A stretch of DNA of 64,000 nucleotides from [Ruminococcus] lactaris ATCC 29176 (lineage in GTDB: Bacteria > Bacillota > Clostridia > Lachnospirales > Lachnospiraceae), in NCBI RefSeq assembly GCF_025152405.1, contig NZ_CP102292.1, forward strand, positions 1,488,001 to 1,552,000. Reading direction: 5' to 3'. The translations under genes and the position numbers were made by a program. Under the pieces are notes generated by a model that did no database searches, was not told the DNA's origin, and saw only the letters and a program-made list of their open reading frames with translations. Below are positions 1 through 64,000 of the stretch, one piece after another (the stretch's first letter is position 1; each line of letters opens with the position of its first letter).

Positions 1-1
1 T

Positions 2-2062
2 ACCATTGATGATTATGGTTATATGGTTCCTGATGGAAGTAAAACCCGTGCAAATTCTTATGGAGATCTGTTAAATACAAGCCGTATTTTCAGTTCTTTT
101 GAACCAAATAAACTGAGATCCTCCAGCGGTTACGTTGCTGTACCTTCCGGTGATGATCAGATGCTTGGTGCTGCTTTTGCATTGTGGAATGATAATATCG
201 ATAAACGTGCTTCCGGACTTTCTGAATCTGATCTGTACTGGAGATTTTTCGATGCACTTCCATTTTACGCGGAAAAGACATGGGCTGCTACCGGACAGGA
301 AAAAGGCTCTGCAGATGCTCTCAATACCCTTGCCACATCTATGGGGACAGGTCCGAACACCAACCCATATTATCAGGAGTCTTCTGTAGATAATATTTAT
401 GAATCTTATGATTTCAACAGTGGTAAAGGACTGGATGATACATCTGAAAATGACAGAGATCTCACACTTGCCTCTGACAGTACTGCAAAAGTACAGAATA
501 AAGCTCTGGTTCTCTCCGGAGATAAGAGTTATGTAGAAACACCGATCGAACAGCTTGGTAATGGAAATGCACTTTCCTTTGATATCACACTTTCTTCTGA
601 ACCAGAATCCGGTGACATTCTGTTTGAATCTGACGCAGCATACGGAACTCATGATATCCGTATCATGAGCAACGGAAAACTCGGATTTACACGCGAATTG
701 TATGATTATTACTTCGATTATACATTACCGGTCGGAGAAAAAGTAAATATCAAGATTGTGACCCAGCAGCAGGTAACAAAGCTGTATGTCAATGGCCAGT
801 TCGTATCTAACGCGACCGGAGAATTTAACCATAATGGTACAACCAAGAAATCCGGTATTACAAATGCCACATTTGCTCTGCCGCTTCAGCGTATCGGTTC
901 TGAAACCAATGCGGTTCAGGCAACCATTGATAATGTAAATGTAACCGCAGCAGATATGTATAATAAGTCCAAGTGGACCGGAACAACAAACTCCGAGACA
1001 ACCTATAACAATGTAGAGGGACTTCTTCGCTATGCGTTCGACAACGATTACACCTCCAGATGGCATTCTAACTGGAAAGGTGCTACCGATAAACTGACAG
1101 GCAGCAATTCGTTCTATGCAGAGATCAACTTTGGTCAGAAATACACGATCAACCAGTTTTCATTTACTCCTAGAACAGATACAGCCAGTGGATATGTCAC
1201 AAAAGCAGACCTTTACATTAAAGCAAACGATTCTGATGAATGGACACTTGTCGCACAGGATCAGACCTTTGCAGCAGATGCAGCTCAGAAGACATTCACT
1301 TTTAATGCACAGGAAGTTCAGTATGTAAAATTCGTTGCTAAAGCTTCCAGTGACGGATGGGTAGCCGTTTCTGAATTCGACATTGCCAATACTGCTCAGA
1401 ATCCGGATCAGCCGGAAGCTGATAAGACGGCTCTTCAGGAACTCGTGAATCAGGCTGTAACTGATTTCACCGGTTATACATCAGAATCCGTAACTGCTTA
1501 CAAAGTCGCTCTCGACAATGCAAAAGAAGTTCTTACAAATGAAGATGCAACCCAGGCAGAAGTTGATGAAGCTATTGCCGCCCTTACAAATGCAGTTCTT
1601 GTAACTGACAAATCTAAGCTTCAGGAGAAGATTGATCAGGCTGTAACTGATTTTGACGGATACACTGCTGATTCTGTAGCCGCTTACAAAGCTGCCCTTG
1701 CAAGACTCAACGAAGTACTTGCCGACACAGATGCTACTCCGGCACAGGTAAGCGAAGCAATCGCCGCTTTTGATCTTGCCAGACTCGTAAAAGACACATC
1801 GGATGATGGCAAGAAAGATGATGACAAGAAAGACGACGATAAGAAAAACGATGATAAGAAAGACGACAATAAAAAAGATGACAGCAAAAAAGAGGATGGA
1901 ACGAACGATAATTCTTCATCCACAAATGGAAAAGCTGATAAGAAAGATACTGCATCAAAAGCTGCAAAGACCGGAGATGCATCCACTGCTCTTCCTTATA
2001 TGCTCCTGATGCTTGCATCTGGAAGTGCTGTCGTGATTCTGAAAAAGAAAAAAGAACAGTAA
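2..2062 (+). CDS. Sortase-anchored surface glycoside hydrolase, C-terminal part (probably GH20), 5' truncated by window edge
   Basis: The reading frame is open from base 2, so the real start and most of the catalytic domain lie upstream. The first ~110 residues (LGAAFALWND, then FFDALPFYAEKTW) resemble the end of a GH20 beta-N-acetylhexosaminidase or lacto-N-biosidase barrel. Next comes a LamG-like beta-sandwich (~residues 150-310), an F5/8-type C / CBM32-like module (~330-465), two FIVAR repeats (~475-590) and a Lys/Asp-rich spacer of repeated KDD units. The protein ends with KTGD, a hydrophobic helix and a KKKKEQ tail, a loose sortase signal without a canonical LPXTG. It is expected to be exported and fixed to peptidoglycan to cut host mucin or milk-type glycans. 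The GH family assignment is inference from the tail of the domain only. Confidence 0.7.
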   Translation, partial: TIDDYGYMVPDGSKTRANSYGDLLNTSRIFSSFEPNKLRSSSGYVAVPSGDDQMLGAAFALWNDNIDKRASGLSESDLYWRFFDALPFYAEKTWAATGQEKGSADALNTLATSMGTGPNTNPYYQESSVDNIYESYDFNSGKGLDDTSENDRDLTLASDSTAKVQNKALVLSGDKSYVETPIEQLGNGNALSFDITLSSEPESGDILFESDAAYGTHDIRIMSNGKLGFTRELYDYYFDYTLPVGEKVNIKIVTQQQVTKLYVNGQFVSNATGEFNHNGTTKKSGITNATFALPLQRIGSETNAVQATIDNVNVTAADMYNKSKWTGTTNSETTYNNVEGLLRYAFDNDYTSRWHSNWKGATDKLTGSNSFYAEINFGQKYTINQFSFTPRTDTASGYVTKADLYIKANDSDEWTLVAQDQTFAADAAQKTFTFNAQEVQYVKFVAKASSDGWVAVSEFDIANTAQNPDQPEADKTALQELVNQAVTDFTGYTSESVTAYKVALDNAKEVLTNEDATQAEVDEAIAALTNAVLVTDKSKLQEKIDQAVTDFDGYTADSVAAYKAALARLNEVLADTDATPAQVSEAIAAFDLARLVKDTSDDGKKDDDKKDDDKKNDDKKDDNKKDDSKKEDGTNDNSSSTNGKADKKDTASKAAKTGDASTALPYMLLMLASGSAVVILKKKKEQ

Positions 2063-2082
2063 GATCTTTTAGATCCCGTCAG

Positions 2083-2126
2083 AAAGGGCGTGTGAAACAA
2101 ACGAAAGTTTTTCACACGCCCTTTTT
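2083..2126. terminator. Bidirectional intrinsic terminator
   Basis: A perfect 15-bp stem (2083-2097 with 2110-2124, core AAAGGGCGTGTGAAA) with a 12-nt loop is followed by T residues on the plus strand and bounded by A residues on the other side. It lies between the convergent surface-protein gene and rnhA and can stop transcription both ways. Confidence 0.9.
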
Positions 2127-2134
2127 CTATCTTT

Positions 2135-2611
2135 TTATTCCAATCCTTCATCCACGATCAGTTCATTCCCGTCTGCCGCAGTTGTTGCAAGCTGGTCACA
2201 CCTTTCATTCTGAGGATGTCCGTCATGTCCTTTTACCCAATGGAAAGTAACCTGATGTCGGCTTTTCACTTCCAGAAGCCTTTTCCAGAGATCCACATTT
2301 TTCACCGGTTCATTCTTTCCACGTTTCCAGCTTTTTTTGATCCATCCGTCAACCCAGTGCTGGTTAAATGCATTCACCACATATTGTGAATCTGAATAAA
2401 CCTCAACCGTACATGGCAGGTTCAATGCTTCCAGTCCTGCGATTACAGCCATCAGTTCCATCCGGTTATTCGTTGTCTTCGTATAGCCCTGCGACAGTTC
2501 TTTTGTATGCAACTGTCCTTTTCCGTCCACATACTCCAGTACAGCTCCATAACCTCCCGGTCCGTCCGGATTTCCCCTTGCTGCACCATCTGTATAAACT
2601 TTTACAAGCAT
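2135..2611 (-). CDS. rnhA: Ribonuclease HI
   Basis: This 158-aa protein cleaves the RNA strand of RNA:DNA hybrids. The carboxylate active site is complete: D8 in YTDGAARGNP, E52 in NNRMEL, D74 in YSDSQYV and D139 in ERCDQLA. H129 matches the catalytic histidine of the E. coli enzyme. Length is normal for the single-domain family, with no N-terminal hybrid-binding domain. It is the last gene of a leftward run from spoIVA, 23 bp after the MBL-fold gene, and ends at the shared bidirectional terminator. Confidence 0.96.
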   Translation of the reverse strand: MLVKVYTDGAARGNPDGPGGYGAVLEYVDGKGQLHTKELSQGYTKTTNNRMELMAVIAGLEALNLPCTVEVYSDSQYVVNAFNQHWVDGWIKKSWKRGKNEPVKNVDLWKRLLEVKSRHQVTFHWVKGHDGHPQNERCDQLATTAADGNELIVDEGLE

Positions 2612-2634
2612 TTATCCGCTCCTCCTTCTTTTAT

Positions 2635-3375
2635 CTATTGCTGTAAAATGCTGCTGTACCTCACTCGGATCCTGTCATTTTCATCCATCTCATCCAACAG
2701 AAATACCTGCCCTGGCTTTTCAATCCTGACAATACGGTCTTCATAATCTTTCGCACATTTTTCCAGTGCCAGCCGGTTAAAAATACTGTAGTTTCCCCAA
2801 AAATGCATTGGGAATACTACTTTTGTTTCTGTCCTCTTCATAAAACAGTCAAGTCCCCAGCAATACTGTTCTCCCAGTCTTGGGTCTACCGGGACAAAAG
2901 CTATATCGATCTTCTCATCCATCAGACGGTTGATTTCTGCCTGATAAGCTCGACGCATCTCTGTATTTTTTTCATCCGGTTCCCCTTCCCAGTGCCACCA
3001 GTTCAGATCCCCAGCATGGTAGATCGTCTTGCCTGCATAATGAACAACAAAGGCTACTCCCTCATCCGTGGATCGAAGTGTTCTGATCTCTGCTCCCATC
3101 ACTTCCTTCTTCTCATTTGGCTGCATCTGAACGATATCTTTTTCTGCTTTTATCTCGATATCAGATGACAGAACATACCGGATCTCCCTGAAATGCTTTC
3201 TCAGATTAAAAATATCCTTTCTATAATGATCATGGTGTGCATGGCTCACAAACACAAACATCTTTTTCTCCAGATCAATCTGCGGTAATCTGCCTTTATA
3301 ATAATCAAATAAAAAATAAGCATCTTCTAATTCTACCAGAAAACCGCTGTGGTCTAAATACGTCACTTTTATCAT
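2635..3375 (-). CDS. MBL-fold metal-dependent hydrolase
   Basis: This 246-aa protein has the metallo-beta-lactamase fold signature HAHHDH (H45, H47, D49, H50) after the strand-turn TYLDHSGFLVE, a layout shared with UlaG-like lactonases and related Zn-dependent hydrolases. A further metal-ligand histidine is plausible in IYHAGDLNWW and in FPMHFWGN. The substrate cannot be read from sequence. It sits 16 bp downstream of the purine nucleoside phosphorylase gene and 23 bp upstream of rnhA, so it is probably cotranscribed with both. No signal peptide is visible, so it should be cytoplasmic. Confidence 0.85.
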   Translation of the reverse strand: MIKVTYLDHSGFLVELEDAYFLFDYYKGRLPQIDLEKKMFVFVSHAHHDHYRKDIFNLRKHFREIRYVLSSDIEIKAEKDIVQMQPNEKKEVMGAEIRTLRSTDEGVAFVVHYAGKTIYHAGDLNWWHWEGEPDEKNTEMRRAYQAEINRLMDEKIDIAFVPVDPRLGEQYCWGLDCFMKRTETKVVFPMHFWGNYSIFNRLALEKCAKDYEDRIVRIEKPGQVFLLDEMDENDRIRVRYSSILQQ

Positions 3376-3391
3376 ACTGTTCCTGACTTCC

Positions 3392-4213
3392 TTACATTTT
3401 TTCTATAATTTTCGTAACCAGCCGCTCAAATTCTGCACTTCTCTGATCTGCAACAGCCTGTACCTCCTGATGGCTCAGTTCTTTTCCTGAAATCCCGCTT
3501 GCCATATTTGACACACAGGAAATCCCACATACACGGATTCCCGCATGTCTTGCCGCAACCGCCTCGCAGGCTGTACTCATTCCTACGGCGTCTGCCCCCA
3601 GAAGTCCATACATTTTAACCTCTGCCGGGCTTTCAAAATTCGGTCCTGTAGTCTGCAGATAGACTCCTTCCCGGAGGGGTACTCTTTCTTCCTCTGCAGT
3701 TTCTCTGATCAGATGTTGAAGTTCCTCATCATAAATATGAGTCATATCAGGGAATCTGGTTCCCAGTTTCTCTATATTCTGTCCGATCAGCGGAGAGGGA
3801 ACAAAGCTTGCAATCTGATCCCGGATCATCATAAAATCGCCTGCCGCAAACTCTGGATTGATTCCACCGGATGCATTCGTCAGAAACAGAATTTCTATCC
3901 CAATCTTTTTCATCAGTCTGACCGGAAGAACTACCTCTTCCATCGAATATCCTTCATAATAATGCACTCTGCCTTTCATGACAACGACCGGTACTTTCCC
4001 GATCCATCCCAGTAAGAATCTTCCGTCATGCCCCTGTACAGTGGAAACCGGGAAATCAGGGATCTCCCGGTATGGAATTTCTTTTTCCACATGCATATTC
4101 TTTGCATATCCTCCCAGCCCCGATCCGAGAATCAGACCGACTCTGGGGTGAAAATCTGCAATACTTCTATAATATTCATAGCATCTTTCAAGCTTTTCAT
4201 ACTGTATACTCAT
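3392..4213 (-). CDS. punA: Purine nucleoside phosphorylase (trimeric type)
   Basis: This enzyme splits purine (deoxy)nucleosides with phosphate into base and (deoxy)ribose-1-phosphate for salvage. The phosphate loop GSGLGG (residues 30-35) and the LTNASGGINP segment are typical of the trimeric PNP family, and 273 aa is the usual length. The ATG at 4213 is chosen because AAGGAGG lies just ahead of it. A longer frame from a TTG at 4237 adds eight residues and has no ribosome site. The gene follows spoIVA on the same strand after ~80 bp. Confidence 0.93.
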   Translation of the reverse strand: MSIQYEKLERCYEYYRSIADFHPRVGLILGSGLGGYAKNMHVEKEIPYREIPDFPVSTVQGHDGRFLLGWIGKVPVVVMKGRVHYYEGYSMEEVVLPVRLMKKIGIEILFLTNASGGINPEFAAGDFMMIRDQIASFVPSPLIGQNIEKLGTRFPDMTHIYDEELQHLIRETAEEERVPLREGVYLQTTGPNFESPAEVKMYGLLGADAVGMSTACEAVAARHAGIRVCGISCVSNMASGISGKELSHQEVQAVADQRSAEFERLVTKIIEKM

Positions 4214-4293
4214 CGTTTCCTCCTTAAAATCCCACAAGAAACTTCTGTTCTTTATTATAACGGACTCAGACTGTTCTGTCCACTCCGGTCAGA

Positions 4294-5766
4294 TCAGATA
4301 ATAATACAGATCAGCCCGCCATTTGTATCATTTACAATCTTCTGCATGGAATCCTGCAGCTTGGATCTGCTTTCATCCCCGATCAGAGTAATCTTATTTT
4401 TCATTCCGTCCATCACCAGTTCTTCGATCGACTTTCCGAAAATATTTGTTCCCCAGACTCCCTGTGGTGTCTCACTCTCTTTTTTAATATACTCCACAAG
4501 ATCTTCCGCCTGCTGTTCATTTCCGACAATCGGAGCGATCTCAGTTTCTATATTCGCACGTATCATGTGAATTGACGGAGCTTCCGAACGTATCTTCACG
4601 CCAAATTTACTTCCCTGCTTGATCATGACCGGTTCATCCAGCGTAATCTCCTCTTTTCTCGGACATACAACCCCGTATCCTTTCATTTTTACTTCGGTAA
4701 ATGCATCCCGGATCTGCGAAAATTCCTCTTTCATCGCTGCAAGTTCTTTCATCGTTGAGATCAGTTCATATTCTCCGTTGATCGTTGTTCCCGTCAGTTC
4801 ACTGAGTATTTCGTAATAATACTTCTGATCAAAACCAATTCTGACACAGACTTTTCCGCTGTCCATTTCCACTTTTTCGACCTGCATCCGGTCAATATAC
4901 TCTCCCTGAGGCTGGATTTTCAAGTTCACCGCACTCCGTATATCACCTAATGCATCCAGGACAGTTTTTACATTTTCAAGAAGATTTTGCTTGATCCGAT
5001 GATCTCTCGACAGCATTTCCACCCACTTTGGAAGATAAAATTCCACTTCTGTAACCGGAAATTCATATAATATCTGCTGCATCATCTCATGTAGATCCTC
5101 TGCTTTCATCTGTTCACAATTCATTGCGATCACCGGAGCCTGATACTTCTCCTGCAGCTCTTCCTTCAGAGATTTTGCCTCTTCTGCATAAGGTTTCTGG
5201 CAGTTCAATATAATCAGAAACGGTTTTCCGATCTCCTGCAATTCCCGAACGGTCTTTTCCTCTGCCGGGATATAATTTTCTCTTGCCAGCTCTGTCACAC
5301 TTCCATCCGTAGTCACTACCAGTCCGATCGTTGCATGGTCATGAATCACCTTTTGCGTTCCGATTGCCGCAGCCTTTGTAAATGGAATCTCATACTCAAA
5401 CCACGGTGTCTTCACCTGCCGTTCTGTGCCATTTTCAATGTGGCCGGATGCTCCCTCTACCATATACCCTACACAATCCACCAGCCGGATCTTCACTTCC
5501 ACATCTTCTCCCAGCTTTACACTGACCGCCTCTTTCGGAACAAATTTCGGTTCTGTAGTCATGATCGTAGTACCTGATGCGGATTGTGGCAGTTCATCTT
5601 TCGTTCGTTCTTTTTTATGTACATCCGTCAGATTCGGCAGGATCAGAAGATCCGCAAATCTTTTAATAAATGTTGATTTGCCTGTCCGTACCGGTCCGAC
5701 TACGCCAAGATAGATCTCGCCGTCTGTCCGTGCTTTTATATCTCTGTATACCTGAAATGAATCCAT
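4294..5766 (-). CDS. spoIVA: Stage IV sporulation protein A, spore coat scaffold ATPase
   Basis: SpoIVA polymerises on the forespore surface using ATP and forms the basement layer of the coat. The 490-aa length matches the family (492 in B. subtilis). A Walker A loop GPVRTGKS lies at residues 24-31, a VDCVGYMVEG segment follows, and the C-terminus ends in the hydrophobic ICIII expected of the anchoring tail. The ATG at 5766 is used because an AAGGGGG ribosome site precedes it. The 27-residue upstream extension of the frame runs into gpsA and is not real. A sigma-E-type promoter sits just upstream. Confidence 0.97.
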   Translation of the reverse strand: MDSFQVYRDIKARTDGEIYLGVVGPVRTGKSTFIKRFADLLILPNLTDVHKKERTKDELPQSASGTTIMTTEPKFVPKEAVSVKLGEDVEVKIRLVDCVGYMVEGASGHIENGTERQVKTPWFEYEIPFTKAAAIGTQKVIHDHATIGLVVTTDGSVTELARENYIPAEEKTVRELQEIGKPFLIILNCQKPYAEEAKSLKEELQEKYQAPVIAMNCEQMKAEDLHEMMQQILYEFPVTEVEFYLPKWVEMLSRDHRIKQNLLENVKTVLDALGDIRSAVNLKIQPQGEYIDRMQVEKVEMDSGKVCVRIGFDQKYYYEILSELTGTTINGEYELISTMKELAAMKEEFSQIRDAFTEVKMKGYGVVCPRKEEITLDEPVMIKQGSKFGVKIRSEAPSIHMIRANIETEIAPIVGNEQQAEDLVEYIKKESETPQGVWGTNIFGKSIEELVMDGMKNKITLIGDESRSKLQDSMQKIVNDTNGGLICIII

Positions 5767-5794
5767 AAAAATACCCCCTTGCTGTGCTGATACA

Positions 5795-5823
5795 AGTGTA
5801 TGCCACACTGCAGGGAGGTATGC
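5795..5823 (-). promoter_or_regulatory. Predicted sigma-E promoter of spoIVA
   Basis: On the minus strand a -35-like GCATACC (5817-5823) is followed after 14 bp by CATACACT (5795-5802), which fits the sigma-E -10 consensus CATACAHT. It lies ~30 bp ahead of the spoIVA start, and spoIVA is a known mother-cell sigma-E gene in Bacillus. This would let spoIVA be switched on independently of the der-plsY-gpsA housekeeping genes upstream. Confidence 0.75.
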
Positions 5824-5831
5824 ATTTTTCT

Positions 5832-6848
5832 TTATTCTTTTTCCCATAAAAGAGAGCTGTTCTCAATCTTTGATTCTCTCAGCATAAGATCATCCACTGC
5901 CTTCTTCGGATCTTTGCCTTCAAAAAGGATTCGGTTGATCTCTTCTACGATCGGCATCGGAACATCATATTTCTTTGCCAGACTTGCAGCAGCCTTAGCT
6001 GAATAAACACCTTCCACAACCATGTTCACCTCATCCATTGCCTCCTGCATGGACTTTCCCTGTCCCATCAGATAACCTGCCTTCCGGTTTCTGCTGTGGA
6101 CACTGGCACATGTAACGATCAGGTCTCCGATTCCGGTCAGTCCTGTAAAAGTTTCAAGCTTTCCACCCATTTTCATTCCCAGTCTTGCTATCTCGGCAAT
6201 GCCCCGGGTAATCAATGCTGCCTTTGTATTGTCCCCATAGCCTAATCCGTCTGCGATTCCGGCTGCAAGTGCAATGACATTCTTCAATGCTCCTCCCAAC
6301 TCGATTCCAAGGATATCAGGACTTGTATAAACACGAAAGACACGGCTGTTGAACATCGACTGCAGATACTCCGCTGTCTTTTTCGTTTTCGCTCCGATCA
6401 CACACGTTGTCGGCAGTTTCCGTCCGACCTCTTCCGCATGGCTTGGTCCTGAAAGAACGGCAACATCTGCCTGTGGGATTTCCTGATGGATCTGCTCTGA
6501 AAGTGTCATCAATGTAGCTTCTTCAATTCCTTTTGCAACATCTACAATCATCTGCCCCTCTGCCACAAAAGGACTCATTTTCCTTGCTGTTGATCTTGTG
6601 AATATTGAAGGAACTGCAAGAACAAGGAAATCTTTTCCATTGATCGCATGATTCAATTCATTCGTGATCACAACCTCTTTTGCCAGCTTCACTCCCGGAA
6701 GCTTTGCTTCATGCTCTCTTTTGGTATTGAGCATTTCAACTTCTTTCTGATCGATCGACCAGATCGTTACTTCGTGTCCGTTATCATGAAGAAGAACGGA
6801 CAGTGCCGTACCCCAGCTTCCGGCACCAAGTACTCCTACATTTGCCAT
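5832..6848 (-). CDS. gpsA: NAD(P)H-dependent glycerol-3-phosphate dehydrogenase
   Basis: GpsA reduces dihydroxyacetone phosphate to sn-glycerol-3-phosphate, the backbone of phospholipids. The Rossmann dinucleotide loop GAGSWG is at residues 8-13, and the substrate-binding Lys lies in the GALKNVIALAAGI segment. Length (338 aa) is normal. It starts 2 bp downstream of plsY, the next enzyme of the pathway, so the two are translationally close and supply and use the same metabolite. Confidence 0.97.
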   Translation of the reverse strand: MANVGVLGAGSWGTALSVLLHDNGHEVTIWSIDQKEVEMLNTKREHEAKLPGVKLAKEVVITNELNHAINGKDFLVLAVPSIFTRSTARKMSPFVAEGQMIVDVAKGIEEATLMTLSEQIHQEIPQADVAVLSGPSHAEEVGRKLPTTCVIGAKTKKTAEYLQSMFNSRVFRVYTSPDILGIELGGALKNVIALAAGIADGLGYGDNTKAALITRGIAEIARLGMKMGGKLETFTGLTGIGDLIVTCASVHSRNRKAGYLMGQGKSMQEAMDEVNMVVEGVYSAKAAASLAKKYDVPMPIVEEINRILFEGKDPKKAVDDLMLRESKIENSSLLWEKE

Positions 6849-6850
6849 AA

Positions 6851-7519
6851 TCAGCCCTCCTTACTTTTACTTTTCCCTGACCCGAACTTATTCTCCGTTC
6901 CGTTCAGAAGTCTTTTGATATTCGCACGGTGACGCCACCATGCAAGTGCCGTCAGAAGGAATACCAGTATGTATAGCTCGTACAGGTATGCCTGTTCCAT
7001 TCCAAACCATCCTAACTGCCCAAATACAACCATTTCTATAAAGAATGCGGCATACGCCAGCAGTGATCCAAGTGAAATATATCTTGTCACTACTACAGGA
7101 ACAGCAAAAAATACCAGTGTAATAAAGAACATCAGCACACTGTACGGCAGATGCCAGAAACAGTTGCTTACCGCCAGTGCTGCCATGACTGCAATTCCCT
7201 TTCCACCTTTAAACTTCATGTAAAACGGGAAATTATGTCCCAGCGTAACTCCTGCTCCGGCATACATCATCAGAAGTGCCAGACAATTACTTCCATGATA
7301 CAGCCCTCTTACGATCAGTACTGCTGCAAAACACTTCAGCACATCCCCTGTAAAAGTCATAAGTCCCGCTTTCCATCCCATCACGCGGAGTGCATTCGTT
7401 GATCCTGCATTTCCACTGCCGGACTTTCTGATATCTATATGATGTAATTTTCCAACCAGATACCCACTCTGCAAAAGTCCACAGACATATCCGATTGCCA
7501 GACAAATGATCCGTTCCAT
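6851..7519 (-). CDS. plsY: Acyl-phosphate:glycerol-3-phosphate acyltransferase
   Basis: PlsY is an integral membrane enzyme that makes lysophosphatidic acid from glycerol-3-phosphate and acyl-phosphate. The conserved signatures are present: SGNAGSTNALRVMG near residue 34-47, LGHNFPFYMKFKGGKG near 94-109, and several hydrophobic helices. It is 222 aa, slightly longer than the ~200-aa average, with a basic C-terminal tail. It lies between der and gpsA with 4 bp and 2 bp spacing, a gene order common in Firmicutes. Confidence 0.96.
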   Translation of the reverse strand: MERIICLAIGYVCGLLQSGYLVGKLHHIDIRKSGSGNAGSTNALRVMGWKAGLMTFTGDVLKCFAAVLIVRGLYHGSNCLALLMMYAGAGVTLGHNFPFYMKFKGGKGIAVMAALAVSNCFWHLPYSVLMFFITLVFFAVPVVVTRYISLGSLLAYAAFFIEMVVFGQLGWFGMEQAYLYELYILVFLLTALAWWRHRANIKRLLNGTENKFGSGKSKSKEG

Positions 7520-7523
7520 AACT

Positions 7524-8852
7524 CTACTGATCCTTTTCCTTTCTTTCTCTGATAAAGAACTTCAAAGAAGTTCCCCGGAATCCAAATGCCTCTCTGATCT
7601 TATTTTCCAGATATCTCGTATATGAGAAGTGCATCAGTTCCTTATCATTTACAAAAATAACGAAGGTCGGTGGTTTCACCGCTACCTGCGTAATATAGTA
7701 AAGCTTCAGTCTCTTTCCTTTATCCGATGGTGGCTGCTGCATCGCAACTGCCTCCGTCATGATCTCATTCAGGACTCCGGTTGCAATACGGAGTGTCTGG
7801 TTTTCTATCACCATATCAATCATATCATACAGCTTTGGAAGTCTCTGACCGGTCATTGCAGATACATACATAATCTCCGCATATGGCATATAGGAAAGTA
7901 CCTGACGGATCTTCGCCTCATACTCTCTCATGGTCTTATCATTCTTCTCGATCGCATCCCACTTATTCACGACAATGATAACTCCCTTGCCCCTTTCATG
8001 GGCAATTCCGGCTATCTTTGCATCCTGCTCTGTTACGCCCTCTGTAGCATCAATGACCATCAGCACGACGTCCGCACGCTCTACAGCACTGACGGTACGG
8101 ATGATACTGTATCGTTCCAGTTCCTCTTTGATCTTATTTTTTCTTCTCAGACCTGCCGTATCAATAAATACATATTCTTTTCCATTATGAACAATCTCTG
8201 TATCAATCGCATCTCTTGTCGTTCCTGCAATATCTGATACAATCACCCTGTTCTCTCCCAGCAGACGGTTTATAATAGAAGATTTTCCTACATTCGGCTT
8301 TCCTACGATTGCCACTCTCGGACGGTCATCATCCTCTTCTGTTCCGTCACTTTCCGGAAAATGGGCGATCACTGCATCCAGCATATCTCCCAGTCCCAGT
8401 CTTGAAGCAGCAGAGATCGGAATCGGATCTCCGATTCCCAGATTATAAAATTCATATACATCTGCCATATACTTGTCAAAATTGTCAACCTTATTTACAA
8501 CAAGAACAACCGGTTTTCCCGATCTTCTCAGCATATCTGCAACCTTGGAATCCGAGTCCACAAGGCCCTGCTTTACATCTGTAATAAATATAATGACATC
8601 TGCCGTATCAATTGCAATCTGTGCCTGCTCCCGCATCTGTGAGAGAATGATATCTCTGCTGTCCGGCTCAATTCCTCCTGTATCGATCAGGGTAAATTCT
8701 CTGTCAAGCCAGTCCACATCTGCATAAATTCTGTCTCTTGTCACACCAGGCGTATCCTTTACAATGGAGATCATCTCCCCTGCCAACACATTAAAAAGTG
8801 TGGATTTTCCTACATTCGGACGCCCTACAATGGCAACTACCGGTTTACTCAT
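7524..8852 (-). CDS. der: Ribosome-assembly GTPase Der (EngA)
   Basis: Der has two tandem GTPase domains and a KH-like C-terminal domain and helps mature the 50S subunit. The first P-loop GRPNVGKS spans residues 10-17. The second, GKPNVGKS, lies near residue 183. DTPG/DTAG switch motifs and NKVD/NKWD specificity motifs accompany both. Its 442 aa is standard. It is cotranscribed with plsY (4 bp) and follows the radical SAM gene by 26 bp. Confidence 0.97.
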
Positions 8853-8878
8853 CTTATCTTACCTTTCTCTTTCCTGAT

Positions 8879-10249
8879 TCAGACCGACTCGATCCTGCGG
8901 TCTTTTACATTCTGATTGTCTCTATTTCTTCTTGTATCAATTCCTAAAATGGCATTCACGAAATCCTGCCCGCTTGATTTTACAATATCAATCGGAACTT
9001 GTAAAGTATCCGCCACCTCATCCAATGTAAAATCATCCAGAAAAATATCCTCATCCATCTTCAGCATATTACATGGGATCAGAAGTCTTTCCCCAAGTTC
9101 CTGATCTTTTAACTGTGCCATCAGATCCTGCCCCGTGATCAGCCCGGATACCGTGATCCTCTCACCAAAGAAATCATTTCTGATACAATACGTATGGATC
9201 TTCAACCCCGGATATTTCTCCTGCATCCGCCGTGCCATCCTGTCTATATATGGATACGCCAGCTTTGCTGTTGCAACGGAAAGTTCTTCCACCCGGTCAT
9301 CACCTGTCAGCTTTCCGAATGCTTCTTCAAACTCATTGAACAAAAGCCGCAGCATTCCAACTCCATTCTCCAACTGCAGATAACCATCATAACTTTCTTC
9401 CTGCGGAACTTCCATCTCTGCCAGCAGATACCATTCATCACCTGCATGGATAAAATGCGTTCCATACTCTTTATAAACCTTCTCCTGCCACTTATGGATC
9501 ACCCGGATCACTTCTCTCGCATCCTCTTTTGTAAAAGGGGTCATGGGATAAAGCCCTTCCCGGTACTTCGTCAGACCTACCGGCACAACAGACACACTTT
9601 TCAGCATCGGCAGATATCCCGTCAGATCCCGGATGCTCCGTTCTAGTTCTTCCCCGTCATTAACCCCTTTGCAAAGTACGATCTGCCCATTCATCTCGAT
9701 TCCGCCCTGATACAGGATGTCCACCTTTTTCAGTGCCTCCCCCGCAAAACGGTTGTGGAGCATTTTGCAGCGAAGCTCCGGGTTCGTCGTCTGAAAAGAA
9801 ATATTGATCGGTTCCAGTCTGTACCTCACAATTCTCTCAACATCCTTATCACTCATATTCGTCAGCGTGATATAATTTCCCTGTAAAAAGGAAAGGCGGG
9901 AATCATCATCCTTGAAATACAGTGTCTCACGCATTCCCGGCGGCATCTGATCAATAAAGCAAAAAATACACTTATTATGGCAGGAATGATACTCATCCAT
10001 CAGTCCCTCTTCAAATTCGATCCCAAGCCCCTCATCGGCCTCTTTCTCGATCTCCATCTCCCACTGTTCGCCATCCGGTTTTTCAACCAGAACAACCAGT
10101 TCTTCTGCCTCTACATAGAACTGATAGTCAAAAATGTCCTCGATCACATTCCCGTCGATCTCCAGCAATTGATCTCCCGGTTCAATCCCCAGTTCCTCCG
10201 CAATACTTCCGGACTGAACCTTTTTCACGATATGTTCATGCTTTTTCAT
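8879..10249 (-). CDS. PDZ / radical SAM / DUF512 family protein
   Basis: This 456-aa protein combines an N-terminal PDZ-like domain (residues ~5-55), a radical SAM-like cluster motif CHNKCIFC (C90, C94, C97) and a C-terminal DUF512 region. It belongs to a conserved Firmicutes family of putative Fe-S enzymes found beside der. The biochemical role is not established. The start codon follows an in-frame TAG, and the nearest AAGGAG lies ~14 bp upstream, farther than ideal. A MITE-like element (copy A) begins ~40 bp upstream, inside or next to its promoter region. Confidence 0.88.
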   Translation of the reverse strand: MKKHEHIVKKVQSGSIAEELGIEPGDQLLEIDGNVIEDIFDYQFYVEAEELVVLVEKPDGEQWEMEIEKEADEGLGIEFEEGLMDEYHSCHNKCIFCFIDQMPPGMRETLYFKDDDSRLSFLQGNYITLTNMSDKDVERIVRYRLEPINISFQTTNPELRCKMLHNRFAGEALKKVDILYQGGIEMNGQIVLCKGVNDGEELERSIRDLTGYLPMLKSVSVVPVGLTKYREGLYPMTPFTKEDAREVIRVIHKWQEKVYKEYGTHFIHAGDEWYLLAEMEVPQEESYDGYLQLENGVGMLRLLFNEFEEAFGKLTGDDRVEELSVATAKLAYPYIDRMARRMQEKYPGLKIHTYCIRNDFFGERITVSGLITGQDLMAQLKDQELGERLLIPCNMLKMDEDIFLDDFTLDEVADTLQVPIDIVKSSGQDFVNAILGIDTRRNRDNQNVKDRRIESV

Positions 10250-10289
10250 CTATAATTTAAAAACTCCTTGTACTCTTAGTGGATCATAT

Positions 10290-10483
10290 GATATCGGGGT
10301 CAAAAGCCCCCGACTTTGATGCCTACGGATTGCTCCGTGCTACGCACTCCCACAATCCTGCCAAATATTCGCATATCGTGGGATTATCATCCCACTTTTA
10401 TGCTCATATCGGGGCGGGTCCTAAGGTCTTTCACCCACCTATGAGCAAGCTCATGTGGGCTTAGACCTTTTGACCCTGGCATC
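10290..10483 (+). mobile_element. MITE-like element copy A (194 bp)
   Basis: The element starts GATATCGGGGTCAAAAG and ends CTTTTGACCCTGGCATC, which are 17-bp imperfect inverted repeats. Identical 7-bp flanks ATCATAT (10283-10289 and 10484-10490) are a target duplication. Internally it can form a GGGG(T)C-AAAA-GCCCC hairpin, a GGATTG...CAATCC stem with GTGC-TAC-GCAC inside, GTGGGAT-TATC-ATCCCAC, and a TGAGCAAGCTCA stem. It has no transposase. A short open frame spanning it is not judged coding. It belongs to subfamily 1 with copies C and E. Confidence 0.88.
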
Positions 10484-10605
10484 ATCATATTATTATAGCA
10501 TGATTTTTCCATGCTTAAAAGACTTTGTTCTATGCCTTTTTCAATGGCTGCTCCAATTTTCTTTCCTGGTTTTATTACTTTGACCTGAAACTACAGCCTT
10601 TATGC

Positions 10606-10634
10606 TTGAATTTCGATATTAAAAATGTTATAAC
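10606..10634 (+). promoter_or_regulatory. Predicted prs promoter
   Basis: TTGAAT (10606-10611) and TATAAC (10629-10634) are separated by 17 bp. The predicted start is ~10641, at the left edge of MITE copy B, so the prs mRNA would carry the whole element in its 5' leader. Confidence 0.5.
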
Positions 10635-10647
10635 CATATATGTAAAA

Positions 10648-10841
10648 GATGTCGGAGGAAAAAGCCCCCGACTATGATACCTACGGATTGTTACGCACTA
10701 CGTGCTCCCACAATCCTACCCAACATTCGCATATCGTGGTGCTTACGCCCCACTTTTATGCTCATATTGGGGCGGGTCACAAGGTCATTCTACCACCAGT
10801 GTGCGAGCACACATGGTGTCAGACCTTTTAACCCTGGTATC
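10648..10841 (+). mobile_element. MITE-like element copy B (194 bp), in the prs leader
   Basis: This second family member starts GATGTCGGAGGAAAAAG and ends CTTTTAACCCTGGTATC. Its flanks ATGTAAAA and ATGCAAAA form an 8-bp near-duplication with one mismatch. It belongs to subfamily 2 with copy D. The 3' stem reads GTGTGCGAGCACAC instead of ATGAGCAAGCTCAT, and the inner stem is GCAC-TAC-GTGC instead of GTGC-TAC-GCAC. Both strands of each stem change together. It ends 52 bp before the prs start codon. Confidence 0.86.
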
Positions 10842-10893
10842 ATGCAAAATATCAAATCTATTTCAGATAAATATTCAGCACAGGAGAAAAAAA

Positions 10894-12072
10894 ATGACAA
10901 ATATCGAAATGTTAGAAAAAACTCTCCCGGTTGCCCCACTGAAGCTGATCGCAATGGAAAGCTGTCAGGCTCTGGGACAGAAGGTCAATGATTATATTGT
11001 ATCTTTCAGGGAGAACACCATCAACGAAGTAACCGAATCCCCCTTATATATCAATTATAAGTCCAACAATTATCTGGTTGACTGCAGTTGTCCGAGATTT
11101 GGATCCGGGGAAGCAAAAGGTGTATTAAAAGAGACGATCCGGGGAACAGATCTGTTCATTATGACCGATGTATGTAATTATAGCCTTACCTATACTGTAA
11201 ATGGTCATGTAAACCATATGTCCCCAGATGACCATTATCAGGATCTCAAAAGGATCATTGCTGCTGCAACCGGAAAGGCACGCCGTATCAATGTGATCAT
11301 GCCATTCCTTTACGAAAGCAGACAGCATAAACGTACCAGAAGAGAATCTCTTGACTGTGCACTTGCCCTTGAAGAGCTTAATGCAATGGGGGTTGCCAAT
11401 ATCATTACTTTTGATGCCCATGACCCACGTGTACAGAATGCGATCCCGTTAAGTGGCTTTGACAGCTTTGACCCGCCGTATCAGTTCCTGAAGGCACTTT
11501 TCCGTGAAGTTCCTGATATCAAGCCTGATAAAGAACATCTGATGATCGTCAGCCCTGATGAGGGAGCGATGCATCGTGCGGTTTACTTTTCTAACGTACT
11601 TGGTGTTGACATGGGTATGTTCTACAAACGCCGTGATTATTCAACTGTCGTAAATGGAAAGAATCCGATCGTTGCACATGAATTTCTTGGAGATGACGTG
11701 ACCGGAAAAGATGTCATCATCGTAGACGATATGATCTCCTCCGGTGAAAGTATGCTGGATGTTGCCAAGCAGTTAAAAGAACGGAATGCCGGACGCGTTT
11801 TTGTATGCACGACTTTCGGACTTTTCACAGATGGATTTGATAAGTTTGATGAATACTATGAAAAAGGATATATCAATAAAGTGGTCACAACCAACCTGAC
11901 CTATCTGCCACCGGTACTTTATGAAAAACCATATTTCGTAAAGGCAGATATGAGTAAATTCCTTGCACTGATTATTGACTCTCTCAACCATGATGTAACC
12001 ATCGGTTCCGTTATGAATCCGACAGATAAAATCCATGCATTACTGGAGAAGCATAAAAAGGGATTGATTTAA
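10894..12072 (+). CDS. prs: Ribose-phosphate pyrophosphokinase (PRPP synthetase), long clostridial form
   Basis: This enzyme makes PRPP from ribose-5-phosphate and ATP for purine, pyrimidine, His, Trp and NAD synthesis. The PRPP-binding loop VIIVDDMISSGESM and a conserved segment around FDAHDPRVQ are visible. At 392 aa it is ~70 residues longer than the E. coli-type enzyme, as in many Lachnospiraceae. The ATG at 10894 has AGGAG eight bases ahead. The in-frame extension to 10702 only translates the MITE and is rejected. Its TAA stop (12070-12072) overlaps the first bases of element R1. Confidence 0.94.
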   Translation: MTNIEMLEKTLPVAPLKLIAMESCQALGQKVNDYIVSFRENTINEVTESPLYINYKSNNYLVDCSCPRFGSGEAKGVLKETIRGTDLFIMTDVCNYSLTYTVNGHVNHMSPDDHYQDLKRIIAAATGKARRINVIMPFLYESRQHKRTRRESLDCALALEELNAMGVANIITFDAHDPRVQNAIPLSGFDSFDPPYQFLKALFREVPDIKPDKEHLMIVSPDEGAMHRAVYFSNVLGVDMGMFYKRRDYSTVVNGKNPIVAHEFLGDDVTGKDVIIVDDMISSGESMLDVAKQLKERNAGRVFVCTTFGLFTDGFDKFDEYYEKGYINKVVTTNLTYLPPVLYEKPYFVKADMSKFLALIIDSLNHDVTIGSVMNPTDKIHALLEKHKKGLI

Positions 12073-12946
12073 ATTTGTAGTTGTTGGGGTGATACGCTTG
12101 TAAAGCAAAAGACTTCTTTATGGCGAAGCGGACGCGGAAATCAGAGATATTCCTTCGTGGTGCAGGCCCGCTTTACCTCAGCCCGTTGACCGTTTGTAAC
12201 TCGAAAGTGGAAATCTTCGTGCAATGGCACTCGATTTACTTTCTCTAACAAACGCTGCAAAGTGTCTTCGGAACGCTCCTGCTAATGCACCTGCTCAGGA
12301 ACATCCTGATTTCCGCTGACCATCTCGATAAGAAGTTTTTTAGCTCCACAGCGTATCCACCCAATAATACAAATTTAAAAACGATAAACAAAGCCGGATG
12401 GCTATTGACTAAGATATTCGATCGTAAAGATGTCGGGGGCAAAAGCCCCCGACTTTGATGCTCATATCGGGGCGGGTCCTAAGGTCTTTCACCCACCTAT
12501 GAGCAAGCTCATGTGGGCTTAGACCTTTTGATCCTGGCATCTCGTAAATATTAGACAGTAGATATGATATTTACTATTTGACAAATCCTTTATCCTGGTC
12601 GATAGCCATCCGGCTTTCTACTTCTTATTTGAAATTTCGTATTTGTTGAGAGAAAATGTCCCGGTGCGAGAAAAGCATTCTGATTTGAAAAATCCAATAT
12701 CCGCCCTTGCTGTTGCGTGAGCAGTGCATTGACAGGGAGTGTTCCGAAGACACTTTGCCCAACTTGTTAAGGAACGTAAACAGGAGTGCCTCTGCACGAG
12801 TGTTTCCACGTTCCTGTTACAAGTTGTCAACGGGCTGAGGTAAAGCGGGTCCTGCACTGCGATGCAACAGCAAGGGCGGATATGAATGTTTTTTCATCAG
12901 ATACTTTCTACTGCCGAGATATTTTCACCCCAACAACTACAAATTT
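12071..12946. mobile_element. Palindromic 756-bp element R1, interrupted by MITE copy C
   Basis: The ends are inverted repeats AAATTTGTAGTTGTTGGGG / CCCCAACAACTACAAATTT. Removing MITE C and its 7-bp duplication leaves 756 bp, the same as R2. A left foldback unit (12071-12376) and a right one (12632-12946) are diverged inverted copies. Between them AGCCGGATGGCTAT (12392-12405) pairs with ATAGCCATCCGGCT (12602-12615). No convincing reading frame is present. Both ends overlap TAA stop codons, of prs on the left and the symporter on the right. Flanking TA dinucleotides suggest a TA target, as in IS630/mariner-type elements. Confidence 0.85.
12429..12541 (+). mobile_element. MITE-like element copy C (113 bp, internally deleted) inside R1
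   Basis: It has intact ends GATGTCGGGGGCAAAAG and CTTTTGATCCTGGCATC and a perfect 7-bp duplication TCGTAAA (12422-12428, 12542-12548). About 81 bp are missing between the short repeats TTTGATG and TTTTATG, compared with copy A. The 5' hairpin GTCGGGGGC-AAAA-GCCCCCGAC is perfect. The unoccupied target is seen in R2, which shows that this is an insertion. Confidence 0.9.
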
Positions 12947-14468
12947 ACAAATTCCTCTTCTTCGTACTCACCACTTTTTCTTCATAGCACGTAAAGATCT
13001 CATCTACATCTTCTTTCTTCAATTTCGGTGTCACAAGGCTTACCAGCGGAACGATCACCAGACCTGCTACCATCGCAACAGCACCGGCATTGATCGGTGA
13101 TGCAATATATCCTATGAACATATTAGAAACCGTAATTCCGACTCCGGCAATAAATCCTGCCCAGACTCCTGCTCTTGTCACACCTTTCCAGTACAGACCA
13201 TACAGAAACGGTGCAAGAAATGCTCCTGCAAGAGCTCCCCATGAAATTCCCATAAGCTGAGCAATAAAAGTCGGCGGATCCAGTGCGATCACCACCGATA
13301 CAACGATAAAAAATACGATCAGGATCTGCATCGTAATGATCTGCTTTTTCTCACTCATCTTTTTCATGATATTGTCTTTCAACAGATCCAGTGTCATCGT
13401 TGAACTGGATGTCAGTACCAGGGATGAAAGTGTTGACATTGATGCGGAAAGCACCAGGACAACCACAATTCCGATCAGAATATCCGGCAGTTTTGAAAGC
13501 ATGGAAGGAATAATACTATCGTAAACGACCGCTCCGGTTTCTGCATTATAAATTTCTGCACTGTCAAATAGTCTTCCAAATCCACCCAGGAAATAACATC
13601 CTCCTGAAATCACAATAGCAAAAAGTGTAGAGATCACTGTTCCCGTATTAATAGACTTTTCATCTTTGATTGCATAAAATTTTCCGATCATCTGCGGAAG
13701 TCCCCATGTTCCAAGTGAAGTTAAAATCACTACGCCAAGCAGATTCAGCGGATCCGGACCGAAGAAGGCTGTAAATGCTCCGGGCTGTCCCATCGTTGCA
13801 GGGACATCACTCGGAATCTGTGCCATCTTAGAAACTGCTTCCATAAAGCCGCCCTGACCGTTTAATACAGCAGCAATCACCGCAACAATTCCGAACAGCA
13901 TAATAATTCCCTGAATAAAGTCATTGATCGCTGTTGCCATATATCCGCCCAGAATCACATAAATCGCCGTAAACACTGCCATTGCGATCACGCACCATGT
14001 ATAAGGAATGTTAAATGCCATTCCAAAAAGTCTGGACAGTCCATTATAGACGGATGCTGTATACGGGATCAGGAACACAAACACAATCACCGATGCTACG
14101 ATTTTTAACGATTTGCTTCCATACCTCTGTCCAAAAAAATCCGGCATTGTCTTTGCACTCAGATGCTGCGTCATAACCTTCGTTCTTCTTCCAAGAATAA
14201 CCCATGCCAGCAGACTTCCGATCAATGCATTCCCGATTCCGATCCAGGTACTTGCAATTCCGTATTTCCATCCAAACTGTCCCGCATATCCTACAAATAC
14301 AACTGCAGAAAAATAGGAGGTTCCATACGCAAACGCAGTCAGCCACGGACCTACCGAACGCCCTCCAAGTACAAACCCGTCTACACTGTTCACATGTCTC
14401 CTGGAATAAAATCCGACGCCAACCATCACTGCAAAAAATAGGATCAGCAAAAATAATTTAATCCCCAT
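12945..14468 (-). CDS. Sodium:solute symporter (SSS family)
   Basis: This 507-aa polytopic membrane protein has ~13 hydrophobic helices, beginning with an unprocessed N-terminal helix. GFVLGGRSVGPWLTAFAYGTSY and the GGYMATAINDFIQG segment are typical of the SSS family (PutP/PanF group). It should couple Na+ influx to uptake of an organic solute such as proline, pantothenate or a carboxylate. The substrate is not determinable here. It is monocistronic. Its stop codon (12945-12947) overlaps the right end of R1. A promoter with an inverted repeat lies upstream. Confidence 0.92.
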   Translation of the reverse strand: MGIKLFLLILFFAVMVGVGFYSRRHVNSVDGFVLGGRSVGPWLTAFAYGTSYFSAVVFVGYAGQFGWKYGIASTWIGIGNALIGSLLAWVILGRRTKVMTQHLSAKTMPDFFGQRYGSKSLKIVASVIVFVFLIPYTASVYNGLSRLFGMAFNIPYTWCVIAMAVFTAIYVILGGYMATAINDFIQGIIMLFGIVAVIAAVLNGQGGFMEAVSKMAQIPSDVPATMGQPGAFTAFFGPDPLNLLGVVILTSLGTWGLPQMIGKFYAIKDEKSINTGTVISTLFAIVISGGCYFLGGFGRLFDSAEIYNAETGAVVYDSIIPSMLSKLPDILIGIVVVLVLSASMSTLSSLVLTSSSTMTLDLLKDNIMKKMSEKKQIITMQILIVFFIVVSVVIALDPPTFIAQLMGISWGALAGAFLAPFLYGLYWKGVTRAGVWAGFIAGVGITVSNMFIGYIASPINAGAVAMVAGLVIVPLVSLVTPKLKKEDVDEIFTCYEEKVVSTKKRNL

Positions 14469-14563
14469 CTCTTTTCTTTTTCCTCTCTTCCTCTTCCTTT
14501 TTATCCCTTGCTTATTCTTTGCTTTAAACCGTAACGCTTTAAAGTATTAAAGTGGTTTTGTAT

Positions 14564-14593
14564 AGAATAACACGGGACAATCGCCCGTGTCAA
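14564..14593 (-). promoter_or_regulatory. Predicted symporter promoter with a dyad between -35 and -10
   Basis: On the minus strand TTGACA (14588-14593) and TATTCT (14564-14569) are 18 bp apart. The spacer is almost filled by a dyad, ACACGGG-N7-CCCGTGT (14570-14590). A downstream CTTTAAAG...TTTAAAG motif lies at ~14522-14544. This resembles an operator between promoter elements. The same dyad could instead end transcription from the dehydrogenase gene to its right, because it is followed by a weak TTATTCTAT run. Confidence 0.5.
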
Positions 14594-14679
14594 TTCTTTT
14601 CTGAAGATTCAGCCATATTCAATAATATTTCAACGATATTGCTTTCTGATCATTCAGCAATATCCATACCGGACGATTT

Positions 14680-15591
14680 CTATTCTTCTGCCTGTTCCGG
14701 TTCTTCCTCATCTTCCATATATCGATGTTCTTCATCATAAAATTTGATCAATGCCTGCGTTCCCAGTTCTCCATACCCTTCTGCCTCCAGTTCTTCATAA
14801 TTCGCAAGAACCATGCTTAAGACATCCAGTGATAAGCCTTTCCGGTTTGCTTCGATCAGGGCAAGCTTCATATCTTTAATAAAATGCTTCATGAAAAATC
14901 CCGGTGCATAATCTCCTGCAATGATCTTTGGTCCAAATGTATCTAACTGCTTACTTCCTGCTGCCCCCGTCGAAACAGATCTCATCACTACATCCAGATC
15001 CAGTCCCTGTTCTTTGGCATAAGTAAGAGCCTCACATACACCGGAAAGCGTTCCGGCGATCATGATCTGGTTTGCCAGCTTACAGTGCTGACCTTTTCCG
15101 GCTTCTCCCTGGTAATTGATGTTCGTTCCCATCGCCTCAAAAAGCGGCATACATGCTTCAAAATCTTCCTTATCTCCACCGACAAGAATGGATAACGTTC
15201 CTGCTTTCGCTCCTGTATCGCCTCCTGTCACCGGTGCATCCAGCACATGGAATCCCCGCTTCGTTCCCTCTGCATAAATCTTTTCTGCAATCTGAGGGCT
15301 GGTTGTTGTCATGTCGATCAGATAAGCACCCTTCGATGCACAGTCAAGGATATTTTCCTCATCAAAATAAACTTCTTCCACATCCTGCGGGAATCCTACG
15401 ATCGTAATCACTGCATCACATTCGCTGACGCACTCTCCGATCGATTCATGAAAGATCGCACCTTCACTGATAACGTCTTCCACTTTTGCTTTTGTCCGGG
15501 CATAGATATGAAGTTCAAATCCTGCTTTCATAAGATTTCTTACCATGGATTTCCCCATGATGCCTACGCCAATAAAACTAATCTTTTTCAC
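14680..15591 (-). CDS. NAD(P)-dependent 3-hydroxyacid dehydrogenase (GarR / 3-hydroxyisobutyrate dehydrogenase family)
   Basis: The 303-aa protein has an N-terminal Rossmann loop GVGIMG (residues 7-12), the substrate motif DAPVTGGDTGA and the catalytic-lysine helix GKGQHCKLANQI. It would interconvert a small 3-hydroxyacid, for example tartronate semialdehyde/glycerate, and its oxo form. The exact substrate cannot be read. The C-terminus ends in an acidic EDEEEPEQAEE tail. It is the last gene of a run topB, D-hydroxyacid dehydrogenase, beta-helix protein, and this gene, with 86 bp to the gene upstream. Confidence 0.85.
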   Translation of the reverse strand: MKKISFIGVGIMGKSMVRNLMKAGFELHIYARTKAKVEDVISEGAIFHESIGECVSECDAVITIVGFPQDVEEVYFDEENILDCASKGAYLIDMTTTSPQIAEKIYAEGTKRGFHVLDAPVTGGDTGAKAGTLSILVGGDKEDFEACMPLFEAMGTNINYQGEAGKGQHCKLANQIMIAGTLSGVCEALTYAKEQGLDLDVVMRSVSTGAAGSKQLDTFGPKIIAGDYAPGFFMKHFIKDMKLALIEANRKGLSLDVLSMVLANYEELEAEGYGELGTQALIKFYDEEHRYMEDEEEPEQAEE

Positions 15592-15677
15592 TCTTTTTTC
15601 CTCTCTGTCTGCTCTCTGTTTTTACAATCCGGAATCAGAATACAACTCTGCAAAACATCCTCGCACTGATGCAATAT

Positions 15678-16352
15678 TTATTCTCCCTGCTTTTCGACTA
15701 CTTCGCCCTGCTTTTTATAAATGCTGTGGGCAGGTACAAATCCACGCACAGAAGAAAGTGGATAAATATTACTGTGACTTCCAACAACAGTTCCCGGATT
15801 CAGGACACTTCCACATCCGACTTCCACTTCATCACCCAGCATCGCACCAAACTTTTTCATGCCTGTCTCGATCTTTTCTCCGCCTGCTTTTACAACAACA
15901 AGTTTCTTGTCTGATTTCACATTGGATGTGATCGAGCCTGCTCCCATATGGGATTTATATCCCAGTACAGAATCTCCCACATAATTATAATGTGGTACCT
16001 GTACTTTATTAAATAAGATCACATTTTTCAGCTCGGTCGAATTGCCTACAACAGCACCCTCTCCTACGATCGCATTTCCACGGATAAATGCACAATGACG
16101 GACTTCTGCATCCTTCCCAATGATCGCCGGTCCATTAATAAATGCAGTTGGTGCTACTTTTGCACTCTTTGCGATCCACACATTTTCTCCACGCTTCTCA
16201 TACTCATCTTCACTCAGCGTCTTTCCCAGCTCCAGAATAAAGCTGCTGATCTTCGGAAGTACTTCCCATGGATAAGTCACTCCTTCAAAAATATCCTTTG
16301 CTATTGTCTGATCCAATGTATAAAGTTTTTTTACTGTTAATGCTTCTGTCAT
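15678..16352 (-). CDS. Left-handed beta-helix (hexapeptide repeat) protein, GlmU C-terminal-like
   Basis: The 224-aa protein contains a run of hexapeptide repeats from about residue 60 (VWIAKSAKVAPTAFINGPAIIG and onward), the fold of acyl- and nucleotidyl-transferases such as the acetyltransferase half of GlmU. No nucleotidyltransferase domain precedes it, so annotation as a UDP-GlcNAc pyrophosphorylase would be misleading. Activity is unknown. It lies 14 bp downstream of the D-2-hydroxyacid dehydrogenase and is probably cotranscribed with it. Confidence 0.75.
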   Translation of the reverse strand: MTEALTVKKLYTLDQTIAKDIFEGVTYPWEVLPKISSFILELGKTLSEDEYEKRGENVWIAKSAKVAPTAFINGPAIIGKDAEVRHCAFIRGNAIVGEGAVVGNSTELKNVILFNKVQVPHYNYVGDSVLGYKSHMGAGSITSNVKSDKKLVVVKAGGEKIETGMKKFGAMLGDEVEVGCGSVLNPGTVVGSHSNIYPLSSVRGFVPAHSIYKKQGEVVEKQGE

Positions 16353-16365
16353 CTTTTTTTCCTTT

Positions 16366-17331
16366 CTACGCTTTGAATTTTCTGTACCCGGTACAAAGAT
16401 CTACCTCATTGACAAGTTCTTTTCCATCAAGGAATGCCTCCAGATTCTCTCCCGCGATCTTTACAACTGTATCAAGGATCTGCCTCATATGGTAATTGCC
16501 CGATACATGTGGTGTGATCAGAAGATTGGGAAGATCCCACAAAGGAGAATCTGCCGGAAGCGGTTCCTCCTCCGTCACATCCAGAATTGCACCTCCTAAA
16601 TGACCTTCAACAAGCATTTTTTTCAATGCTTCTCCCGGGATCAGGCTTCCACGCCCTACATTGATGAGGATTGCTCCCGGTTTCATTTTCTTCATCCGCT
16701 CCAGGTCAAACATCCCTGCTGTCTCCCCTGTTCCCGGCATACAGCACGCAACGATATCCGCTTTCGGAAGCAGACGGTCTAAATCTTCCTGCTGACAGAC
16801 TTCTTTTATATAATCCGGTCTGGCTGCTTTATGCTTTCTCACACCGATCACTTCACTGCCCAGTGCATGCATTTTTTCCGCAAACTGACTTCCAATATCA
16901 CCAAGTCCCACAACAAGCGTCACCGAATCACGGATTGACAGCACTTCTCCCTCGTCCTTCCACAGATGCTGCTCCATATTTTTCTGATACAGATGCAGCT
17001 TTTTCCGCAGCATCAATACTCCAGCCAGCATATATTCTGAAATTGCCAGCCCGTAAGCTCCTGTGGCATTTGCCAGCTTTGTATCCGGCATGAGGACTCC
17101 TGATGCCGTATATTCTGTCGATCCGGCACTGTCAAGCTGGAGAAACTTTAACTTTTTAGCCTTAGGGACCAGCTCTACAGGGATATTTCCCAGAATGATC
17201 TCCGCATCCACCACATCTGAGACGGTTATTTCCTCTTTTGTCCTGTAGCAGAACTGAAATTCCTTCCCCTTTTCTTCCAGAAACTTCCGGTCTTTTTCCC
17301 GTACCGGAATGGTTACAAGTATTTTTTTCAT
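16366..17331 (-). CDS. D-2-hydroxyacid dehydrogenase
   Basis: This 321-aa NAD-dependent dehydrogenase has the dinucleotide loop VGLGDIG (~residues 140-146), the catalytic Arg in INVGRGSLI, the Glu in DVTEEEPLP and the His in TPHVSGNY. It should reduce a 2-keto acid to a D-2-hydroxyacid or the reverse (glyoxylate/hydroxypyruvate or phosphoglycerate type). Substrate is unresolved. Its start codon overlaps the topB stop by 4 bp (17328-17331), which implies translational coupling. Confidence 0.88.
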   Translation of the reverse strand: MKKILVTIPVREKDRKFLEEKGKEFQFCYRTKEEITVSDVVDAEIILGNIPVELVPKAKKLKFLQLDSAGSTEYTASGVLMPDTKLANATGAYGLAISEYMLAGVLMLRKKLHLYQKNMEQHLWKDEGEVLSIRDSVTLVVGLGDIGSQFAEKMHALGSEVIGVRKHKAARPDYIKEVCQQEDLDRLLPKADIVACCMPGTGETAGMFDLERMKKMKPGAILINVGRGSLIPGEALKKMLVEGHLGGAILDVTEEEPLPADSPLWDLPNLLITPHVSGNYHMRQILDTVVKIAGENLEAFLDGKELVNEVDLCTGYRKFKA

Positions 17332-19397
17332 TTTCTACCTCTTTTATAAAATGCAGCTGCATGGTCATAACACGCACGTAGCTGATACTGATTATTCAAT
17401 CCTTTCACGCCCACAGTCCTGACCGTTACAAAATGATCCAGCTTCTGCATATATTCCTCGGAAGTGATCGTTCCTTCTGCCACGTAGTTCAGTCCTTTTT
17501 CCCAGCTTGCTGTCAGCTCCGGATTCAAAAGTGATTTGATTGAATGATCAACCACATCATAAACCATCTCTCCCTGAAGCGTCGGCGTGATCACCTGCGT
17601 CTTCTTATTCAGAGAAAGATATTTAATATTGATCAGCTTTTTCAGGATTTCTGCACGAGTCGCACTCGTTCCGATTCCACTGCCCTTGATCTGAGCCCGC
17701 AATTCCTCGTCTTCAATCAACTGTCCTGCATTCTCCATCGCAAGAATGATCGAACCGGAATTATATCTTTTCGGTGGAGACGTTTCTCCCTCTTTGATAT
17801 TCAATGCCCTGACCGGAAGCACTGCCCCCTTCTTCAGTGATTTGATCACCTCAAACAATGCAGTATCCAGTCCCTGTTCTTCCTCTGCTCCATCTGCTCC
17901 GCTTTCTTTTTCTTCCTCTTCTTTCATGCTGCCTTCCGGTTTTCCTTTTGCGGAAGTATTCCTGCCTTTCGGAACTCCTGCCACTTTCAGATACCCCTCT
18001 TCTGCCAGTACTTTAAAGTTGGAGAAAAAGCGTTCTTCTTTGATGGAGGATACGATTGCAACTTTCTGATATACGGCAGGCGGATAAAAAATACTTAAAA
18101 AACGCCGTACGATCAGATCATAGACCCGGTGTGCTGTCGGTGCAACAGAACTTAAAGCATTCAGTCCCTGCCCCGTCGGAATGATAGCATAATGATCCGT
18201 GATCTGCTTATCATTTACATATCTGGTCTTTGCAAGCTCCTTATAATTTCCAAATGCCTGGATATCTTTCAGATAAGGTGCCGCCATCGGATATTTTGAC
18301 AGACCGTTCAGATTGCGGGATATCTCTTTTGCCACTGCTGTGGAAAGCACCCTTGCATCTGTTCTCGGATAGGTTACAAGCTTCTTTTCATACAGTTCCT
18401 GCACAATCCGCAACGTCTCATCCGGACTGATCTTAAATCTTTTGGAACAGTCATTCTGCAATTCTGCCAGATTATATAAAAGCGGTGGATTTTTCTTTTC
18501 CTTTTTCTTCTCAATCGATTCGATCCGACAGACCGGACCCTCTTTCTGATCCACACCTTCCAGCAAAAACCGGATCAGTTCTTCTGCTTTTTCTCTTTCC
18601 TTAAATCCATTTTCCTTATAGAGATCATATGACTCAAAGTATCGTGAGCCTTTGACTGCTTTCCATTCTCCCTCAAACTGATGCCCCTGTGCATCAATCG
18701 TACTGACGACTCTGTAAAATGGAGTCTTTACAAAATCCCGGATTTCTCTTTCTCTCCTGACCACCATTCCCAGCACACATGTCATAACCCGACCGACTGA
18801 GATCACCGAATACTTCGTATGGAGATAGTTGGAAATGCTATTTCCATATTTTAATGTCAGCAGCCTCGAAAAGTTGATTCCCATCAGATAATCTTCTTTC
18901 GCTCTCAGATAAGCTGAAGCTGCCAGGTTGTCATATTCGGAAAGATCTTTTGCTTCACGGATCCCACGCAGGATTTCTTCTTCCGTCTGCGAATCGATCC
19001 AGACTCTTCGCCGTTCCTTTCCCTTTACATGAGCCTCCTGTTCAACCAGCCGGTAAATGTATTCTCCCTCACGTCCTGAGTCGGTACAGACATAAATCCG
19101 GTCTACATCCTCTCTCGTCAAAAGCCCGCTGACAATCTGAAACTGCTTTGCAACCTGCGGGATCACCTCATATTTAAAATCATCCGGAATAAACGGCAGT
19201 GTGTCCAGACTCCATTTTTTCAGTGCCGGATCATACTCCTCAGGATAACTCATTGTCACAAGATGTCCTACACACCACGTAACAATCGCATTCTCCGACT
19301 CCATGTATCCGTCCCGGTTCTTTGCATTTAATTTCAAAGCTTTTGCAAACTCTCTTGCAACACTTGGTTTTTCCGCTATGTAGATTGATTTTCCCAT
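17328..19397 (-). CDS. topB: DNA topoisomerase III
   Basis: This type IA topoisomerase (689 aa) passes single strands and decatenates DNA. The TOPRIM domain opens with IYIAEKPSVA and carries the acidic CTDSGREGEYIYR motif. The active-site tyrosine lies in LVTYPRTDARVL. A Lys/Glu-rich insertion occurs near residues 480-510. It ends KRGRK without zinc-finger repeats, as usual for Firmicutes TopB. It is the first gene of a four-gene leftward run and overlaps the next gene by 4 bp. Confidence 0.94.
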   Translation of the reverse strand: MGKSIYIAEKPSVAREFAKALKLNAKNRDGYMESENAIVTWCVGHLVTMSYPEEYDPALKKWSLDTLPFIPDDFKYEVIPQVAKQFQIVSGLLTREDVDRIYVCTDSGREGEYIYRLVEQEAHVKGKERRRVWIDSQTEEEILRGIREAKDLSEYDNLAASAYLRAKEDYLMGINFSRLLTLKYGNSISNYLHTKYSVISVGRVMTCVLGMVVRREREIRDFVKTPFYRVVSTIDAQGHQFEGEWKAVKGSRYFESYDLYKENGFKEREKAEELIRFLLEGVDQKEGPVCRIESIEKKKEKKNPPLLYNLAELQNDCSKRFKISPDETLRIVQELYEKKLVTYPRTDARVLSTAVAKEISRNLNGLSKYPMAAPYLKDIQAFGNYKELAKTRYVNDKQITDHYAIIPTGQGLNALSSVAPTAHRVYDLIVRRFLSIFYPPAVYQKVAIVSSIKEERFFSNFKVLAEEGYLKVAGVPKGRNTSAKGKPEGSMKEEEEKESGADGAEEEQGLDTALFEVIKSLKKGAVLPVRALNIKEGETSPPKRYNSGSIILAMENAGQLIEDEELRAQIKGSGIGTSATRAEILKKLINIKYLSLNKKTQVITPTLQGEMVYDVVDHSIKSLLNPELTASWEKGLNYVAEGTITSEEYMQKLDHFVTVRTVGVKGLNNQYQLRACYDHAAAFYKRGRK

Positions 19398-19420
19398 AAA
19401 TATGCCAGTCTTTTCTCTTT

Positions 19421-20467
19421 CTATTCAATATGGAAACGATAAGCGGTCTTTGTATCGTAAGTTTCCCCTTTTTTGCAGATTGCTTCAGGAAAATTTTTCT
19501 GATGAACCGCATCCGGATAATTCTGTGTCTCCAGGCACACTGCATCCCGCTTCTGATAGACTGCCCCATTCCTTCCTGCTTCATTTTCCAGGAAATTGGC
19601 TGTATAAACCTGAACTCCCGGACGGTCTGTCCATACTTCCATGACGATACCGCTTTCATCTCCAGTCACTTCTGCTACTTTATCAAATCTGCCCTCGTTT
19701 TTCAATACCCAGTTATGGTCGTAACCAGTTCCAAGTATCAGTGGTTCATACGCTGCATCAATCTCCGCTCCCAGTTCTTTTGTACTTCTGAAATCCATCG
19801 GTGTTCCATCTACAGAACAGATTTCTCCTGTCGGTATGGACTGAGCATCAGCCGGGGTAAAAGCATCAGATAAAAGCTGCATTCTATGATGTAATACAGA
19901 GCCGCTTTTATGACCGTTCAGATTGAAATAACTGTGGTTTGTCATATTAATTACCGTATCCTGATCCGGTACAGCTTCATAATGAATCGTCAGCCCATTC
20001 TCCTCGTCCAGCGTATAGGTAACTTTCATGTCCAACGCTCCCGGATATCCCTGATCTCCATCCGGGCTGTGCAGAAGAAAGGTTACATGGTCATCCCCGT
20101 TTTCGATGACCCTCCACATCCGTTTCTGATAGACATCCGGTCCGCTGTGCAGATTATTTTTTCCGTCATTCTCTGCCAGCTTATAATCAATCCCGTTAAT
20201 CGTCACACACGCACCACCGATCCGGTTTGCATTTCTTCCGACAATTGCACCGATCGCTGCCGTTCCATTTTCATAACCGGCTGCATCCTCATACCCAAGT
20301 ACCACTTCTACCGGATTTTTATCTTGATCCAAAACAGTCACATTCACAAGGGTCGCTCCAAAGTCAGAGACCTGCACTTCCATCCCTGCGTCATTTTTCA
20401 TTTTATAAAGATAAGGTTTACTGCCGTCTTTCGTTATCCCGAATTTCTGAATCTGAAGTTTTTCCAT
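19421..20467 (-). CDS. galM: Aldose 1-epimerase (galactose mutarotase)
   Basis: The 348-aa enzyme interconverts alpha and beta anomers of galactose or glucose. The substrate Arg region (GRNANRIGGA), the HSGPD segment, the catalytic His in NMTNHSYFNLNGH and the C-terminal VCLETQNYPDA with the catalytic Glu are all present. No other Leloir-pathway genes are adjacent. It lies 16 bp downstream of ppk1 on the same strand and 23 bp ahead of topB. Confidence 0.94.
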   Translation of the reverse strand: MEKLQIQKFGITKDGSKPYLYKMKNDAGMEVQVSDFGATLVNVTVLDQDKNPVEVVLGYEDAAGYENGTAAIGAIVGRNANRIGGACVTINGIDYKLAENDGKNNLHSGPDVYQKRMWRVIENGDDHVTFLLHSPDGDQGYPGALDMKVTYTLDEENGLTIHYEAVPDQDTVINMTNHSYFNLNGHKSGSVLHHRMQLLSDAFTPADAQSIPTGEICSVDGTPMDFRSTKELGAEIDAAYEPLILGTGYDHNWVLKNEGRFDKVAEVTGDESGIVMEVWTDRPGVQVYTANFLENEAGRNGAVYQKRDAVCLETQNYPDAVHQKNFPEAICKKGETYDTKTAYRFHIE

Positions 20468-20483
20468 TTTATTCTCTCTTCTC

Positions 20484-22628
20484 CTATTTTCTTCGTCTGA
20501 AAAATCCTAACACTCTTTTTATTACGCCTGTATTTTTCTGTTCACGCATCTCCCTGCTTTCTTCCTTTCTTGCATGAAGTGCCTCCTGCATAAATGTCTC
20601 CTGTGCATTGATCTTTCTTCCGCTTTCTGCTTTCTTATGGTAAGTGCCATCTTCTGCCATTTCTCTTGCTTTCACATTATCTGCAAGCATCACTTTTAAC
20701 TGATGGAGCAGACGTTTTTTGACTGCCTCATCATAAACCGGGCATGCTACCTCAACTCTCTTTTCTGTATTTCTGGTCATCATATCAGCCGAACCAATGT
20801 AGATCTTCGTCTTTTCACCTTTTCCAAACACAAATACTCTCGGATGCTCTAAATACCGTCCGACAATACTTGTCACCCTGACATTCTCCGTATGTCCCGG
20901 TACCTGCGGTAAGATACAGCAGATTCCCCGCACGATCAGATCTACTTTAACACCCGCACAGGATGCCTCTTCCACTTTTCTGATAAAATCTACATCCGTT
21001 ACGGAATTCATTTTCATGATGATCCTGCCTGCAGATCCCTTTTCAATCTCTTCATCCATCGTGGCAAGAACTCTTGCTTTTAAACTGACCGGTGAAACGA
21101 TCAGGTGTCTGTATGCACCATGAAGATTTCCAATGGACATATTTTTGAAAAATTCTGCCGCATCCGTACCAATCTCCTGATTCGCCGTCATCAGGGAATA
21201 ATCCGTATACATCTTTGCAGTCTTTTCGTTGTAGTTCCCTGTTCCGATCTGGGTAATGTAACGGATTTCATTTTTATTGTTCGGCTCACTCTTACTTCTA
21301 TAAGTGATCAGGCAGATCTTGGAATGTACCTTATAGCCTTCAAATCCATATAACACCCGGCATCCTGCCTCTTCTAAACGTTCTGACCACTCGATATTAT
21401 TCTGTTCATCAAATCTCGCACGCAACTCGATCAGTACCGTTACCTCTTTTCCGTTCTCCGCTGCGGCACAAAGATATTCTACCAGCCGTGCCTTCTTTGC
21501 CAGACGGTAGATCGTGATCTTGATCGTCAGCACATCCGGATCTGACGCCGCCTCCCGGATCATCTGCAGGAACGGCTCCATGCTCTCATAAGGATAGCTT
21601 AAAAGTACATCTTTCTTTTTTACCTGTTCCATCACACTGCCTTCATGGAGCATTGCCGCCGGCTGTGGGGAAAATGGCTCATCCACAAGTGTCCGCTTCA
21701 TTGACTCAGGCAGTTTATCTGCAATCGCGAAGATAAAATCCAGCTTCATCGGCATCTTTGTCCTGAAAATACATTCCGGCCCGATCTTAAATTTTTCACA
21801 GAAATACTTTTCCAGCTCTTTGCTCAGTGGATTAGCTGCCTCCAGACGCACAACCGCCATTTTTTTTCGCTTATGAAGCGTCTCTTTCATAATATGCCTG
21901 AAATCCCCATGGTCTGCATAAGCCTCATCATCCGGTGATACATCTGCATTCCGCGTCACACAGATATAATTCTTATCTGAAACCTGATACTGGTTAAATA
22001 CCAGTTCTGCAAATTCCAGAATGATCTTTTCCATTCTGATATAACGGATATCATATCCTGGAAGATACAGAATATTGGAAATATACTGAGGAACAGGAAT
22101 AATTCCCAGCATTGCTTTATCTCCCTGCTTTAAATTTGCCACCACATAAATCTCTTTACTCAGAAGATGCGGAAACGGGTGATTTGCGTCTACGATCTGA
22201 GGTGAAAGCACCGGCAGAACCTCTTCTTTAAAATACTTTTTTACAAATTTCTTTTCCTGCTGCTCCAGTTCTTTGAAATCCAGCCCACACACACCATAGG
22301 GATGAAGCTGCTTTTTAATCTCCGCATAAGTCTTATCCCGTTCCTTATAAAGCGGAGAAACCGCACGATAAATCGCATCAAGCTGTTGCTTTGCTGTCAT
22401 ACCTGAACGCTGATCGATCTTTTTATCATCTGTTGCTGCCAGATCGTACAGACTTCCTACACGGATCATAAAAAACTCATCCAGATTGCTGGTAAAGATT
22501 GCAACAAACTTCATCCGCTCCATCAGAGGTACACTTTCATCTCTCGCTTCTTCCAGCACTCTCTGATTAAACCGAAGCCACGATAACTCCCGATTCTGCG
22601 TAAAATCCGGTATTTCCTTTTTGCTCAT
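20484..22628 (-). CDS. ppk1: Polyphosphate kinase 1
   Basis: PPK1 reversibly polymerises the gamma-phosphate of ATP into polyphosphate. The protein is 714 aa from the ATG at 22628, preferred over the one at 22634 because AAGGGG then lies at proper spacing. The autophosphorylated His is H435 in GYKVHSKIC, and the second conserved His is in RYLEHPRVFVF. The four-domain layout (N, head, C1, C2) is complete, with a basic C-terminal extension ending RRRK. MITE copy D separates it from the patatin-like gene upstream. Confidence 0.95.
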   Translation of the reverse strand: MSKKEIPDFTQNRELSWLRFNQRVLEEARDESVPLMERMKFVAIFTSNLDEFFMIRVGSLYDLAATDDKKIDQRSGMTAKQQLDAIYRAVSPLYKERDKTYAEIKKQLHPYGVCGLDFKELEQQEKKFVKKYFKEEVLPVLSPQIVDANHPFPHLLSKEIYVVANLKQGDKAMLGIIPVPQYISNILYLPGYDIRYIRMEKIILEFAELVFNQYQVSDKNYICVTRNADVSPDDEAYADHGDFRHIMKETLHKRKKMAVVRLEAANPLSKELEKYFCEKFKIGPECIFRTKMPMKLDFIFAIADKLPESMKRTLVDEPFSPQPAAMLHEGSVMEQVKKKDVLLSYPYESMEPFLQMIREAASDPDVLTIKITIYRLAKKARLVEYLCAAAENGKEVTVLIELRARFDEQNNIEWSERLEEAGCRVLYGFEGYKVHSKICLITYRSKSEPNNKNEIRYITQIGTGNYNEKTAKMYTDYSLMTANQEIGTDAAEFFKNMSIGNLHGAYRHLIVSPVSLKARVLATMDEEIEKGSAGRIIMKMNSVTDVDFIRKVEEASCAGVKVDLIVRGICCILPQVPGHTENVRVTSIVGRYLEHPRVFVFGKGEKTKIYIGSADMMTRNTEKRVEVACPVYDEAVKKRLLHQLKVMLADNVKAREMAEDGTYHKKAESGRKINAQETFMQEALHARKEESREMREQKNTGVIKRVLGFFRRRK

Positions 22629-22674
22629 ATTCATTCCCCTTTTCCATATATGTGTCCTGATATACGATTATTTT

Positions 22675-22868
22675 GATACCAGGGTCAAAAGGTCTGACAC
22701 CACGTGTGCTCGCACACTAGTGGTAGAATGACCTTGTGACCCGCCCCAATATGAGCATAAAAGTGGCACGTAAGCACCACGATATGCGAATGTTGGGTAG
22801 GATTGTGGGAGCACGTAGTGCGTAACAATCCGTAGGTATCATAGTCGAGGGCTTTTGACCCCGACATC
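22675..22868 (-). mobile_element. MITE-like element copy D (194 bp)
   Basis: In the minus orientation it has the family ends (plus strand begins GATACCAGGGTCAAAAG and ends with the complement of GATGTCGGGG). A perfect 7-bp duplication TTATTTT flanks it (22668-22674, 22869-22875). The right copy of that duplication contains the stop codon of the patatin-like gene. It is subfamily 2 and closest to copy B. It lies 47 bp upstream of the ppk1 start and so separates ppk1 from the gene before it. Confidence 0.9.
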
Positions 22869-23732
22869 TTATTTTTCAAGATATTCCTCCAACGCTTCCA
22901 ACTGTCTTTCCATATAATGATAACCATGCTCATAAAATGCGTAAAGAGCCTCTCGGTTCCGTTCCAGCCTTGATACCGGCTTCACATGGGGACGGATCAC
23001 AAAGATCTCTCCCTTCCGCTCCAGCACATCCAGATAATTCATCGTCTTATTATACATAAAACTTCTCCGTAAAATCGTCCGCACCACATTTGGATAAGAA
23101 CTGTAAGCCTTTCTGTAAAGCTTCTGCATTGCAGGAGAAAGTACTTTTTTCCTGTAACCGGCATTTTTTGTCAGCACAACTACAATCTTCTCATTCCCGA
23201 TTTCCTTTGCCCTGCGGATCGGTACTGAATCAGCCAGTCCTCCGTCTAAATACGGAACATCCTCAATATTTACGATCGGAGTCAGAAGCGGCATACTGCT
23301 CGACGCCCGGCAGATTTTCATCAGTCTGTCCCGATCTTCCTCTTCTGACATATATTCTGCCTTTCCGGTCAGGCAGTTTGTCGTAACCAGTTCACAATTC
23401 ATCGGTGAACTGAAATATGTATCAAAATCAAACGGGATCAGTTCATTCGGAAACCGGTCAAAGATCAAATCCATATTCATCATGCTCTTTGTACGGATCG
23501 TATCCCTGATCCCATAAATATATTTTCCATACTGCTCATCGGGAATCATACAGTCTCTTGTCCTCCCCGGCTGCCTGGATACATAATCCAGTGCATTGCA
23601 CGCTCCTGCCGATACCCCGATCACATCTGACATATAAATTTCTTTCTCCATAAGGCAATCCAGCACACCTGAGGTAAAGATTCCTCTTGTCGCCCCGCCT
23701 TCAAGTACGATTGTAGCTTTTTTTATCGCCAT
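22869..23732 (-). CDS. Patatin-like phospholipase
   Basis: The 287-aa protein carries the Ser-Asp dyad of patatin-like lipases: oxyanion-hole EGGATRG (11-17), nucleophile S41 in GVSAG and D163 in the DGG motif. It is similar in layout to the YjjU/RssA group, and no signal peptide is seen, so a cytoplasmic lipid acyl hydrolase is likely. AGAGG stands ahead of the start. Its stop codon lies inside the 7-bp duplication made by MITE D, so the element landed exactly at its 3' end without changing the protein. Confidence 0.9.
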   Translation of the reverse strand: MAIKKATIVLEGGATRGIFTSGVLDCLMEKEIYMSDVIGVSAGACNALDYVSRQPGRTRDCMIPDEQYGKYIYGIRDTIRTKSMMNMDLIFDRFPNELIPFDFDTYFSSPMNCELVTTNCLTGKAEYMSEEEDRDRLMKICRASSSMPLLTPIVNIEDVPYLDGGLADSVPIRRAKEIGNEKIVVVLTKNAGYRKKVLSPAMQKLYRKAYSSYPNVVRTILRRSFMYNKTMNYLDVLERKGEIFVIRPHVKPVSRLERNREALYAFYEHGYHYMERQLEALEEYLEK

Positions 23733-23885
23733 AATTTTCCTCTTTTCCTGAATCTATGTCTTTTTGTCTTCCATAGTTTATTATATCTTTTTCATTCCGA
23801 AAGAACAACGGTTTTCTTACGGAAATGCAGCTTGCTTTTTTATCAGTCAAGATTCCTTTTCTCCCGTAAATACTTGTGTAAATAC

Positions 23886-23915
23886 TTGCCTTTTTACTTT
23901 CACCCATGTTAATAT
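23886..23915 (+). promoter_or_regulatory. Possible promoter of the ABC-F gene
   Basis: TTGCCT (23886-23891) and TAATAT (23910-23915) are 18 bp apart, 46 bp ahead of the start codon. Two direct repeats GTAAATACTTG (23866-23876, 23878-23888) overlap the -35 at a 12-bp period and could be a regulator site. Both calls are tentative. Confidence 0.35.
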
Positions 23916-23960
23916 AAGCGTTGATGTTTATTTTAATGTATGACTGATAAGGAGATCATT

Positions 23961-25595
23961 ATGATTAGTGCAAATAACGTAACCCTCCGCGTCGGGAAAA
24001 AGGCGCTGTTTGAAGACGTTAATATCAAATTTACAGAAGGGAACTGCTATGGTATGATCGGTGCCAATGGTGCAGGAAAATCTACTTTCCTTAAGATTCT
24101 TTCCGGTCAGCTTGAGCCGACTCAGGGAGATGTCGTGATCACTCCGGGAGAGCGTCTTTCTTTCCTGCAGCAGGATCATTTCAAATATGATGAATTTCCG
24201 GTTCTTGATACCGTTATCATGGGAAATGCCCGCCTGTACGAGATTATGAAAGAAAAAGAAGAAATCTATGCAAAAGAAGATTTCACTGATGAAGACGGAA
24301 TCAAAGCCAGTGAACTGGAAGCTGAGTTTGCTACCATGAACGGCTGGGAGGCTGAATCGGATGCTGCCAACCTTCTGAACGGACTCGGAATTGATACCGA
24401 ACTTCACTACAAATACCTGAAAGAACTGACCGGATCTGAAAAGGTAAAGGTTCTGCTTGCCCAGGCATTATTTGGAAATCCCGACATCCTGCTTCTTGAC
24501 GAGCCAACGAACCACCTGGATCTCGATGCCATTGCATGGCTGGAAGAATTTCTTATCAATTTTGATAATACCGTCATCGTCGTATCTCATGACCGTTATT
24601 TTCTGAATAAAGTATGTACACAGATTGCAGATATTGATTACGGTAAGATCCAGCTCTATGCCGGAAACTATGATTTCTGGTATGAATCCAGCCAGCTCCT
24701 CATCCGTCAGATGAAAGAAGCTAATAAGAAAAAAGAAGAAAAGATCAAAGAACTTCAGGACTTTATTTCCCGGTTCAGTGCCAATGCTTCCAAATCCAAG
24801 CAGGCAACATCCAGGAAACGTGCTCTTGAAAAGATCCAGCTTGATGAGATCAAGCCATCCAGCCGTAAATATCCATACATCGACTTCCGTCCGAACCGTG
24901 AAATTGGAAATGAAGTCCTGACCGTAGAAGGACTTTCCAAGACCATCGACGGAGAAAAAATCCTTGATAATATCAGCTTTACTCTTGGACGTGAAGATAA
25001 AGTTGCTTTTGTCGGAGGCAATGAATTTGCAAAGTCGATCCTCTTTAAGATCCTGATCGGTGAAATGGAACCGGATGAAGGGACTTACAAATGGGGCGTT
25101 ACAACCTCTCAGGCTTATTTCCCGAAAGATTTCGGTGGAGAATTTGATAATGATTATAATATCACAGAATGGCTGACTCAGTATTCTGAAGAGAAAGATG
25201 TTACTTATGTCCGTGGTTTCCTCGGAAGAATGCTTTTTTCAGGGGAAGATGGAGTGAAAAAGGTTGCTGTCCTTTCCGGTGGCGAAAAAGTTCGCTGCCT
25301 CCTCTCCAAAATGATGATCTCAGGTGCAAATGTCCTGCTCCTCGATGAGCCGACCAACCACCTGGACATGGAATCCATCACTGCACTCAATAACGGACTG
25401 ATCAAGTTCCCGGGAGTCCTGCTCTTCACATCCCGTGACCATCAGATCGTACAGACGACCGCAAACCGCATTATGGAAATCGTTCCGGGTGGTAAACTTA
25501 TTGATAAGATCACGACTTACGATGAATATCTTGAAAGCGATGAGATGGCAAGAAAGAGACAGACCTATTCTGTACAGACAGATGATGAAGATTAA
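23961..25595 (+). CDS. ABC-F family ATPase (YkpA/YbiT-like)
   Basis: This 544-aa protein has two ABC domains without membrane segments, the mark of ribosome-associated ABC-F factors that act on stalled or antibiotic-bound ribosomes. The first Walker A GANGAGKS is at 34-41. The second is degenerate (GGNEFAKS, Ala in place of Gly before Lys). The first signature is LTGSEKVK and the second LSGGEKVR, and both domains have DEPTNHLD Walker B. A linker between them carries Lys-rich helices. The ATG at 23961 has AAGGAG ahead. The frame from 23940 contains that site and is rejected. Its stop overlaps the left end of R2. Confidence 0.93.
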   Translation: MISANNVTLRVGKKALFEDVNIKFTEGNCYGMIGANGAGKSTFLKILSGQLEPTQGDVVITPGERLSFLQQDHFKYDEFPVLDTVIMGNARLYEIMKEKEEIYAKEDFTDEDGIKASELEAEFATMNGWEAESDAANLLNGLGIDTELHYKYLKELTGSEKVKVLLAQALFGNPDILLLDEPTNHLDLDAIAWLEEFLINFDNTVIVVSHDRYFLNKVCTQIADIDYGKIQLYAGNYDFWYESSQLLIRQMKEANKKKEEKIKELQDFISRFSANASKSKQATSRKRALEKIQLDEIKPSSRKYPYIDFRPNREIGNEVLTVEGLSKTIDGEKILDNISFTLGREDKVAFVGGNEFAKSILFKILIGEMEPDEGTYKWGVTTSQAYFPKDFGGEFDNDYNITEWLTQYSEEKDVTYVRGFLGRMLFSGEDGVKKVAVLSGGEKVRCLLSKMMISGANVLLLDEPTNHLDMESITALNNGLIKFPGVLLFTSRDHQIVQTTANRIMEIVPGGKLIDKITTYDEYLESDEMARKRQTYSVQTDDED

Positions 25596-26350
25596 AATTT
25601 GTAGTTGTTGGGGTGATACGCTTGTAAAGAAAAAGACTTCTTTATAGCGAATCGGACGCGGAAAGTAGGGATATTCCTTCGCGGTGCAGGCCCGCTTTAC
25701 CTCAGCCCGTTGACCGTTTGTAACTCGAAAGTGGAAATCTTCGTGCAATGGCACTCGATTTACTTTCTCTAACAAACGCTGCAAAGTGTCTTCGGAACGC
25801 TCCCTGCTAATGCACCTGCTCAGGAACACCCTGCTTTCCGCTGACCATCTCGATAAGAAGTTTTTTAGCTCCACAGCGTATCCACCCAATAATACAAATT
25901 TAAAAACGACAAAAAAGCCGGATGGCTATTGACTAAGATATTCGATAGTAAATATTAGACAGTAGATATGATATTTACTATTTGACAAATCCTTTATCCT
26001 GGTCGATAGCCATCCGGCTTTCTACTTCTTATTTGAAATTTCGTGTTTGTTGAGAGAAATGTCCCGGTGCGAGAAAAGCATTCTGATTTGAAAAATCCAA
26101 TATCCGCCCTTGCTGTTGCGTGAGCAGTGCATTGACAGGGAGCGTTCCGAAGACACTTTGCCCAACTTGTTAAGGAACGTAAACAGGAGTGCCTCTGCAC
26201 GAGTGTTTCCACGTTCCTGTTACAAGTTGTCAACGGGCTGAGGTAAAGCGGGTCCTGCACTGCGATGCAACAACAAGGGCGGATATGAACGTTTTTTTCA
26301 TCAGATACTTTCTACTGCCGAGATATTTTCTCCCCAACAACTACAAATTT
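25595..26350. mobile_element. Palindromic 756-bp element R2 (uninterrupted reference copy)
   Basis: This is the intact member of the family. Left unit 25595-25901 and right unit 26036-26350 each begin and end with versions of AAATTTGTAGTTGTTGG in opposite orientation. Each can fold on itself into a long imperfect hairpin with a GTGC-N4-GCAC tip (loops AATG and AGAG). The two units are inverted relatives; GCAAAGTGTCTTCGGAACG is shared almost exactly. The central stem AGCCGGATGGCTAT (25916-25929) pairs with 26006-26019. The ends overlap the stop codons of the ABC-F and DegV genes. Frames inside are judged non-coding. Confidence 0.86.
25916..26023. terminator. Central stem of R2, possible bidirectional terminator
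   Basis: Perfect 14-bp arms (25916-25929 and 26006-26019) are bordered by AAAAAA on the left and TTTCT on the right, and a nested TAGTAAATAT...ATATTTACTA stem lies in the loop. Because R2 sits between two convergent genes with no other hairpin, it may supply their transcription end. The loop is long (76 nt), so efficiency is uncertain. Confidence 0.4.
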
Positions 26351-27206
26351 ATACTCTCTTCATGCAGGTAATCGCCATCGCTCCCGGTCCAATATGGCAT
26401 GCAATGCTCAGTGACAGCGGACCTTCTACCAGTTCGTAATCCGGAAAACGGGTCTGGATTTCATTTTTCCACTCATCTGCTTCTTCTTTGCTGCACGTAT
26501 ATGCCATTCCGAGAACCATCTGATCTTTTACATCTGCAAAACGGTCTGTCAGATCTTTTTCAATGGCATTGAGCATCGTCTTCTTCGCTGCCTTCCAGCC
26601 TCTGACTTTTGCAAATGCATCCAGCTTCTCTCCCTGGATCTGAAGAACCGGCTTTAAATTCAATACCGTTCCTATAGCTGCTGCTGCCGGAGTGATTCTT
26701 CCACCCTTTTTCAGATACTTCAACGTATCTACTGTGATATAGATACTTGCCTGCATTTTTTCTTTTTCCAGCACCTGTCTGATCTCTGCGGCAGATTTTC
26801 CCTCATCACGCAGCTTGATCGCATCGTATACTGACTGTTCCTGCGTAACGGAAATTCTCTGATTATTTACAACCTGCACTTTTTCATCATAATCCTGTGC
26901 CAGTGAAAGAGCCGTTTCGCAGGTACTGCTCAGACCACTTGACATCGGAATGCACACAATTTCATCATAATCCTCTAAAAGCTTATCCCACAGATCCATG
27001 ACATCTCCCGGCGATGGCTGAGATGTGGAAATTTCAGAATCAGCTCCCAGTTTTTCATAGAACTGTTCCTGTGAAAGTGTAATATCTTCTAAATATAATT
27101 CACCGTCAATGAAAAACGGCATCGGAAGCACGTAGATCCCCAGTTCTTCACCCCGCTTCTGCGTAATTCCGCTATTGCTGTCCGTTACTATTGCAACTTT
27201 ACTCAT
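26349..27206 (-). CDS. DegV family fatty-acid-binding protein
   Basis: The 285-aa protein has the family's opening VAIVTDSNSGI, the central IPMSSGLSSTCE fatty-acid pocket motif and the C-terminal CHIGPGAMAI. DegV/FakB proteins hold a fatty acid that the kinase FakA phosphorylates for phospholipid synthesis. No fakA is in this window. Its stop codon overlaps the right end of R2. It follows the PFL-family gene after a 79-bp gap on the same strand. Confidence 0.93.
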   Translation of the reverse strand: MSKVAIVTDSNSGITQKRGEELGIYVLPMPFFIDGELYLEDITLSQEQFYEKLGADSEISTSQPSPGDVMDLWDKLLEDYDEIVCIPMSSGLSSTCETALSLAQDYDEKVQVVNNQRISVTQEQSVYDAIKLRDEGKSAAEIRQVLEKEKMQASIYITVDTLKYLKKGGRITPAAAAIGTVLNLKPVLQIQGEKLDAFAKVRGWKAAKKTMLNAIEKDLTDRFADVKDQMVLGMAYTCSKEEADEWKNEIQTRFPDYELVEGPLSLSIACHIGPGAMAITCMKRV

Positions 27207-27285
27207 TCAACTTCTCCTTCTCAAGCGGGCATACCGAAGTGTCCGCATTCCTTTCTTTGCATCCCATTCCCGGGACTTTTGTATT

Positions 27286-28650
27286 TTAATTTTTAAAACT
27301 GTGGATCGGTGCAGGGATTCTTCCCTTTCTGTTAATAAATGCATCACAGCCAAACTCATTTACCGGCATGATCGGAGCATATCCGAGAAGTCCTCCAAAC
27401 TCTGCCGTATCCCCTACATCTTTCCCGATCACCGGAATCAGACGGACTGCCGTTGTCTTCTGGTTCACCATACCAATCGCCATCTCATCTGCAATGATAC
27501 CGGAAATTGTTGCAGCAGATGTCTTACCCGGAATTGCGATCATATCCAGTCCTACGGAGCATACACAGGTCATTGCTTCGAGTTTCTCCAGCGTCAGCGA
27601 TCCTGCATGAACCGCATCAATCATGCCCTGATCTTCACTGACCGGAATAAATGCACCACTCAAACCTCCCACATAGGAAGATGCCATAACACCACCTTTT
27701 TTCACCTGGTCGTTCAGCATGGCAAGGGCTGCCGTTGTTCCCGGAGCACCTACCCGCTCAAGTCCGATCTCCTCCAGAATCTCTGCAACACTGTCCCCTA
27801 CTGCCGGAGTTGGTGCAAGGGAAAGATCCACAATACCAAACGGGATTCCCAGTCTTGCAGAAGCTTCTCCTGCCACAAGCTGACCCACTCTCGTGACTTT
27901 GAATGCGGTCTTCTTGATTGTCTCACAAAGGTCCTCAAATCCTTTTCCACGCACTTTTTCCAGTGCCTTCTTAACTACACCTGGTCCGCTGACTCCTACA
28001 TTGATAACTGCATCTGCCTCTGTCACTCCAAGGAATGCACCCGCCATAAACGGATTATCATCCGGTGCATTACAGAAAATCACCAGCTTTGCACATCCAA
28101 GGGAATCATTATCCTTTGTGGCTTCTGCCGCTTCTTTTACGATCTGACCACAGAGTCGTACCGCATCCATATTGATCCCGGTTTTCGTCGATCCAACATT
28201 TACGGAACTACAGATCCGTTCTGTCTCAGCCAGTGCCTGGGGAATGGAACGGATCAGATTCTCTTCACTCTTCGTCATCCCTTTTGAAACGAGTGCTGAG
28301 TATCCTCCAATAAAATTCACACCGACTTCTTTCGCCGCCTTATCCAGTGTCCTTGCGATCGTCACATAATCTTCCGGAGTCTTACAGGCTGAGCCACCAA
28401 CCAGTGAAACCGGAGTAATGGAAATTCTCTTGTTCACGATCGGGATTCCAAATTCTTTTTCGATATCCTGTCCTGTAGATACAAGATCCTTTGCAACTGT
28501 CGTGATCTTATTATAAATATTCTGATTTAACTGATCCAGATCAGAGTCAATGCAATCCAGGAGGCTGATTCCCAGGGTGATCGTACGGACATCCAGGTTC
28601 TCATGCTCGATCATCTTATTTGTCTCTGAAACTTCATACATATTAATCAT
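27286..28650 (-). CDS. PFL/UPF0210 (DUF711) family protein
   Basis: The 454-aa protein belongs to the conserved UPF0210 family, distantly related to pyruvate-formate-lyase folds, with [16 protein letters not shown] and [11 protein letters not shown] as recognisable segments. Its reaction is not established to my knowledge. It is paired with a small ACT-domain protein just upstream, an arrangement conserved across Firmicutes and suggesting ligand-controlled activity. GAGGA lies 7 bp before the ATG at 28650. Confidence 0.88.
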
Positions 28651-28697
28651 AATCTTATCCTCATCTTCTATGTCTCTTCACTGCTGTACGGTAAATC

Positions 28698-28976
28698 CTA
28701 TAATCTGTGCATCTTCTCAAAAATCTCTTCTCTCTGGCAACGGATACTTACTCCAATTTCTTTTCCGAGTGTATCCATTTCATCGCATACCTCTGTAAAG
28801 TCTTTTTTCAGATTTGAAACATCAACAATCATCATCATATTAAAATATCCCTGCACAATCGTCTGAGAGATATCTAAAATATTGATCCCGTTCTCCGCCA
28901 GATATGTACACACTCTCGCAATAATTCCCACCGTGTCTTTTCCAAGTACTGTGACAATACATTTTTTCATTTTCAT
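28698..28976 (-). CDS. ACT-domain protein (UPF0237)
   Basis: This 92-aa protein is a single ACT-like regulatory domain (TVLGKDTVGIIARVCTYLAENGINILDISQ), the kind that binds small metabolites such as amino acids. The ATG at 28976 is chosen since GGAGG lies directly ahead; the frame extends to 29009 without a ribosome site. It is followed after 47 bp by the UPF0210 gene, its usual partner, and it probably serves as that protein's sensor. Confidence 0.9.
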   Translation of the reverse strand: MKMKKCIVTVLGKDTVGIIARVCTYLAENGINILDISQTIVQGYFNMMMIVDVSNLKKDFTEVCDEMDTLGKEIGVSIRCQREEIFEKMHRL

Positions 28977-29005
28977 TGTACCTCCGCTTTTTGTTATAAA
29001 TCTGA

Positions 29006-29803
29006 TCATACCGTAATGATCTCTGAAACTGAATCTCTGCTTGCAACAAACATATCAAGATTTTCTCCCTTATACTCATTATCCGCCAGAGTCACTTCCA
29101 GTTTTACTGTCTCATAAGCAAGCTTTGCATAATTATTCTCCTTGCTCAGATGTCCCAGCATAATATGTTTCAGATTATCATGTAGTATATCACAAAGGAG
29201 CTGTCCTGACAATTCATTTGATAAATGACCTCTGTCTCCGAGAATCCTCTGCTTCAGATAATATGGATATCCACCGACCTCCAGCATATGGATATCATGA
29301 TTTGCCTCCAGCAGAACCGCATCCAGATTCTGTAAATTTTTCACTGTATACGAATCATACTTGCCGAGATCTGTTGCAACAGCAACGGACTTTGCTCCGC
29401 ACTCCAGCCGGTATCCTGCCGGTTCGTTCGCATCATGTGAAATCTCAAAAGGATGAATATCAATATCCCCCAGCGTAAACGGCTCATCTGTATGGATCGG
29501 ATGATATAATCCCTCCGGCATCTTTCCGAGTCCTGAATAACTTTTTATTCCTTCTAATGTACCTTTTGTGGCATAGATCGGGATCTGATACTTTCTGCTG
29601 AATACCCCCAGTCCCTGAATATGATCTGAATGTTCATGCGTGATCAGGATTCCATTCAGATCATTCCCTTTCAGATCCAGGGTCTTCAGTCCTTCTTCGA
29701 TTCTTTTTTTACTGATTCCAGTATCCACAAGCAGATGCGTATTATCACTTCCCACATAAATACAGTTCCCGCTGCTTCCACTTGCAATGCTGCACATTCT
29801 CAT
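29006..29803 (-). CDS. walJ: MBL-fold hydrolase, WalJ (YycJ) family
   Basis: The 265-aa protein starts with the family signature CSIASGSSGNC and has the metal motif THEHSDH, with further ligands in ISHDANEP and GHLSKENN. WalJ-type proteins are MBL-fold nucleases implicated in coordinating cell division with DNA replication or repair; the usual walRK neighbours are absent here. It is only 1 bp from coaE and belongs to the polA-coaE-walJ-ACT-PFL run. Confidence 0.88.
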   Translation of the reverse strand: MRMCSIASGSSGNCIYVGSDNTHLLVDTGISKKRIEEGLKTLDLKGNDLNGILITHEHSDHIQGLGVFSRKYQIPIYATKGTLEGIKSYSGLGKMPEGLYHPIHTDEPFTLGDIDIHPFEISHDANEPAGYRLECGAKSVAVATDLGKYDSYTVKNLQNLDAVLLEANHDIHMLEVGGYPYYLKQRILGDRGHLSNELSGQLLCDILHDNLKHIMLGHLSKENNYAKLAYETVKLEVTLADNEYKGENLDMFVASRDSVSEIITV

Positions 29804-29804
29804 T

Positions 29805-30383
29805 TTATAACTTATCTCCTATTTGTCTTTTTGTATCTTCAAAGTCTCCACTGTTATCAATCACTGCCTGACATGCCTGCCGGAATGTATCTTCCGATGG
29901 CTGTGAAGCGATCATATCTGTAATCTTCTCATCTGTATAATGCCTGGAGGCTTTCAGTCTCTGCCTGCGGATATTTTCAGAAGTATAAATATACCACATC
30001 TCATCGCACAGCTCTCTTCCTGTATCTGTCAGAAGTGCCGCTTCTACGACATACAGAGGCTTTCCCTGCTTTCTCTTCTCAACAATATCCTTCTGCACCC
30101 ATTTCAGCACTGCCGGATGCACGATTGCATTCAGGCATTGCAATTTTTCCGCACTTGAGAATACCATTTTACCCAGTTCTTTCCGATCCAGTTCCCCGTC
30201 TTCTCCAACGACAGCATCACCAAATTCATCTACGATCTTTTTGAAACATTCTGTTCCTTTTTTCTGAAGCTGCTTTGCAACTTCGTCCATCTGACAGATA
30301 CACGCTCCATACTCCTGTTCCATCCAGGCAAGTACTGCACTTTTTCCGGAGCCTACCCCTCCAGTGATTCCTATTACTTTCAT
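29805..30383 (-). CDS. coaE: Dephospho-CoA kinase
   Basis: CoaE phosphorylates the 3'-hydroxyl of dephospho-CoA, the last step of coenzyme A synthesis. Walker A is GGVGSGKS at residues 8-15. The length of 192 aa is normal when starting at MKVIGITGG (30383). An ATG at 30398 is possible and would overlap polA by 14 bp. Neither start has a strong ribosome site, which suggests coupling to polA, whose stop is 1 bp away. Confidence 0.94.
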   Translation of the reverse strand: MKVIGITGGVGSGKSAVLAWMEQEYGACICQMDEVAKQLQKKGTECFKKIVDEFGDAVVGEDGELDRKELGKMVFSSAEKLQCLNAIVHPAVLKWVQKDIVEKRKQGKPLYVVEAALLTDTGRELCDEMWYIYTSENIRRQRLKASRHYTDEKITDMIASQPSEDTFRQACQAVIDNSGDFEDTKRQIGDKL

Positions 30384-30384
30384 A

Positions 30385-33000
30385 TTATTTTGCCTCATAC
30401 CAGTTCTTTCCTGTATGCATATCTGCCAGAAGCGGAACTGACAGACTCGCTGCATGTTCCATCTCTTCTTTTAAGATTTTTTTCACTTCGTCTACTTCCT
30501 CTTCTGCCGCTTCGATCAGAAGCTCATCATGCACCTGCAGGATCATTCTTGACTTCATATTTTGCTTCTTCATCTCATCACTTACACGGATCATCGCAAT
30601 CTTGATGATATCTGCCGCAGTTCCCTGAATCGGTGCATTCATCGCCACACGTTCTCCAAAACTTCTCTGCATAAAATTGCTGGATTTCAGCTCCGGCACC
30701 GGCCTTCTTCGTCCGAATAATGTCACTGCATAGCCTTTTTCTTTTGCATCTGCCACACACTGATCCAGAAAAGTCTTGATCCCCGGATAGGTCTCAAAAT
30801 AATGTTCAATATACCTGGCTGCCTCTTTTCTTGTAATACTCAGATCCTGACTTAAGCCAAAAGAACTGATTCCATAAACGATACCAAAATTAACTGCCTT
30901 GGCATTCCTTCTCTGAAGATCTGTCACCTCATCAAACGGTACATGAAATACCTGGGATGCCGTCATCCGATGAATATCCCTTGCCTCCCGGTATGCCTGA
31001 ATCAACTGTTCATCCCCCGAACAATGGGCAAGAATCCTCAGTTCAATCTGAGAATAATCTGCATCCACAAATACGCAGCCTTCTTTCGGCACAAAAACTT
31101 TACGGATCAGACGCCCCAGTTCCATTCTCACCGGAATATTCTGAAGATTCGGTTCTGTACTGCTGATTCTTCCTGTTGCAGTAATTGTCTGGTTAAATTT
31201 ACCATGAATCCTTCCATCCGGCCCGATAAATGTGGCAAGCCCGTCAGCATAAGTCGATTTTAACTTTGTAAGCTGCCGGTATTCCAGAATCTTTGCCACG
31301 ATTGGATACTCCGGTGCAAGCTTATCCAGCACATCTGCTGCTGTAGAATACCCGGTCTTGGTCTTCTTGGCATGCGGCATTTCCAGTTTTTCAAAAAGGA
31401 TCACTCCCAGTTGCTTTGGAGAATTAATATTGAATGTCTCTCCCGCCATATCATAGATTTCTTTTTCCAGTTCTACAATCCGGTTTCCAAGCTGGTCTCC
31501 ATATGCCTTCAATGCTTCACCTTCCACATGGATTCCTGCCTGTTCCATTTCATACAGAGTAAATACCAGCGGCATCTCGATTTCCCGGAACAATTTCGTC
31601 ATCCCGGTTTCTTCCATTTTCCGGTTCAACGGTTCTACTGCCATATATGCCGTATAAGCTTCGTAGCATGCCTTTGTACTTTCCTCTGTCTTTTCATCAA
31701 TCAGAAGACCCAGTTGTTCTCTCGCTACATCCTCATAATCATAATCACTCTTTAATGGATTCAAAAGATAAGCTGCCACAATCACGTCAAAACTGTTCTC
31801 TCTCTTTGCCTGCGGTAAATAATTGAGAGATTCTTTCAGTCCACACATAGAAAATACTTTCACCTTCTCAGCCAGACCAGAAATCATTCCTGCCAGAGTT
31901 TCAAAATCCATCTCCATATCACACGGAATCGTAACCGTCTTTTTCTCAGTATAACAAAGTGCGATTCTGCCAATTCCTGATGGATGTGCAAACAGCGGCA
32001 ATACATTTCCCTTATCTTTGGAAAATGCAACTCCGACCTTCTCTGCCTTCTCTGCCTCTTTAAATATCTTTTCAATCGCAGCTTTTCCTGTCACTTCACA
32101 AAAGGTTGCTTCCACATCATTTGCTGAAGTTTCTACATCGAACCGTCCCAGCAGATTCTTAAACTGAAGCTTCTGAAACAGCTCATGTGCTTCTTTCGTA
32201 TAAGGGTTACCGTGTCTTGCTCCATTCAAATCAAATTCTGTCTCCGCATCCAGCCTAATAGTCGCCAGCGTCTTACTCATCTGTGCCTGCTCCCAGAACT
32301 CTTTCAGATTCTTGCTTGCTCTTGGCGGCTTTAATTCGTCTACATGCTCATATGCGTTTTCAATCGTCTTATATTCCTGGATGATCTTTGTCGCCGTCTT
32401 TTCTCCAATTCCCGGAACTCCGGGAATATTATCCGATGTATCGCCCATTAAAGCTTTTACATCAATAAATTCTGTCGGAGTCACTCCATAACGCTCTTTC
32501 ACATCAGCCGCAAGATAATCTTCGATCTCTGTCTTTCCCTGCTTTGTCTTCGGAATCCGCACCTTGATATGCTCCGTGGTAAGCTGAAGTGTATCACGGT
32601 CTCCTGAAATGATCGAGACATCCAGTCCCTCTTTTTCACATTGATGAGAAATCGTTCCAAGAAGATCATCTGCTTCCAGTCCTGCCTGTTCAATGATCTC
32701 GATATTCATTGCCTTCAGAACCTCTTTGATCACCGGAACCTGCTGACGCAGTTCCTCTGCCATCGGCTTTCTTGTTCCTTTATATTCCTGATACATTTCA
32801 TGCCGGAAAGTCGGTGCATGCACATCAAATGTCACCGTCAGATATTCTGGTTTTTCCTCATCCAGTATTTTGAACATAATATTCAGGAAACCATATACCG
32901 CATTCGTATGAAGTCCTTCCGAATTTGTCAGATCCGGTACGCCATAAAATGCCCGGTTCAGTATGCTATGTCCATCGATCAGTACAATCTTCTCTCTCAT
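30385..33000 (-). CDS. polA: DNA polymerase I
   Basis: The 871-aa protein has an N-terminal 5'-3' exonuclease (LIDGHSILNRAFYG, then ISGDRDTLQL), a middle 3'-5' exonuclease-like region and a C-terminal family A polymerase. Motif A is DADYSQIELR, the O-helix region is RRNAKAVNFGIVYG, and motif C is VHDE near residue 823. The middle region lacks the metal-binding Asp-x-Glu (VGVAFSKDKG at that place), so proofreading is probably absent, as in many Gram-positive Pol I enzymes. It leads the polA-coaE operon and works in Okazaki fragment maturation and repair. Confidence 0.96.
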   Translation of the reverse strand: MREKIVLIDGHSILNRAFYGVPDLTNSEGLHTNAVYGFLNIMFKILDEEKPEYLTVTFDVHAPTFRHEMYQEYKGTRKPMAEELRQQVPVIKEVLKAMNIEIIEQAGLEADDLLGTISHQCEKEGLDVSIISGDRDTLQLTTEHIKVRIPKTKQGKTEIEDYLAADVKERYGVTPTEFIDVKALMGDTSDNIPGVPGIGEKTATKIIQEYKTIENAYEHVDELKPPRASKNLKEFWEQAQMSKTLATIRLDAETEFDLNGARHGNPYTKEAHELFQKLQFKNLLGRFDVETSANDVEATFCEVTGKAAIEKIFKEAEKAEKVGVAFSKDKGNVLPLFAHPSGIGRIALCYTEKKTVTIPCDMEMDFETLAGMISGLAEKVKVFSMCGLKESLNYLPQAKRENSFDVIVAAYLLNPLKSDYDYEDVAREQLGLLIDEKTEESTKACYEAYTAYMAVEPLNRKMEETGMTKLFREIEMPLVFTLYEMEQAGIHVEGEALKAYGDQLGNRIVELEKEIYDMAGETFNINSPKQLGVILFEKLEMPHAKKTKTGYSTAADVLDKLAPEYPIVAKILEYRQLTKLKSTYADGLATFIGPDGRIHGKFNQTITATGRISSTEPNLQNIPVRMELGRLIRKVFVPKEGCVFVDADYSQIELRILAHCSGDEQLIQAYREARDIHRMTASQVFHVPFDEVTDLQRRNAKAVNFGIVYGISSFGLSQDLSITRKEAARYIEHYFETYPGIKTFLDQCVADAKEKGYAVTLFGRRRPVPELKSSNFMQRSFGERVAMNAPIQGTAADIIKIAMIRVSDEMKKQNMKSRMILQVHDELLIEAAEEEVDEVKKILKEEMEHAASLSVPLLADMHTGKNWYEAK

Positions 33001-33167
33001 CTGAAACTTCTCCTCAATCTTTGCTCTTTACACTGCTGATCCACTGCCCGTGAAACCCTCAGTTTCTTTATAACCCAACAATAAAGTATACACTAAAAAC
33101 TATCTTTTTAAAAGGCTCATTTTATGGTATTATGTACGCATCATTAAAAATAAAAGAGGAAATAAAT

Positions 33168-33791
33168 ATGGATAGTATTATATTTGACGTAGATGGCACT
33201 TTATGGGATTCTGTAGATCCCGTGGCTGAATCGTGGAATCTTGCGATCGCCGAAAATACCGATATGACACCTGATCTGACACGGGACTCTCTTGCATGGC
33301 TCTTTGGAAAAACCATGACTGAAATTGCCGATGCACTTTTTCCCCAGATTCCACTCGACGAAAGAATGCGACTCCTTACGATCTGCTTTGATTATGAAAA
33401 CCGATATCTCGAAACTCACCCGGGGAAAATGTATGATGGTGTTGTTGATACGATCAGAGAACTTTCCCTCAGATATCCACTCTTCATTGTCAGTAATTGT
33501 CAGTGTGGATATATTGAAGTCATGATGAAATCATCTGGGATCGAACCTTACATCAAAGATCACCTCTGCTTTGGAGAAACCCAGCTTTCAAAAGATCAGA
33601 CACTTTTACAGTTGATTGGGAAAAATGGGCTGAAATCTCCGGTTTACGTTGGTGATACGCAGGGCGATGCTGATTCCTGCTCCAGGGCTGGTATTCCTTT
33701 TATTTTTGCTGAATACGGACTGGGCGATGTCCCGGATGCAAAAGTACGGATTGCACGCTTTGAGGAATTACTGAAGATTGCCGATAAATAA
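33168..33791 (+). CDS. HAD-family phosphatase (phosphoglycolate phosphatase-like)
   Basis: The 207-aa protein has HAD motif I DVDGTLWDS (D7, D9), motif II VSNCQ, and a motif III/IV region VYVGDTQGDADSC. Cap placement suggests the small-molecule beta-phosphoglucomutase/Gph-type group; the substrate is unknown. The ATG at 33168 is used because AGAGGA precedes it. The frame runs 12 codons further upstream without support. It is a single gene on the plus strand between polA and a minus-strand tRNA. Confidence 0.85.
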   Translation: MDSIIFDVDGTLWDSVDPVAESWNLAIAENTDMTPDLTRDSLAWLFGKTMTEIADALFPQIPLDERMRLLTICFDYENRYLETHPGKMYDGVVDTIRELSLRYPLFIVSNCQCGYIEVMMKSSGIEPYIKDHLCFGETQLSKDQTLLQLIGKNGLKSPVYVGDTQGDADSCSRAGIPFIFAEYGLGDVPDAKVRIARFEELLKIADK

Positions 33792-33834
33792 GGATAAAAT
33801 ACCACCAGCATTGAGGGAGCATCTTTCTTAACAC

Positions 33835-33888
33835 AAAAAAATCCCTGAACTCCTTGTAAACACTGGATTTACAGGAGATTCAGAGATT
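33835..33888 (-). terminator. Terminator of tRNA-Leu
   Basis: On the minus strand a long, slightly bulged stem (AATCTCTGAATCTCC...GGAGTTCAGGGATT, 33840-33888) is followed by seven T residues. It lies 9 nt beyond the tRNA 3' end. Confidence 0.85.
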
Positions 33889-33896
33889 CTGTCTGA

Positions 33897-33979
33897 TGCC
33901 GCTGGCCGGACTCGAACCGGCACGGCTACTAACCGCTTGATTTTGAGTCAAGTGCGTCTGCCAATTCCGCCACAGCGGC
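33897..33979 (-). tRNA. tRNA-Leu, anticodon CAA
   Basis: On the minus strand the acceptor arms GCCGCTG and CAGCGGC pair, the anticodon stem is CTTGA-TCAAG with loop CTCAAAA (anticodon CAA, reading UUG), and a long variable arm follows, as expected for class II tRNA-Leu. The T-arm reads GCCGG-TTCGAGT-CCGGC. The 3' CCA is not encoded. Length is 83 nt. Confidence 0.96.
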
Positions 33980-34018
33980 TTATTTTGTCGGTTCATTATT
34001 CCCCGAACCGACTTTTTA

Positions 34019-34047
34019 ATGATATCATATTTGCTTATTTATTTCAA
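34019..34047 (-). promoter_or_regulatory. Predicted promoter of tRNA-Leu
   Basis: On the minus strand TTGAAA (34042-34047) and TATCAT (34019-34024) are 17 bp apart. The predicted leader contains a GTCGGTTC...GAACCGAC hairpin before the tRNA 5' end. Confidence 0.6.
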
Positions 34048-34058
34048 CCACTTTTTTA

Positions 34059-35330
34059 TTACTCACCAAGTTTTTTGCCTATCTCAAAGCAATCAAATGT
34101 AGCGAAATAATCCTTCGGTGTCTCAGCACGACGGATCATCTGCACGCTTCCATCTTCTTTCAGCAATAACTCCGCTGACTTTAATTTTCCATTGTAATTG
34201 TATCCCATGGAAAAGCCGTGAGCCCCCGCATCATGAATCACCAGGTAATCTCCTCTTTCAATCTCTGGGAGCATTCTGTCAATCGCAAATTTATCATTAT
34301 TCTCGCACAGAGATCCTGTCACATCGTATTTATGGTCACATGGTTCATTCTCTTTTCCAAGAACCGTAATATGATGATATGCTCCATACATTGCCGGACG
34401 CATCAGATTAACTGCACATGCATCTACACCAATATAATCTTTATAAGTCTTTTTCTCGTGAATCGCTTTTGTAACAAGGCAGCCGTAAGGTCCCATCATG
34501 TAACGTCCCAGTTCTGTAAAGATTGCTACATCACCCATTCCAGCAGGGACTAATACTTCCTCATAGACTTTACGCACGCCTTCTCCGATCGCATAAATAT
34601 CATTCGGCTCCTGATCCGGTCTGTACGGAATACCAATTCCGCCTGACAGATTGATAAACTTAATATTTGCACCTGTCTCATTTTTAAGACGTACTGCCTG
34701 CTCAAACAAAACTTTCGCAAGCATCGGATAATAGTCATTTGTCACCGTATTGCTGGCAAGAAATGCATGGATTCCAAACTCTTTTGCACCTTTGCTTTTC
34801 AGGATTTTAAATGCTTCCGTGATCTGTTCTGTTGTCATACCATATTTGGCATCTCCCGGATTGTCCATGATATCATTACTGATCTTAAATAAGCCGCCTG
34901 GATTGTAACGGCAGCTGATCGTCTCAGGAATATGTCCGATCGCACTTTCAAGGAACTCAATATGGCTGATATCATCCAGATTGATGATCGCACCAAGTTT
35001 ATCTGCCAGACGGAAATCCTCTGCAGGAGTATCATTTGACGAGAACATAATATTATGTCCCGTTACACCTACTGCTTCTGAGAGCATCAGCTCCGTATAA
35101 GATGAGCAGTCACATCCACAACCATACTCCTTCAGGATATCCAGAAGGAACGGATTTGGAGTTGCCTTTACTGCAAAATATTCTTTATATCCCGGATTCC
35201 ATGAAAATGCTTCTTTTAATGCCTTTGCATTCGCACGGATTCCTTTCTCATCATAAAGATGAAACGGCGTCGGGTAGGTCTTTACGATCTCTTCAACCTG
35301 TTCCTTTGTAACAAATGGTTTCTTGCTCAT
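34059..35330 (-). CDS. lysA: Diaminopimelate decarboxylase
   Basis: LysA is a PLP enzyme that decarboxylates meso-diaminopimelate to lysine. The PLP lysine is K55 in YFAVKATPNP, the phosphate-binding glycine segment is NLSGGIG, and the catalytic Cys lies in VTGSLCENNDKF. The protein is 423 aa and of the long clostridial type. Its start overlaps the end of the TrmB-like regulator gene by 38 bp, so the two are probably expressed together. No T-box or lysine riboswitch was recognised upstream. Confidence 0.93.
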   Translation of the reverse strand: MSKKPFVTKEQVEEIVKTYPTPFHLYDEKGIRANAKALKEAFSWNPGYKEYFAVKATPNPFLLDILKEYGCGCDCSSYTELMLSEAVGVTGHNIMFSSNDTPAEDFRLADKLGAIINLDDISHIEFLESAIGHIPETISCRYNPGGLFKISNDIMDNPGDAKYGMTTEQITEAFKILKSKGAKEFGIHAFLASNTVTNDYYPMLAKVLFEQAVRLKNETGANIKFINLSGGIGIPYRPDQEPNDIYAIGEGVRKVYEEVLVPAGMGDVAIFTELGRYMMGPYGCLVTKAIHEKKTYKDYIGVDACAVNLMRPAMYGAYHHITVLGKENEPCDHKYDVTGSLCENNDKFAIDRMLPEIERGDYLVIHDAGAHGFSMGYNYNGKLKSAELLLKEDGSVQMIRRAETPKDYFATFDCFEIGKKLGE

Positions 35331-36039
35331 CTTTCTTCTCTCCTTTTCGTATCTTTATCAGTTCAATTTCATTTGCAAGTGCATTTTTAAATACTGTCAC
35401 AAAATTTCTCTGACCGGAATAGACACACGTATTCATGCTGCCCATTCCATATTCTCCTGAAAGAACATAGCGGGAATCTACAATCAGTCCGATCTGCTGC
35501 TCTTTTTTCCTGGTTACATAAACGATAACTTCTTTCATCGGAAAAGATTCATCCGTAATCAGAACAACCTTTTTTCCTCTTCTCACCAGTTGTAGAAGTT
35601 CCTCTTTAAATTCCTCCAGGCATCCTTTAGAACAGGAAAAATAGACCCGTTCTTCTGCTCCGGTCAATAAATGATGAATTTTGTCTGCAATATTCTTCTT
35701 ACCTTCAACCGTAATATATCCATCCTCTTCCACGGACTCGCTGGGAAGATTCTGCTGAAGCCATTCCAGCTCTTTTTCAAGTCTCCGGATCCGGTTTCCA
35801 CAAAACTCCTGTGGAACAATGGGGATATAACGCTTTGCATCGCCCTCTACCAGATATGCAGCACCTTTTTCCACCATTGCTGCAAGCGAAGCATAGGCAT
35901 TCGACCTGGAAATCCCGGTATCTCTTGCAATCTCATACCCGGTCTTTTTTCCCCCTTCAAGAAGCTTTCTGTAAATAAGAGCTTCCTGCCTGGATAACCC
36001 GAAATGCATCAGGTATTCAATTTCTCTGCTTTCATCCAT
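35293..36039 (-). CDS. TrmB-family transcriptional regulator
   Basis: The 248-aa protein has an N-terminal winged helix (HFGLSRQEALIYRKLLEGG...YEIARDTGISRSNAYASLAAMVEKG) and a C-terminal effector region with a phospholipase-D-like fold, the TrmB layout used for sugar- or metabolite-responsive control. The start at 36039 is preferred because the frame from 36087 has no ribosome site, but this is not certain. Overlap with lysA suggests that it may control lysA or its own operon. Confidence 0.78.
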   Translation of the reverse strand: MDESREIEYLMHFGLSRQEALIYRKLLEGGKKTGYEIARDTGISRSNAYASLAAMVEKGAAYLVEGDAKRYIPIVPQEFCGNRIRRLEKELEWLQQNLPSESVEEDGYITVEGKKNIADKIHHLLTGAEERVYFSCSKGCLEEFKEELLQLVRRGKKVVLITDESFPMKEVIVYVTRKKEQQIGLIVDSRYVLSGEYGMGSMNTCVYSGQRNFVTVFKNALANEIELIKIRKGEKKDEQETICYKGTG

Positions 36040-36173
36040 TCTCTGCTCTTCTCCATAGTAGTTCTTTACAGGAACACTATACATCACAGCCTGTCTGCTG
36101 TCAATGAAAATACCTTTGAAAAGTTATTTTTGAGAATCTTTTTCATTTGCTTTATCTATCACTGGCAGGTTCC

Positions 36174-36836
36174 TTACGGATGCATGCCATTTAAAATCAT
36201 TCTGACAACCTCTTCCGGTGTCTCTGCAAGCCCGTCAGCTCCCGCTTCCTCCAGTTCTTCTTTCGATCCGTACCCGTACAGAACACCGATGGCACGGATT
36301 CCTTCTCTATTTGCACCTTCAATATCATAGCACCGGTCTCCGACCATTCTGATTTTTTCCAGGTCTTTTTCTTCGCACTGTCCCAGGACATATTGGATCA
36401 CTTCCTGCTTTTTTGTTCTTGCTCCATTCATGCAGGCTCCACCGATCAGGTCAAAATACTTCGCAAATCCAAAATGTTCTGCAATCATTTTTGCAAATTT
36501 TTCAGGCTTTGACGTTGCCATTACGATCGTCAGTCCGGCTTCTTTCAAAGTCTTCAGCATTTCCATGACTCCCTCATAGACCCAGTTGTCAAAAATTCCT
36601 TTTTCCTGATAGTATTCCCGGTATAATCCCACCATCTCTGCTGCCTCTTTCTCTTCTATCTCACAGCATTTCATAAACTGTTCCTGCAAAGGAGGTCCAA
36701 TAAATTTGCGTAATTCATCCTCCGGTGGAATTTCTCTGCCAGCCTTTTTCAGTGCATACTTCACTGAATTTATGATCCCTGATCCCGAATCAGTGAGCGT
36801 TCCGTCCAGATCAAACAATACAGTACTGATTTCCAT
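36174..36836 (-). CDS. HAD-family phosphatase (Gph/PpaX type)
   Basis: The 220-aa protein shows HAD motif I LFDLDGTLTDS (D9, D11), motif II VMATSKPEKFA and motif IV MVGDRCYDIEGA. The helical cap places it with phosphoglycolate phosphatases and the nucleotidase-like subgroup (FIGPPLQEQF is typical of these). It is a cytoplasmic small-molecule phosphatase. It lies 54 bp downstream of greA on the same strand. Confidence 0.88.
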   Translation of the reverse strand: MEISTVLFDLDGTLTDSGSGIINSVKYALKKAGREIPPEDELRKFIGPPLQEQFMKCCEIEEKEAAEMVGLYREYYQEKGIFDNWVYEGVMEMLKTLKEAGLTIVMATSKPEKFAKMIAEHFGFAKYFDLIGGACMNGARTKKQEVIQYVLGQCEEKDLEKIRMVGDRCYDIEGANREGIRAIGVLYGYGSKEELEEAGADGLAETPEEVVRMILNGMHP

Positions 36837-36890
36837 CTCTGTTCACATCTCCTCTCTCACAGTACTTTTCTTCTTTTTGAAACCATCTTT

Positions 36891-37394
36891 TTAAAAGCTT
36901 CTGATATGATCTTCAGCTTCATCTTCTGTCTTGATCACTTTGCGTATCACTACATAATATCCAAAATCATCATTGACTTTTATATAAACCCGGTCGCCCT
37001 CTTTATGTCCCAGTAACGCCTTGCCAATCGGAGATTCTATACTGACAAGGCCATTCAATGAACTTCCCCGGACAGAAGTGACGATCCGGTAAGTTTCCAC
37101 TTCATCATCATCCTCGCAATACAGTTCCACTGTATTATTCAGTCCAATTTCATCTGCTTTGGAATGATCTTCTACAATTTCCGCAGTCTTGAGCATTCTC
37201 TCCAGGTAACGGATTCTGCTTTCATTCTGATTTTTTGCTTTTTTTGCCGCATGATATTCAAAGTTCTCACTCAGATCCCCATGAGATCTTGCTTCTTTTA
37301 CCGCTTCGATCAATTCTTTTCGTTCCACCAGCTTACGGTGTTCGATCTCGGCTTTAATTTTTTCAACGTCGCTTTTCGTTAATCTTTCACGCAT
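36891..37394 (-). CDS. greA: Transcription elongation factor GreA
   Basis: GreA enters the RNA polymerase secondary channel and stimulates cleavage of backtracked RNA. The N-terminal coiled coil carries the acidic tip D40 and E43 in GDLSENFEYH, followed by the FKBP-like C-terminal domain with SIESPIGKALLGHKEGD. It is 167 aa, slightly longer than the 158-aa standard. The start lies ~27 bp from the left end of element R3, so its promoter must be within or across R3. Confidence 0.94.
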   Translation of the reverse strand: MRERLTKSDVEKIKAEIEHRKLVERKELIEAVKEARSHGDLSENFEYHAAKKAKNQNESRIRYLERMLKTAEIVEDHSKADEIGLNNTVELYCEDDDEVETYRIVTSVRGSSLNGLVSIESPIGKALLGHKEGDRVYIKVNDDFGYYVVIRKVIKTEDEAEDHIRSF

Positions 37395-37420
37395 AATGAG
37401 TCCTTTCTGTATGAAATTAA

Positions 37421-38247
37421 AGATTTGTATTTGTTGGGGTGATACGCTTGTAAAGCAAAAGACTTCTTTATGGCGAAGCGGACGCGGAAAGCAGGATATT
37501 TCTTCGCGGTGCAGGCCCGCTTTACCTCAGCCCGCTGACCATCTCGATAAGAAATTTTTAGCTCCACAGCGTATTCACTCAACAATGCAAATTTAAAAAG
37601 AATAGAAAAAAGCCGGATGGCTATTGACTAAGATATTCGATCGTAAATATTAGACAGTAGATATTGTATTTACTAGATGCCAGGGGCAAAAGGTCTAAGC
37701 CCACATGAGCTTGCTCATAGGTGGGTGAAAGACCTTAGGACCCGCCCCGATATGAGCATAAAAGTGGGATGATAATCCCACGATATGCGAATATTCGGTA
37801 GGATTGTGGGAGTGCCGTAGCACGGAGCAATCCGTAGGCATCAAAGTCGGGGGCTTTTGCCCCCGACATCTTTACTATTGGACAGATCATTTATCTTAGT
37901 CGATAGCCATCCGGCTTTCTACTTCTTATTTGAAATTTCGTATTTGTTGAAAGAAAATGTCCCGGTGCGAGAAAAGCATTCTGATTTGAAAAATCCAATA
38001 TCCGCCTTTGCTGTTGCGTGAGCAGTGCATTGACAGGGAGCGTTCCGAAGACACTTTGCTCAACTTGTTAAGGAACGTAAACAGGAGTGCCTCTGCACGA
38101 GTGTTTCCACGTTCCTGTTACAAGTTGTCAACGGGCTGAGGTAAAGCGGGTCCTGCACTGCGATGCAACAACAAGGGCGGATATGAACGTTTTTTCATCA
38201 GATACTTTCTACTGCCGAGATATTTTCTCCCCAACAACTACAAATTT
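37421..38247. mobile_element. Palindromic element R3, left unit deleted and interrupted by MITE copy E
   Basis: Without MITE E and its 7-bp duplication this copy is 625 bp. The right unit (37933-38247) is full length (315 bp). The left unit (37421-37594) lacks ~130 bp between two TGACC-containing sites (the core and its GTGC tip), consistent with deletion between short direct repeats. The central stem is intact (37611-37624 with 37903-37916). The left terminus is diverged (AGATTTGTATTTGTTGGGG). The right end overlaps the gpmI stop codon. Confidence 0.84.
37676..37870 (-). mobile_element. MITE-like element copy E (195 bp) inside R3
   Basis: It has family ends GATGCCAGGGGCAAAAG and (complement) GATGTCGGGGGCAAAAG and a perfect 7-bp duplication TTTACTA (37669-37675, 37871-37877). 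It lies in the loop of the central stem of R3, in the opposite orientation to copy C and at a different base, so it is an independent insertion. It is subfamily 1, with the stem GTGC-TACG-GCAC retained. Confidence 0.92.
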
Positions 38248-39784
38248 ATTTTACTAACAAAGATTTTCCAGTCATTTCTTCTGGCTGCTGCATTCCCATC
38301 AGCTCAATCAGTGTCGGAGCGATATCTGCAAGGCATCCTCCCTCTCTCAGCTTATAAGCCGGATCAGCATTTACAAGGATGAACGGTACCGGGTTTGTTG
38401 TATGAGCTGTGAATGGCTCACCTGTCTCCTCATCAATCAACTGTTCTGCATTTCCGTGGTCTGCACAGATAAACATCTGTCCGTCTACTTCTTTCAGAGC
38501 CTCCACAGCTTTTCCTACACACTCATCAACCGCTTCTACCGCTTTGATTGCTGCCGCCTGCACACCAGTATGTCCTACCATATCAGGATTTGCAAAGTTG
38601 ATCACAATCACATCATACTTCTCAGACTTGATTGCTCCAACCAGCTTGTCACATACTTCATACGCACTCATCTCCGGCTTCAGATCATAAGTAGCAACCT
38701 TTGGAGATTTCACAAGGATTCTGTCCTCACCCTCATTTGGCTCTTCCACTCCACCGTTAAAGAAGAACGTTACATGAGCATACTTCTCTGTCTCAGCAAT
38801 ACGTGCCTGCTTCAGTCCATTATCTGCAAGGAACTGTCCGAACGTATTCGTAATAGACTCTTTCACAAATGCTACCATCTTATTTTCAATCGTTGCATCA
38901 TACTCAGTAAAGCATACGAAGGTTGTCTTAACTCTCTCTCCTCTGTCAAATCCGTCAAAGCTGTCATCACAGAATGTTCTTGTCAGCTCTCTTGCTCTGT
39001 CAGGACGGAAATTGAAGAACACTACAGAATCATTCTCTTTTACTGTAGCTTTAGCAGCACCGTCTTTTGTTACAACAAATGGTACAACAAACTCATCCGT
39101 TACATCTTCATCATAAGAAGCCTGGATTCCTGCTGTTGCTGACTCTGCTGTATTTCCTTCTCCTGCGACCAGTGCTTTATACGCTTTTTCCACACGATCC
39201 CAACGATTATCACGGTCCATTGCATAATAACGACCGGATACGGATGCAACTTCACCTACACCGATCTCTTTCATCTTTGCTTCAAGCTGCTCTACATACT
39301 CCTTACCCGATGCCGGTGGTGTATCACGGCCATCTAGGAAACAGTGTACATAAACCTTTTTGATTCCCTGTCTCTTTGCCAGTTCAAGGATTCCATAGAT
39401 ATGAGTAATATGACTGTGGACTCCTCCATCAGATACCAGTCCCATCAGATGCAGTGCAGAATCATTTTTCTTAACATTTTCGCAGGCTGCAAGAAGTGCC
39501 TTATTCTCAAAGAAATCTCCATCTTCAATGGACTTCGTAATCTTTGTAAGTTCCTGGTAAATGATACGTCCGGCACCCATATTCATATGTCCTACCTCTG
39601 AGTTACCCATCTGTCCATCCGGAAGACCTACAGCAAGTCCGCTGGCATTTCCTTTTACGAACGGACACTCTGCCATCAGTTTATCCATAACCGGAGTATT
39701 CGCAAGTGCTACTGCATTGCCCTCCGTCTTATCTCTTAATCCATATCCATCTAAAATCATCAATACGGTTGGTTTTTTGCTCAT
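38246..39784 (-). CDS. gpmI: 2,3-bisphosphoglycerate-independent phosphoglycerate mutase
   Basis: GpmI converts 3- to 2-phosphoglycerate in glycolysis using two Mn2+ ions. The alkaline-phosphatase-like opening LMILDGYGLRD and the phospho-Ser segment MGNSEVGHMNMGAGR are present, and HGNAEQ and HTTNPVP carry later metal ligands. It is 512 aa from the ATG at 39784, which has AGGAG ahead. The 15-residue extension is not supported. The gene is apart from the gapA-pgk-tpiA cluster. Its stop overlaps the right end of R3. Confidence 0.96.
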   Translation of the reverse strand: MSKKPTVLMILDGYGLRDKTEGNAVALANTPVMDKLMAECPFVKGNASGLAVGLPDGQMGNSEVGHMNMGAGRIIYQELTKITKSIEDGDFFENKALLAACENVKKNDSALHLMGLVSDGGVHSHITHIYGILELAKRQGIKKVYVHCFLDGRDTPPASGKEYVEQLEAKMKEIGVGEVASVSGRYYAMDRDNRWDRVEKAYKALVAGEGNTAESATAGIQASYDEDVTDEFVVPFVVTKDGAAKATVKENDSVVFFNFRPDRARELTRTFCDDSFDGFDRGERVKTTFVCFTEYDATIENKMVAFVKESITNTFGQFLADNGLKQARIAETEKYAHVTFFFNGGVEEPNEGEDRILVKSPKVATYDLKPEMSAYEVCDKLVGAIKSEKYDVIVINFANPDMVGHTGVQAAAIKAVEAVDECVGKAVEALKEVDGQMFICADHGNAEQLIDEETGEPFTAHTTNPVPFILVNADPAYKLREGGCLADIAPTLIELMGMQQPEEMTGKSLLVK

Positions 39785-39834
39785 TCCAAAATCTCCTTTG
39801 CATTTAGATTGTCTAATTTTTAACTCCACAGCCT

Positions 39835-39863
39835 ATTGTACTAGTTTTAGCACAATTTTGCAA
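39835..39863 (-). promoter_or_regulatory. Predicted gpmI promoter
   Basis: On the minus strand TTGCAA (39858-39863) and TACAAT (39835-39840) are 17 bp apart, 51 bp ahead of the gpmI start. Confidence 0.65.
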
Positions 39864-39925
39864 GACGGACCACCGAACAAATATACCTGAAAAATAACAG
39901 GATTTCATTCCGGTTCAAGTAAAAA

Positions 39926-40909
39926 TCACCACTCCATCGTTGTCTCTCTTACAACAAGACTTACATCAAATATATTTTTCTTCTGACAGGGCTGCCCTTC
40001 TACACATTTCTCTATGATCTGTGCTGCAGCAGTTCCCATTTCCCGGATTGACTGATGGATCGTCGTCAGTTCTGGGGTAAATATCTGCCCGAATTTTACA
40101 TCATCAAATCCGATCAGTTGGACCTCCTGCGGAATTTTCTTGCCCATCCTGGTAAGTTCTTTATACACAGCCATCGCGATCATATCATTTCCTGCAATAA
40201 CCCCGTCCACATCAGGGTATTGTTCCAGCATTTTTCCCACAGCCCGGATTCCCTCTTCATATACATAGGTGCAATCCACAGACTGCTCTTTCAGACCGTA
40301 TTTTTCGCAGACCGCAAGATAACCTCTGTATCGCTCATTTCCACTGGAATAGCCTGACGGTTCTTTCAGACACACAATCTTTTTGCATCCGCACTGCACC
40401 AGATGCTCTGCTGCCAGATATCCTCCCTTATAATGATCCGATTTAACAACCGCTTTTTCATTTACATTCTGCAAAGTCCGGTCTACAAGAACAACCGGAA
40501 CCTGACAGGCCTTCAGTACTTTTCCTGTATCTGCACTGTCGGTCATGATAATTACCCCATCTGCTTTCATCTGTACCAGCATCTGAATATTCTGCATCTC
40601 TTTTTCTGCATTATTCCCGGAACTACACAGAAGCATTCTGTAACCATTCTGAAACGCCTCATCTTCCACGGCTTTTGCCAGTTCACTGAAAAAAGGATTT
40701 TCAATATCCGGTACGATTACTCCGATAATCTTTGAGGACTTTTTATATAAAGCACGAGCAAGTTCATTGGGACAAAATCCCGTCTTTTCTATCGCAGCCT
40801 CCACCCGCTGTCTCTTTTCTTCATTTACATTTGCTGTTCCATTCATGACTCTGGAAACGGTCGCAGGTGATACTCCGGCGATCTTTGCCACATCTCTGAT
40901 ACTTGTCAT
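39926..40909 (-). CDS. rbsR: LacI-family repressor, probable ribose regulator
   Basis: The 327-aa protein has the LacI helix-turn-helix (RDVAKIAGVSPATVSRVMNG), the hinge helix NELARALYKK and a periplasmic-binding-protein-like effector domain (GVIVPDIENPFFSELAKAVE). It lies downstream of rbsK on the same strand. A palindrome TGTAACCCGTTACA just ahead of it and a near-identical one ahead of rbsK imply that it controls both. The ribose assignment rests on the rbsK neighbour. Confidence 0.85.
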   Translation of the reverse strand: MTSIRDVAKIAGVSPATVSRVMNGTANVNEEKRQRVEAAIEKTGFCPNELARALYKKSSKIIGVIVPDIENPFFSELAKAVEDEAFQNGYRMLLCSSGNNAEKEMQNIQMLVQMKADGVIIMTDSADTGKVLKACQVPVVLVDRTLQNVNEKAVVKSDHYKGGYLAAEHLVQCGCKKIVCLKEPSGYSSGNERYRGYLAVCEKYGLKEQSVDCTYVYEEGIRAVGKMLEQYPDVDGVIAGNDMIAMAVYKELTRMGKKIPQEVQLIGFDDVKFGQIFTPELTTIHQSIREMGTAAAQIIEKCVEGQPCQKKNIFDVSLVVRETTMEW

Positions 40910-40939
40910 TCTTTTTATTTTCCCCCGTATCCATCTGTC

Positions 40940-40967
40940 TGTAACCCGTTACATGGCTTTTATTATA
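40940..40967 (-). promoter_or_regulatory. LacI-type operator and -10 box of rbsR
   Basis: The palindrome TGTAACCCGTTACA (40940-40953; 6-bp arms, 2-bp centre) lies just downstream of a -10 TATAAT (minus strand, 40962-40967), overlapping the expected transcription start. It matches the operator ahead of rbsK at 11 of 14 positions. Confidence 0.75.
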
Positions 40968-41039
40968 ATTCCCTGCTTTTTCATTTCGACACCTTTCACC
41001 GTCGTTATCCGGTCTTTCTTTTTTCTTTTGCCGATCTGA

Positions 41040-41927
41040 CTATTTCTTTAACTCTGTCTCTACTTCTTCTGCGGTCGGCATTCCTGTCTGTGCTCCAAAT
41101 TTTTCTGTAGACAGACTTGCTGCCACATTTGCATATGTAAGTGCATCTTCAATCGCCTTTCCTTCCGCGATCTGCACCGAAAAAGCACCATTCAGCGTAT
41201 CTCCAGCTCCTGTCGTATCTACAACCTGTGCTTTTCTTGCCGGAATATTCAGAATCCGCCCATCCTTAAGACACGTTGAAACACCTCTTGATCCCTGGGT
41301 AATGACCAGTTTTTCCGGGTACTTTCTCAACAGATCTTCTGTACTTAATTCATCACCGAAAATCAGCACTGCTTCATGTTCATTTGGTGTCACATAAGTC
41401 ACCTTATCAATGATTTCCATCGGGACTGCTGCAGCAGGTGCGGGATTCAGAACAATTTTGATCCCTTTTTCATAACAAAACTCGATCACATAATGAACCG
41501 TCTCTAATGGAATTTCATGCTGAAGCACTACCATATCAAATTTCTCAAGTTCTGATTTAATGCTGTCAATATAGGCTCTGTCTACCTTGCCATTTGCTCC
41601 CGGTACAACGATGATCGTATTGTCATTGTCTCCGACCGTAATCATTGCGATACCCGTCGGAACGCCTTTCAGAATCGGAATATGTTCTGTTCCGACTCCG
41701 ACTGCTTTCAGATTTTCCAGCATTTTTTCTCCATTGCTGTCGTCTCCGACACATCCAAACATCTCCACCGCTGCACCAAGCTTTGCCATTGCTACTGCCT
41801 GATTCGCCCCTTTTCCTCCTGGAATATAAGAAAGGGAGCTTCCCATCAGCGTCTCACCCTTTAAAGGGATTCTCTCCGCAGTAACTGTCATATCCGTATT
41901 GATACTTCCTACAACTGCAAGCCTCAT
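41040..41927 (-). CDS. rbsK: Ribokinase
   Basis: Ribokinase phosphorylates D-ribose at O5. The PfkB-family signatures are present: GGKGANQAVAMAKLGA (~residues 38-53) and the C-terminal DTTGAGDTLNGAF with the catalytic Asp. It is 295 aa and cytoplasmic. No rbsABC transporter or rbsD is adjacent, so ribose may arrive by another transporter or from nucleosides. A strong promoter with an RbsR-type operator precedes it. Confidence 0.93.
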   Translation of the reverse strand: MRLAVVGSINTDMTVTAERIPLKGETLMGSSLSYIPGGKGANQAVAMAKLGAAVEMFGCVGDDSNGEKMLENLKAVGVGTEHIPILKGVPTGIAMITVGDNDNTIIVVPGANGKVDRAYIDSIKSELEKFDMVVLQHEIPLETVHYVIEFCYEKGIKIVLNPAPAAAVPMEIIDKVTYVTPNEHEAVLIFGDELSTEDLLRKYPEKLVITQGSRGVSTCLKDGRILNIPARKAQVVDTTGAGDTLNGAFSVQIAEGKAIEDALTYANVAASLSTEKFGAQTGMPTAEEVETELKK

Positions 41928-41980
41928 TTTTCTTTCTCCTTCATTTTATAATCTATTTCCTAGCTTTTTTCTTCATTTTT

Positions 41981-42035
41981 TGAAACCCATTTCATATCTA
42001 ATTTCATTATAGGTATCCTTTTCTTTTTTTGTCAA
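41981..42035 (-). promoter_or_regulatory. rbsK promoter and LacI-type operator
   Basis: On the minus strand a consensus promoter TTGACA (42030-42035) - 18 bp - TATAAT (42006-42011) is followed by the operator TGAAACCCATTTCA (41981-41994, plus-strand reading). Together with the rbsR site this gives TGWAACCCRTTWCA. Confidence 0.85.
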
Positions 42036-42082
42036 TACGATTTGTAATATTTGTTGGCTTTGCATATTTTCCTTTTATACAT

Positions 42083-42131
42083 AGAAAAAACTGACAGTAT
42101 TGTAATTCTTTTCAATACAATACTGTCAGTT
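42083..42131 (-). terminator. Terminator of the AT-rich membrane-protein operon
   Basis: A perfect 16-bp stem (42089-42104 with 42116-42131, starting AACTGACAGTATTGTA) is followed on the minus strand by a T run. It marks the left edge of the accessory island. Confidence 0.92.
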
Positions 42132-42157
42132 CATCATTCGCCGACAATCTATGGTTT

Positions 42158-43021
42158 TTAAAAATTCTTTTCTAAATAGTTTGCCATTGAAAAATAAGCA
42201 CATGTCCTGCTATAGTTAGCAGATAATTTTGCATATTGAGCAGTTTGCTCTGTATTCGCTTCTGTTCTTCTCAATGTAGATAACATTTTTTGATTTTGGT
42301 CAATCATAGTTTGATTTCTGGCTTCCTGTCTATGTTGATTAAAAATAATAGCTTGATTTTGCTTTATAATATAATCCAATCTTTCTACTATTTTCTTTAT
42401 TCCATAATCTATATGTTCATGTAATAATGTTTCTGATAATGACGCAGATGATGTAGACATATAATCATATATATAAATAAGTGCCGGCAAGTTTCTATAT
42501 GGTTTTGCCAAAATATTCTGATCATAATAATTCTTTTTCAACTCATACACTTTTCTATATTCTGACTGGATATAAGTTTCTTTCTTTTTCCAATTGCTTT
42601 TCACCTGATTAATCAGCTCTTGATTATCAGCAATCCTTTTTTCCTCTCTTGCATTATTTTTTTGAGCTTCATCCCTTTTTCGACTATTTTCAAGTACGCC
42701 ACTGATAACTGCAAATAAGAAAACTATCCCCATAAACAAAAAAAAGATTGCAACGCCAAAGAAACAATAATTCCATAACTGAAGTGCAACTAATTTCTTT
42801 AACCAATTGCAAAAATATCCCATCAGAAAACATACTCCACATCCCATCAACACTCCAAAAATCGGTTCTTCAATTTCCGACATGAATTTACCGTTTTCTA
42901 AACTGTCCAGTACCTGCTCATAATCCTTTTTTTCTTCTTGATAAAGCTTTTCTATCCTACGTGCAGCAATTTCCAGATCTCTTAAATCTCTTATATATAA
43001 GATTAATGCCTTTCTATTCAT
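42158..43021 (-). CDS. Hypothetical membrane protein with coiled coils
   Basis: I do not recognise this 287-aa protein. It has an N-terminal charged helix (1-50), two hydrophobic helices (~54-75 and ~83-108), a long Lys/Glu-rich predicted coiled coil (~112-160) and a Gln/Asn-rich helical C-terminal part with a Ser-rich TSSASLSE segment. The two helices probably form a hairpin with both soluble parts on the same side. It is the last gene of a three-gene operon, 14 bp after the previous one. Base composition is clearly more AT-rich than the genes outside the island, consistent with horizontal gain. Confidence 0.75.
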   Translation of the reverse strand: MNRKALILYIRDLRDLEIAARRIEKLYQEEKKDYEQVLDSLENGKFMSEIEEPIFGVLMGCGVCFLMGYFCNWLKKLVALQLWNYCFFGVAIFFLFMGIVFLFAVISGVLENSRKRDEAQKNNAREEKRIADNQELINQVKSNWKKKETYIQSEYRKVYELKKNYYDQNILAKPYRNLPALIYIYDYMSTSSASLSETLLHEHIDYGIKKIVERLDYIIKQNQAIIFNQHRQEARNQTMIDQNQKMLSTLRRTEANTEQTAQYAKLSANYSRTCAYFSMANYLEKNF

Positions 43022-43035
43022 TTTTCATCCCTTTA

Positions 43036-43365
43036 TTACAGCTTTTGAAAAGATTTTATTGTTAAGCCTTTATATTCTAAAATTCCTTCATCCCCAACAG
43101 TAATAAATACCTTATATCCCTGAAAATTTCTTAATCGCAAACGCTCTCCATTTTCACATTCCACGATATACCATTCGGCTCCTGCATTTGACTGCTTCTC
43201 TAAAATTTTTACTTTTCTTCTAATTGCCTCTTTTGAATCATCTTTTGTTCTCAATATAAAATTGGCTGCAATTACTACTAACATAAGAATTACCAAAATC
43301 GCAAAAATTACAGGAAAAGCTTCTCCAAATTTATCTACTCCTGAATTATCAATTCTAACTGTCAT
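43036..43365 (-). CDS. Small single-helix membrane protein with DUF2500-like domain
   Basis: This 109-aa protein has one membrane helix (~residues 17-38) followed by a basic linker and a small beta-rich domain ending EWYIVECENGERLRLRN...VGDEGILEYKG. The spacing and GER...GD.G.L pattern resemble the DUF2500 family of small membrane-attached domains of unknown function. The match is from memory of the pattern, not a search. It lies between the other two island genes with 14-15 bp gaps and shares their AT-rich composition. Confidence 0.7.
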   Translation of the reverse strand: MTVRIDNSGVDKFGEAFPVIFAILVILMLVVIAANFILRTKDDSKEAIRRKVKILEKQSNAGAEWYIVECENGERLRLRNFQGYKVFITVGDEGILEYKGLTIKSFQKL

Positions 43366-43380
43366 CTTCTTCTCTCCCCT

Positions 43381-43662
43381 TTAATCTTTTTTCCTTATTA
43401 CAAGTGACAAAACAAATCCAATCCCAGTTACTCCACTAAGACCATAAAAAAGCTTTCCACTTGACTGCAATATTTCATACTTTCGCTGATTTCCACCAAG
43501 TGTTCCCGTCTCATTCGATACAAATTCTCCATCAACCATTGTTCCAAAACTGACTTCTATTCCTTTTTGGGTTTCTGCAGTTTTTCCATACAAAGCTCCC
43601 ATTAAGAGAAAACTTATAGTCAAAACTAACATAAGAACTGCTATAATTTTTCTATTCATCTT
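43381..43662 (-). CDS. Hypothetical small membrane protein, first gene of the island operon
   Basis: This 93-aa protein is not recognised. It has a hydrophobic N-terminus (residues ~5-24, signal peptide or anchor), a short extracellular-type middle part with GTMVDGEFVSNETG, and a second helix (~69-88) ending RKKD. The ATG at 43662 is selected because AAGGGAGGGG lies directly ahead. A promoter TTGAAA-16-TATAAT lies ~40 bp upstream, next to a palindrome probably bound by the divergent XRE regulator. Confidence 0.72.
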   Translation of the reverse strand, partial: KMNRKIIAVLMLVLTISFLLMGALYGKTAETQKGIEVSFGTMVDGEFVSNETGTLGGNQRKYEILQSSGKLFYGLSGVTGIGFVLSLVIRKKD

Positions 43663-43698
43663 TTCCCCTCCCTTCGTTTTTACTTTTGTACTTACTTT

Positions 43699-43726
43699 AT
43701 TATACATTTTATTTTTCTTTTTTCAA
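43699..43726 (-). promoter_or_regulatory. Promoter of the three-gene membrane operon
   Basis: On the minus strand TTGAAA (43721-43726) and TATAAT (43699-43704) are 16 bp apart, 37 bp ahead of the first start codon. Confidence 0.65.
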
Positions 43727-43731
43727 TACTT

Positions 43732-43751
43732 ATAACTAAAGTTTTAGTTAT
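43732..43751. promoter_or_regulatory. Palindromic operator between divergent island promoters
   Basis: ATAACTAAAGTTTTAGTTAT has perfect 9-bp arms and a GT centre. It lies a few bases upstream of the -35 of the membrane operon and just ahead of the XRE gene promoter (-10 TATAAT at 43783-43788). It is the obvious candidate site for the XRE protein; this is inference from position and symmetry. Confidence 0.7.
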
Positions 43752-43810
43752 TACTTTCTTTAATTTTAGTGTTTAGCTACATTATAATGATTCGAAAGTA
43801 GGTGATTAAC

Positions 43811-44137
43811 ATGGCTATTAATTACAAAACTCTCGGAGATCGCATAAAAACCAAGCGAATTTCTCAAGGTATTACTCAAGAAAAATTTGCAGAACATATG
43901 GACGTTTCTGTTGGCTATATCAGCCAGTTAGAGCGAGGCATATCGAAAGTCAGTCTTGAGCGGTTAGTTTCCATTTCCGAATATTTTAATTGCAATATAG
44001 ATTTCTTTATAGATGGAATTAATTCCAATACTGAACACTATCTAGCTCAGGATTTCGAAGAACTCTATGCTCAACTTTCTTCTCATGAGAAAAATATCTT
44101 AAAAATTTTATTACAAGAATATATTCACAACCGCTAA
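43811..44137 (+). CDS. XRE-family helix-turn-helix regulator
   Basis: The 108-aa protein carries a Cro/C1-type HTH in its first ~65 residues (GDRIKTKRISQGITQEKFAEHMDVSVGYISQLERG) and a helical C-terminal part likely used for dimerisation. It is divergent from the membrane-protein operon, with a palindrome between. AGGTG precedes the ATG at 43811. A GTG at 43802 in the same frame is less likely. Its stop codon lies in the arm of the following terminator. Composition is AT-rich like the rest of the island. Confidence 0.88.
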   Translation: MAINYKTLGDRIKTKRISQGITQEKFAEHMDVSVGYISQLERGISKVSLERLVSISEYFNCNIDFFIDGINSNTEHYLAQDFEELYAQLSSHEKNILKILLQEYIHNR

Positions 44138-44194
44138 ATAAAATGTAAGGCGTAGCACTAAATCAAAATTAGTACTACGCCTTACATTTTATTT
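44136..44194. terminator. Bidirectional terminator at the right edge of the island
   Basis: A very long stem (44136-44161 with 44169-44194, one mismatch) contains AAATAAAATGTAAGGCGTAG and its complement, with A/T-rich ends on both sides. It separates the convergent XRE and mtnN genes. Confidence 0.92.
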
Positions 44195-44215
44195 CTCCCG
44201 TCTATTTTCCCGTCC

Positions 44216-44908
44216 TTAGATCATCGGCAGTAATTCTCTCATCAGATTTACACTATGTGTAATTGCCTGCTTCTCAAAGGTCGGATAGTCAACCTGTGCT
44301 GTTCCGTCTGCCTTATCTGAAATTGCTCTGATAATAACATACGGAATGTGATTCAGATATGCTCCATGTGCGATTGCTGCACCTTCCATTTCAGTACATT
44401 TTGCCTGAAAATTTTCAACAATCCGATCTTTTACTTCCTTTTTGGAAATAAACTGATCACCACTCGCAACTCTTCCCATAAAGGTGCGGATCTCCGGATT
44501 TGCCTTTTTATTTGCCTGCATTGCTTTTTCAGCAAGTTCCTTATCTGCCGGAAATGCAAATACATCCATTCTTGGAACCTGTCCGACCGGATCGCCCAAT
44601 GCACTTACATCCATGTCATGATGCACTGCATCTGTAGAGATTACGATATCGCCAATATTGATCTCTGCATCCAAAGAACCTGCCACGCCCGTATTGATCA
44701 ACTCATCAACATGATAACAATCTGCAAGAATCTGCGTACAGATCGCCGCATTTACTTTACCAATTCCGCTCTGCACAACTACAGCATCTTTTCCATAAAG
44801 CTTTCCTTTGTAGAATTTCATAGATGCTTTTTCATTCATCTCACATTCCTGCATATCCGCAATTAACTCACGGACTTCCTCTTCCATTGCACCGATAATT
44901 CCTATCAT
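44216..44908 (-). CDS. mtnN: 5'-methylthioadenosine/S-adenosylhomocysteine nucleosidase
   Basis: MtnN removes adenine from methylthioadenosine and S-adenosylhomocysteine, recycling SAM by-products. The start MIGIIGAMEEEV with the catalytic Glu, the VVQSGIGKVNAA loop and the C-terminal AISDKADG with the catalytic Asp fit the family. It is 230 aa, standard length. It starts 21 bp past a hairpin that follows tpiA and may be expressed by read-through or a promoter inside that region. Confidence 0.95.
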   Translation of the reverse strand: MIGIIGAMEEEVRELIADMQECEMNEKASMKFYKGKLYGKDAVVVQSGIGKVNAAICTQILADCYHVDELINTGVAGSLDAEINIGDIVISTDAVHHDMDVSALGDPVGQVPRMDVFAFPADKELAEKAMQANKKANPEIRTFMGRVASGDQFISKKEVKDRIVENFQAKCTEMEGAAIAHGAYLNHIPYVIIRAISDKADGTAQVDYPTFEKQAITHSVNLMRELLPMI

Positions 44909-44929
44909 ATTTTTGCTTCTCCTTTGATA

Positions 44930-44973
44930 AAAGGCTATTCAACCGGTAATCTTTACCAAATCAAATAGCCTTT
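44930..44973 (-). terminator. Terminator after tpiA
   Basis: AAAGGCTATT...AATAGCCTTT with a nested GGTAA...TTACC stem is followed on the minus strand by TTTTATC. It lies between tpiA and mtnN. Confidence 0.7.
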
Positions 44974-45024
44974 CTGCTTATATATAAGCTTACTTTTTAT
45001 TAACTTTACACAAAATTATTCGGC

Positions 45025-45774
45025 TTATTTATAATTTACGATCTTACCAAAATCAGCCTTCAGAGATGCTCCACCTACAAGACCACCATCGATATCTGCC
45101 TGAGCAAATAACTCCGGAGCTGTAGCAGCATTTACAGATCCGCCATACTGGATACGGATTGCTTCTGCTGTAGCTTCATCATAAACTTCTGCGATGCATG
45201 CACGGATACCTGCACAAACTTCCTGTGCCTGCTCTGTTGTAGCTGTCTTTCCTGTTCCGATTGCCCAGATTGGCTCATAAGCGATTACTGCTGTCTTAGC
45301 CTGATCTGCTGTGACTCCCTGGAATCCAACTTTAACCTGCTGACGGATGAAGTCCATTGTTACGCCCTGCTCTCTCTGCTCAAGAGTTTCTCCGCAGCAC
45401 ATGATCGGTGTGATACCATGCTCAAATGCTTTCAGGACTTTCTTATTAACATCCTCATTTGTCTCACCGAAGTAATCTCTTCTCTCTGAATGACCGAGAA
45501 CTACATATTTAACACCTGCATCTACAAGCATATTCGGAGAAATTTCGCCTGTATAAGCTCCGCTTTCCTCAAAATACATATTCTCAGCACCAACCTGAAT
45601 ATTGGTTCCTTTTGCAGCCTCTACAACCGGTACAATGTCGATAGCCGGTACACAGAATACTACATCAACTTCCTCGTTCGCAACGAGCGGCTTCAACTCT
45701 TCTACAAGTGCTACTGCCTCGCTTGGAGTCTTATTCATTTTCCAGTTTCCTGCAATAATTTTTTTTCTTGCCAT
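45025..45774 (-). CDS. tpiA: Triosephosphate isomerase
   Basis: TpiA interconverts dihydroxyacetone phosphate and glyceraldehyde-3-phosphate. The substrate Lys lies in GNWKMNKT, the catalytic His in VLGHSERR, the catalytic Glu in [11 protein letters not shown], and the phosphate-binding loop is YGGSVN. It is 249 aa. It is the third gene of the gapA-pgk-tpiA cluster, after a 139-bp gap that can form a long-range stem. Confidence 0.97.
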
Positions 45775-45798
45775 TGTTCTATCTCCTTTTCCATATTA

Positions 45799-45872
45799 CA
45801 GGGATATTCACCCTATCATGCCTGTCCGTTGCATACGCCCGTACTTATCAGATATGGTGAACGTGATCCCTG
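45799..45872 (-). other. Structured pgk-tpiA intergenic region
   Basis: CAGGGATATTCACCC (45799-45813) can pair with GGTGAACGTGATCCCTG (45856-45872) with a small internal bulge, bringing together a ~42-nt loop. It may stabilise or process the mRNA between pgk and tpiA. No known riboswitch class is recognised. Confidence 0.4.
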
Positions 45873-45913
45873 TCTGGACTCATTTTTTGCTTACGCCCAC
45901 TTTAGTCAGGTGA

Positions 45914-47113
45914 TTATTTATCATTTGCTGCTGCAACACCCGGAAGTTCTTTTCCTTCAAGGAACTCAAGTGATGCACCGCCACCTGTTGAAATATGAGT
46001 CATCTTGTCACCATATCCAAGCTGATTTACAGCGGCTGCTGAATCTCCACCACCGATGATCGTTACTGCATCAGTCGCAGCCAGTGCTTCTGCTACTGCT
46101 TTTGTACCTGCTGCAAATTTAGGCATCTCGAAGCATCCCATTGGTCCGTTCCATACAACTGTCTTAGCTGTCTTAACAGCATCAGCAAATAACTCTGCTG
46201 TCTTCGGTCCGATATCAAGACCTTCCCATCCATCCGGGATTTCTCCACTTGCAACTACCTGAATATTTGCATCATTTGAGAAATCATCAGCGATCACATT
46301 ATCAACCGGAAGAAGCAGCTTTACACCTTTATCTTCTGCTTTTTTCAGCATATCAAGTGCATACTGGCAATAGTCTTCCTCAAGGAGAGATGTACCAACA
46401 TTTCCACCCATTGCTTTGCTGAATGTATAAGCCATTCCACCTCCAATGATCAGTGTATCAACTTTCTCAAGCAAGTTCTCGATAACTGAGATTTTGCTGG
46501 ATACTTTTGCACCACCAAGGATTGCAACAAATGGTCTTTCCGGATTCTCTACAGCATTTCCGAGGAAATCGATTTCTTTCTGCATCAGATATCCAACAAC
46601 TGCTGTATCAACAAACTGAGTCACTCCAACGTTAGAGCAGTGTGCTCTGTGAGCTGTTCCGAATGCATCATTCACAAATACATCGCAAAGAGATGCAAGA
46701 TCTTTGCTGAATGCCTCACCATTCTTTGTCTCTTCTGCTCTGTAACGTGTATTCTCAAGAAGGATAACGTCTCCGTCCTGCATTGCTTCAACAGCCGCTT
46801 TTGCGTTCGGTCCTACAACTTCCGGATCTGCTGCAAATTTTACTTCCTGTCCAAGAAGTTCGGAAAGTCTTACTGCAACCGGTGCAAGAGACAGCTCCGG
46901 TTTTGGCTCTCCCTTCGGCTTTCCAAGATGAGAGCAGAGGATTACCTTTCCACCGTCTGCAATCAGCTTTTTGATCGTCGGAAGTGCTGCTACGATACGG
47001 TTCTCATCTGTAATTTTTCCATCGATAAGTGGAACATTGAAGTCACATCTTACAAGGACTCTCTTTCCTTTTACATTAATATCATCTACTGATTTTTTGT
47101 TAAGTGCTGCCAT
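45914..47113 (-). CDS. pgk: Phosphoglycerate kinase
   Basis: Pgk makes ATP from 1,3-bisphosphoglycerate. Conserved segments include the substrate loop [29 protein letters not shown] and the nucleotide loop [12 protein letters not shown] (GGGDS). It is 399 aa, the usual length. It lies between gapA and tpiA, with a terminator-like hairpin in the gap to gapA. Confidence 0.97.
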
Positions 47114-47150
47114 AATAATAGCCTCCTGTTAATCTTTCTTTGCTTGATAG

Positions 47151-47188
47151 CAAAAATGGAGTCCGGTCCAACAATAAGACCGGACCCC
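47151..47188 (-). terminator. Intercistronic terminator/attenuator between gapA and pgk
   Basis: On the minus strand an 11-bp stem (47178-47188 with 47158-47168, core GTCCGGTC/GACCGGAC) is followed by ATTTTTG. It would cut most transcripts after gapA and leave a fraction to continue into pgk-tpiA. Confidence 0.8.
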
Positions 47189-47241
47189 ATTGTGAGTCAA
47201 TAATTCAAATTGCTTATTAAGTCATGATCCTCTTATGAGAA

Positions 47242-48261
47242 TTAAGCCTCAAGAAGTTTTCCGAAGTATTTGATTGTTCTTACCATCTGGCTTGTGTAAG
47301 AGTTCTCATTGTCATACCATGAAACAACCTGAACCTCTGTTGTACCATCGCCAACCGGAAGAGCCATTGTCTGAGTTGAATCGAACAGAGAACCAAATCT
47401 CATTCCTACGATATCGCTGGAAACGATCTGATCTTCGTTGTATCCATAAGACTCATTAGCTGCTGCCTTCATAGCTGCATTGATCTGATCTACTGTAACT
47501 TCTCCATCAACTACTGCTGTAAGGATTGTTGTAGAACCTGTTGGTGTAGGAACACGCTGTGCAGATCCGATCAGCTTGCCATTCAGTTCTGGGATAACAA
47601 GACCGATTGCCTTTGCAGCACCTGTGCTGTTAGGAACGATATTAACTGCTGCTGCACGGGATCTTCTGAGATCGCCTTTTCTCTGCGGTCCATCAAGAGT
47701 CATCTGATCTCCTGTGTAAGCATGGATTGTACACATGATACCGGACTTGATTGCTGCAAGGTCATTAAGAGCTTTTGCCATCGGAGCCAGGCAGTTTGTT
47801 GTACAAGAAGCTGCTGAGATGATGTTGTCATCTTTTGTAAGTGTCTCGTGGTTTACATTGTAAACGATTGTCGGAAGGTCATTTCCAGCCGGAGCGGAGA
47901 TAACTACTTTCTTAGCACCTGCATCGATGTGAGCCTGAGCTTTTGCTTTGGATGTATAGAATCCTGTACACTCCAGAACAACGTCAACACCGATCTCTCC
48001 CCAAGGAAGTTCAGCTGCATTAGCCTTAGCGTAGATTTTGATCTCTTTTCCGTCAACTGTGATGGAATCCTCTCCTGCCTCTACTTTATCAGCCAGAGCG
48101 TATGTTCCCTGAGTTGAGTCATATTTTAACAGATGAGCAAGCATCTTAGGGGATGTAAGGTCGTTGATTGCTACTACCTCATATCCTTCTGCTCCGAACA
48201 TCTGTCTGAAAGCAAGACGTCCGATACGTCCAAAACCATTGATCGCTACTTTTACTGCCAT
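47242..48261 (-). CDS. gapA: Glyceraldehyde-3-phosphate dehydrogenase
   Basis: The enzyme oxidises glyceraldehyde-3-phosphate with NAD and phosphate. The NAD loop INGFGRIGR, the catalytic Cys in SAASCTTNC, and the later catalytic His segment IHAYTGDQ are present. It is 339 aa. AGGAGG stands ahead of the start, and a good promoter lies ~105 bp upstream, so it is the lead gene of the glycolytic cluster. Confidence 0.97.
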
Positions 48262-48365
48262 GATTAATTCCTCCTAAAAGTTTTTAAAAAGTTATGACTG
48301 TTCTTCAGCCATGGCGATAAACTCTTTACAAAGCGATGATTGTTAAGAATTCATCAACTAAATTA

Positions 48366-48394
48366 ATTGTACTAAAACAAGAACAAAAATTCAA
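48366..48394 (-). promoter_or_regulatory. Predicted gapA promoter
   Basis: On the minus strand TTGAAT (48389-48394) and TACAAT (48366-48371) are 17 bp apart, leaving a ~100-nt leader before gapA. Confidence 0.7.
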
Positions 48395-48419
48395 GTACTA
48401 AATCCATTTAAATACAATT

Positions 48420-49241
48420 TTATGGAACAATCCTTTGAAATACAGGTTTGCGTCCATGAAATTCTGCATAATAACTAAAGCCACATTCCCGGAGTATTTC
48501 CGTTGCCTTTTCAAATTCATAAGCAACATGGGCAGGTTCATGGGCATCCGCCCCGATCGTAATGATCTCCCCGCCAAGCTCCCGGTAACGTTTCAGTACA
48601 TCCGGGTGGGGATTCGGGAATCCAAGTCCGTATTTTATACCCGCCAGGTTCATTTCCAGTCCTTTTCCCTCTGCGATCAGTTTTTTCAGGACCGCATCAA
48701 TCTCATCCGAAAATTTTCTATAAGAATATTCCGCTGCCTGATGGATTCCATAACGGACCACATAATCCAGATGTCCCAGTGCATCAAAATCTTTCACTGC
48801 CTCCACATTCTCCAGTATTTCCCGGAAAGCCATCCGGTAGACTTCTTCATCCGTTCTTCCTTCAAAGATTTTACGATAATAAGGATCCTGTCCACCAACC
48901 AGATGAACAGATCCAATTACAAAATCAAAGGGATATGCTTCTGTCAGTCGGTGATACGCTTCTCCAAGATGCTTCTGAAGCCCAATCTCCACTCCGATCC
49001 TCAGATCCAGTTTTCCTTTATATTGTTCCTTCAGACGGTTAAGCTGTCCAAAATACTCATCCAGGTCAAATTGAAATGCATTTGCCGGAAAATCCGGGGT
49101 CTCCGGAAAGTCCAGATCCATATGATCTGTGATACAGACTCCTTCCAGTCCTTTTTCAACCGCTGCATCCAGCATGGAAGTAACCGTTGCTTCACTGTCA
49201 GCCGAAAAGCACGTATGCATGTGGCAGTCACTTTTTATCAT
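48420..49241 (-). CDS. hisJ: PHP-type histidinol-phosphatase
   Basis: The 273-aa protein is a PHP-domain metallophosphatase with the metal motif DCHMHTCFSAD at the N-terminus, CITDHMD, and later His/Asp ligands in GHLDYVVRYG and GADAHEP. It should dephosphorylate histidinol-phosphate in histidine synthesis. No other his genes are adjacent, so a different phosphoester substrate is possible. It overlaps mnmA by 4 bp (49238-49241). Confidence 0.85.
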   Translation of the reverse strand: MIKSDCHMHTCFSADSEATVTSMLDAAVEKGLEGVCITDHMDLDFPETPDFPANAFQFDLDEYFGQLNRLKEQYKGKLDLRIGVEIGLQKHLGEAYHRLTEAYPFDFVIGSVHLVGGQDPYYRKIFEGRTDEEVYRMAFREILENVEAVKDFDALGHLDYVVRYGIHQAAEYSYRKFSDEIDAVLKKLIAEGKGLEMNLAGIKYGLGFPNPHPDVLKRYRELGGEIITIGADAHEPAHVAYEFEKATEILRECGFSYYAEFHGRKPVFQRIVP

Positions 49242-50314
49242 AATATTGTTCCGCCTCCAAGTACATATTCTCCGTCATATAATACCACTGCCTGCCCCGG
49301 TGTTGCTGCACGGATCGGCTCGTCAAATGTACAGACGATTTCATCTTCTCCCGTCCGTTCCACAGTACACCATGCTCCTTTATGGTTATAGCGGATCTTT
49401 GCAAAGATACGTACCGGCTCTGTGATCTGCTCCACACTCATAAAATTCAGTTCATTTGCACGCACTGTATAAGTCAGGGATTCCTCGTAAGTTCCGATCA
49501 CAACTTCGTTGGTTTCAGGACGGATTTCAAGGACGAATGCCGGGTATCCCAAAGCCAATCCAAGCCCTTTCCGCTGCCCCACCGTATAATGGATGATCCC
49601 CTTATGCTTTCCAAGAACCTTTCCCTCCGGGGTAACAAAATTACCGGTCGGCAATACCTGATCTGTTGTGTTTTCAATAAACGAAGCGTAATCACCATCC
49701 GGTACAAAGCAGATATCCTGACTGTCCGGCTTATGTGCAACCAGAAGTCCGATCTCATCCGCCATTTCCCGGATCCTGTCTTTGGAATATTCTCCTACAG
49801 GCATCAGGGTACGTGCCAGTTGTTCCTGGGTTAGATTATACAGTGCATACGTCTGATCTTTTTCCATTGTAGCCGAACGGCGGATCGCATACCTTCCATT
49901 TGGAAGATGTTCTATCCTTGCATAATGGCCTGTGGCAATATAATCAGCACCGATAGAAAGGCTTCTTTGAAGCAGTGCCTCCCATTTCACATACCGATTG
50001 CATGCAATACAGGGGTTCGGTGTTCTTCCGGCAAGATATTCTTTTGTAAAATATTCGATCACGCTCTTTTGGAACTCATCCTTAAAATTCATGACATAAT
50101 AAGGAATCCCGATCGCAGCCGCAACTCTTCTTGCGTCATCCACCGCACTCAGTCCACAACAGCCACCATTCTCTTCCTGCACAGTATTTTCTTCGTCCTG
50201 CCAGATCTGCATGGTCACACCTATGACATCATATCCCTGCTCCTTCAAAAGCCATGCCGCCACAGATGAATCCACACCTCCGGACATTCCTACAACTACT
50301 TTTCCTTTACTCAT
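49238..50314 (-). CDS. mnmA: tRNA-specific 2-thiouridylase
   Basis: MnmA thiolates U34 of tRNA-Lys, -Glu and -Gln using sulfur from a cysteine desulfurase. The PP-loop GMSGGVDSSVAA (~residues 9-20), the first catalytic Cys in NPCIACNRYVKW and the second in SQDICFVPDGDY are present. It is 358 aa. It directly follows nifU (1-bp overlap) and iscS, which fits sulfur supply within the operon. Confidence 0.96.
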   Translation of the reverse strand: MSKGKVVVGMSGGVDSSVAAWLLKEQGYDVIGVTMQIWQDEENTVQEENGGCCGLSAVDDARRVAAAIGIPYYVMNFKDEFQKSVIEYFTKEYLAGRTPNPCIACNRYVKWEALLQRSLSIGADYIATGHYARIEHLPNGRYAIRRSATMEKDQTYALYNLTQEQLARTLMPVGEYSKDRIREMADEIGLLVAHKPDSQDICFVPDGDYASFIENTTDQVLPTGNFVTPEGKVLGKHKGIIHYTVGQRKGLGLALGYPAFVLEIRPETNEVVIGTYEESLTYTVRANELNFMSVEQITEPVRIFAKIRYNHKGAWCTVERTGEDEIVCTFDEPIRAATPGQAVVLYDGEYVLGGGTIL

Positions 50315-50757
50315 TAATATTCCTCTTCTTCAGCCTCTTCTCCCTCATGAATATCTGACTTCGGCTTCTTCAGACCTTCAATTTTGATGCCATGCTTTTC
50401 AGCATAATCCCAAAGTGCTGCATGGATTGCTTCTTCAGCAAGCAGGGAGCAATGTACCTTTACCGGCGGCAGTCCGTCCAACGCTTCCATAACGGCTTTG
50501 TTCGTTACTTCCATTGCCTCCTGAACAGATTTTCCTTTTACCATTTCTGTTGCCATACTGGAAGTTGCAACCGCTGCACCGCATCCAAAAGTCTTGAATT
50601 TTACATCCTGGATGATCTGATTTTCATCGATATCCAGATAAATTCTCATGATATCTCCACATTTTGCGTTTCCTACTGTACCTACTCCGCTCGCATTCTC
50701 AATTTCCCCTACATTTCTCGGGTGCTGAAAATGATCCATTACCTTTTCTGTATACAT
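50314..50757 (-). CDS. nifU: Fe-S cluster scaffold protein, NifU N-terminal/IscU type
   Basis: This 147-aa scaffold holds nascent Fe-S clusters built with sulfur from IscS. Three conserved Cys lie in NAKCGDIM, KTFGCGAAVA and KVHCSLLAEEA, with the Asp after the first. An acidic C-terminal tail (EGEEAEEEEY) extends beyond the core. It lies between iscS and mnmA and is translationally coupled to mnmA. Confidence 0.94.
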   Translation of the reverse strand: MYTEKVMDHFQHPRNVGEIENASGVGTVGNAKCGDIMRIYLDIDENQIIQDVKFKTFGCGAAVATSSMATEMVKGKSVQEAMEVTNKAVMEALDGLPPVKVHCSLLAEEAIHAALWDYAEKHGIKIEGLKKPKSDIHEGEEAEEEEY

Positions 50758-50840
50758 TCTGACTTTCCTCCATTAATCTCTGATTTTACCGTTTATTTTT
50801 ATCCTCTATTCTTATCTTTTATTGTCCTGATCTTTAACTC

Positions 50841-52022
50841 TTATTTCTGCTTTTTCATAAAGTCTTCATACAGTGGAGACATACTGCGAAGATGTGCCAC
50901 AATCTCTTTCAGATTGTCAATCGTATAATCAATCTCTTCTTTTGTTGTCTCTGCACTTAAGGTCATACGAAGTGAGCCATGTGCAATCTCATGAGGCAGA
51001 CCGATGGCGAGAAGTACGTGTGACGGATCCAGAGAACCGGATGTACAGGCTGAACCACTGGATGCACAGATTCCTTTCATATCCAGCATGATCAAAAGGG
51101 ACTCTCCCTCTACAAACCGGAAACTGAAATTGATATTATTCGGAAGACGTCTTGTCCGGTCTCCGTTCAGACGGCAGTATGGAATCTCTTTCTCAATTCT
51201 TGCAATCGCATAATCTCTCAGTTCTGTCTCTTTTCTGATCCGATCATCCATAGAAGCCACTGCAAGTTCCACAGCTTTTCCAAATCCTACGATTCCCGGA
51301 ACGTTCTCTGTTCCTGCACGACGCTTTCTCTCCTGAGCCCCGCCGTGTACAAAAGAACGGATCTTAACTCCTTTTCTGATATACAGGAAACCGATTCCCT
51401 TTGGTCCGTTCAACTTATGTCCACTGGAACTGAGCATATCAATATTCATCTCATCTACGTTGATCGGAACCTGTCCAAATGCCTGAACTGCATCTGTATG
51501 GAATAAGATTCCATGTTTATGTGCGATCTCTCCGATTTCTTTAATCGGTTCAATCGTACCGATTTCATTGTTAGCAAACATAACACTGATCAATATCGTA
51601 TCCGGGCGGATTGCAGCTTCCACAGCTTCCGGACTGACAATACCATTCTCATCCACATCCAGATAAGTCACCTCATATCCACGCTTCTCCAGATACTCTC
51701 CTGTATGAAGGATTGCATGATGCTCAATCTTAGTCGTAATAATATGCTTACCTTTTGATTCATAAGCTTCTGCTGTTGCTTTCAAAGCCCAGTTATCCGA
51801 CTCTGAACCTCCTGCTGTAAAATAGATTTCATCCGTCTTTGCTCCAAGAGCCTTGGCGATCGTCTCTCTCTGCTTCGTTATAACTTCTTTATTTGATGAA
51901 CCCACACTGTATACACTGGATGGATTTCCAAAATGCTCCGTAAAATATGGCAGCATTGCCTCAACAACTTCCGGTGCCGTCTTTGTCGTTGCTGCATTAT
52001 CAAGATAAATTAGTTTTCCCAT
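50841..52022 (-). CDS. iscS: Cysteine desulfurase
   Basis: This 393-aa PLP enzyme takes sulfur from cysteine for Fe-S clusters and tRNA thiolation. The PLP Lys is in SSGHKLNGPKG and the persulfide Cys in SSGSACTSGSLDPSHV, the loop type of NifS/IscS. Its N-terminus YLDNAATTK is canonical. It lies 57 bp after iscR and 83 bp ahead of nifU. Confidence 0.96.
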   Translation of the reverse strand: MGKLIYLDNAATTKTAPEVVEAMLPYFTEHFGNPSSVYSVGSSNKEVITKQRETIAKALGAKTDEIYFTAGGSESDNWALKATAEAYESKGKHIITTKIEHHAILHTGEYLEKRGYEVTYLDVDENGIVSPEAVEAAIRPDTILISVMFANNEIGTIEPIKEIGEIAHKHGILFHTDAVQAFGQVPINVDEMNIDMLSSSGHKLNGPKGIGFLYIRKGVKIRSFVHGGAQERKRRAGTENVPGIVGFGKAVELAVASMDDRIRKETELRDYAIARIEKEIPYCRLNGDRTRRLPNNINFSFRFVEGESLLIMLDMKGICASSGSACTSGSLDPSHVLLAIGLPHEIAHGSLRMTLSAETTKEEIDYTIDNLKEIVAHLRSMSPLYEDFMKKQK

Positions 52023-52079
52023 TGTCCTTTGCCTCCGTATCCGTTCTGATTTTGTTCTGATTCTTTTCCTGTATTTTAT

Positions 52080-52535
52080 TCAGTTTTTGCACTGCGAGCG
52101 ATCTTTATCATCGCATGGAGTATTACGTCCTTCCTCCACCAACTGACTTAACCAGATATCATCCACTGTCCGGTTAATACTGTCATTGATCCGTTTCCAT
52201 ACATACTTTGTCACGCAGCTTTCTGATGCCTGACAGCCTCCCCTGGGATCAAGACCTGCACACTCTACCGGTTCCAGACTTCCTTCCAATGCCCGGAGTA
52301 CTTCACCTACTGAGATTTCTTTTGCATCTCTTGCAAGGATATAACCTCCATTTGCTCCCCGGATGCTCTTTACTATTCCTGCTTTTTTCAGCATGGACAT
52401 AAGCTGTTCGAGATAGCGTTCAGAAATATCCTGCCTTTTTGAAATACTTGTGATAGATACCGGTGTCTCCTCACTATATTGTGCAAGATCGATCAGGGCT
52501 CTCAGACCATATCTGCCTTTCGTTGACAGTTTCAA
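52080..52535 (-). CDS. iscR: Rrf2-family regulator IscR
   Basis: The 151-aa protein has the Rrf2 winged helix (MKLSTKGRYGLRALIDLA, then ISERYLEQLMSMLKKAG) and three cysteines (ECAG, GGCQ, ESCV) suited to hold an Fe-S cluster. It probably senses cluster status and represses its own operon. It heads iscR-iscS-nifU-mnmA-hisJ, and a palindrome lies just after its promoter. Confidence 0.92.
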   Translation of the reverse strand: MKLSTKGRYGLRALIDLAQYSEETPVSITSISKRQDISERYLEQLMSMLKKAGIVKSIRGANGGYILARDAKEISVGEVLRALEGSLEPVECAGLDPRGGCQASESCVTKYVWKRINDSINRTVDDIWLSQLVEEGRNTPCDDKDRSQCKN

Positions 52536-52566
52536 ATTTTCACCTTCTTTTATCCAGCTAATTATC

Positions 52567-52624
52567 CCTAGTATTGTACTAGGATTTTCTTTAGTAGGAT
52601 ATCACTCGTATTTTGTTCTGTCAA
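52567..52624 (-). promoter_or_regulatory. isc operon promoter and palindromic operator
   Basis: On the minus strand TTGACA (52619-52624) and TATCCT (52596-52601) are 17 bp apart. The palindrome CCTAGTA-TTG-TACTAGG (52567-52583) follows the -10 near the expected transcription start, and a half-like ATCCTA overlaps the -10. It is a likely IscR site. Confidence 0.75.
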
Positions 52625-52675
52625 GGCTGTTCCCGAAATAAATATTAAAAGAACAATTCATCAGGAGGCTCTTTC

Positions 52676-54079
52676 ATGCCTGCCAGAACCAAATTGATTC
52701 AGGGAACATTCATTCTTACTTTCGTTGGAATCCTCAGCCGGTTTATGGGATTTTTCTTCCGTATGTTTACAAGTCACATCTTTGGTGAGGAAAATGTCGG
52801 TCTTTACCAACTGATCTTTCCGGTTTATCTTTTCTGCCTTTCACTGAGTACTGCCGGGATCGAAGCTGCAATTTCACGGACTGTTGCCCAGAAGGCATCC
52901 CGTGGCAAATATATTGAAGCTCAGTCGATTCTATATACCGGACTCTTTTTTTCTGTTCTTTTTTCCATAATACAAATGCTGCTTCTTCAGAAGTATGCCC
53001 TTTGGATTGCCATCCACTGGATGGGGGATGCAAGATGTGCCGATCTCCTTCTTCTGGTTACCTATGCTCTGCCCGCTGCTGCTATCCATACCTGCATCTC
53101 AGGATATAGTTACGGTCTGCAAAAAACCTCAGTTCCCGCTTTATCGCAGCTTTTAGAACAACTTGTCCGCATTTCTTTTGTCGTAGTACTTCACCTTCTG
53201 TTTCAAAAGAACGGGCAGACTCCCGGCATCCTGCTTGCTGTTCTTGGCATTGTAGTTGGAGAATATTGTTCCGCACTCTATTCTCTTGCGTGTTTACATC
53301 AGCTTCCTCCTGCCCAACTACCTTCCCTGAGAAAATTCAGTCATTTTTTTCGTTCACTTCCGCAAAATACTCTCGAACTGATGCCAACTGCTTTCCCGCT
53401 TACAATGAATCGTACAGCAATCGCCTTGCTCCAGGGGATTGAAGCGACTTCCATTCCTGTATGTCTGAAACTTTCCGGCTGTACTTCTTCAGAATCTCTT
53501 CGTATTTACGGTGTACTGACCGGAATGGCTTTGCCCTGCATTTTATTTCCTTCCGCACTGACTAATTCGCTCAGTGTTATGCTGATGCCCGCCGTTGCCC
53601 AGGAACAATGCTCCGGTTCCGTCTCATCTCTACACCGACTGATTCTTCGTGCCATTGGCGGCTGCTTCACGCTGGGACTTATAAGCTGCTTCTTTTTCCT
53701 GATTACCGGAAACTTTATCGGTAATACACTTTTTCACAGTGTGCTTGCGGCCAGATTTATTCTGACACTTGCATGGCTTTGTCCATTTCTCTATACCAAT
53801 ACCGCTCTGTCAAGCATCCTGAACGGACTGGGCAAAAGCTTCCTCACCCTGCTGATCAATATCATCGGGCTTTCAATCCGCCTCTTTAGTATTTATATTG
53901 TGATCCCTGAATCTGGCATACAGGGATACCTCTGGGGACTTCTTATCAGCCAGTTGGTAGTGAGTATTATTTTTCTCTTCTGTCTGCGTCTGACAACCGC
54001 AAAACCGTTCTTAAAAAATACCACTAAAATTTTTTCAGAAAAGCATGCAGCAAAAACGGATTTACATAAGTTTCCATGA
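52676..54079 (+). CDS. SpoVB-like polysaccharide flippase (MOP superfamily)
   Basis: The 467-aa protein has ~14 hydrophobic helices and the MurJ/SpoVB-type opening IQGTFILTFVGILSRFMGFFFR. Such proteins flip lipid-linked glycan precursors; SpoVB acts in spore cortex synthesis. AGGAGG precedes the start. The plus-strand gene runs tail-to-tail into spoIIM with a 56-bp overlap. The neighbour favours a sporulation role, but a general precursor flippase is possible. Confidence 0.85.
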   Translation: MPARTKLIQGTFILTFVGILSRFMGFFFRMFTSHIFGEENVGLYQLIFPVYLFCLSLSTAGIEAAISRTVAQKASRGKYIEAQSILYTGLFFSVLFSIIQMLLLQKYALWIAIHWMGDARCADLLLLVTYALPAAAIHTCISGYSYGLQKTSVPALSQLLEQLVRISFVVVLHLLFQKNGQTPGILLAVLGIVVGEYCSALYSLACLHQLPPAQLPSLRKFSHFFRSLPQNTLELMPTAFPLTMNRTAIALLQGIEATSIPVCLKLSGCTSSESLRIYGVLTGMALPCILFPSALTNSLSVMLMPAVAQEQCSGSVSSLHRLILRAIGGCFTLGLISCFFFLITGNFIGNTLFHSVLAARFILTLAWLCPFLYTNTALSSILNGLGKSFLTLLINIIGLSIRLFSIYIVIPESGIQGYLWGLLISQLVVSIIFLFCLRLTTAKPFLKNTTKIFSEKHAAKTDLHKFP

Positions 54080-54563
54080 TCATCCCACTTAAAAGCATAC
54101 CGACAGACATAATGGTTTTTTCTCTGCTCCATCTGCTTTTCGGATACATCCAGCAGTAGGAAAGAACAATCAGAAAAGAAGGAATATAAAAGAGGAACTG
54201 AGGAAAAATCCCCAGCAGGCAAAAGATACTTCCTCTGATTCCCAGTTCCGTCACGGCTATTGAGAGAAGGATTCCGCCTGATATGCCAGTCCAAATTGCA
54301 AAAAGCGATGCAGTCATTTTTCTCATTTTCGTAAATGCCAGCCCAAGAAGAACTGCAAACGGAATCGCTCTTACCTTTAAAACATACCAGATAAATTCCT
54401 GTGCAACGATCCTGGTCTGTAAAAACTGCTGTAAAAAATAGTCGCTGAAAACCTCAGGTTCCGCGACATACTGTCTCGCTATAAAATTTGTATAAATGAT
54501 ACCAAATAAAAAGCCCGGCATAAAAAGCGTAAGGATACGCTTTCCTGTATGAAATTTCTTCAA
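54024..54563 (-). CDS. spoIIM: Stage II sporulation protein M (probable)
   Basis: The 179-aa protein has about five hydrophobic helices and the charged-hydrophobic pattern of SpoIIM, the DMP-complex membrane protein required for engulfment. Next to it lies an ADP-ribose pyrophosphatase gene, as in the B. subtilis nudF-spoIIM region. The TTG at 54563 is chosen as start: GGAGG lies 7 bp ahead, and the only upstream ATG (54593) falls inside a predicted sigma-E -10 box. Its 3' end overlaps the opposing SpoVB-like gene by 56 bp. Confidence 0.78.
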   Translation of the reverse strand: MKKFHTGKRILTLFMPGFLFGIIYTNFIARQYVAEPEVFSDYFLQQFLQTRIVAQEFIWYVLKVRAIPFAVLLGLAFTKMRKMTASLFAIWTGISGGILLSIAVTELGIRGSIFCLLGIFPQFLFYIPSFLIVLSYCWMYPKSRWSREKTIMSVGMLLSGMIMETYVNPFLLHAFLKKF

Positions 54564-54591
54564 GACACTTCCTCCTGTCATCCGATATTTC

Positions 54592-54619
54592 ATTATATGC
54601 CGGGGGATTATGAATATAC
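54592..54619 (-). promoter_or_regulatory. Predicted sigma-E promoter of spoIIM
   Basis: On the minus strand GTATATT (54613-54619) and CATATAAT (54592-54599) are 13 bp apart and resemble sigma-E boxes (CATACAHT type) with one mismatch. The expected start is ~54585, just ahead of the GGAGG site used for the TTG start. Confidence 0.55.
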
Positions 54620-54632
54620 GTTACTTACAATC

Positions 54633-55172
54633 TTACTTACAATACTTCACTTCATACGCAAGCAATGCCGAAACCGTCTTTGCATCCTCAATTTCACCGG
54701 AATAAATCTTTTCCTTTAATTCTTCCATCGTATATGCACCTAGATCAATAAACTCATCTTCATCAAGATGCTGCTTTGAAGGGATCAGATTCTTTGCAAC
54801 AAACACTTCAATCTTTTCATTGCAGAACGCAACCGTTGTTCTTAAATTAATCAACCATTCCAGATTCTCACTGCGATAACCGGTTTCTTCTTCCAGTTCT
54901 CTTGAAGCACATGTAATTCCAGGCTCATCCGCTGTATCCAATGCTCCCGCCGGGATCTCCAGTGTATAACGTTCCAGAGCATTCCGGTACTGCCTTACCA
55001 TCAGGATCTTTCCCTCATCCGTAACCGGAACTACAGCAGCAGCTCCCTTATGCTTTATGAAATCCCAGATTACGGTATGATCCCCATTGATCTCCATTGT
55101 ATCCTGATAGAAATCTATAATTTTGCCTTTAAACTTCAGTTCTCTTTTTACACGCTTAATTTCATCACTCAT
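54633..55172 (-). CDS. nudF: NUDIX hydrolase, ADP-ribose pyrophosphatase
   Basis: The 179-aa protein contains a complete Nudix box, G-x5-E-x7-REL-x-EE-x-G (GALDTADEPG...SRELEEETGY), and the ADP-ribose pyrophosphatase-like layout with IPAGALD. It should hydrolyse ADP-ribose to AMP and ribose-5-phosphate. The start at 55172 is preferred over the ATG at 55181, which lies too close to AAAGGA. Two hairpins separate it from rny upstream. Confidence 0.9.
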   Translation of the reverse strand: MSDEIKRVKRELKFKGKIIDFYQDTMEINGDHTVIWDFIKHKGAAAVVPVTDEGKILMVRQYRNALERYTLEIPAGALDTADEPGITCASRELEEETGYRSENLEWLINLRTTVAFCNEKIEVFVAKNLIPSKQHLDEDEFIDLGAYTMEELKEKIYSGEIEDAKTVSALLAYEVKYCK

Positions 55173-55209
55173 CTGATCCATTTCCTTTCCACTTTCAACA
55201 AACTTTCCT

Positions 55210-55253
55210 GTCAGCCAAAAAGATCCCGTGGATCTTTTTGGCATATGCCTGAC
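55210..55253 (-). other. Stem-loop in the nudF leader
   Basis: A perfect 12-bp stem CCAAAAAGATCC/GGATCTTTTTGG (55215-55226, 55230-55241) with a 3-nt loop is extended past a 7-nt bulge by GTCAG/CTGAC. Its T-rich 3' arm may act as a second terminator after rny or as a regulatory leader of nudF. Confidence 0.6.
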
Positions 55254-55257
55254 AACG

Positions 55258-55285
55258 AAAAAAGCCCCTGTCTTTCGACAAGGGC
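55258..55285 (-). terminator. Terminator of rny
   Basis: On the minus strand GCCCTTGTC-GAAA-GACAGGGGC (one mismatch, stable GAAA tetraloop) is followed by six T residues. It lies 30 bp past the rny stop. Confidence 0.92.
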
Positions 55286-55315
55286 TGCATTTTCATCTTC
55301 TGTTACGGTTCTTAA

Positions 55316-56875
55316 TTATTTAGCATAATCTGTCGCCCGTGATTCGCGAATCACATTGACCTTAATCTGACCCGGATATTCCAGCTCAAATTCAATCTGC
55401 TTCGCAATATCCCTGGCCATCAGCACCATATCATCATCTGATACCTGCTCTGGAACTACCATAACACGAATCTCTCTACCCGCCTGAATGGCAAAAGACT
55501 TATCCACACCTTTAAACTGGTTGGTAATATCTTCTAACTGTTTCAATCTGTTTGTATATGTCTCTATTGTCTCTCTTCTCGCACCCGGTCTTGCCGCTGA
55601 AATCGTATCAGCCGCCTGAACAACGCATGCAATCAAACTTTCCGGCTCAACATCTCCATGATGAGCTTCTACTGCATTGATAATAGTTGCCGATTCTTTG
55701 TACTTTCTGCACAAATCAGCACCAATCTGGATATGTGATCCTTCTACATCATGATCGATGGATTTACCAATATCATGTAAAAGTCCGGCACGCTTGGCAA
55801 TCCTTACATCCAGTCCAATCTCACCGGCCAGCAGTCCTGATAACTGTGCCACTTCAACGGAATGCTTCAACGCATTCTGTCCATAGCTTGTTCTGAATTT
55901 CATACGTCCAAGAAGTCGGATCAATTCTGGATGGATACCTGTAACACCTACTTCCAGTGCTGCAGCCTCTCCCTCTTCACGGATCATCGTCTCAACTTCT
56001 TTTTGTGCCTTTTCTACCATCTCCTCAATTCTTGCCGGATGGATACGACCGTCAACGATCAATCTTTCAAGAGCAATCCTTGCTACTTCCCGGCGGATCG
56101 GATCAAATCCTGACAATACAACCGCTTCCGGAGTATCATCAATAATCAGTTCTACACCCGTAAGAGTTTCAAGAGTTCTGATATTTCTTCCCTCTCGTCC
56201 AATGATCCGTCCCTTCATTTCATCACTTGGTAACTGTACTACAGAAATTGTAGTTTCAGCCACATGGTCTGCCGCACATCTCTGGATTGCATTGACAACA
56301 TACTCTTTTGCCTTCTTGTCGGCATCTTCCTTTGCCTGCGTCTCCAGCTCTCTCACCATCTTGGCGGTGTCATGCTTGACATCATCTTCAACAGTTTTTA
56401 ACAGATATTCTTTTGCCTGTTCGGAGGTAAGTCCTGAGATTCGTTCAAGTTCCTGTACACGTTGCTGACTAAGTTCTTCTACTTTGGCTTCACGTTGACG
56501 AAGATGTTCTTCTTTTGACGTGAGTTTGTTCTCACGATGCTCTAAAGCATCGGATCTTTTATCAACAGACTCTTCTTTTGCAAGCACTCTTTTTTCATAG
56601 CGTTGCAGTTCAGCTCTTCGTTCTTTGGTCTCTTTCTCAAGATCGTTCTTCGTCTTGATCGATTCCTCTTTCACTTCTAAAAGAGCTTCCTTTTTAGTAG
56701 TCTCGGCAGTTTTCACTGCATCGTCAATAATTTCTCTTGCTTTTGCTTCCGCATTTCCAATTTTGCTGTCCGCATTATTCTTCAGACTGGAAATTGTCGC
56801 AAAACGAGTAACAACTCCGACTATCAACGCGAGGGCCACGGCAATGCCTATTCCTAATCCTAGACTTATCTGCAC
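55316..56875 (-). CDS. rny: Ribonuclease Y
   Basis: RNase Y is the membrane-anchored endonuclease that starts mRNA decay in Firmicutes. The 519-aa protein has an N-terminal helix, a long coiled coil (~30-200), a KH domain with [12 protein letters not shown] and an HD domain with [12 protein letters not shown]. It starts with GTG, 7 bp after AAGGAGG. The Shine-Dalgarno can pair with CTCC right after it (GGAG-GTG-CTCC). Confidence 0.96.
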
Positions 56876-56955
56876 AGGAGCACCTCCTTATTTAATTTTC
56901 ATTGTACGTATATCTAAATACAACACTTAAATTTTATACTGTTTCCACAACAATG

Positions 56956-57570
56956 TCAAGCATTCTCAATACTATTTTGTATCACTTGACGGACTACATC
57001 ATAACGGAAACCTTTTCTGCCCAAATATCCGTATATTTTCTGCATCTCCCGCTCATCCGCTGTCCTCACATCCACCTTCTTTTTTGCAAGAATCCGACGG
57101 ACTGCCTCCACTTCCTCGCTTTCACCATAACAGCTCTCAAATGCCTTCTCTATATCAGCAGAACAGATTCCCTTCCTGTTCAGAAGTGCAAGGATCTCTC
57201 TTTTACTCTTTGTGCTTTTCCGGGCCAGGATAAAATTTTCGGCGTACCGTACATCATTCAGATATCCGAAAGACTTCACATACGTCACCGCTGCCTCGAT
57301 CAGATCTTCGGGATATAGCCCTGCTTTCAGCTTTTCCCTTAATCCCGCCTCACTTCTGTCCATATCCTCCAGCAAATGCATGGCTCTCTTTTTTGCACGT
57401 TTAAGCAGGATCTTTTCTCTGATCTCATCCAGTTCTTCCTCACTCAGCTCTCTTCCATCAGAAATCTTATAACTGCGAAGTTCCCCCTTATAAAGAACAA
57501 ATGCGAACTGATGATTCAGATAAATCTTATACTTCGTCTTCGAAAGCGGCTCTACTTTTGTGACGATCAT
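56956..57570 (-). CDS. recX: Regulatory protein RecX
   Basis: RecX binds RecA filaments and limits recombinase activity. The 204-aa protein consists of helical repeats with the family segment [35 protein letters not shown] shortened here to its pattern: LREKL, Y-aromatic and FGYLND. It overlaps recA by 4 bp (57567-57570), so it is made from the SOS-controlled recA transcript. Confidence 0.92.
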
Positions 57571-58688
57571 TCTGCCTGCTCCGCATCAGTCTTTTCTTTA
57601 TCTGTCTTCTTCTCTGCAGTCAGCTTCAGATCACTTTTCTTTTCATCTTCCGGCTCTGTACCATCCAGATGATAATAAGCACGTACTTTTCTTTCAATCT
57701 CTTCCATCACTTCCGGATGTGACTCCAGATAGGACTTTGCATTTTCACGTCCCTGTCCGATCTTATCACCCTCGTATGCATACCATGCACCGCTCTTCTT
57801 TACAATATCAATCTTTGACGCAAGATCCAGGATATCTCCTTCTCTTGAAATTCCTTTTCCGAACATAATATCAAATTCTGCCTCTTTAAACGGAGGTGCA
57901 ATCTTATTCTTTACAATCTTGATCCTTGTACGGTTTCCTACGATCTCACCATTCTGCTTCAGAGTCTCGATTCTTCTTACATCCATACGGACAGAGGCAT
58001 AAAACTTCAACGCACGTCCTCCGGTAGTCGTCTCCGGATTACCAAACATCACTCCCACTTTCTCACGGAGCTGATTGATAAAAATAACCACACAGTTCGA
58101 TTTGCTGATCACCGGTGTCAGTTTTCTCAAAGCCTGGGACATCAGTCTTGCCTGCAGTCCTACATGGCTGTCTCCCATATCTCCTTCAATCTCCTGCTTT
58201 GGAACAAGTGCCGCAACAGAGTCAATAACGATAATATCAATCGCACCGGAACGCACCATCGTCTCCGCAATCTCAAGTGCCTGATCTCCGCTGTCCGGCT
58301 GCGAAATATATAATTCATCAATATCCACTCCGATATTCTTTGCATAAACCGGATCCAATGCATGCTCTGCATCTATAAAGCCTGCAATTCCGCCACGTTT
58401 CTGCACTTCTGAGATCATATGCAATGCAACCGTCGTCTTACCACTGGACTCAGGACCATAAACCTCGATCACTCTTCCTTTTGGCACTCCCCCCAGTCCC
58501 AGTGCAAGATCCAGACTCAGGCATCCAGTCGGAACCGTCTCTACTGACACATGTGCCCCTGACTCTCCCAGCTTCATCACTGCACCCTTACCGAAGTCCT
58601 TCTCCAGTTTGGCGATCGCCGCATCCAGGGCTTTTTTCTTTTCTTCACTATTTGTAACTTTTACAACGCTTTCTTTTCCACTTGCCAT
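57567..58688 (-). CDS. recA: Recombinase RecA
   Basis: RecA forms filaments on ssDNA for strand exchange and SOS activation. Walker A GPESSGKT is at residues 78-85, Walker B is [10 protein letters not shown], and the L2 loop begins after [21 protein letters not shown]. It is 373 aa with a Lys/Glu-rich C-terminal tail. A LexA box lies between its promoter and start. It is cotranscribed with recX. Confidence 0.98.
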
Positions 58689-58705
58689 AATTCTTTCTCC
58701 TTTAT

Positions 58706-58719
58706 CGAACAGTTGTTCG
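58706..58719. promoter_or_regulatory. LexA (SOS) box of recA
   Basis: CGAACAGTTGTTCG is a perfect Gram-positive LexA box (GAAC-N4-GTTC), 18 bp ahead of the recA start and just downstream of the promoter -10. Confidence 0.93.
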
Positions 58720-58730
58720 TATCTGTAGTT

Positions 58731-58759
58731 ATAGTATTACACTTCCTGTAAATTGTCAA
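58731..58759 (-). promoter_or_regulatory. recA promoter
   Basis: On the minus strand TTGACA (58754-58759) and TACTAT (58731-58736) are 17 bp apart, so LexA bound at 58706-58719 would block the start site. Confidence 0.8.
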
Positions 58760-58934
58760 CCTATTTTTCCTGTGGATTTTGATTCAGAACTTTTATGCTC
58801 CCCGTCACAGACGCTCTGGACAGCACCCCTTTTACGAATCTTGAATCTTTCCCTGATGTAGAATTTTATGCAGCTATGAACTGCTGCTTCAATGAACAAA
58901 TACAGAATAGCACAGCCACCGTCGGATTGCAAGG

Positions 58935-58982
58935 CAAAAGAAGCAGCCCGGCTTTCCTGACCCGCAGATAAACCGGACTGCT
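58935..58982 (-). terminator. Terminator of the histidine-phosphatase operon
   Basis: On the minus strand AGCAGTCCGG pairs with CCGGGCTGCT (58973-58982 with 58942-58951, one G-T wobble), followed by TCTTTTG. The ~170 bp between this hairpin and the recA promoter show no gene or repeat that I can recognise. Confidence 0.65.
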
Positions 58983-58989
58983 CCTTCCA

Positions 58990-59628
58990 TCATACAGTAT
59001 TCCACTGTCTGACTTTCTCTTTGTAGAAAATTTCATTTTCCCTCACAATACAGGGGACTCCATTTTCAATCTGTACCGTTGTCACAGAACAGTTTGGCGG
59101 CACTTTTTCCTGCCAGAATGACTCCACCGACAGACTCCCCCTGATCCGGTTCAGAAGTGCAGTCATAGCTGCTCCATGCGTCGAGATCAGAATATTCTTT
59201 TGCTGCCACTCTTCCTTTTCGCATAATTCTTTCAGAAAATCTCCTGTTCTTTCATACAGTTCTTCTATCGTCTCTGCCCCCTTCGGTGCAATATATTCCC
59301 CCGGAGCATTGAAAAAGAGACGGAATGCCCTGCTGACCGGGTCTTCACCGTTACATGAGACTCCCTCATACTCTCCAAAACCGATCTCTTTGATCCTGGG
59401 GTCTTCCAAAAGAGGGATCTGCCTTGTTCCGAGAATGATCTGTGCAGTCTCTTTCGCACGGATCAGAGGACTTGTAATCGCCAGATCAATCCTGGTCTCT
59501 TTTAGACCTTTTGCGGTTTCCCGGGCGAGATGCCTTCCGTATTCATTCAGCGGAATATCTGTATGCCCCTGAACCCGTTTCACTTTATTCCAGTCCGTTT
59601 CCCCATGCCGGACAACATACAATACCAT
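58990..59628 (-). CDS. Histidine phosphatase family protein (GpmB/CobC-like)
   Basis: The 212-aa protein has the phospho-His motif VRHGETDWN (H8) and the second catalytic His in ISTHGAAMTALLN. The branch includes cofactor-dependent phosphoglycerate mutase-like phosphatases and alpha-ribazole phosphatase; the substrate is unknown here. It is 2 bp from the DUF5662 gene upstream and is the last gene of that run. Confidence 0.87.
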   Translation of the reverse strand: MVLYVVRHGETDWNKVKRVQGHTDIPLNEYGRHLARETAKGLKETRIDLAITSPLIRAKETAQIILGTRQIPLLEDPRIKEIGFGEYEGVSCNGEDPVSRAFRLFFNAPGEYIAPKGAETIEELYERTGDFLKELCEKEEWQQKNILISTHGAAMTALLNRIRGSLSVESFWQEKVPPNCSVTTVQIENGVPCIVRENEIFYKEKVRQWNTV

Positions 59629-59630
59629 AA

Positions 59631-60179
59631 TCAGCCTTCTTTCTTTCTGAGTACTTCCCTGCGGATGTACCGGTAAGTTTCTTCTTCTCCCTTTTCTGCA
59701 AGCATATGCAGAAGTTTTTCCAGCAATGCTCTTGTCTCAGGATGCATCAGTTCTCCTGCTCTTCCATTTTCATAATACCGAAGTGGATCTGAATCATTAT
59801 ACGCCTCGCCAATATATACTTTACTTGCAGCAATCCGGTCAAGGAACATCTCCACAACATATCTGACCGGCATCTTCATGCCGGTCAGAATCCTTCCGTC
59901 CTTTCCCGCATTGACATTATAATCGATCCAGTATTCGTAATGATGCTTATTTCTTCCCTTATGATGCAGCCATGCAGATGAATATCCTTTTTCTTCCCGC
60001 TCTGCATTGTTCGGGCTTCGTGTTCCCTGGTAATATCTGCACCCGATCCGAAATTCTGTCCAACTGTATTTCGACAGATCATGCAATAATCCCTGCCTGT
60101 ACAGTCCTACACGGAAACATTCTCTCATCACATAGATCTTATGCTTTGTAATGGTCTGAAAATGCCGGATCGCTTTCAT
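59631..60179 (-). CDS. DUF5662 family protein
   Basis: This 182-aa cytoplasmic protein is a member of a conserved but uncharacterised Firmicutes family (recognised from HDLSKYSWTEF and WLHHKGRNKHHYEYWID). The His/Asp-rich pattern (HDLS, HHKGRNKHH) suggests a metal site reminiscent of HD-type helical domains, which is inference. It overlaps the end of the GH13-like gene by 41 bp and has AGGTG ahead of its ATG. Confidence 0.8.
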   Translation of the reverse strand: MKAIRHFQTITKHKIYVMRECFRVGLYRQGLLHDLSKYSWTEFRIGCRYYQGTRSPNNAEREEKGYSSAWLHHKGRNKHHYEYWIDYNVNAGKDGRILTGMKMPVRYVVEMFLDRIAASKVYIGEAYNDSDPLRYYENGRAGELMHPETRALLEKLLHMLAEKGEEETYRYIRREVLRKKEG

Positions 60180-61962
60180 CTTTCATTTCACCTTTCACCT
60201 TATTTTCTACTGTCTTTCTGACTGCTTTCCCTACAATCTTTCCTGCCGTCATTCCTGAAATTTTCCGGTTGATCAAAATGGCAATACTCCTTGCTCCCAG
60301 CTCTATTTCTTTCTGATCTTCCATCCTGCCGGCTTCTGTCAGCATTCCCTGTTCCGTATCAGCCGCAAGCAGCCACTCTCTTCCCTTTCCGGCAGATGGA
60401 AGTGCAAATTTATGTACTTCCCAATGCATATTATATGCCAGAAAACATAATTCGTCCTCTCCCTTCACTGCCGCATACATGACCCCGAGCTGACGGCTTG
60501 CAACTTCTGCCTTTGCCTGCCATGCATTTTCTCCATGATAGGATACATCCGGCATTCCGCAGGAGGTACGGTCAATCCCTCTGAGTTCTTCTTTCTGATG
60601 CAGACAGGCATGTTCCTTACGGAAGCGGATCAACTGCTGCACATAGAGATAAAGCGGATCATCTTCTTTCCACTGGCTCCAGTTTACCCAGCCAACCGGA
60701 TTGTCCTGACAATAGGCATTATTATTTCCTTTCTGCGAATTATAAAATTCATCCCCTGCCAGCAGACATGGCGTTCCCTGTGCTGTAAGGAGCAGCATAT
60801 AGGCATTTTTTACCTGGTTTTTCCGCAGTCTGATAATGTTCTTTTTTCTGCTCGGTCCTTCTGCACCACAGTTCCAGCTATAATTATAATCCGGCCCGTC
60901 CTGATTGCGTTCTCCATTTTCCTCATTATGCTTTCCATCGTAGGAAACCAAATCCCATAACGTAAATCCCGTCTGTGCCGTGATGGAATTGCAGACCCCG
61001 TCAGCGGACGAATTATGCTTCAACGCCCACATGACATCACGAATCATATTTTCATCTCCTTTAAGGAAACGACGCATGATCGTCTGGAATCCTTCTTCTT
61101 TTTTCATGATCTTTACTTCTTTTAAAAGTGGATCCGCATTCAGTTCGTCCCACGGAACATTATAGGGATTCACCACAAATCCGTCCACATGATATTCCAG
61201 CAGATAAAATTTCAGACATTCCATCGCTTTCTGTGCAGAAATTCCCGCTTCAAACGGCATCTCCAGAACTACTTCAATCCCTGCCCGATGGCATGCCTTT
61301 ACCATATCTTTCAACTCTTTCACCGCACTGCTGCCTGATGCGTAGGAACTTTTTGGAGCAAAATAAAATCCCTTTCCATACCCCCAGAAATTGATCTTAT
61401 TCTGCACATACTCATCAAATTCATAAACCGGCATACACTGAATCTGATTAATACCAAGCTGTAGCAGATAAGGAATCTTTTCTACGATACCGAGATAGGT
61501 TCCCTTATGTACTGCATGGGAAGAACTGTGCTTTGTAAATCCACGTATATGCAGACTGTATGCAATCACATCATTCCACGCAAGATGTGGTCTTTTGTCA
61601 TCTTCCCAGTCATAAGCATCCCGGACAAATTTGCCTCGTGCCTGATGCTTCTGCACATCCATTCTGACTCCGAACTTCTTTGTCCCGGCAAGTTCTCTCA
61701 CGTAAGGATCTATCCACACCCTTTCATCAATCTGAAAATTGTATTCATATTTTTCCGTATCTAATCCCTGCAAAGCAAGAAACCGTACCTCTCCGATCCC
61801 CTTTTCTTCCGGCATTTCAAACCTGTACTTCGGATTCATACTTCCTTTTTTATACAGCAGAAGTTCGCACTTCTTCCCTGTCGGAACCTGCACTGCAAAA
61901 TTAATATGATCCTTTCTGATCTCCACCCCAAAAGGCTGTGGTCTTCCTTTCACGCATTCCAT
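60139..61962 (-). CDS. GH13 debranching-enzyme-like protein, catalytic residues missing
   Basis: The 607-aa protein has an N-terminal CBM48-like sandwich (~1-100) and a GH13 isoamylase/pullulanase-type barrel (IAYSLHIRGFTKHSS, NFWGYGKGFYFAPKSSYAS, TGFTLWDLVSYDGKHNEENGE, QGTPCLLAGDEF). The key residues are changed: the nucleophile Asp of DGF-x-x-D is Asn (N265), the HD motif is Gln-Thr (AQTGF, T331), the region I DxxxxNH is absent (VVLEMPFE), and no EPW acid/base motif is seen. It is intact otherwise, so it looks like a pseudoenzyme that may bind glycan. Its end overlaps the DUF5662 start by 41 bp. Confidence 0.82.
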   Translation of the reverse strand: MECVKGRPQPFGVEIRKDHINFAVQVPTGKKCELLLYKKGSMNPKYRFEMPEEKGIGEVRFLALQGLDTEKYEYNFQIDERVWIDPYVRELAGTKKFGVRMDVQKHQARGKFVRDAYDWEDDKRPHLAWNDVIAYSLHIRGFTKHSSSHAVHKGTYLGIVEKIPYLLQLGINQIQCMPVYEFDEYVQNKINFWGYGKGFYFAPKSSYASGSSAVKELKDMVKACHRAGIEVVLEMPFEAGISAQKAMECLKFYLLEYHVDGFVVNPYNVPWDELNADPLLKEVKIMKKEEGFQTIMRRFLKGDENMIRDVMWALKHNSSADGVCNSITAQTGFTLWDLVSYDGKHNEENGERNQDGPDYNYSWNCGAEGPSRKKNIIRLRKNQVKNAYMLLLTAQGTPCLLAGDEFYNSQKGNNNAYCQDNPVGWVNWSQWKEDDPLYLYVQQLIRFRKEHACLHQKEELRGIDRTSCGMPDVSYHGENAWQAKAEVASRQLGVMYAAVKGEDELCFLAYNMHWEVHKFALPSAGKGREWLLAADTEQGMLTEAGRMEDQKEIELGARSIAILINRKISGMTAGKIVGKAVRKTVENKVKGEMKDESDPAFSDHYKA

Positions 61963-61976
61963 ACTCTATTCCTTTC

Positions 61977-62975
61977 TTATTGCCAGCCGTCCGTTCCATA
62001 CATTTCAACATTATCTCGATTTATAAAGAACGTCTCCTCATAAGTCTCTTTCTCATAATCCTCCCCGTTCAATACTGCATTGGCAATTTTGACCGCTTTT
62101 TTCCCAAGATTGATTGGTGACTGAGCCCCGATTCCCATCATTCCGCCTGTATGCTCCACCAGTGCTTTTTTTGATGCCGGAGAACCATCCACACTGTATA
62201 CATAAACCTTTTCCTGTCCGGCTTCTGTAATTGCCTCCCGCACCTGTTCTGCCATCTGATCATCTCCGCACATGATCGCATCCAGATCTGGATTCTGTGC
62301 CAGCACCTGTGCCACCTGCTGCTTCAGACCTGAGACATCATTTCCTGTCTGAATCCGCTTAACAACCTCAAATGCTCCTTTTGACACAGCCTCTTCAAAA
62401 CCCGTGATCCTTTCACATACAGAATTGACATTCAGATTTTCCACAATCACAACCTGTCCGCCGTCCGGCTTTCTTTCTACCAGATCCTCTCCGCATACAT
62501 ACCCCGCATTCCGGTTATCAGAACCAACAAACGCAGCCACTTTTCCGCTCTCATAAACTTTCGTATCCAGGTTGATCACCGGAATATCAGCCTCCTCCAG
62601 AGCATCCAGTGCCGGTTCGATCTTCTTCCAGTCCACCGGGCAGAGAAAAACAGCATCCACATCTTCTTCGATCAGTTCCTGTATCTGAGTATTCTGCCGC
62701 TCTGCATCTCCTGCCGGATCCTTTATGAGCAGCTTATCTCCCTGTTCTTCCAATGCCGACTGAACTGAATCTTTCAGTGTTGCATAAAACGGATTCGACA
62801 TATCGATCCCGCAGAAACCGAAGACTTTTTTCTCCTGATCCGTATCTTCTTTCTTATCATCGCTCTCATCTGTCACTGCATTATCTTCCGGTGTCCCTAC
62901 ATTTTTTTTACATCCTGTCAGCAGAAAAAGTGTACCGACTGCCATCAGTATGTATATCATAATTTTTTTTCTCAT
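61977..62975 (-). CDS. Sugar-binding lipoprotein, ABC-type (RbsB/MglB family)
   Basis: The 332-aa protein has a lipoprotein signal with lipobox LLTGC (C22), an acidic linker (~30-48) and a type I periplasmic-binding fold (FGFCGIDMSNPFYATLKDSVQ, then VNLDTKV). It should capture a monosaccharide such as ribose or galactose at the outer face of the membrane. No ATPase or permease genes are nearby, so it is an orphan receptor or partners a distant transporter. It lies 14 bp upstream of the GH13-like gene. Confidence 0.88.
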   Translation of the reverse strand: MRKKIMIYILMAVGTLFLLTGCKKNVGTPEDNAVTDESDDKKEDTDQEKKVFGFCGIDMSNPFYATLKDSVQSALEEQGDKLLIKDPAGDAERQNTQIQELIEEDVDAVFLCPVDWKKIEPALDALEEADIPVINLDTKVYESGKVAAFVGSDNRNAGYVCGEDLVERKPDGGQVVIVENLNVNSVCERITGFEEAVSKGAFEVVKRIQTGNDVSGLKQQVAQVLAQNPDLDAIMCGDDQMAEQVREAITEAGQEKVYVYSVDGSPASKKALVEHTGGMMGIGAQSPINLGKKAVKIANAVLNGEDYEKETYEETFFINRDNVEMYGTDGWQ

Positions 62976-63172
62976 ATTACAGTTCCTTCCCTATTTCTTT
63001 TGCTATCTCTTCTTCCATTCTACCCGGTTTCTTCCGAATGTCAACCGTTACTCTTTTCGGATTTCTGCTTCTTTTCCTTGCAATTTTCCCTGCTTTTTGC
63101 TACCATTTTATTTAACAGTGATCCTCCAACAGGTCACATAAAGAATATTTCATTATATAAAGGAGAGGAACC

Positions 63173-63475
63173 ATGAACGAGAACGAAGTACTCACCGTTA
63201 CACTCACCCTTGAGAATAACGAAGAACTTGAATGTGAAGTCATCACCATTTTTGAAGTTCAGGGACAGCAGTATATTGCCCTGTACCCTCTTTTTGATGA
63301 GGCCTCTGATGAAGATGGATCGGTATATTTATACCGTTTCATCGATCACGGTGATGAAGAACCTGGTCTTGAAAATATCGAAGCTGATGTGGAATTTGAA
63401 GCAGTTTCTGATGCATTTAATGCATGGGCAGACGCTCAGGACTTCGGTGATATCGACCTGGACGACATGGATTAA
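63173..63475 (+). CDS. DUF1292 domain protein
   Basis: The 100-aa, strongly acidic protein is a single DUF1292 domain (YIALYPLFDEASDEDGSVYLYRF), a family common in Firmicutes with no established role. AGGAGAGG lies 5 bp ahead of the ATG. It converges with the helicase gene, only 2 bp separating the two stop codons, and no terminator is visible between them. Confidence 0.85.
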   Translation: MNENEVLTVTLTLENNEELECEVITIFEVQGQQYIALYPLFDEASDEDGSVYLYRFIDHGDEEPGLENIEADVEFEAVSDAFNAWADAQDFGDIDLDDMD

Positions 63476-63477
63476 GC

Positions 63478-64000
63478 TTATTTTTCCAACAATTCGTCCA
63501 CAAAGCGGGAAGGAAGGATTTCTTTCCCGCCTTTTATTTTCACGTAACTGAACACCAGCCGGTTCTTTGCCCTCGTCATTGCCACATAAAAAAGCCGTCG
63601 TTCTTCCTCTATCTCTTCGGCTTTCTCTGCCTTTTTGTATGGAATCCGCCCTTCATTTGCCTGTATCACAAACACAGTATCAAATTCCAGTCCTTTGGCT
63701 GCATGGATCGTCATCAGACGGATGCCTTTCTCCGGCGTATTCCTTCCCGTTTCCCGTTTCTTTAATGCTTCTGTATATTCTTCAATATGTGAAAACCACT
63801 CTTCCATTGTCTCATATGGTTTTGCTGCCTCTTCCAGCTCCGAAAGGATCTCGCTCAGGTCCGTAATTTTCAAATGACGGGAAATACAATACTCTTTCAG
63901 ATATTCATCATATCCAACCCTTTTCCGCAGATAAGTAATTGCAGCATAAGGAGTCATTTTCTCCATCATTTTTACGTCCCATTCAAACTGATCAATCCGG
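63478..64000 (-). CDS. UvrD/PcrA-type DNA helicase, C-terminal part, truncated by window edge
   Basis: The frame continues beyond base 64000, so only the last ~173 residues are present. Helicase motif V (MTIHAAKGLEFDTVFV) and motif VI (RRLFYVAMTRAKNRL) identify superfamily 1A ATP-dependent helicases. The short C-terminus after motif VI (ILPSRFVDELLEK) resembles the small UvrD-like helicases of Clostridia rather than PcrA with its long tail. The exact member cannot be told from this part. Confidence 0.88.
   Translation of the reverse strand, partial: RIDQFEWDVKMMEKMTPYAAITYLRKRVGYDEYLKEYCISRHLKITDLSEILSELEEAAKPYETMEEWFSHIEEYTEALKKRETGRNTPEKGIRLMTIHAAKGLEFDTVFVIQANEGRIPYKKAEKAEEIEEERRLFYVAMTRAKNRLVFSYVKIKGGKEILPSRFVDELLEK

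Follow-up and report, generated by a model that had tools for sequence, protein, structure and literature searches.

The 756-bp repeat R2, at positions 25595-26350 of the window (the whole analysed stretch of 64,000 nucleotides from [Ruminococcus] lactaris ATCC 29176), is in our reading a copy of a mobile, non-autonomous foldback element from Mediterraneibacter, which would spread as a whole, serve as a 3ʹ boundary of genes and be kept as folded DNA. We give this reading a probability of about 0.55. Compared with known non-autonomous foldback repeats, its pairing pattern and its placement at stop codons are surprising, and the combination is a rare one: a giant two-module palindrome, covariation nearly free of wobble pairs on one strand, and flush placement at convergent stop codons.

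R2 could be read directly in the sequence as a composite of two inverted foldback units of 307 bp and 315 bp, as a preliminary description made from the sequence alone had proposed, with a spacer of 134 bp between them. Both units begin and end with AAATTT; each has its own inverted ends (AAATTTG...CAAATTT) and a GTGC-N4-GCAC tip, as had also been described, each is able to fold alone, and the two are related in inverted orientation. The long hairpins suggested earlier were borne out by fold energies far under those of shuffled sequences: -353.9 kcal/mol for the whole R2 (z -24.3 versus 20 shuffles), z -8.0 for unit L, and z -9.5 on the + strand and -9.7 on the - strand for unit R. The inverted-repeat search gave two pairs of arms for the whole R2, 25691-25756 with 26187-26252 (83%) and 25759-25815 with 26127-26183 (82%), and arms within unit R at 26100-26119 with 26267-26286 (95%). 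The central stem is likewise present, but its arms are 27 nt long (25914-25940 with 25995-26021, 89%) and not 14 bp as originally given. A- and T-rich stretches flank this spacer hairpin, as in a bidirectional terminator, with a T-run that is good on the - strand and weak on the + strand. Judging from these features, the hairpin probably acts as a bidirectional terminator; it was not flagged by a simple terminator scan, the loop limit of which was 8. No coding capacity was found in R2, since the sole ORF of at least 90 aa reaching into it, besides the flanking genes, is antisense to the ABC-F gene. The features of R2 and its flanks are as follows.

23940..25595, + strand: flanking ABC-F ATPase gene, with the stop codon placed as in relative G008
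25595..25901, + strand: R2 unit L, 307 bp, starting inside the ABC-F stop codon (TA/A)
25691..25805, + strand: R2 unit L core, 110.0 bits with the core covariance model, itself among the 30 cores from which the model was built
25902..26035, no strand assigned: R2 spacer with a hairpin like a bidirectional terminator, arms 25914-25940 / 25995-26021 and a long loop
26036..26350, - strand: R2 unit R, 315 bp, the outer end doubling as the final AA of the DegV stop codon (T/AA)
26137..26252, - strand: R2 unit R core, 104.3 bits with the core covariance model
26349..27206, - strand: flanking DegV-family gene, with a C-terminus as long as in relative G007

We searched the genome (2.73 Mb, a single contig) with R2 and merged the matches into 37 spans, which confirmed a repeat family with 19 near-full-length copies including R2; the other 18 are 87-96% identical to R2, and a 71-bp remnant at 479825 lies outside the 37 spans. 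Because there are 19 near-full-length copies in one genome, the structure of R2 is not a matter of chance. Two of the spans, R1 and R3, are also in the window, the latter having escaped the preliminary description, as had the identity of the insertion in R1 as a truncated Clostridiales-1 repeat. Without its insertion R1 does measure 756 bp, in line with the earlier remark (876 bp minus 120 bp, that is, 113 bp of inserted repeat and a 7-bp duplication). Unit L of R3 has an internal deletion of 122 bp.

12071..12946, + strand: R1, second copy, between convergent genes; cores at 12167-12281 (+) and 12734-12849 (-)
12428..12542, - strand: truncated Clostridiales-1 (RF01699) insertion in the centre of R1, an Rfam match
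37423..38247, + strand: R3, third copy, between co-directional genes with GreA to the left; core at 38035-38150 (-)
37675..37843, + strand: full Clostridiales-1 (RF01699) insertion in the centre of R3, an Rfam match

By eye, the cores of unit L and unit R are unlike each other and each is near-uniform among the copies, which suggests that the composite spreads whole.

With respect to the nearest ORF, 22 of the 37 spans were placed between convergent genes, the exceptions including copies that stand between co-directional genes, such as R3. Convergent junctions made up 29/354 (8%) in a 464-kb sample of the genome treated with a different, crude gene finder; the 27 of them without the element had a median spacer of 196 bp, with 3 at 2 bp or less. 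The gaps at element ends were analysed for 29 of the 37 spans (8 truncated or ragged ones were left out). A gene 3ʹ end was found at most 200 bp away from 43 of the 58 intact ends, with a gap of -2 in 17 cases, -1 in 5 and 0 in 1, the other 20 ranging from -10 to 138, and both gaps were at most 11 in 14 of the 18 spans that have gene 3ʹ ends on both sides. The same was seen in relatives: of 22 ends whose terminal repeat could be recognised, 20 faced a gene 3ʹ end, with gaps of -2 to 0 in 17 cases (two of the 22 stem from one site in sister species). The genes were untruncated where we compared them, namely at the ABC-F stop codon and at the DegV end, and the stop codon shares its As with the element end. 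Such two-sided flush placement at stop codons is not expected of an ordinary insertion. In G008 and G007 the ABC-F stop codon is directly followed by other foldback sequences without an R2-type core (L089, L096).

Each unit contains a folded core of about 115 nt. Such cores occur across Mediterraneibacter, and one further genus of the family has them too. We take the genus to be Mediterraneibacter because 14 of 28 loci from relatives matched named records without a difference over more than 1200 bases, a G007 locus, for instance, matching M. glycyrrhizinilyticus An427. The Blast survey took in 60 related genomes, 36 from the same genus and 24 from other families of the order; part of R2 was present in 19 of the former and in none of the latter. 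Under strict filters, 392 genomes of the order gave 6 with a match to the core covariance model: this genome, four of the genus and one from the other genus of the family. The core positions and scores listed above come from a run of the model on 86 chosen sources. At most 8 candidates per genome were scored in the Blast survey and at most 9 in the covariance model survey, so the copy numbers in relatives are lower bounds. An exact core pattern occurred in 61 stretches of the named genome collection, under the titles Mediterraneibacter, Lachnoclostridium, Ruminococcus, Lachnospiraceae and Eubacteriales, and was absent from the viral contigs scanned. Relatives also have inverted unit pairs around a spacer, the sequence of which differs; in the other genus we saw single units of about 240 bp which, by eye, read in the direction of the adjoining ending gene at 4 of 4 loci.

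The core is strongly covarying. Among 104 distinct cores, the 29 consensus pairs were formed in 96.4% of cells, and double changes were found at 24 of the 29 pairs, in 617 cells compared with 188 in shuffles. The covariation score was 0.497, versus 0.121 for shuffled data and at most 0.099 with the partner slid. Fitting the alignment of the 104 cores to the model works in favour of the structure; the free alignment A1, with 28 cores, agrees (27/37 pairs). The internal loops have conserved sequence (GCTTTACCTCA opposite TTCGGAACG, and TAAC opposite CTAA), as does the tip (CGTNCANNGNACTC), and the mismatched loops are conserved within the genus and in part in the other genus.

The kind of changes bears on whether DNA or RNA is folded. 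In RNA families, single-sided changes via G-U pairs are common. In the cores, one-sided changes numbered 11 versus the 617 double ones, compared with 5 versus 20 in a TPP riboswitch control (29 sequences of the genus, with two further pairs that are nearly always G-U), a set less diverged (85% mean column identity) than the cores (75%, alignment A3). In minimum-energy folds of the sense strand, GT pairs made up 52/3780 (1.4%) in the cores, 91/801 (11.4%) in the TPP set and 31/312 (9.9%) in 13 tRNAs. In folds of the reverse strand of the cores they made up 258/3889 (6.6%), which is not clearly different from the RNA controls. On the consensus pairs, wobbles were present in 93 of 3494 cells for the reverse strand, 46 of them at one tip pair, and in 14 for the sense strand. 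A strand test on the union of folds in 34 clusters, which includes pairs found in the fold of one strand alone, gave 64 AC versus 17 GT; on consensus pairs alone, the difference was 17 versus 5, or 9 versus 5 when one tip pair was left out. The scarcity of wobble on the sense strand fits a folding DNA strand better than a sense RNA. The reverse-strand count leaves an RNA made from the bottom strand less disfavoured and weakens a DNA-only reading.

These counts have to be set against two readings that do without folded mobile DNA. According to one, which we find unlikely although it deserves to be taken seriously, the unit is a structured RNA in the 3ʹ UTR of the upstream gene or in a transcript of the opposite strand, and the composite amounts to two RNAs sharing a bidirectional terminator, with both convergent mRNAs ending alike. 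The order of stop codon, unit and terminator-like hairpin (terminators by eye) agrees with this, as do the compensatory changes that preserve the fold together with conserved internal loops, and the frequency of GT pairs in the reverse-strand folds is nearer to that of the RNA controls. The cores of relatives were read in the direction of their upstream neighbour in 73 of 94 cases (101 cores were kept after dropping those with the same sequence and flank, and 94 had an upstream neighbour); however, the neighbour pointed the opposite way for the other 21, and in the composite the sense orientation follows from its symmetry. A structured RNA is further disfavoured by a sense-strand wobble frequency 7-8 times lower than that of TPP riboswitches and tRNAs, by the near lack of one-sided changes and by the lack of an Rfam match at cut-off. 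Alternatively, and with a lower probability still, there was no transposition: old terminator-like palindromes were spread or homogenised by recombination and gene conversion, and the paired changes stem from template switching (quasi-palindrome correction). Template switching in a hairpin alters both arms at once, with no wobble intermediates, so the pattern in the cores is what it predicts; also in its favour are the absence of a target duplication and the fact that G007 and G008 have differing foldback sequences at one and the same ABC-F 3ʹ junction. Yet template switching should erase mismatched loops, and these are conserved, as described above. Moreover, orthologous junctions in relatives have no core, and gene conversion requires a resident copy, which leaves new sites unexplained.

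For the mobile foldback element that we prefer, movement is suggested by the copy number and by relatives without the element. The conserved convergent gene pairs at 1483480 and 2227635 hold the element here, and neither the core nor the end motif was found between them in G008, G034 and G020 (6/6 loci). By eye, five of these empty junctions measured 85-174 bp from flank to flank and the sixth, which has other palindromes, 480 bp; at both sites in this genome the element seems to have taken the place of an ordinary spacer. In four fragments of another strain, the element occupies the same sites. We saw no target-site duplication, as flush direct repeats averaged 0.55 base in true pairs and 0.46 in mismatched ones (29 spans). 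The preliminary description had left room for a known coding transposon as the parent of R2; none with these ends was found in this genome, where 67 of 68 end matches were known copies of the element and no transposase gene with such ends was seen, and we rejected a deletion derivative of this kind. The element can enclose other genes: at one junction, between an acyltransferase-like and a symporter-like gene, units L and R bracket different cargo in four loci of relatives.

L198, L206, L224, L230, cargo at the hotspot junction (names by eye): a CPBP-type protease; or a DUF2000-like and a CPBP-type gene; or a RelE/RelB-like pair and a DUF2000-like gene (two loci)

Two candidates for a mobilising enzyme were weighed. 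REPINs are pairs of inverted REPs, and they are mobilised by RAYT, a Y1 transposase acting on single-stranded hairpins; that R2 belongs to this type appears very improbable to us. The likeness lies in palindromic units at gene ends, often convergent ones, and in their inverted pairing; in PMC3733652, REPs are described as lying mostly between unidirectional and convergent genes. The difference lies in the unit size, about 300 bp versus 20-40 bp, in the ends, which have no conserved GTAG tag (GTAG, GTAT, GTGG, GTAA and GTGT were seen), and in the RAYT of the genus, which was not found in this genome. A search here with a RAYT query, run without a positive control, gave no match, and a search for the Y1 family gave only one Y1 protein of 159 aa. 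Many genomes of the genus do have a long, RAYT-like Y1 gene; by hand count, these are 15 of 20 genomes with the element versus 8 or 9 of 17 without it. In relatives, 17 of the 20 loci examined have a RAYT-like gene adjoining glyS and an aminopeptidase-like gene (L298-L304, L306-L310, L312-L316), a location that is conserved in many Mediterraneibacter genomes. The GGGACGTAGT-type palindromes that flank the gene in 15 of 18 loci inspected bear, by eye, no resemblance to the element; in these 15 loci the palindromes are likewise of the GGGACGTAGTAAAAT type. The element may thus work somewhat like a REPIN, but we do not class it as one. The other candidate is Rpn, with element-Rpn-element as the autonomous form. 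All six Rpn genes found in this genome (172315, 478748, 515265, 782202, 844067 and 2166199) lie between copies of the element, some of which are truncated; they share the sequence at the 5ʹ junction and vary in their C-terminal stretches; the one that was searched matched Transposase_31, and related proteins have been described as recombination-promoting nucleases. Nevertheless, none of 29 Rpn-containing loci of relatives (flanks of about 1.5 kb, some cut by contig ends) had the core or the end motif, so we rejected Rpn as a stable partner, and most elements of this genome have no adjoining Rpn. As the mobilising enzyme Rpn is thus hardly credible.

The element was not recognised in catalogues either. 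No Rfam family reached the gathering score on R2; sub-threshold matches on the central stem and around the end of the ABC-F gene were to plant microRNA, snoRNA, Listeria sRNA and CRISPR-repeat families, and a catalogued RNA was rejected. Plasmid records gave no match to R2. Four records named 'Bacteriophage sp.' (MT839411, MT839318, MT838801 and MT838007) did match, with one end in the foldback repeat, and they were 98.9-99.8% identical to the genome over 2198-3009 compared bases; they are pieces of the chromosome of this bacterium, and a phage origin was rejected. In the literature on bacterial foldback, palindromic and MITE-like repeats at gene ends we found no such element described. The earlier remark that no described element of this build was known holds for these sources, and no catalogued repeat was found for R2 in Rfam, plasmid or phage records. 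Taken as a whole, the preliminary interpretation was sound on the anatomy and on the absence from catalogues, and it missed the core, the placement, the terminator-like nature of the central hairpin and the DNA-like pairing.

Among known systems, eukaryotic foldback (FB/TU) elements have long inverted arms that fold back around a loop in which cargo is possible. In general build R2 resembles them in its arms, its folding and its possible cargo, and differs in being bacterial and in having arms that are foldbacks in their own right, with a conserved core in each. Integron attC sites recombine as folded single strands, conserve structure over sequence and stand beside stop codons; in these general features the element is similar, being structured and often adjacent to stop codons. 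MITEs, according to PMC10969869, have terminal inverted repeats, many copies, intergenic locations and stem-loop folding, and the element shares all of these. It is nonetheless distinct from a MITE, as neither a target-site duplication nor a parent transposon with the same ends was found in the genome, and it consists of 756 bp in two inverted structured units placed at stop codons.

We propose that two inverted structured modules flank a bidirectional terminator or, in some copies, cargo DNA, and that the whole would spread in the genome as one unit. It would settle at gene 3ʹ ends, chiefly between convergent genes, often starting at the stop codon and taking over as the 3ʹ boundary and terminator. 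The modules may be maintained as a folded DNA strand, either a single-stranded hairpin or a cruciform, because a trans-acting protein must recognise them in order to move or copy the element; recognition as folded DNA, with the mobilising enzyme supplied in trans, is what we infer. To account for flush placement on both sides, the element could have entered between stop codons that already touched and been retained for its terminator. A further-reaching version, namely that this is a new class of bacterial mobile DNA whose inverted modules serve an enzyme as folded single strands, which enters precisely at stop codons, replaces the convergent spacer and can carry genes, is put forward tentatively and would need some luck to be right in every part. 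If the element does move as folded DNA, an enzyme with an unusual choice of target awaits discovery in common gut bacteria.

Clostridiales-1 (RF01699; PMC2864571), which has at least 44 matches in this genome, is a palindromic repeat in many copies like the R2-type element, and a separate one, which inserts into the latter with 7-bp duplications. Its insertions in the foldback centres were at two separate points and in opposite orientations, with the duplications TTTACTA and TCGTAAA, R2 serving as the empty site for comparison. Further insertions in foldback centres are at 505188, 845139, 1239045, 2103948 and 2227635. At 750786 and 912594, a transposase-like gene adjoins Clostridiales-1 in the centre of the element; the one at 750786 matched DDE_3 in a profile search of that copy, and we take both to be IS630-like. 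With its many copies and these duplications, the Clostridiales-1 RNA looks like a MITE. Its frequency of GT pairs (8/237 in 4 copies; 39/844 by the union of folds in 14 copies) is intermediate between the foldback cores and the RNA controls. Covariation alone can file palindromic DNA repeats as structured RNAs, Clostridiales-1 being a case with transposon-like duplications. We also noticed that the foldback copy at 2103948-2104906 stands between the arms of an inverted repeat (gtcaagaggg / ccctcttgac), an arrangement that looks like entry into a hairpin loop.
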